Positions 1 through 21,932 of a DNA stretch of 21,932 nucleotides are shown here, piece after piece. A program made the translations under genes and the position numbers. The notes under the pieces were generated by a model. The model was not told the origin of the DNA and searched no databases. It saw only the letters and a program-made list of their open reading frames with translations. This stretch comes from Holosporaceae bacterium (lineage in GTDB: Bacteria > Pseudomonadota > Alphaproteobacteria > UBA3830). The stretch's first letter is position 1. Every line of letters starts with the position of its first letter. Location: the NCBI GenBank assembly GCA_031284345.1, contig JAITAC010000115.1, forward strand, positions 1 to 21,932, given 5' to 3'.

Positions 1-1133
1 GCGATAAATCTCAATTCCTGGAAAATATTCCGAAAGAAAAAACCCTGCTGGATGAAATATACGCCCAAATGCCGTTTCTAAAACTAAACGCCAAAGAAAC
101 GGAAATAATGGCGATTCTCCTGGATGGTATGCGCGGAAATGGATATTTGAATGGCGATCTCCTCCGATACGTGACGAACGAGAAAAATATGTCCTACTTT
201 GAGGTGCTGCATCTGATAAAAAAGCTGCAAACATTGTCGCCGCCTGGTTTGTTTACCTTCAATCTGAAAGATAAGATAAAACTGATGCTGGAAGCGAAAA
301 ATAAATACAATAAAAACTACTCCATCCTGATGGAAAATTTAGAAAATATCGCGAAATGTGGTCCAACTTACCTGATGAATAAATACAAAATTACACCGGA
401 GTTGCAGTCTGACATGATTTCCGAGATTAGTCGCTGTGGTACTAATTTCAGCATGGAAAACGAATTGCACGACAACATAGACAATGTTCCGGATATGATA
501 ATAAAACGCCAAACGGTTACAGATTTCAATTTGGCTGTGAATGATATATTGCTGCCACAGGTTTCGGTGAATGTGCCATTGTTCGCTGAAATTTCCGCGA
601 AACGCTGTTCTCGAAACGATAAAAAATACATAAATGATAATTTTTCTTCTGCGAAACTGCTAGTGAAATCCATAAATTATCGAAATACGACTTTGGTGAA
701 AATATTAAAAGAAATTGCCTATCGCCAGCAAGATTTTCTCAATTGTCGAGATTCGTATTTATATCCCGTAAGTGTGAGATCCATTGCGGACGCTCTCATG
801 ATGCACGAAAGTACGGTGCATCGGGCCATAGCCGGCAAAACAGTTGCTACTCCACGCGGTGTATTTGGCATAAAGCACCTGCTGCCGAAGGAGATCAAGT
901 CCAAAAACTGTCAGGAAGTTGTCAGTGATTACTCCATCAAGGAATACATGAAGGCATTGATAAGTAACGAGCCTCTCGATAGTCCCTACAGTGACAGCCA
1001 CATTGTGAGCTTTCTGAATTCCCGAGGCATAAGCATATCAAGACGCACCGTGACAAAGTACAGAAATGCTTTGGGAATATTGACGGCATCCCAGCGAGTG
1101 AAATTGCGACGATTGCGCAAAAACATCTCGTAA
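1..1133 (+). CDS. rpoN: RNA polymerase sigma-54 factor RpoN, 5'-truncated by the window edge
   Basis: Sigma-54 directs RNA polymerase to -24/-12 promoters and needs an AAA+ enhancer-binding activator to open DNA. The frame is already open at base 3 and runs through the first ATG (position 69) with 22 preceding codons that fit the family, so the gene starts upstream of the window. Visible parts, numbered from the ATG at 69: the core-binding region (about residues 1-200, opening with a TEIMAILLDGMRGNGYL stretch), a helix-turn-helix segment (about 234-275, with SIADALMMHESTVHRAI followed by TPRGVFGIKHLL), and the C-terminal RpoN box read as SRRTVTKYR near residue 324 (family consensus ARRTVAKYR). 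The N-terminal activator-interacting glutamine-rich region lies outside the window. The gene is convergent with rsmG. No strong terminator follows it. Identity is secure because of the RpoN box and its spacing from the helix-turn-helix. Confidence 0.93.
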   Translation, partial: DKSQFLENIPKEKTLLDEIYAQMPFLKLNAKETEIMAILLDGMRGNGYLNGDLLRYVTNEKNMSYFEVLHLIKKLQTLSPPGLFTFNLKDKIKLMLEAKNKYNKNYSILMENLENIAKCGPTYLMNKYKITPELQSDMISEISRCGTNFSMENELHDNIDNVPDMIIKRQTVTDFNLAVNDILLPQVSVNVPLFAEISAKRCSRNDKKYINDNFSSAKLLVKSINYRNTTLVKILKEIAYRQQDFLNCRDSYLYPVSVRSIADALMMHESTVHRAIAGKTVATPRGVFGIKHLLPKEIKSKNCQEVVSDYSIKEYMKALISNEPLDSPYSDSHIVSFLNSRGISISRRTVTKYRNALGILTASQRVKLRRLRKNIS

Positions 1134-1246
1134 TTTTTTCCCAGACGTATGACTGCCGTAGGACCGCATGAGAGAGAGCATCGCACATGGCTAGTGATTT
1201 TTTTCTCACAAGAACGCGGATCTGACGAAGACTCTTTTATTTTGGT

Positions 1247-1263
1247 AAGCTTCTCGAAAGCTT
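1247..1263. repeat. Short inverted repeat in the rpoN-rsmG convergent spacer
   Basis: AAGCTT, five bases, AAGCTT: a perfect 6-bp inverted repeat with a 5-base loop. It lies in the 262-bp spacer between the convergent ends of rpoN and rsmG. It could form a small hairpin on either strand, but no T-run follows on either side, so it is not a convincing intrinsic terminator. The rest of the spacer holds no recognisable gene. Confidence 0.4.
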
Positions 1264-1395
1264 CTTCAAAGCTCTCTCTCCGACAACGTTTTGGCCAATC
1301 TTACTGCGGGGACAAAATTTGGAACGGAGCATTTTCGTAGAAATTCAGTAAAAAAATTTTCGTGTTTTCTGATGTTTCAGTATATTCGCCCCGTC

Positions 1396-2022
1396 TCATA
1401 TATCTTTGAATTTGGACACTTCCTGGGAGGAAATCTGTGATATATTTTCAACAATTATAATTTTCCCACTCCGATTAGTTATACTGTCGAACAGCGAGCG
1501 ACTGAAATTGTATTTTTTTTCAGCGTCTATTATTTCTTCAGTAATTTTTGCTCCTTTGGGAAAGACTCCGTAGCCGTTTTTAGAATGTTTCAGCGTATAT
1601 TTCAGCAGATTTGTTAATTCGGAGAAGCCTCTGGCGGTGACCGTGTCGAAACTATTATCGGTGAAATTTTCTATGCGTTGGGAAGTCACATTTACGGTAG
1701 TTTTTGTTAATCGGGCGACTTCTTCCAGGAACAGGTTTTTCTTTGTATCGGAATCCAAGCAGGTGACGTCGAAATTGCCGCATATGGCCAGCACCATCCC
1801 GGGAAAGCCGCCACCGGAGCCAATGTCAAGGATTTTTTTCCCACGCAGGAACTGCATGATCTGCAAGCTATCGATTATGTGACGTTGCCAGAAATCGTCC
1901 AATGTTCCACGTGAAACCAAATTGACGGCCTTCTGCCATCGCAGAAGTACACTCTGATAGATTTCCAATTTTTCATATGTTCCACGTGAAACATTGAAGT
2001 TTTTTTGCAAGTACAAAAACAT
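1396..2022 (-). CDS. rsmG: 16S rRNA (guanine-527-N7)-methyltransferase RsmG (GidB)
   Basis: RsmG methylates N7 of G527 in 16S rRNA using S-adenosylmethionine. The 208-residue protein has the usual family length. The SAM-binding glycine loop is LDIGSGGGFPG (about residues 65-75), preceded by the family's FWQRHIIDSL segment and followed by the acidic CLDSD turn and the TARGFSEL motif. Its start codon overlaps the trxA stop by one base (TAATG), so it is translated as the last gene of murA-trxA-rsmG. The sequence encodes VSRGT twice, at about residues 11-15 and 36-40. Both copies are read from parS sites embedded in the gene, described separately. In many alphaproteobacteria rsmG sits with mnmG, parA and parB; here it follows trxA. 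Confidence 0.95.
   Translation of the reverse strand: MFLYLQKNFNVSRGTYEKLEIYQSVLLRWQKAVNLVSRGTLDDFWQRHIIDSLQIMQFLRGKKILDIGSGGGFPGMVLAICGNFDVTCLDSDTKKNLFLEEVARLTKTTVNVTSQRIENFTDNSFDTVTARGFSELTNLLKYTLKHSKNGYGVFPKGAKITEEIIDAEKKYNFSRSLFDSITNRSGKIIIVENISQISSQEVSKFKDI
1903..1918. promoter_or_regulatory. parS site 1 (ParB-binding centromere) inside rsmG
   Basis: TGTTCCACGTGAAACC matches 15 of 16 positions of the widely conserved chromosomal parS consensus TGTTNCACGTGAAACA around the CACGTG core; only the last base differs. ParB/Spo0J binds parS, spreads along the DNA and recruits ParA and SMC for origin segregation. The site lies within the rsmG coding region and is read there as codons for VSRGT. 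Together with site 2 it indicates that the window is close to the replication origin. Confidence 0.88.
1978..1993. promoter_or_regulatory. parS site 2 (ParB-binding centromere) inside rsmG
   Basis: TGTTCCACGTGAAACA is an exact match to the 16-bp parS consensus. It lies 75 bp from site 1 in the same orientation, near the 5' end of rsmG, and again encodes VSRGT in the same reading frame. Two such sites so close together are very unlikely by chance. Confidence 0.93.
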
Positions 2023-2327
2023 TAGGAATGTGATTTTATCCAGTCGATTATTCTTGCCTTCGACGCCGCTCCCACATTCGTGGATATTTTGTTTCCGTTT
2101 TTAAAAATAATCAGCGTAGGAATGCTCATGATGTTATAATTGGAAACTATCTCCGGACTTGCGTCAATGTCCACTTTCACAATATCTATTTTTAACTCCG
2201 ATTGAATGTCTTGCAAAAACGGAGATATCATGCGGCAAGGACCACACCAGTCCGCATAAAAATCTACCACGACAAAATCTTTTTTCAGCACATCCGATTC
2301 GAAATTTTTATCGTTTGTTGTAATCAT
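2022..2327 (-). CDS. trxA: Thioredoxin
   Basis: Small cytoplasmic disulfide reductase that passes electrons from thioredoxin reductase to ribonucleotide reductase and other targets. The active site is WCGPC at about residues 28-32 (numbered from the chosen start), in the typical FYADWCGPCRMISPFL context. The cis-proline loop is present as SIPTLIIFKNG, and the protein ends near residue 101 at family length. The start at 2327 is chosen because an AGGAG ribosome-binding site lies 7 bases before it. A longer frame opening at 2357 would overlap murA and lacks such a site. The gene begins 13 bp after the murA stop and overlaps the rsmG start, so the three genes form an operon. Confidence 0.95.
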   Translation of the reverse strand: MITTNDKNFESDVLKKDFVVVDFYADWCGPCRMISPFLQDIQSELKIDIVKVDIDASPEIVSNYNIMSIPTLIIFKNGNKISTNVGAASKARIIDWIKSHS

Positions 2328-2340
2328 TTCAGTACTCCTA

Positions 2341-3615
2341 CTATCTAAATCGCTCAATTTTCACACCGCATCCGGCGAATTTTTTCTCAATTTTACTATA
2401 GCCTCTGTCCAGATGATAAACCCTGTCCAGTACGGTTACACCTTCCGCCGCCAGACCCGCCAACACTAGACTGAAGGACGCCCTCAAATCAGTCGCGTAG
2501 ACCGGTGCTCCCAGCAGTTTGTCCACTCCATAAATACACGCATGGGTGTTGGTGACTTTTATATTTGCGCCCATGCGAGCAAGTTCCGCAACGTGCATTA
2601 ATCTGTTTTCCCATATGTTTTCATGAATATTTGATGTTCCCGCGGCTATGCATAGCAAGGCCATACTCTGGGCCTGCAAATCCGTCGGATAACCTGGAAA
2701 CGGAGAGGTCTCTATATCAATGGGATAGATTCTCCCCGAAGATTCTGCCCTCAGACCACCTTCTATGTCCGTAAATATCAATCCGGCTTGCGTCATTTTT
2801 TCCACAAAATGCGGAAGCAGCTCCCGAAAATTTCCTCCCATTAAATCTACGCAACCATTTGTGATTCCCGCGGCAATGGCATAGGTACCAGCCTCAATTC
2901 TATCCGGCACAACCGTATAATCGACTCCGTGTAAATTCGCTACGCCGTCTATTTCTATAATGCTGGAACCGTGTCCCGAAATACAAGCGCCCATTTTATT
3001 CAGACAATTGGCTAGATCAATCACTTCTGGCTCTCGAGCAGCGTTTTTTAAAATTGTTTTTCCGTCCGCCAGAGCCGCCGCCATAATCATATTTTCGGTG
3101 CCGGTAACACTGGATATCGGAAACTCATACTCCGTTCCCCTTAGACCATGCAAAGATCGCGCATGTATGTAACCGTCCTTCAGAGAGACCGTAGCTCCCA
3201 ATGCCTTCATTCCTTGCAAATGCAGATCAACCGGACGTACTCCAATGGCGCATCCTCCCGGAAGTGAGACAGAACACTCTCCAAAACGCGCCAATAGAGG
3301 TCCCAAAACCAATATGGACGCCCTCATTCTTTTTACAATATCATAGGAAGCTTTGAAATCGTTAACGGCGTCTGCCTGCAGCTCAATGGTCGAGGCATAC
3401 GGCGAATCTACCCTGGTATGAAATCGAACCCCGATGTCGTCCAGCAACGACAACATTGTTTTCACATCCTCCAGCGGAGGTACATTCCTCAGCAATACTT
3501 TTTCCGAAGATAATAAAACCGCCGCCAACAGCGGCAATGCCGCATTCTTCGCACCGGAAATCGGCACAACTCCATTAACAATCTGTCTTCCTTGAATTTT
3601 TATTTTTTCTGTCAT
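2341..3615 (-). CDS. murA: UDP-N-acetylglucosamine 1-carboxyvinyltransferase MurA
   Basis: MurA catalyses the first committed step of peptidoglycan synthesis, transferring enolpyruvate from phosphoenolpyruvate to UDP-GlcNAc in the cytoplasm. The Lys-Asn substrate pair is in SGAKNAALPLL near residue 20. The catalytic, fosfomycin-reactive cysteine is present in LPGGCAIGVRPVDLH near residue 119, so the enzyme should be fosfomycin-sensitive by that criterion. At 424 residues it is close to the usual length of about 420. The start at 3615 (MTEKIKIQG) fits the family. An upstream in-frame ATG at 3675 would add a 20-residue unrelated extension and overlaps the probable promoter. First gene of the murA-trxA-rsmG operon, and divergent from the DUF2948 gene. 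Its presence implies a peptidoglycan-making organism. Confidence 0.97.
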   Translation of the reverse strand: MTEKIKIQGRQIVNGVVPISGAKNAALPLLAAVLLSSEKVLLRNVPPLEDVKTMLSLLDDIGVRFHTRVDSPYASTIELQADAVNDFKASYDIVKRMRASILVLGPLLARFGECSVSLPGGCAIGVRPVDLHLQGMKALGATVSLKDGYIHARSLHGLRGTEYEFPISSVTGTENMIMAAALADGKTILKNAAREPEVIDLANCLNKMGACISGHGSSIIEIDGVANLHGVDYTVVPDRIEAGTYAIAAGITNGCVDLMGGNFRELLPHFVEKMTQAGLIFTDIEGGLRAESSGRIYPIDIETSPFPGYPTDLQAQSMALLCIAAGTSNIHENIWENRLMHVAELARMGANIKVTNTHACIYGVDKLLGAPVYATDLRASFSLVLAGLAAEGVTVLDRVYHLDRGYSKIEKKFAGCGVKIERFR

Positions 3616-3646
3616 TTTTTTTCCATGCCCAACCATCAACAATCTC

Positions 3647-3675
3647 ACAATACAATGAACAGATTCCGTTTTCAA
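3647..3675 (-). promoter_or_regulatory. Probable sigma-70 promoter of the murA operon
   Basis: Read on the minus strand: TTGAAA (3675-3670), a 17-bp spacer, then TATTGT (3652-3647). This gives five of six and four of six matches to the -35 and -10 consensus. Transcription would begin near 3640, about 25 bases before the chosen murA start, which supports the shorter murA reading. Confidence 0.45.
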
Positions 3676-3788
3676 TCAACAATTGGAGACGCTAAAGAAG
3701 ACCCCATGAAGAAGTTTTTGCTCAATAGAGACTTGCATTAATGAGGCATATCTCCTATGCTTTACAAGATTGTTATGGTTGTTATGAT

Positions 3789-4226
3789 ATGAATTACGAG
3801 AAATTATATATAAAAGCCCAAAATTATGAAAATTGCGACATAATTTCCTCACTTTTGCAGGATTCAATATTCCATATACATTCTCCTTCATTCCACGAAA
3901 ATAACGGTTGTCTGCGACTGCTTTTGAATAGATTCTGCTGGGAATTGACGGAAGAATCCACCCTGGAAAATTCAAATGACGAAACTTTTTTTCGCGTGCA
4001 TTCGGGACTCTACATAGATAACGTAAATTCAATCGTGATCAACGATAACTTCAAGAAAATCAAACAAGATAAATATTTGAATTTGTTAACAATGCACGTA
4101 TCCTCCAGCGAAATAAATATATTATTTTCTGAGCATAGAAGTATGTGCATAAAAATAAATGGAATATGCGTCTACCTGAAAGATTTGCATGATAGATATC
4201 CGACTTCTATCCAACCGAAACACTAG
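3789..4226 (+). CDS. DUF2948 family protein
   Basis: A protein of about 145 residues of unknown function, from a family found in alphaproteobacteria and often encoded beside murA. Seen here: an N-terminal LYIKAQNYENCDIISSLLQD segment, then LRLLLNRFCWELTEE, a central HSGLYIDNVNSIV stretch, and a C-terminal ICVYLKDLHDRYPTSIQPKH segment like the family's closing W-P-T-x-x-x-P-x-H motif. The start at 3789 gives the family-like N-terminus; an in-frame ATG at 3741 would add 16 residues. A weak promoter-like pair (TTGCAT 3733-3738, 17 bp, TATGCT 3756-3761) would also favour the shorter form. It diverges from murA across a 173-bp spacer. The family assignment comes from motif pattern and context. No biochemical role is known to me. 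Confidence 0.78.
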   Translation: MNYEKLYIKAQNYENCDIISSLLQDSIFHIHSPSFHENNGCLRLLLNRFCWELTEESTLENSNDETFFRVHSGLYIDNVNSIVINDNFKKIKQDKYLNLLTMHVSSSEINILFSEHRSMCIKINGICVYLKDLHDRYPTSIQPKH

Positions 4227-4378
4227 TCGCTTACCACCTCACAGATTCTGTCCTTCTCCCGACTTTGAAGTGCATTTTGGTTTAAAACTCCTGGCGCGGT
4301 GCCCGTGGCTAAAAACTTAATGAAAAAACAGTAAAAAAAAACATAAAAAATTCCGAAATTAACTTTTTATAAAAACTT

Positions 4379-4404
4379 ATTACTTAAATATAGAATTAAG
4401 TAAT
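4379..4404. repeat. Perfect 9-8-9 inverted repeat before the AsmA-like gene
   Basis: ATTACTTAA, eight bases, TTAAGTAAT: a perfect 9-bp inverted repeat ending 12 bases before the ATG at 4417. It overlaps a TATAGA sequence that could serve as a -10 element, and it abuts the GGTGG that is the only ribosome-binding-like sequence. It could be an operator for a dimeric repressor or an RNA hairpin beside the ribosome-binding site. The AT-rich composition makes a chance origin possible. Confidence 0.5.
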
Positions 4405-4416
4405 GGTGGTTTTCGC

Positions 4417-7400
4417 ATGGGTTTTTTTAGTGGAGCTCTGAACTTTATCAACGGCAGAAAAAAATCCCTCCCTAAACAGGCGGACGGAGCTAACTCCGTT
4501 GACCTTCCTAATAAACAGGTGAAATTTGAACTATCTTCCATTAAAACAAAGGAAAATGCAGATTCTCATGCCGTAGCACAGGATGGCTGGACATTTTCCC
4601 CATCAAATGACACAAGTCGCGAGAAAAAAACGTGGCCTCAGGATGTATTTTGCCTAAGAACTAAACGGACCACCAATACCGCTACCGGAGCCCAAAATCG
4701 GAAAGTATCGGCAACGCCTGGAAATCCAAGCGGCCAATCCAACGTTGTCGACGGCAAGAAAGATCCATTGCACAATGGGCTCAAAAACACCAATGGCGAT
4801 GGCAATCCCAATAGCCCGAATACTCCGATTGTTGAACCAATGCTTGATATACCGATGAGAACACGTATGTCATGGAAACTCTATCTGAAGGAATTACTTC
4901 CTCAGTTTGTGACACAATCATTTTTCGGTTGGAAAGTTATTAAGGGGATATCCTTTGCTATTATTGGTATCGTCGCAGGATCAGTATGCTCCCTTATCCT
5001 ATGTATTGTTCTGCTACAATTTGGATCGCTGGAAAATACGGTGTTATCATCTATAGTCGAGAAGCATTTCGAAGAGGTAATGCCGGACAGCGATTTGTCG
5101 ATAAAAACGGCGTCGCTGCAATGGAATAGCGATCACAAGGCATTTGAAATAAATCTCAAGAGAGTACGCATCGATGATTTTGTAATACCCAATATAGCAA
5201 TTATTCCCGATTATCTGGAGTCGCTCCGGCGCCAAAGATTCGTGACCAGGTCTGTCTCTTTAATAAATGCAAAAATAAAAATTGATATTGCTGATAATCT
5301 GAGCAGTGTTTCGCTGTCTATTGGCTCCGAGAGAGGAGCAGGCAAATCAGCGGTACTCAAACCAGTATCGGAACTTTGTGACCTAACAAAAATCTTGGAC
5401 GAAAACGTAGTGGTGAGCTTTGTAAGCGCAGACGTGGTAATTGCAGAAAATGGCGTAATCTATACTCCGCAAAATTTATACTGTGAATATCTTGTGGGCC
5501 AGAGAGCTCCGCGTCTGCTTTCGTTCTCCATCGTGTTGCCGCATATGCCGTATAGATCGGAAATTAGTATAGAAAAGGAAGAAAAAATTGAGGGCAATGT
5601 CTATGATGTGAAAATCAATTCTCTTAATCCGCACTCCATATATCATGTGCTTCTGGGGCGCGATACTCCCTTCAATAGGCTGCTTCCTCTGATCGAAGGA
5701 TACAATCTGCCATTGTCCGGAGTCTTGAAATTCCGCTACGATGGCAATAGATTATTGGATTGCACATTTAATCTATCTGCCTCTGCCGGAACCATCCGAT
5801 TGCTGAAAAATGACTCGCTGGCACTGGTTCTAGGAAAAAAAATAGATAGCGGAAATGTCTCCGGCACAATAACAACGGATAAATTACTGCTGGATAACTT
5901 GAGCATATTATACGGTAATTCCGGAATCGGTATGACCAACATAAGCGTTCCCATGAATGACTTTGTGACGTCCGGAGCTCCTTCCGTGAATGGACTCCTC
6001 AGCCTAACAAATATTAATATACGCGAAATGTGCTCCATACTTCCGGAAAATGTTTGCAAAAATATAACTCAATTGCTCAAAAATTGCTTGCCGGTGTTTA
6101 AAATGGAGTCGTTTCAGATAGATCTGGACGGACCACTTTGTCTTAAAGAAGACTCTTCCGATAAAAAATTAAAAGTTGGAACGGGAATTTTTAAAATAAA
6201 AGACGCGAAAATTTCCATCGGAGATGATCTTATCACAAATGTGAATGCCACCGGCAGTATAACGAATGACGGTCTGGAAATGCAGCTTTCCGGCGCTAAA
6301 TTGCGGAGCTGGCGCCTGAATAATGGCACGCTTTTTCTTTCCCGCAAGGATAATTCGTGGAAAAGCGAAATGAATATCCGCATGGCGAAGAATGGAGCTT
6401 CTCTGGAAAATGACGCCTCCCAAAATAAAGATGAAATCGAAGGCGATATTAATGTGCCAATGGATCAAAATCTCGTAAACACGCAAAAACCTACGCAAGT
6501 AGCCTTTGATATCGTTTGCAAATCCGATTGTGTCAAAAAACTTTTTGCCATAATGCCGCAATATCTAAATGGAAATATTATGCTCACCATCAACAATTCG
6601 TACGATGGTCAGAAGGAATTATTTGCGTTAACGGCGGATCTTAAAAGTGCAACCGTAGCACTGCCGCTGTTCGGAGTCGTTAAGCAAATCGATGAGGAAG
6701 GGACGTTCAAAGTAAATATTGCCCAAGTCAACGATAATTTGGAATGTTCAGACCTGCAATTTTCCTCCGCCAATACGCAAATTGCGGGGAAACTCTGCGC
6801 CAACATGAACTGGAATATAAAAAAATGCTCATTCAATAAATTCGATATAACTGGATGCTCGGCAAAACTTACTCTACAGCAAAAAGATGTTAACCATTTC
6901 AGCTTGTCCATCTTGGGAGACAGCCTAAATGCCTGTAAATTTACACCAATTGTTGACCTCCTAGATAAAGACATATCGTTGTCCACCTATGTAAATTTGC
7001 GGGAGGTTGTTTTATCTCCGTATCGAAAACTAAATAACGTAAAGGGAAATATCGAGATAAGCCACAACTCCATCGTCGGAGGAACCGGCATTGCGGTTTA
7101 CCGAGAAAACGCCACTTTGGCACTTAGCATAAAACCAGTAAATAAATCCAGCGATTCTCTAATATCCATATCGGCCTCTGACGCCGGAGAATTTCTCAGA
7201 TATATTGGAATTTCCGATTGCCTGAGCGGCGGCACGCTGAATATCGTATTTAAATTGCCGGATGGGAAAATAGCCGAAGGTCCTTTGTCCGGCGGATTCG
7301 AAATTGCAGATTTCGTTTTTGCCAATTGCGAGTCTCTGAATAAGTTGGTGTCGCTGTCATCGCCGATTGTGGTGCCCAAAGAGGGGCTATCACTGGGATG

Positions 7401-7998
7401 CAATTTTTTTATGGGAAATGTAATCATATCTGAAGATATTCTGGCTCTCAAAGGAGGTCGAGTGGTGAGTCCATCTATGGCGTTCACGCTGGACGTTAAT
7501 TATGATCGCAAAAAAGATGACTTCACCATTAAAGGATTATCGCTATATTTGGCTTCCTTGATCAACAATAATAACCTAAACGGCGTATTTGCTTCGGAAT
7601 ATAAAGGAACCGGCTCCATATATTCTCCTTCCATATCGGTTAAAGCAATGAAATTCGTAACTTACGACGAACTGGGTAATATATTCGGAAATATACTTCC
7701 GACGCCAACGTCGTCGGTCAAAAAAATTCCCAAGTACCAAAGGCAAAATGTAACTATGTTGTCACAGCGCAACGCAAGAAGCGATCCTTTTGCCAGTAGG
7801 GCGTTTGATGAAGAGCAAAAAAATATACGCCCTATGGATAGCGAATCAAATGACGATGATGACAATATTGTGGTCCATAAAAACAAAAAAAACAACGAAA
7901 AAAAAATAGTGAAGTACAGAATAATCGATAGAAAAACCGGTGTAGTAATTAATCGTGGCGCTCAGAAAAAAAAGCATAAAAAATATCGGAAAAACTAG
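4417..7998 (+). CDS. Large membrane-anchored AsmA/DUF3971-type (AsmA-like C-terminal) protein
   Basis: An 1193-residue protein of the AsmA/YhdP/TamB-like superfamily. Members are inner-membrane proteins with a long periplasmic beta-rich groove thought to carry phospholipid toward the outer membrane. Residues 1-150 are polar, Asn/Ser/Thr/Gly-rich and probably disordered. A single transmembrane segment follows at about 176-202 (ISFAIIGIVAGSVCSLILCI). From about 210 to 1090 the sequence is repetitive beta-strand type, with recurring L-x-G and D-x-x-L patterns. It ends with the AsmA-like C-terminal region (GPLSGGFEIADFVF, then LALKGGRVVSPSMAFTLDVNYD and a closing GTGSIYSPSISV). The last 105 residues are unusual: Ser/Arg-rich, a DDDD run, then a very lysine-rich end (AQKKKHKKYRKN). 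The start has only a weak GGTGG before it. Alphaproteobacteria commonly carry DUF3971 proteins, but I cannot name an orthologue. Confidence 0.82.
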   Translation: MGFFSGALNFINGRKKSLPKQADGANSVDLPNKQVKFELSSIKTKENADSHAVAQDGWTFSPSNDTSREKKTWPQDVFCLRTKRTTNTATGAQNRKVSATPGNPSGQSNVVDGKKDPLHNGLKNTNGDGNPNSPNTPIVEPMLDIPMRTRMSWKLYLKELLPQFVTQSFFGWKVIKGISFAIIGIVAGSVCSLILCIVLLQFGSLENTVLSSIVEKHFEEVMPDSDLSIKTASLQWNSDHKAFEINLKRVRIDDFVIPNIAIIPDYLESLRRQRFVTRSVSLINAKIKIDIADNLSSVSLSIGSERGAGKSAVLKPVSELCDLTKILDENVVVSFVSADVVIAENGVIYTPQNLYCEYLVGQRAPRLLSFSIVLPHMPYRSEISIEKEEKIEGNVYDVKINSLNPHSIYHVLLGRDTPFNRLLPLIEGYNLPLSGVLKFRYDGNRLLDCTFNLSASAGTIRLLKNDSLALVLGKKIDSGNVSGTITTDKLLLDNLSILYGNSGIGMTNISVPMNDFVTSGAPSVNGLLSLTNINIREMCSILPENVCKNITQLLKNCLPVFKMESFQIDLDGPLCLKEDSSDKKLKVGTGIFKIKDAKISIGDDLITNVNATGSITNDGLEMQLSGAKLRSWRLNNGTLFLSRKDNSWKSEMNIRMAKNGASLENDASQNKDEIEGDINVPMDQNLVNTQKPTQVAFDIVCKSDCVKKLFAIMPQYLNGNIMLTINNSYDGQKELFALTADLKSATVALPLFGVVKQIDEEGTFKVNIAQVNDNLECSDLQFSSANTQIAGKLCANMNWNIKKCSFNKFDITGCSAKLTLQQKDVNHFSLSILGDSLNACKFTPIVDLLDKDISLSTYVNLREVVLSPYRKLNNVKGNIEISHNSIVGGTGIAVYRENATLALSIKPVNKSSDSLISISASDAGEFLRYIGISDCLSGGTLNIVFKLPDGKIAEGPLSGGFEIADFVFANCESLNKLVSLSSPIVVPKEGLSLGCNFFMGNVIISEDILALKGGRVVSPSMAFTLDVNYDRKKDDFTIKGLSLYLASLINNNNLNGVFASEYKGTGSIYSPSISVKAMKFVTYDELGNIFGNILPTPTSSVKKIPKYQRQNVTMLSQRNARSDPFASRAFDEEQKNIRPMDSESNDDDDNIVVHKNKKNNEKKIVKYRIIDRKTGVVINRGAQKKKHKKYRKN

Positions 7999-8318
7999 CC
8001 CGCCAACATGATATTGGATCCGCGGGGCGGCGATTGGTATTTTTTAGGACATTTATATCGTAGAAAATTTTCGAAGCCGTGCGTAAGAAATCTCAAGCAC
8101 TGTTCCGTGCGGGCTGGAGACAGCTGCAAATGTTGTACTCCATCTATCACAATTAGTGCAAATATTTTTCAAAAAAAAGAATGTTGACATTTAAAAGACG
8201 TTATATTATTATGCAAATAAATCACTTAACAAAAATAAATTACTTATTTTCGTATGCGAGTTTTTTCGTTTTGTTGGTAATTTTTTGTATCAATATTATA
8301 TTAAATTGGAGAAAAAAC
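7999..8318. other. Intergenic region between the AsmA-like gene and the small exported protein gene
   Basis: A 320-bp spacer. Its first 50 bases are locally GC-rich, with CCAA/TTGG and CCGCC/GGCGG complementarities and a TTTTTT run at about 8040-8045. This could be a weak terminator for the AsmA-like gene. The middle (about 8046-8180) contains short unrelated open frames and nothing I recognise. The last 135 bases hold a near-consensus promoter at 8184-8212 and a roughly 100-base AT-rich leader. Confidence 0.5.
8184..8212 (+). promoter_or_regulatory. Strong sigma-70-type promoter for the 162-residue exported protein
   Basis: TTGACA (8184-8189, perfect -35), a 17-bp spacer, then TATTAT (8207-8212, five of six for -10). 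This is the best promoter match noticed in the window. Transcription would start near 8219 and leave a leader of about 100 bases before the ATG at 8319. It also shows that the in-frame ATG at 8181 cannot be the start, because that codon lies in the promoter. Confidence 0.75.
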
Positions 8319-8807
8319 ATGAGTAAGAAGAACGTTATTTTAGGATTATGTATGGCAATTTTGTCATCCAGTGTGGTTGAAGTAAAATGTATGGACGAGA
8401 ATTATTATAGAGACAACAGCGCTTGGTTATCAGCAGATACCGCTAGCGCAGCAATAAAAGACTCTATTCCATCCAAAGAAATATTAATGCGTATGATTTA
8501 TTCGGCTGTTTATGATGTAGCCTTCGTTCCCGTAATCTATGATGCTGTCAGAATAGGAAATTATGACTTTACAGCAGATGATATCGTGGGAATCATTGAT
8601 ACTTTAGCGATTTATGGGCAAAGCGAAGATAATGGTGATGGAGACAGTGCTGTTATATTAGCAGAGCTATTTTGGCCATATGTTAATGATTTTAATATAC
8701 CCATGGCGCGCTTGTCAGAAGCATTGTCTGATGCCGAATGGAACAACGAATATGGAAGAAATAGAATGATTGATTTCTTGCGGAGTCATGGAGTGCATAA
8801 CATGTAA
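8319..8807 (+). CDS. Unrecognised small exported protein (162 residues)
   Basis: I do not recognise a family. The start is fixed by a GGAG ribosome-binding site with 7-base spacing and by the promoter at 8184. The N-terminus MSKKNVILGLCMAILSSS is signal-peptide-like: two lysines then a hydrophobic core of about 15 residues, with cleavage probably between residues 18 and 25. The cysteine at 24 follows VEVK and is not a lipobox. The mature part is acidic and predicted mostly helical. It may hold two degenerate 39-residue helical units (about 62-100 and 120-158). Each contains V-x-D near its start and closes with a segment of the form I-D-x-L-x-x-x-G, so an ankyrin-like or other helical-repeat protein is possible. 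It precedes the cyclin-box gene on the same strand, separated by 577 bp. A secreted effector or periplasmic protein are both possible. Confidence 0.7.
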   Translation: MSKKNVILGLCMAILSSSVVEVKCMDENYYRDNSAWLSADTASAAIKDSIPSKEILMRMIYSAVYDVAFVPVIYDAVRIGNYDFTADDIVGIIDTLAIYGQSEDNGDGDSAVILAELFWPYVNDFNIPMARLSEALSDAEWNNEYGRNRMIDFLRSHGVHNM

Positions 8808-9384
8808 TAAAGCGCGCTAGTGTAGCGTAAGCTATGCTTGCAAAATAATTATGATTGAAAGAAGCCGAGAAAGAAATTTTGTGTTTAGTCATGCTGGCTT
8901 AGAAGAAGTACGCTGAGTTCAGCATTGCTACGGCACAGAAATCCCATTTCTTCCGTGGAATGGGTATGGTTAACTATCTTTTTCGGTTTATGCTTAGATA
9001 TCCCGCAATATCATAGCTACCTGACGGATTCTGTCATATATGTAGGTCTCCTTTAGTAAGTTTAACTACCTATTTGGGAGATCTTCTTATCTCTTTACAA
9101 GCAAAAATATCATTAAAACGTGCAATCAAATGGCGGTGGTTTATCCATCGATATAGTTTTCCTCTTTTTTTAACATAATATATATACTATTTTTTTTATT
9201 TTTTATAAATAATATTCATTTCTTTATATATTATATTTTCCGTACAGTATTTTTTTAAAATACGGTTTTAAAGCTACCCTGTTGGTAAAAAAAAGACAAA
9301 AAAATTAGCTAAAGTAATAAAACATTAATTATTTGCGTATAGTATAATTATTAAATACATCCAGTTTACAAAAGGAGAGACGCT
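8808..9384. other. Gene-free AT-rich region upstream of the cyclin-box gene
   Basis: A 577-bp stretch without a credible gene. Just after the preceding stop lie two adjacent mini-hairpins, CGCTA-GTG-TAGCG (8815-8827) and AAGC-TAT-GCTT (8829-8839), not followed by a T-run. The middle part (about 8850-9140) has normal composition and several small inverted repeats but only short open frames. From about 9160 to 9350 it is almost pure A and T with long T-runs. This includes a bulged hairpin around 9240-9265 made of CCG and TATTTT against AAAATACGG. The region ends with the promoter and ribosome-binding site of the next gene. It could be the decayed remains of a lost gene or a regulatory upstream region. 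Confidence 0.5.
9343..9348 (+). promoter_or_regulatory. Perfect -10 element upstream of the cyclin-box gene
   Basis: TATAAT matches the -10 consensus exactly and lies 36 bases before the ATG, so transcription would start near 9355. No good -35 is seen 16-18 bp upstream, so the promoter may be weak or activator-dependent. No GG-N10-GC sigma-54 element is visible here. Confidence 0.45.
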
Positions 9385-10464
9385 ATGACAAGGTGCATAT
9401 ATATAATATTTGTCTTGTTGTTTTTTAGTAATGTGTACGCAATGCAGATAGGAGAACATAAAGCTTATCATGCAATGACATTTCAGTATTCCGATATCGT
9501 ACAGTATTGTAAGCCGCTGAAACCCGAGAAATGCGTATTTCTTTCATATGGACAAAACGAACTGAAAAATTCTATTCCTATTTCTATAAATAAGCGTATT
9601 CCCATATCCTATAATTTCTGGAAAGATTTTTCAAGTCAAATAAATCCTAAATTTTTCATATGTTTCTATAAGAGCAACTTGTGGTTTGAAGGCAAAAAAG
9701 CATTGGAGATGTTAGTGAGACCCACAGCGCTATATAATATTTTTATATCACATCCTTCATTTAAGATGCATCCTTCGCCGGCCAACAGTATTTTCATAAA
9801 AGACGAGACGTTGAAGTATTTGCAAGCGGCCATATCTGAGAAATCCTGTCTTATTGTTGAAATGTGGTGGTATTTTATGGCGCCGTGTATATTTAAAGCT
9901 CCGAGGTATTTATTTTTGGAAAAGGACGGAAACATTATTTCATCGTCTGAAAATGGCATTCAAGAATCTTCGATGCTACTGGGCACAGGATTGGAAAAGC
10001 TGCACAACAGTCAATTGTATACGGCAAGTGCGACATTTATCAATGAAATCTTATCTGCCCATAAGCAAGAAACAAATCCCACAATGATTGACAGGATAAA
10101 TAGAACATTTAGAATAATAAAATTTTGCGATGAGTTGTCAGATTCTGATATTATTGTGGCGACGATTCTATTTGATAGATTATATAAGAGAATTCAAGAA
10201 CAGAAGCAAAATGGTCAGAAACTTCTTATTGAAATAAATGGCTTAAACATTAATTTGCTAGTGGTTAGTTGCATAATTCTTGCGAAAAAAATATTATACG
10301 ACGAGCCTAGTGAGAATCTCGGTTATGCGGATATGTTTATCACTTCTTTGGCTAACATTAATCTCCTGGAGAGACAAATCCTGGACACGCTCAATTTCGA
10401 TGTAAATGTTTCTTTGGAATGTTATAAAGAGTACAGGCAAAAGATTTTGGGTGATGCGTCTTAG
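9385..10464 (+). CDS. Predicted secreted protein with a C-terminal eukaryote-type cyclin box (PHO80/cyclin-Y-like)
   Basis: A 359-residue protein. The start has a strong AGGAG (9373-9377) with 7-base spacing. The N-terminus is a textbook signal peptide: MTRC, then hydrophobic IYIIFVLLFF, then SNVYA with likely cleavage after Ala19. Residues about 20-230 match nothing I recognise. Residues about 240-352 read as a cyclin box: SDSDIIVATILFDRLYKR, then LNINLLVVSCIILAKKILYD, then ITSLANINLLERQILDTLNF followed by DVNV. This parallels cyclin-Y and PHO80-family cyclins in order and spacing (ILLASKVWDD, then ELERQFLELLQFNINV). Lys302 and Glu329 align with the conserved Lys and Glu that contact the cyclin-dependent kinase in that fold. 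Cyclins are eukaryotic kinase-activating subunits, so a bacterial copy with an export signal suggests a host-directed effector acquired by transfer. That role is inference. It is convergent with addB. No catalytic motif was seen in the N-terminal part. Confidence 0.72.
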   Translation: MTRCIYIIFVLLFFSNVYAMQIGEHKAYHAMTFQYSDIVQYCKPLKPEKCVFLSYGQNELKNSIPISINKRIPISYNFWKDFSSQINPKFFICFYKSNLWFEGKKALEMLVRPTALYNIFISHPSFKMHPSPANSIFIKDETLKYLQAAISEKSCLIVEMWWYFMAPCIFKAPRYLFLEKDGNIISSSENGIQESSMLLGTGLEKLHNSQLYTASATFINEILSAHKQETNPTMIDRINRTFRIIKFCDELSDSDIIVATILFDRLYKRIQEQKQNGQKLLIEINGLNINLLVVSCIILAKKILYDEPSENLGYADMFITSLANINLLERQILDTLNFDVNVSLECYKEYRQKILGDAS

Positions 10465-10522
10465 CTGGAATGTGTTATGGGGAAGTTGCCGCCGGTTCGC
10501 AGTACAGAAATGGTATCTGGTA

Positions 10523-12982
10523 TTAGATATTGGCTATTTCGTCATCGTTCCATTCTTTTACTCGAGCCAGGTGGATATAGGCAGTGGAGTACTCGTCGTT
10601 GACGTTTACGTCATAGGGAATTCCCAACACGTTGTATTGTCTGATTAGTTCTGTGAATCCGGTTCTGGTGTTTTTAATGAGTTTTTCAATGGCTTCGGGG
10701 GAATCTCCCAGGAAGCGTTTTTCGCCGGTTTTTCCCGATCCATCAATGCAGAGGAAATACATGGTGTTTATTTGGGTTTTTTCGAGGGAAAATCCGTTTT
10801 TTTGGGCGATAATGGCCTCAAGGGACAGCTGTGGTTTGTAGCCATATTCGATTTCGTTTTTTGTGGGCAGCGTCGACGATGTTTTATAGTCGATTATGGA
10901 GATGGACTGGTCCGAATGAACATCGATTCTATCGGCACGGCAGTGCATTTCGAAGGAATAATCCGGCGACACGTCCACAGTGCAATATCCTGGTATTTCT
11001 GCGATGAGCACGTCATGGGGATCTATGTTTTCGCAGACATAGGTAAGAATATTTTTCAGGCGAAAAAACCACATGCCCAGATCGGATTCGTCCAGGTGCA
11101 TATGCTGCAAGACTTTTTTTGCGATTTCAGTAGCTTCGGGGAAATTAATTTTTGCTGTTTTTATTATTTCTTCCAAGACATTGTGGACATAATTTCCTTT
11201 TAGGTTGCGAGGATTATTTATGTAATTTAATTCTTTTAGGAGCAGTATTTTTTTGGCATAGAAAGCATAGGCGTTGTTTCGCAGCAGTGCTAGATCCGAG
11301 ACGGAAAAACTGCGCGGGCGATTTTCCAGATCCGGGATTGGAGCTTGGAACCTAATGGATTTTTTTTTCTGGGAATACAGGAGTGTGGCCACGAAGTTTT
11401 CCAGATATTTTTCCGATTGCAATGTATCTGTGATTTTATCCAGATACACATATCGTTGCTGCTGCACACCGTCGACGATCCGAGATCTGCTAATAAGCAC
11501 ATTGGATTTATGTGCGAGTCGTTCGAAGATGCGCTGTGTAAAAGCATTTTTTTCGGTTGCCGTTTGGATGCCGAGCGCATTAAACATGGATTTGCTCATC
11601 CAGAAATCGTTTTTTTCGGATACTTTAAGGTTACCATCGTTGGCGCCGGCGATGACGACGAGGTCTGCGTCCAGCAGCTGTGCCTCATTGATATTGACCA
11701 TAACGACGTTGTCTGTGGGGTTGAGAGAAGGCGGCGTTTCCATTGTAAGCAGCTGATTTTTCAGGAAAATTACGAATTCAGCTACGTTCATATCGCCAAA
11801 AAAATCTGTGTATCTGCGGAAAGGTTTCGCCATAGTCTCCAATTTTTGGGACGTCTCCGGATCCAGGAGTTTTAGGAAGAGGTTGCCGTAGTCGAACCAA
11901 TCGCCGAAGCTCCGCTGGTTTTTGTGGGAAATCAGGTTTTTCAGTTTTCCGACAATATCAAATTCGCATTGGTTATAGATTTCCATGACATCAAAAAAAT
12001 TTGTTGGCAAATGAGATTTCGTCCGACAAAACCATTCAAATGGCAGTAGGAAATCAGTGTATTGGCCGGTAAATTTTAGGACGTCTAGCACATTTTGCAG
12101 ATTAAATTCCTTTTCAATCATGTCCATTACCAGGGAAACGAGCATTCCGCTGTGGGTTTTGGAAAACGGCTCTCCGGACGCGGGCACAATATTCCAGTGT
12201 CGCAGCTCCATTTTTATTTTTTCGAGCAATTTCGGATCGTTAATGACCAAAAGCACATTTTTTTGCTCATGAATTGCTTTTCTTACGGCGATAGCCACTC
12301 CTAGAGCCTCTTCCGCAGGTGCAGAAAATTCCGCCAGTGCTACCGAAGCTTCGGGATAAAAAGAGAGTGGCTGTTCCTGTTCCGGCATAAAAATTATAGA
12401 ATTTTCAGATGCAAAAACTTGGCGCAAAAACAGTTGTGCAGAGCAATCGGTGTTTTCAATGCCAACTGAGGCCACCTGCTGATGCGAAATCGATGCCAGA
12501 AACGCTGCGAATTTTATTTTTGTAAGGCGCATGATGTTATGTATTTCGGGAGAGTGCGCGCATTCCAGCAGCAGCTCCAGAGTGGGGTTCCAGTATCCCT
12601 GCAGATGCTCTGGCACTGTGTGCTGCAGTTGTTCCGGATCGATATCTGCCAAAACCAGATCATTTAGGAGCGTGCAGATGCTTTTGGAAAGTTCAAACAT
12701 GACATTGGCGGAGATATTTTCATTTTTCAGATTCTGGATTACGCATCGCATAATAAGCGCCGTGATTTTATTATCGTCCCATTGAAGTTCATCGGAGAGG
12801 GTCGACATTATGGGCAACATCATGGAGCCAATATTTTTTTCCAGCAGAAGCTGTTTCAGCGTTTGGCAACTACGTCTATTGGGGAGAAAAATTTTTACGG
12901 GACCGAGTTTTTTTTTCAAGAAAAAATCCGCCACTTCCGGCAAAAAACGTTTGGTGATGGGGATTTTGTACATTGTCCCCAT
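10523..12982 (-). CDS. addB: Double-strand break repair protein AddB (alphaproteobacterial type)
   Basis: AddB is the non-motor helicase-like nuclease subunit of AddAB, which resects double-strand breaks for RecA loading. The N-terminus shows the family's IFLPNRRSCQTL segment near residue 27. The middle has helicase-like features without a Walker A motif (VVIAGANDGNLKV matches the family's LAGLNEG-type segment). The C-terminal third is a PD-(D/E)XK nuclease with RADRIDV followed by IIDYKTSS near residue 700, and it ends with the characteristic IHLARVKEW. The start at 12982 overlaps the preceding stop (TGATG) and has GAGG upstream; a longer frame open to 13186 runs inside the previous gene. 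At 819 residues it is shorter than typical relatives of about 1000. The partner addA usually follows directly but is absent here; the next gene is the convergent cyclin-box gene. Confidence 0.88.
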   Translation of the reverse strand: MGTMYKIPITKRFLPEVADFFLKKKLGPVKIFLPNRRSCQTLKQLLLEKNIGSMMLPIMSTLSDELQWDDNKITALIMRCVIQNLKNENISANVMFELSKSICTLLNDLVLADIDPEQLQHTVPEHLQGYWNPTLELLLECAHSPEIHNIMRLTKIKFAAFLASISHQQVASVGIENTDCSAQLFLRQVFASENSIIFMPEQEQPLSFYPEASVALAEFSAPAEEALGVAIAVRKAIHEQKNVLLVINDPKLLEKIKMELRHWNIVPASGEPFSKTHSGMLVSLVMDMIEKEFNLQNVLDVLKFTGQYTDFLLPFEWFCRTKSHLPTNFFDVMEIYNQCEFDIVGKLKNLISHKNQRSFGDWFDYGNLFLKLLDPETSQKLETMAKPFRRYTDFFGDMNVAEFVIFLKNQLLTMETPPSLNPTDNVVMVNINEAQLLDADLVVIAGANDGNLKVSEKNDFWMSKSMFNALGIQTATEKNAFTQRIFERLAHKSNVLISRSRIVDGVQQQRYVYLDKITDTLQSEKYLENFVATLLYSQKKKSIRFQAPIPDLENRPRSFSVSDLALLRNNAYAFYAKKILLLKELNYINNPRNLKGNYVHNVLEEIIKTAKINFPEATEIAKKVLQHMHLDESDLGMWFFRLKNILTYVCENIDPHDVLIAEIPGYCTVDVSPDYSFEMHCRADRIDVHSDQSISIIDYKTSSTLPTKNEIEYGYKPQLSLEAIIAQKNGFSLEKTQINTMYFLCIDGSGKTGEKRFLGDSPEAIEKLIKNTRTGFTELIRQYNVLGIPYDVNVNDEYSTAYIHLARVKEWNDDEIANI

Positions 12983-13830
12983 CAGTTGTTTACCTCGAAC
13001 TGCATTTGGTCGTAGGCGGGACGAATGTGTGGCGGAAGTATCTGCAGCAGATGATCGTAATTCATGCGAATGCTCATGTGAGTCAGATAGGTCATTTGGG
13101 GTTTTAGTATTTCCACCCATTGCAGAATGGTATCGATATTGGCGTGGTTCGAATGTATTTCCGGAGACAGGCAATCCACGACCCAAACATCAAGTCCGTA
13201 CAGTTTGCTGAACGATTCTTCTGGAAATCTAACGACGTCAGTGGTGTAGGCGAAACTTCCAACGCGAATACCCATTGATTTCGAATGACCATGATCCTGT
13301 TCGAAGCAAATGCCGGAAATATCTCCGATCTGGAAGTGATTGGTAATGATGTTAGCGGATATGTATGGTTTGTATATACTTGCGCTGCCGCTATTTAGGT
13401 GGTGCGTATCCTCGAACAGGTAAAAAAACATGTTTTTTATGGATGCTATACATTCGGCGTTGGAATATATTTCTAGATTTCTACCGGATTTAAAAAAAAT
13501 CGGACGCAGTTCATTGATGCCACTGGTGTGATCGTAATGGGCATGGGTGAAAATGACGCCATCGACTTTAGAGAAGCTACTGCCTAACGAATTTTTTTCT
13601 CCATTGACGCTGTGGGATTCAGCGCTCCTATTCCTGCAAGATTCGTATATCAGCAACTGCTGCCGCAGATCCGGCGACATGTCCACCAGCAGAAAAGTAT
13701 TTTCGGTTTCCAGAATGATGGAAGACCGCGTTCTTATATTTTTTTCATTATTTTTATTGCAGTTGCCCCATCCATATTTCAACGCCGGAACACCAGTCGA
13801 AGAGCCACATCCGAGTATTGTTACTTTCAT
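12982..13830 (-). CDS. PhnP-like MBL-fold metallo-hydrolase
   Basis: A 282-residue metallo-beta-lactamase-fold phosphodiesterase-type enzyme related to PhnP. The N-terminus VTILGCGSSTGVPAL is the family's glycine-rich opening. The metal-binding HxHxDH motif is THAHYDHTSG near residue 98. Later ligands are likely the histidine of FEQDHGHSKSMG, the Asp of YTTDVV, and the histidine of LTHMSIRMNYDHL near the C-terminus. It closes with the IRPAYDQM signature seen in alphaproteobacterial members. The start at 13830 is set by an ATGA overlap with the tyrS stop. The stop overlaps the addB start by one base. The substrate is not predictable; related genes occur beside tatD or metG in alphaproteobacteria, but here it lies between tyrS and addB. 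Confidence 0.85.
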   Translation of the reverse strand: MKVTILGCGSSTGVPALKYGWGNCNKNNEKNIRTRSSIILETENTFLLVDMSPDLRQQLLIYESCRNRSAESHSVNGEKNSLGSSFSKVDGVIFTHAHYDHTSGINELRPIFFKSGRNLEIYSNAECIASIKNMFFYLFEDTHHLNSGSASIYKPYISANIITNHFQIGDISGICFEQDHGHSKSMGIRVGSFAYTTDVVRFPEESFSKLYGLDVWVVDCLSPEIHSNHANIDTILQWVEILKPQMTYLTHMSIRMNYDHLLQILPPHIRPAYDQMQFEVNN

Positions 13831-15083
13831 GCTTTCCAAACAATCAACAAATGTTTTTTCTTTCCGCAGCTTAATTTTATAAAGCCACTGGCAAAAGAAT
13901 CTGGAGATATTTTATAATTTTCATCGATGATCGAATCGTTCACTTGAACGCCATTACCGCGCAGCAATCTTTTGGCATCTCCTCTGCTTTCGCACATGCC
14001 AGCGTTTACCAGGATATCCACCAGAGAAGTGGTCTCGATTTCTGCTGCGTTCAGCTCGTATTTTGGAACGGACGTCATGCTGGCGAAATCTTGCGAATTT
14101 TTGTCGAACAGACCCGCAGCAGATCGATGTATTGCTTCCAGAGAATGATGTCCATGGACTCTGGCAGTAACTTCGTTTGCCAGCAGCTTTTTTATTTCGT
14201 TTAGCTCATGTCCCTGCAGAGATTCCATTTTTTTGATTTCGTCCAGAGGCGTATCACTGAACAGATACATCATTTTTATTACGTCGGTATCGTCTATGTT
14301 TCTCCAATATTGCCAGAAATCGTAGGCGCTGTACATTTCAGGTAATAGCCAAACGGCTCCGGTGGCGGTTTTCCCCATTTTTTTGCCGTCGCTGGTGGTC
14401 AGCAGCGGACACGTGCAGCCGAAAATTTCCAGACCGAGTTTTTTTCGCGCTAGCTCAACGCCGCATACAATATTTCCCCACTGATCCTGGCCGCCAAATT
14501 GAATTCTACAGCCTCTTTTTTGATATAATTCACAAAAATCATGAGCCTGCAGCACCATATAGTTGAATTCCAAAAAACTCAGCGAATTATTTTCCGTCAA
14601 TTTAGATTTTACCGAATCGAATCCGATCATGCGATTGATGGAAAAATATTTTCCAGTTTCCCGAAGAAAAGGAATATACTCCAATTTGTCCAGCCAGTCG
14701 GCGTTATCCACCATGACGGCGTCGGACTCGCCATCGCCAAATTTTAGAAACGGTTTCAGACAGGCTTTTATGCCCACCATATTTTCGGAGATCTGTTCGT
14801 TGGTCAGCAGAGGTCTTGCGGTGTTGCGGAAAGAGGGATCCCCGATTTTGGAGGTACCTCCGCCCACCAGCACAATGGGCTTGTGACCATGTTTCTGAAA
14901 CAGACGCAGCAGCGAAATCGGGATAAAACTACCGATATGAAGGCTCTTGGCGGTGATATCGAATCCCACGTATCCGCATCCGATGCCAGAGCTGAGGTAC
15001 TCGTCCATTTCCTCTAAATTTGTGAACTGGTACAAGAATCCCCGGGTACTGGCCTCGTTCAAAAAAGAAGATTTAAATTTCAT
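13827..15083 (-). CDS. tyrS: Tyrosyl-tRNA synthetase
   Basis: Charges tRNA-Tyr with tyrosine in the cytoplasm (class I synthetase). The HIGH motif is read as HIGS near residue 50. The KMSKS loop appears as KKMGKT near residue 233, a form common in alphaproteobacteria. The tyrosine-binding FGGQDQWGNI and LEFNYMVLQAHDF segments are present. A C-terminal S4 RNA-binding domain occupies about residues 350-415 (GMCESRGDAKRLLRGNGVQVN). The 418-residue length is standard. It starts 23 bp after the alpha/beta hydrolase and its stop overlaps the next gene as ATGA, so all four genes from 15763 down to 10523 probably form one operon. The ribosome-binding sequence (GTGAGC) is weak. Confidence 0.97.
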   Translation of the reverse strand: MKFKSSFLNEASTRGFLYQFTNLEEMDEYLSSGIGCGYVGFDITAKSLHIGSFIPISLLRLFQKHGHKPIVLVGGGTSKIGDPSFRNTARPLLTNEQISENMVGIKACLKPFLKFGDGESDAVMVDNADWLDKLEYIPFLRETGKYFSINRMIGFDSVKSKLTENNSLSFLEFNYMVLQAHDFCELYQKRGCRIQFGGQDQWGNIVCGVELARKKLGLEIFGCTCPLLTTSDGKKMGKTATGAVWLLPEMYSAYDFWQYWRNIDDTDVIKMMYLFSDTPLDEIKKMESLQGHELNEIKKLLANEVTARVHGHHSLEAIHRSAAGLFDKNSQDFASMTSVPKYELNAAEIETTSLVDILVNAGMCESRGDAKRLLRGNGVQVNDSIIDENYKISPDSFASGFIKLSCGKKKHLLIVWKA

Positions 15084-15106
15084 AAATGCTCACTTTCATA
15101 CAAGAA

Positions 15107-15763
15107 TTACAGGTTTACTGCCATCTGATCATATCTAGGGCTTACATATTCTGTAACACACTTTTTGATGGTATCCAAATGATTTTTGAAAGAATGGTCG
15201 CAGCTGGGAATAACTCGATAGTCAATGGAGATTCCTTTCTGGGAGTTGAGTTTTTCTACTAATTTATTAACGTTAAAAATGGGACAAATTTCGTCGTTTT
15301 CTCCGTTTATTATCATACCAGAAACCGGACACGGCGCCAAAAACGAGAAATCATAGAGATTGGCCGGAGGACATACCGAAATAAATCCTGCAATTTCCGG
15401 ACGTCTCATGAGCAATTGCATACCAATGAGGGATCCAAACGAAAATCCCGCAACCCAGAGTTCGCGTTTTCCTTGATTTATGGACTGTATCCAATCCAAA
15501 ACTGCGGCGGTGTCGGTTAGTTCGCCTTCTCCCTTGTCGTAGACTCCTTCGGATTTTCCTACGCCTCTAAAATTAAATCGAATGGCAGAAAAACCATTCT
15601 CAATAAATGCGCTATAGAGCGTAAGAGTTACACGATTGTTCATACTTCCTCCTTGCAGAGGATTAGGATGCAATACTATAACTAAAGGAGCATTCGGATC
15701 TTTGCTGTGGTGATATCTGGCTTCGATTCTTCCGGCATGTCCTGTTAAAACTATTTCTGGCAT
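15107..15763 (-). CDS. Alpha/beta hydrolase (COG2945-type)
   Basis: A 218-residue cytoplasmic alpha/beta-hydrolase of a type widespread in alphaproteobacteria; the substrate is unknown. The oxyanion-hole region is VLHPNPLQGGSMNN. The FNFRGVGKSEG segment follows. The nucleophile elbow is GFSFG (Ser near residue 108). The acid is probably Asp in INGENDEICP and the base is the His of SCDHSFKNH near residue 191. No signal peptide is seen. The start has a good GGAG ribosome-binding site 8 bases upstream. It is the first gene of the minus-strand unit that continues into tyrS, with an operator-like inverted repeat in its upstream region. Confidence 0.87.
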   Translation of the reverse strand: MPEIVLTGHAGRIEARYHHSKDPNAPLVIVLHPNPLQGGSMNNRVTLTLYSAFIENGFSAIRFNFRGVGKSEGVYDKGEGELTDTAAVLDWIQSINQGKRELWVAGFSFGSLIGMQLLMRRPEIAGFISVCPPANLYDFSFLAPCPVSGMIINGENDEICPIFNVNKLVEKLNSQKGISIDYRVIPSCDHSFKNHLDTIKKCVTEYVSPRYDQMAVNL

Positions 15764-15793
15764 TTAAATCTCCAATTGTTGTAATATTTTTAT

Positions 15794-15811
15794 GTATAGA
15801 GTAACCTATAC
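15794..15811. repeat. Operator-like inverted repeat upstream of the hydrolase operon
   Basis: GTATAG, six bases, CTATAC: a perfect 6-6-6 inverted repeat lying 31 bases upstream of the hydrolase start codon, in the expected promoter or leader region. No convincing -35/-10 pair could be fixed around it. It may be a repressor site or a chance palindrome. Confidence 0.35.
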
Positions 15812-15853
15812 CATAAAAGTAGTATGTAAATCTGCTTTTACAAGTGTTTTTGC

Positions 15854-15881
15854 AAAAAAAATCTTGGATATCGACTTCCAA
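15854..15881 (-). terminator. Probable intrinsic terminator of the lolD-dnaE-DedA operon
   Basis: Read on the minus strand: TTGGA, an 8-base loop, TCCAA, then GATTTTTTTT. The stem is only 5 bp but is followed directly by a run of eight T. It lies about 30 bases after the DedA stop and upstream of the hydrolase gene, so it would separate the two minus-strand units. Confidence 0.5.
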
Positions 15882-15910
15882 TTTTCCCAATAACGATGGC
15901 GGCGTTGCTT

Positions 15911-16498
15911 TCAGAAAAACAATCTTACAAGAGCGAACCCCACAATAACGCTAACAACTATTATAACCAATGCTGTTCTCTTGTGTTTTTCAATGAAATC
16001 CAAGATGAATTCGCCATATTTTTTGCAAATTATCGAAAGGATCAGGAATCTCATGGTTCTGGTTATCACGGACGCCGCTCCAAAAACCAGCAGATCAACT
16101 TTTGCGAATCCGCTGGCGATGGTTACGATCTTATAGGGAATCGGCGTTAATCCCTTGGCGCAGATTATCCAAAAAGCCCATTTGCTGATGGTGCCAGATT
16201 GCACCAGATTGTTAAACTTATCCACTTGACCATAGAAGTCCAGTATGCGAGATCCTATTAGCTCGAAGCAGCCGTATCCTATGTAATAGCCGAGAAATCC
16301 CCCCAAAATCGACGCTAAGCTGCATATAAGAGCGTAGTACAGACTTTTATTCTTGTTCTTCGCGACGACAATGGCCAAAATCGGATCCGGCGGAAGTGGA
16401 AAAAATGAGCTTTCAATGAAAGAAATAAACATCAAAACCAATGCCGCATGCTTACTTTCGGCTTTTTTCATCATCCAATCATATATTTTTTCTATCAT
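15911..16498 (-). CDS. DedA/VTT-domain inner-membrane protein (YqaA type)
   Basis: A 195-residue polytopic inner-membrane protein of the DedA superfamily, which is linked to lipid scrambling and undecaprenyl-phosphate or membrane homeostasis. It shows the YqaA-type opening FISFIESSFFPLPPDPILAI (about 25-44), a glycine-rich segment (LGGFLGYYIGY) and the re-entrant-like GLTPIPYKIVTIASGFAKV near residue 115. Hydrophobic segments lie at about 18-35, 55-78, 105-130, 135-155 and 172-193. It starts 5 bp after the dnaE stop and so is translated from the same mRNA. The assignment to the superfamily is firm. The physiological role is not. Confidence 0.88.
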   Translation of the reverse strand: MIEKIYDWMMKKAESKHAALVLMFISFIESSFFPLPPDPILAIVVAKNKNKSLYYALICSLASILGGFLGYYIGYGCFELIGSRILDFYGQVDKFNNLVQSGTISKWAFWIICAKGLTPIPYKIVTIASGFAKVDLLVFGAASVITRTMRFLILSIICKKYGEFILDFIEKHKRTALVIIVVSVIVGFALVRLFF

Positions 16499-16503
16499 TT
16501 TAG

Positions 16504-19500
16504 TTAGCTTTCATTTTCTATAACAATGACATTGCTGATGCCCACGATATTTTTCAAGTCTAGCAGATCATAGGTCTGCAAAAAATATTTTTCCGGGAGA
16601 ATTATTTTTTTTTCATTGGGTATTATTAATTCGAGTTTTGAATTTCCTCCTGCGCGAAAATTATCCACCAATGTTTTTATGGCGGAAAGCTGGGCGACGG
16701 AATTAATTTTTATGCGAACGGTATTTTCAAATATTTTTGGGGTTCGGCGATCTAGATCGGAAGTAATAAATTTACCATTGGCGTCGAATTTTTGCATTTT
16801 TTCGACTGTTACGCGGACTTGGTCATCGTTTTTGTAGCAGTTGATGTTCATTAGGACGATATTTCCTATTTGCAGCAGTTCCCGATAATTTTCCAGTGTT
16901 TCGGAGAACAGTGTAACATCCATACTGCCGGACATGTCAGATACCTGCAATATACAAAATTTACTCTGATTTTTGGTAGTTTTGTAAATGACATTATTTA
17001 TGGTTGCCACGATTTTTGCTTTAGCGAGATTTGTAGCTTCCATAATGGTGGGAAACTGGAGATTTTTCAGAAGGTCCTCATACTGTTGCATCGGATGCGA
17101 CGAAATATAGAATCCGATGGCGACGAATTCGTTTTGCAATTTTGTAGTTTCGTCCCATTCTGGAACGTTGGCTAGCGGCGGATACGATTTTTCGAACAAG
17201 GAAACCTGCTCTGTGGATAATTTCATTGCCAAGATATCGTCCATGGAGCTGAACAGTTGATTTCTGTTGGGATGCAGACTATCGAACACTCCGGATTTTA
17301 TGAAATGTTCTAAAATTCTTTTGGTAATAATTTTTTTAGGCAGCAGTCTTTCCATAAAGTCAAAAACCGATGTGTAGTTACCGTTTTGGATTCTTTCCTG
17401 CACTATTTCTTGCACGCTATTTTCGCTGCTGCTTTTTATAGCCGTCAGGCTGTAGCGAATGAGATTATTTTCATAATCGACGATGAAGTCGCTTTCGGAC
17501 GAATTTATATCCGGTGGGATGATATTGATATTATTTTTTTTAGCGTCCTGATAGGCGGCGTACAATTTATCTGTGTTGGCCATATCCAGAGTCATGACGG
17601 CGGCGAAGAACTCGATGGTGTAATTTGCTTTGAGGTAGGCAGTTTGGTAGGTGAGCAATCCATAGGGAGTCGAGTGAGATTTATTGAAGCCGTAGCTGGC
17701 GAATTTATTCATTTGCTCAAAGAGGCGTTCTGCCACATCCAAAGACACGCCACGTTCTGTAGCGCCATCGATGAAGCGTTTTCTTTGGGCGTGCATTTCG
17801 TCTTTATCTTTTTTTCCCATGGCTCGCCGCAGGATATCTGCTTGTCCAAGTGTATATCCGCCGATTTTCTGGGCGATTTGCATAACCTGTTCCTGATATA
17901 CCATTACGCCGTAGGTTTCCGCCAGAATTGGTTCTAGTTTTTCGTGCAGGTAGGTGATTTTTTCGACACCGTGTTTGCAGGCGATGTATTTGGGGATATC
18001 GTCCATGGGTCCGGGGCGGTATAGAGCCACCAGTGCGATGATATCTTCTATTCTGTCCGGCTGCAATTTTCTCAGAACGTCGCGCATGCCGGCACTTTCT
18101 ATTTGGAACACTCCGACGCAATTGACTTTACGGAACAGCTCGAATGTTTTGGGATCATCCAGGGGGATTTCCTGAGCAGTCAGATATATTCCTCGTTTTT
18201 TTATGATATTGAGATTTTTTTGGATGACAGTCAGAGTTTTCAGGCCCAAAAAATCGAATTTGATCAATCCGGCGCTTTCCACGTATTTCATGGAGAATTG
18301 CGTAACCGGCATGATGGATCTCTGATCCTTGTAGAGTGGGACCATCTCCTGAATATTTTTATCCGAGATTACGACGCCGGCTGCGTGGACCGAGGCATGC
18401 CTATATAATCCTTCCAGTCTCAGTGCTATTTCCATAAGGTTCTTCACCTGGGGATCAGTTTCTATAAGCTCTCGCAGAGCCGGTTCTGCATCGATAGCCT
18501 GCTGCAGTGTAAGCGGATTAGTGGGATTAAACGGAATCATCTTCGATATTTTGTCCATGAAGCCGTAGGGCATGGCCAGAACTCTACCGACGTCTTTTAC
18601 CACCGCTCGCGCCTGCAGCTTACCAAACGTAATGATCTGCGCCACCGATTGATATCCGTATTTTTGCTGTACGTAGGCGATGACCTCGTCCCTTCTTTCC
18701 TGACAAAAATCGATGTCGAAGTCTGGCATGGATACGCGATCTGGATTTAAAAACCGCTCGAAAAATAATTGGAATCGAATGGGATCCACATCAGTGATTT
18801 TCACTGCCCAGGCCACAATTGATCCGGCTCCGGATCCGCGTCCGGGGCCCACGGGAATATCCTGCGACTTGGCCCACTGCACATAATCGGCAATAATGAG
18901 AAAATATCCGCTGAATCCCATCTTTTTGATCATGTCCAATTCATAATAAAGGCGATCGAAATATTTTTGGCTGGTTTCGTTGTAATTTTCGGCGCCAAAA
19001 AATAATTTTTCCAACTTTTCTTCGAGGCCAACGACGGATAAATCCCGCAATTCTTCGTCCTGGGTTTTACCACTGGCTGGAGTAAATTGCGGCATCCAGG
19101 GTTTTTTCTTGGCGAGGCAGAAGCTGCATCTCTGCGCTATGTTAATTGTATTTTCGATTGCTTCGGGGAGGTCGGAAAAAGCTTCCGTCATTTCCGCCGG
19201 AGACTTAAAATAAAATTCCTGCGATGACGTCTGCCGTTCAGTGTCGTATATGGTTTTTCCCTGGGCAATGCCCAAAAGAATATCGTGGGCGCTGAAGTAT
19301 TCCGGAGACGCAAAACACACATTATTGGTAGCCACCAGCGGAATATTATGTTCATAGGCCAGATTAACGGCCATTTCCTCTATTTTTTGTTCCTGCTCGA
19401 AGTTATGTCGGGAGAGTTCGATGTAAAGTCTATCGGGAAAATATTTTAGCAGAAACGAAAGATATTCTTCTGCGCTGTCTTTGTCGTTTTCCTGTAAAAA

Positions 19501-19920
19501 TGCTCCGAGAGATCCGTAAATGCCTCCGGTGGCGAGAATAAGATCACCGGAATGTTTGGCCAGAAGATCCAGAGATATTTCCGGATGAGTCTCCGACGTT
19601 GGATTTAAATGGGCGCTGGACGCCAATTGAATTAAATTTTGATAGCCGTTGGCGTTTTTCGCGTACAGCACAACGCTCGTGGGACAATCGATTTTTTTCG
19701 GGTGCTGCACGTTCAGCTGGCAGGCAATAATCGGCTGAATTCCGCGGGCAGAGCAATTTATGGAAAAATCCATTGCTCCGAACAAATTATTGGCGTCTGT
19801 AATTGCAACTGCTGGCATATCGTATTTTTCACACAGGTACGCCAGCTTATCTATTTTTATGGCTCCTTCCGCGAGGGAATAGGCGGAATGTACTCTCAAA
19901 TGAATGAAATTACTACTCAT
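16504..19920 (-). CDS. dnaE: DNA polymerase III alpha subunit DnaE
   Basis: The replicative chromosomal polymerase catalytic subunit. At 1138 residues it is of normal DnaE1 length. Domains in order: N-terminal PHP (about 5-270, opening HLRVHSAYSLAEGA), the polymerase core with VGPGRGSGAGS near residue 355 and the catalytic aspartates in MPDFDIDF near 400, fingers including YRPGPMDDIPKYI, a helix-hairpin-helix region, and a C-terminal OB fold (about 995-1080, ILQVSDMSGSMDVTLFSE). No proofreading exonuclease domain is present, as expected for DnaE, which relies on separate DnaQ. Its ATG overlaps the lolD stop (ATGA). The lolD-dnaE pairing is a recurring alphaproteobacterial arrangement. Confidence 0.98.
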   Translation of the reverse strand: MSSNFIHLRVHSAYSLAEGAIKIDKLAYLCEKYDMPAVAITDANNLFGAMDFSINCSARGIQPIIACQLNVQHPKKIDCPTSVVLYAKNANGYQNLIQLASSAHLNPTSETHPEISLDLLAKHSGDLILATGGIYGSLGAFLQENDKDSAEEYLSFLLKYFPDRLYIELSRHNFEQEQKIEEMAVNLAYEHNIPLVATNNVCFASPEYFSAHDILLGIAQGKTIYDTERQTSSQEFYFKSPAEMTEAFSDLPEAIENTINIAQRCSFCLAKKKPWMPQFTPASGKTQDEELRDLSVVGLEEKLEKLFFGAENYNETSQKYFDRLYYELDMIKKMGFSGYFLIIADYVQWAKSQDIPVGPGRGSGAGSIVAWAVKITDVDPIRFQLFFERFLNPDRVSMPDFDIDFCQERRDEVIAYVQQKYGYQSVAQIITFGKLQARAVVKDVGRVLAMPYGFMDKISKMIPFNPTNPLTLQQAIDAEPALRELIETDPQVKNLMEIALRLEGLYRHASVHAAGVVISDKNIQEMVPLYKDQRSIMPVTQFSMKYVESAGLIKFDFLGLKTLTVIQKNLNIIKKRGIYLTAQEIPLDDPKTFELFRKVNCVGVFQIESAGMRDVLRKLQPDRIEDIIALVALYRPGPMDDIPKYIACKHGVEKITYLHEKLEPILAETYGVMVYQEQVMQIAQKIGGYTLGQADILRRAMGKKDKDEMHAQRKRFIDGATERGVSLDVAERLFEQMNKFASYGFNKSHSTPYGLLTYQTAYLKANYTIEFFAAVMTLDMANTDKLYAAYQDAKKNNINIIPPDINSSESDFIVDYENNLIRYSLTAIKSSSENSVQEIVQERIQNGNYTSVFDFMERLLPKKIITKRILEHFIKSGVFDSLHPNRNQLFSSMDDILAMKLSTEQVSLFEKSYPPLANVPEWDETTKLQNEFVAIGFYISSHPMQQYEDLLKNLQFPTIMEATNLAKAKIVATINNVIYKTTKNQSKFCILQVSDMSGSMDVTLFSETLENYRELLQIGNIVLMNINCYKNDDQVRVTVEKMQKFDANGKFITSDLDRRTPKIFENTVRIKINSVAQLSAIKTLVDNFRAGGNSKLELIIPNEKKIILPEKYFLQTYDLLDLKNIVGISNVIVIENES

Positions 19921-20618
19921 TTTTTCAGCAGTACTCCTTCGGAAATAGTATATTTCATGGACATTTTTTCTGCCAATTCATAATTGTGGGTGGCAATAAT
20001 AGCCGACATTTTTGTTTTTTTAGTTATTTCCATAAGGTCATCGAAGACCATCAGAGCTGTTTCGTGGTCCAGATTTCCCGTTGGCTCGTCTGCCAGCAAA
20101 ATTGCCGGATCGTTGGCCAGGGCTCTTGCGATGGCGACCCGCTGTTTCTGTCCACCGGACAGTTCTGACGGACGCGAATGCGCCTTGTTTTCCAGTCCGA
20201 ATTCCTTCAGCAGAAGCAGTGCTTTATCCTTCGCTATTTTTCGGGGAACTTCCTTCAGCAGCTGCGGCAGCATCACGTTTTCCAGCGCCGAAAACTCCTG
20301 CAGAAGGTGATGATATTGGTAAACGAATCCTATTTTTGATAATCTTAGATCTGTTTTTTCGTTATCAGACAGCAGCTTGCTATTTTTTCCACAGATAAAT
20401 AAATTTCCTTCCGTTGGATCATCCAGCAATCCCGCCACATGCAGCAACGTTGATTTCCCGGATCCGGAAGGACCCAGCAGAGCCAGAAGCTCCGACTCCC
20501 GAACCTCCAGAGATATTCCTCGTAGCACCGGCAGTTCATTGCCGCTGTAGCGTTTGCTGATGTTGTCAAGGACAAGCATTAGCGGAGTTTCCGACGCAGT
20601 CTTCGAGCCGTGGTTCAT
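19917..20618 (-). CDS. lolD: Lipoprotein-releasing ABC transporter ATPase LolD
   Basis: ATPase of the LolCDE complex, which extracts outer-membrane lipoproteins from the inner membrane for transfer to LolA. The 233-residue protein has Walker A LLGPSGSGKSTLLH, the Q-loop in VYQYHHLL, the ABC signature ELSGGQKQRVAIARAL, Walker B AILLADEPTGNLD and the switch His in IIATHNYELA. The HLLQEFSALENVMLP segment is typical of LolD/MacB-type ATPases. The start at 20618 has GGAG 5-6 bases upstream; the frame stays open to 20729 but that extension is unlike the family. No lolC or lolE lies next to it. Functionally it ties to the outer-membrane protein genes in the window. Confidence 0.93.
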   Translation of the reverse strand: MNHGSKTASETPLMLVLDNISKRYSGNELPVLRGISLEVRESELLALLGPSGSGKSTLLHVAGLLDDPTEGNLFICGKNSKLLSDNEKTDLRLSKIGFVYQYHHLLQEFSALENVMLPQLLKEVPRKIAKDKALLLLKEFGLENKAHSRPSELSGGQKQRVAIARALANDPAILLADEPTGNLDHETALMVFDDLMEITKKTKMSAIIATHNYELAEKMSMKYTISEGVLLKK

Positions 20619-20983
20619 GATGTCTCCGTATGATTCAATCTTCGTGGTCACTATAGCATTCGCAGGATAAGCTCCGCAACCCCGCAGTGTATTCGCTCTG
20701 CAGGAGGATGCAAGCTGCGGATCCGACACGTCAATTGTGGAAAGGAGCTGCTTCCGTATATTAGATGCATATGGAGATCCCGCTTTCTTTAAATCTTAAT
20801 TTTGTCATGCATTTCTCCACGCTTTCCGGCAATATTTCACATTGTTTGTCAATGGAATAACCGTGCATTTGCGGTAATAAGTGTTGTTTTATTGCAACAA
20901 AAGATGTTAAAATATTTAAAAATATTGCTTTATTTAAAAAAATCTTATATCGTTATTATGGTTAGTTTTTAGGGAGATTTTAA
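20619..20983. other. Divergent intergenic region between lolD and the outer-membrane protein gene
   Basis: A 365-bp spacer that must hold the promoters of two divergent units. It contains TGTTG/CAACA (20882-20899) and AATATTT-AA-AAATATT (20911-20926) inverted repeats. A possible plus-strand promoter is TTGTTT (20884-20889), an 18-bp spacer and TAAAAT (20908-20913). A TTGACA reads on the minus strand at 20852-20847 but has no matching -10. A 35-codon minus-strand open frame (20761-20868) has no ribosome-binding site and is not called. Confidence 0.45.
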
Positions 20984-21754
20984 ATGAAAAAGTACATATT
21001 GTTGACAGCGTCCGGAGTTTTGTTTTTTGTTGCGGCAAATGCTGACCAGTCCGTTCTGGCTGTTCACGAAGAGCCTGTTGTAGTTGCAGCAGAACCAGAG
21101 CCAGAGCCACAGCCAGCGGTCATCGAGCAAGTGGATGAATATAACTGCCCATTCTGTGGAGTATATCTCACATTGGGTGTCGGTGGCAGTTTCTTAAAAA
21201 ACAAAATTGACGGTCACATTGGCCAAGATCAAGCTCGAGCTAATATAAAAAGCGACAACCAGAACGTAAATCGTGTTATCGGGGTTGTGGGATTAGGCGG
21301 TGGAAAAGTGTTCAACGATACCATCTACGTTGGCGGAGATATCTTGTGTGATTTCAGTAGTTCCAAGGAAAAAAATGTAGAAAATATCACCGTCGATGGA
21401 GCTGCTCTAGGTGCAGGTTGGATTGCAAAAATAAAGACTGCGGCGGTGATTCCATCTGTTGCTTTAAGGCTCGGATATTTTAACAAAAATGCAGAAATAT
21501 TGTTATTTACAAAAATAGCTGCTTCCTATACCTCATCCACTCTTAAAGCTAATAACGGTAACGCGTTTGTTGGAGAAGAAAAAATTTCAAAATTCGCTCC
21601 TGCTCTTGGCTTGGGAATCGAAAAAGCATTCAGTAAGAAATTTTCTGGACGTCTGGAGGGAGAATACAGATTTAACTCCCGTAAAGATGCCTTTAAAGCT
21701 GCTGGTGCCGTAAACGTTCGTGCTCTTGTTGCTTATCACATCAATGGTATATAA
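20984..21754 (+). CDS. Outer-membrane beta-barrel protein with Pro/Glu-rich N-terminal linker
   Basis: A 256-residue protein with a signal peptide (MKKYILLTASGVLFFVAANA, cleavage after about residue 20). A periplasmic linker rich in Glu and Pro (EPEPEPQP, about 37-44) follows, then a barrel-like region from about 58. That region has alternating polar/hydrophobic strands and glycine-rich turns (VYLTLGVGGSF, then VGLGGGKVFNDTIYVGGDI) and ends in VRALVAYHINGI. The size and pattern fit the OmpA-like, eight-strand outer-membrane beta-barrel family (OMP_b-brl type). The terminal residue is Ile rather than the usual Phe. A CPFC pair (Cys55, Cys58) sits just before the first strand, with another Cys at 122. 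AGGGAGA provides the ribosome-binding site. Likely function is surface structure or adhesion, but this is not shown by sequence. Confidence 0.82.
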   Translation: MKKYILLTASGVLFFVAANADQSVLAVHEEPVVVAAEPEPEPQPAVIEQVDEYNCPFCGVYLTLGVGGSFLKNKIDGHIGQDQARANIKSDNQNVNRVIGVVGLGGGKVFNDTIYVGGDILCDFSSSKEKNVENITVDGAALGAGWIAKIKTAAVIPSVALRLGYFNKNAEILLFTKIAASYTSSTLKANNGNAFVGEEKISKFAPALGLGIEKAFSKKFSGRLEGEYRFNSRKDAFKAAGAVNVRALVAYHINGI

Positions 21755-21778
21755 AGTTAAATAACATACTCCATAGTC

Positions 21779-21805
21779 AAATGCCATCAATATGATGGCA
21801 TTTTT
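21779..21805 (+). terminator. Intrinsic terminator after the outer-membrane protein gene
   Basis: ATGCCATCA, loop ATA, TGATGGCAT: a perfect 9-bp stem, extendable to 11 bp with flanking AA/TT, ending in a run of five T. It lies 25 bases after the stop codon. This is the clearest rho-independent terminator in the window. Confidence 0.9.
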
Positions 21806-21932
21806 CATTCATCACACTACGGCTTCTCTCACACATTAATTCTGCAATATATTTTGTTTTTGGCCGCTTTTTTATGGAGTCTTAAAGATCCGGGCGCCGG
21901 TATCTCAAAAACCTATCTTGTATAGAATACCA

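Follow-up and report, generated by a model that had tools for sequence, protein, structure and literature searches.

Cyclins are generally regarded as eukaryotic proteins, and the locus described here raises the question of whether a bacterium can encode one of its own and, if so, what an exported cyclin might do to a host. The window is the whole stretch of DNA that was analyzed, 21,932 nucleotides from a draft MAG of a Holosporaceae bacterium. The gene for the putatively exported cyclin-box protein lies on its forward strand at 9385..10464 and encodes 359 amino acids, with the stop codon inside these coordinates, as defined by the open reading frame (ORF) and by a full-length relative in a second MAG, G002. 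A Shine-Dalgarno-like GGAG within AAAAGGAGAG (9374..9377, forward strand) ends 7 bases 5' of the ATG. In the database this protein is called as P0002, with 261 residues and a start that is internal to the 359-residue ORF; the full-length start is favored because of the Shine-Dalgarno site and because the G002 relative aligns from end to end. Among the matches listed in a search of open-licence literature, no report of a bacterium-encoded cyclin was found. We hold it to be nearly certain that the bacterial cyclin is genuine.

Membership of the cyclin family is well supported by sequence comparison. Pfam family PF08613 matches residues 230 to 340 (10072..10404, forward strand) with 30 bits against a cut-off of 21 (E 8.1e-7), and PF00134 matches residues 250 to 341 with 23.3 bits against a cut-off of 23. 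The G002 relative scores 24.9 bits with PF08613, above the cut-off, and 22.9 bits with PF00134, narrowly below it; NCBIfam gave no match for either protein. With the window protein as phmmer query, cyclin-Y is the best PDB sequence (E 0.00098). When the two bacterial boxes are combined in a profile and run against 177,635 PDB sequences, cyclin-Y comes first (E 1.4e-8), PHO80 second (E 0.024), and an unrelated XK protein (E 0.56) is the third and last match up to E 1. The preliminary description had assigned the box to the PHO80/cyclin-Y group, and these searches bear it out, with both the Pfam score and the profile match standing above background. A further control, which is partly circular because the recruiting profile included the bacterial pair, used a profile of 120 listed relatives out of 701 found; the named members are eukaryotic, mainly cyclin-Y and mostly animal, and many others are unnamed metagenome proteins. 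This profile gives the window protein 38.2 bits and the G002 relative 47.0, while 20,000 shuffles reach 12.3 bits at most, and when it is run against the 142 ORFs of the window the cyclin gene alone is present among the best 12 rows. The Pfam scores of both bacterial proteins and the phmmer search of the PDB are free of such circularity.

Two positions bear directly on kinase binding. Lys302 (10288..10290, forward strand) and Glu329 (10369..10371, forward strand), which we take to be the cyclin-type residues that contact the CDK, are present in both bacterial proteins; of the 120 listed relatives, 119 have lysine and all 120 have glutamate at the equivalent positions. They align with the lysine and glutamate of cyclin-Y and PHO80, at the places where the first reading of the sequence had put them, and the alignment adds Asp306, Asn311, and Asn326 to the residues common to the bacterial pair, cyclin-Y, and PHO80. 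TFIIB carries the cyclin fold in another role, and the bacterial box could likewise serve as a scaffold, having lost CDK binding, whether inside or outside the bacterium. We consider this quite unlikely, as the CDK-contact pair is conserved and the profile of the bacterial pair picks out cyclin-Y and PHO80, with TFIIB absent from its three matches up to E 1 among the PDB sequences.

Structure prediction is consistent with a cyclin fold in the C-terminal part of the protein. The model of residues 200 to 359 (pLDDT 74.3, pTM 0.70) contains predicted helices at 232 to 248, 253 to 275, 289 to 305, 311 to 317, and 322 to 335, and its top Foldseek match is the cyclin-Y of the CDK16:CCNY:14-3-3 complex (probability 1.00, E 0.027), a result that is not independent because cyclins stood in the input alignment. 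Without cyclins in the alignment the model was of low quality (pLDDT 37.8), and none of its matches to cyclins had an E value below 0.33. The five-helix fold whose absence would have counted against the preliminary description is predicted, with cyclins in the input alignment.

A cyclin gene on a bacterial contig could also be the product of eukaryotic contamination or of an assembly chimera that placed a host gene there. The source genome, a draft MAG, comprises 1.05 Mb in 137 contigs and is 88.34% complete and 3.21% contaminated, and the gene is richer in AT than its surroundings (34.6% GC against 41.7% for the window), both of which would suit such an origin. Even so, we give it a practically negligible chance. 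The ORF is free of introns and has the Shine-Dalgarno site and a bacterial-type leader; two further genes in the window, the 208-residue ORF (34.0% GC) and a DUF2948 gene (33.7% GC), are equally AT-rich; and the cyclin gene has a dS similar to that of six other genes. The relative in G002, full-length and diverged (45% identity), has a similar leader and the same layout of parts, and by eye the other ORFs on its contig resemble gyrA, ribosomal-protein, and spoT-type genes. The cyclin gene is bacterial, standing with its Shine-Dalgarno site on a Holosporaceae-type contig. The nearest dnaE relatives of this contig are 'Holosporaceae bacterium' MAGs (8 of 17 loci, 67-88% identity), the remaining 9 loci coming from distant groups at 36-45% identity, in keeping with the alphaproteobacterial source that had been proposed.

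The sister MAG points to a likely host. G002 is identical to JAITQS010000026 (isolate Roe453_bin108) over the 6,390 bases compared. Passages of PMC11257099 give the range JAIRJQ-JAITXW, which includes JAITQS, as the deposit of a termite-gut study, and passages of PMC11707648 give Roe453 as a sample of the lower termite Roisinitermes ebogoensis. The Holosporales are described in parts of PMC11909080 as obligately associated with eukaryotes, mostly with protists. Judged by the source of the sister MAG, the host is likely a protist of the lower-termite gut.

Within this group the gene is rare. Of the 49 genomes of the order, 2 have PF08613 above its cut-off, as do 2 of 100 relatives and 2 of 11 genomes of the genus, where the absences are soft because many of the genomes are incomplete. 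Draws of 385 genomes from the class and 398 from the phylum each contain one such genome, the source genome itself; the two draws overlap, and G002 was evidently outside both, since it gave no match in either. None of 14 control genomes has PF08613 above the cut-off. A third match, in G065, scored 15.5 bits, below the cut-off, and contains four internal stops; it was regarded as accidental. When the window protein alone was searched against 5.8 billion proteins, 2 matches came back, its own fragment P0002 and also P0003, which corresponds to the last 248 residues of the G002 protein, and a search for relatives with the pair of cyclin domains found none up to E 1. Pattern searches gave 26 matches in genome contigs and 446 in viral contigs, with no relative of the cyclin protein in either set.

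Comparison of the two species suggests that the gene is old in the lineage and evolves fast. The values below come from our own Nei-Gojobori script applied to one species pair, with addB left out because its frame was wrong (45 stops) and the gene names, except that of the outer membrane protein, recognized by eye. Between the window and G002, dS is 0.74 for the cyclin gene, 0.71 for dnaE, 0.74 for tyrS, 0.69 for abh, 0.69 for dedA, 0.78 for lolD, and 0.84 for the outer membrane protein. Because the cyclin value is like those of the six other genes, the cyclin gene was probably already present in the common ancestor, before the species split; a recent transfer between the two species, which was also considered, is disfavored by the same figures. 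Its dN/dS of 0.59 is 2.7-20 times that of the other six (0.03-0.22), with about 0.63 in the N-terminal domain and 0.56 in the C-terminal domain. Fast evolution of this kind could be that of a host-facing gene, or it could reflect relaxed constraint. The latter would fit a former effector in decay, as would the presence of the gene in 2 of 11 genomes of the genus, many of them incomplete, and the dispersed repeat that adjoins it. We find decay highly improbable, given that both copies are full-length and open at a dS of 0.74, that dN/dS is below 1, and that the key residues are kept.

The surroundings of the gene differ between the two genomes. The dnaE-addB block of G002 is collinear with the window and then runs into a sensor-kinase-like gene, while the G002 cyclin gene lies on a separate contig, flanked by genes for two leader-like proteins without a Pfam match; in one lineage, then, the cyclin gene has changed its place. 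An AT-rich region of about 20% GC lies directly upstream (9153..9384, forward strand) and is partly conserved with the G002 copy (72% over 9153-9352). In G002 its counterpart separates the cyclin gene from a divergent gene whose product bears a leader, and a piece of the region with 81% identity also occurs on G002 contig C18, adjoining a gene that by eye resembles this divergent neighbor. Together, the upstream conservation and the C18 piece suggest that in the ancestor the cyclin gene and a gene of this type were arranged head to head. Farther upstream is the dispersed repeat (9034..9129, no strand assigned), with copies in the same genome on contigs C98 (78% identical) and C44 (shorter, 86% identical); it is possibly a remnant of a mobile element.

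Other genes in these neighborhoods were noted in passing. Orphan proteins of about 500 residues, mostly with leader-like starts, are encoded in tandem beside the G002 cyclin gene, and this family (L023:17919-19412, L023:19409-19948, L035:2-979, and L035:1091-2173) spans two contigs, the second recognized by eye; the one member scanned had no Pfam match. In the window, the 208-residue ORF at 8181-8807 has a leader-like stretch, 34% GC, and a weak match to DUF3522. Neither this ORF nor the three leader-like neighbors in G002 have significant similarity to the cyclin protein. At 69-1133 is an RpoN-like ORF with core-binding and DNA-binding domains and no match to the N-terminal activator-interacting domain, which may be missing as an artefact because the ORF sits at the contig edge.

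The portion of the protein ahead of the box has two parts. The first is a predicted Sec signal peptide (residues 1-19, 9385..9441, forward strand), with a hydropathy peak of 3.65 over 8 residues, one arginine, and a VYA-M site after whose VYA cleavage would occur, as read by eye and from hydropathy. The G002 relative has a similar hydrophobic stretch and VYT at the cleavage position, with threonine at -1. Where a clean signal peptide had been described, the leader-like N-terminus stands by eye and hydropathy; secretion is a prediction from this leader. The N-terminal Met-Gly of cyclin-Y serves myristoylation, and it is absent here, the window protein beginning MTRC and the G002 relative MRKK. 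The second part is a domain spanning residues 20-226 (9442..10062, forward strand) that had been called unrecognized and is still so: it has no Pfam match, no PDB sequence match up to E 1, and no match up to E 0.1 among the family's 38 other genomes, and no relatives were found beyond the gene pair itself. Cys42, Cys50, and Cys93 are kept in both proteins. A thioredoxin match at E 1 in the PDB search was too weak to be believed, and neither was a single weak PHROGs match of the G002 relative (E 0.021).

Export routes and companion genes were sought in the same genome. It contains the type VI secretion system (T6SS) sheath gene VipB (L028, contig C110) and two secretins (L029, C131; L030, C63) that are over the Pfam cut-off and under every NCBIfam cut-off. 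The first secretin has its best score with GspD, and by eye its neighbors look Tad-like; for the second the best score is with MshL, and pilin-like ORFs adjoin it. The VipB system and the secretins are possible export routes. In passages of PMC11909080 the route judged most credible for effectors of the group is the T6SS, not a Sec route. The leader of the cyclin protein fits a type VI system less well, and Sec export alone does not bring a protein into a host cell. Two kinase-like genes stand in tandem on the reverse strand of contig C4 (L026:523-2292 and L027:586-2265). Their products, of 589 and 559 residues, begin with leader-like stretches, and the catalytic Asp/Asn and the DFG motif can be recognized in them by eye. 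They score 34.5 and 25.4 bits with Pkinase, so that the first alone passes the cut-off of 31.7. These genes suggest that the genome encodes an exported set of eukaryotic-like signaling proteins.

Our preferred reading, which we hold to be moderately probable, makes the protein an effector that is exported by the Sec pathway and binds, through its cyclin box, to a host CDK of the Pho85/PCTAIRE kind. In order, its parts are a predicted Sec signal peptide, a lineage-specific domain of about 207 residues, and a single cyclin box; export, delivery, kinase binding, and an effect on the host are inferred. The protein would leave the cytoplasm by its leader, might cross the outer membrane through a pilus-type secretin or in membrane vesicles, and would reach the host cytosol or nucleus. 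If it is delivered, the conserved docking residues suggest that it binds a host CDK. Passages of PMC6170502 give CDK14/16 as partners of cyclin-Y, and PDB titles give Pho85 as the partner of PHO80, so the Pho85/CDK5/PCTAIRE branch is the most likely site of docking. The docked CDK would either be activated toward substrates chosen by the N-terminal domain, which may set targeting or substrate choice, or lose the host's own cyclin by displacement. Because the likely host is a lower-termite gut protist, the effect would fall on the protist's cell cycle or nutrient signaling.

The exported box could instead act as a decoy or inhibitor that occupies the host CDK, or sequesters its partner, without activation and so blocks the pathway. 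In the model the last helix of the box ends at residue 335, and only 24 residues follow it, whereas most cyclin-Y rows extend some tens of residues further after the box; this and the high dN/dS would agree with a decoy, which we nevertheless rate as unlikely. Lys302, Glu329, and neighboring invariant residues are kept in both species, as would be expected were docking retained, and this does not separate activation from blocking. Returning to the effector that binds and uses a host kinase, a fuller picture is offered more tentatively: an intracellular bacterium of termite-gut protists would export a cyclin of its own, fused to a targeting domain that was met in none of the other proteins searched, and take over a Pho85/PCTAIRE-branch kinase beside two exported kinase-like proteins.

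If this is true, the protein is a bacterially encoded CDK-regulatory subunit, and a symbiont, like viruses with their cyclins, supplies the regulatory subunit of a host CDK, going beyond the modification or degradation of host regulators. It would provide a direct handle on how symbionts match their pace to, or steer, cell division and nutrient sensing in uncultured protists of the termite gut. The carrier is related to termite-gut endosymbionts, and the protein may be a tool for steering the host cell.

Several known systems invite comparison. The PHO80/Pho85 cyclins of yeast are the second-best PDB profile match, from which the window protein differs in being bacterial and leader-bearing, with 31% identity over the aligned piece. 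The K-cyclin of a herpesvirus (1g3n_C) is a viral, D-type-like cyclin, and between such viral cyclins and the bacterial protein there is no sign of common origin. Cyclomodulins such as Cif are bacterial and target the cell cycle of the host (passages of PMC2654923 and PMC7819608), as the window protein may do. According to parts of PMC2654923, Cif enters by type III injection and causes CDK inhibitors to accumulate. Cif is to our knowledge not a cyclin. Legionella-type mimicry and 'Ca. Berkiella' offer a likeness in the eukaryotic domains of host-associated bacteria (passages of PMC7542358), and the passages of PMC7542358 and PMC6507137 drawn on here do not name a cyclin domain among these proteins. 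Cyclin-Y itself requires phosphorylation and 14-3-3 binding for CDK association, as passages of PMC6170502 describe. From it the window protein is set apart by a bacterial origin, a shorter stretch behind the box, a leader in place of the cyclin-Y N-terminus, and the orphan N-terminal domain; the two are 33% identical across about half of the domain. Nonetheless, cyclin-Y/CCNYL1 is the best match in both sequence and structure, and the bacterial protein shares with it the Lys/Glu pair and the intervening Asp, Asn, and Tyr.
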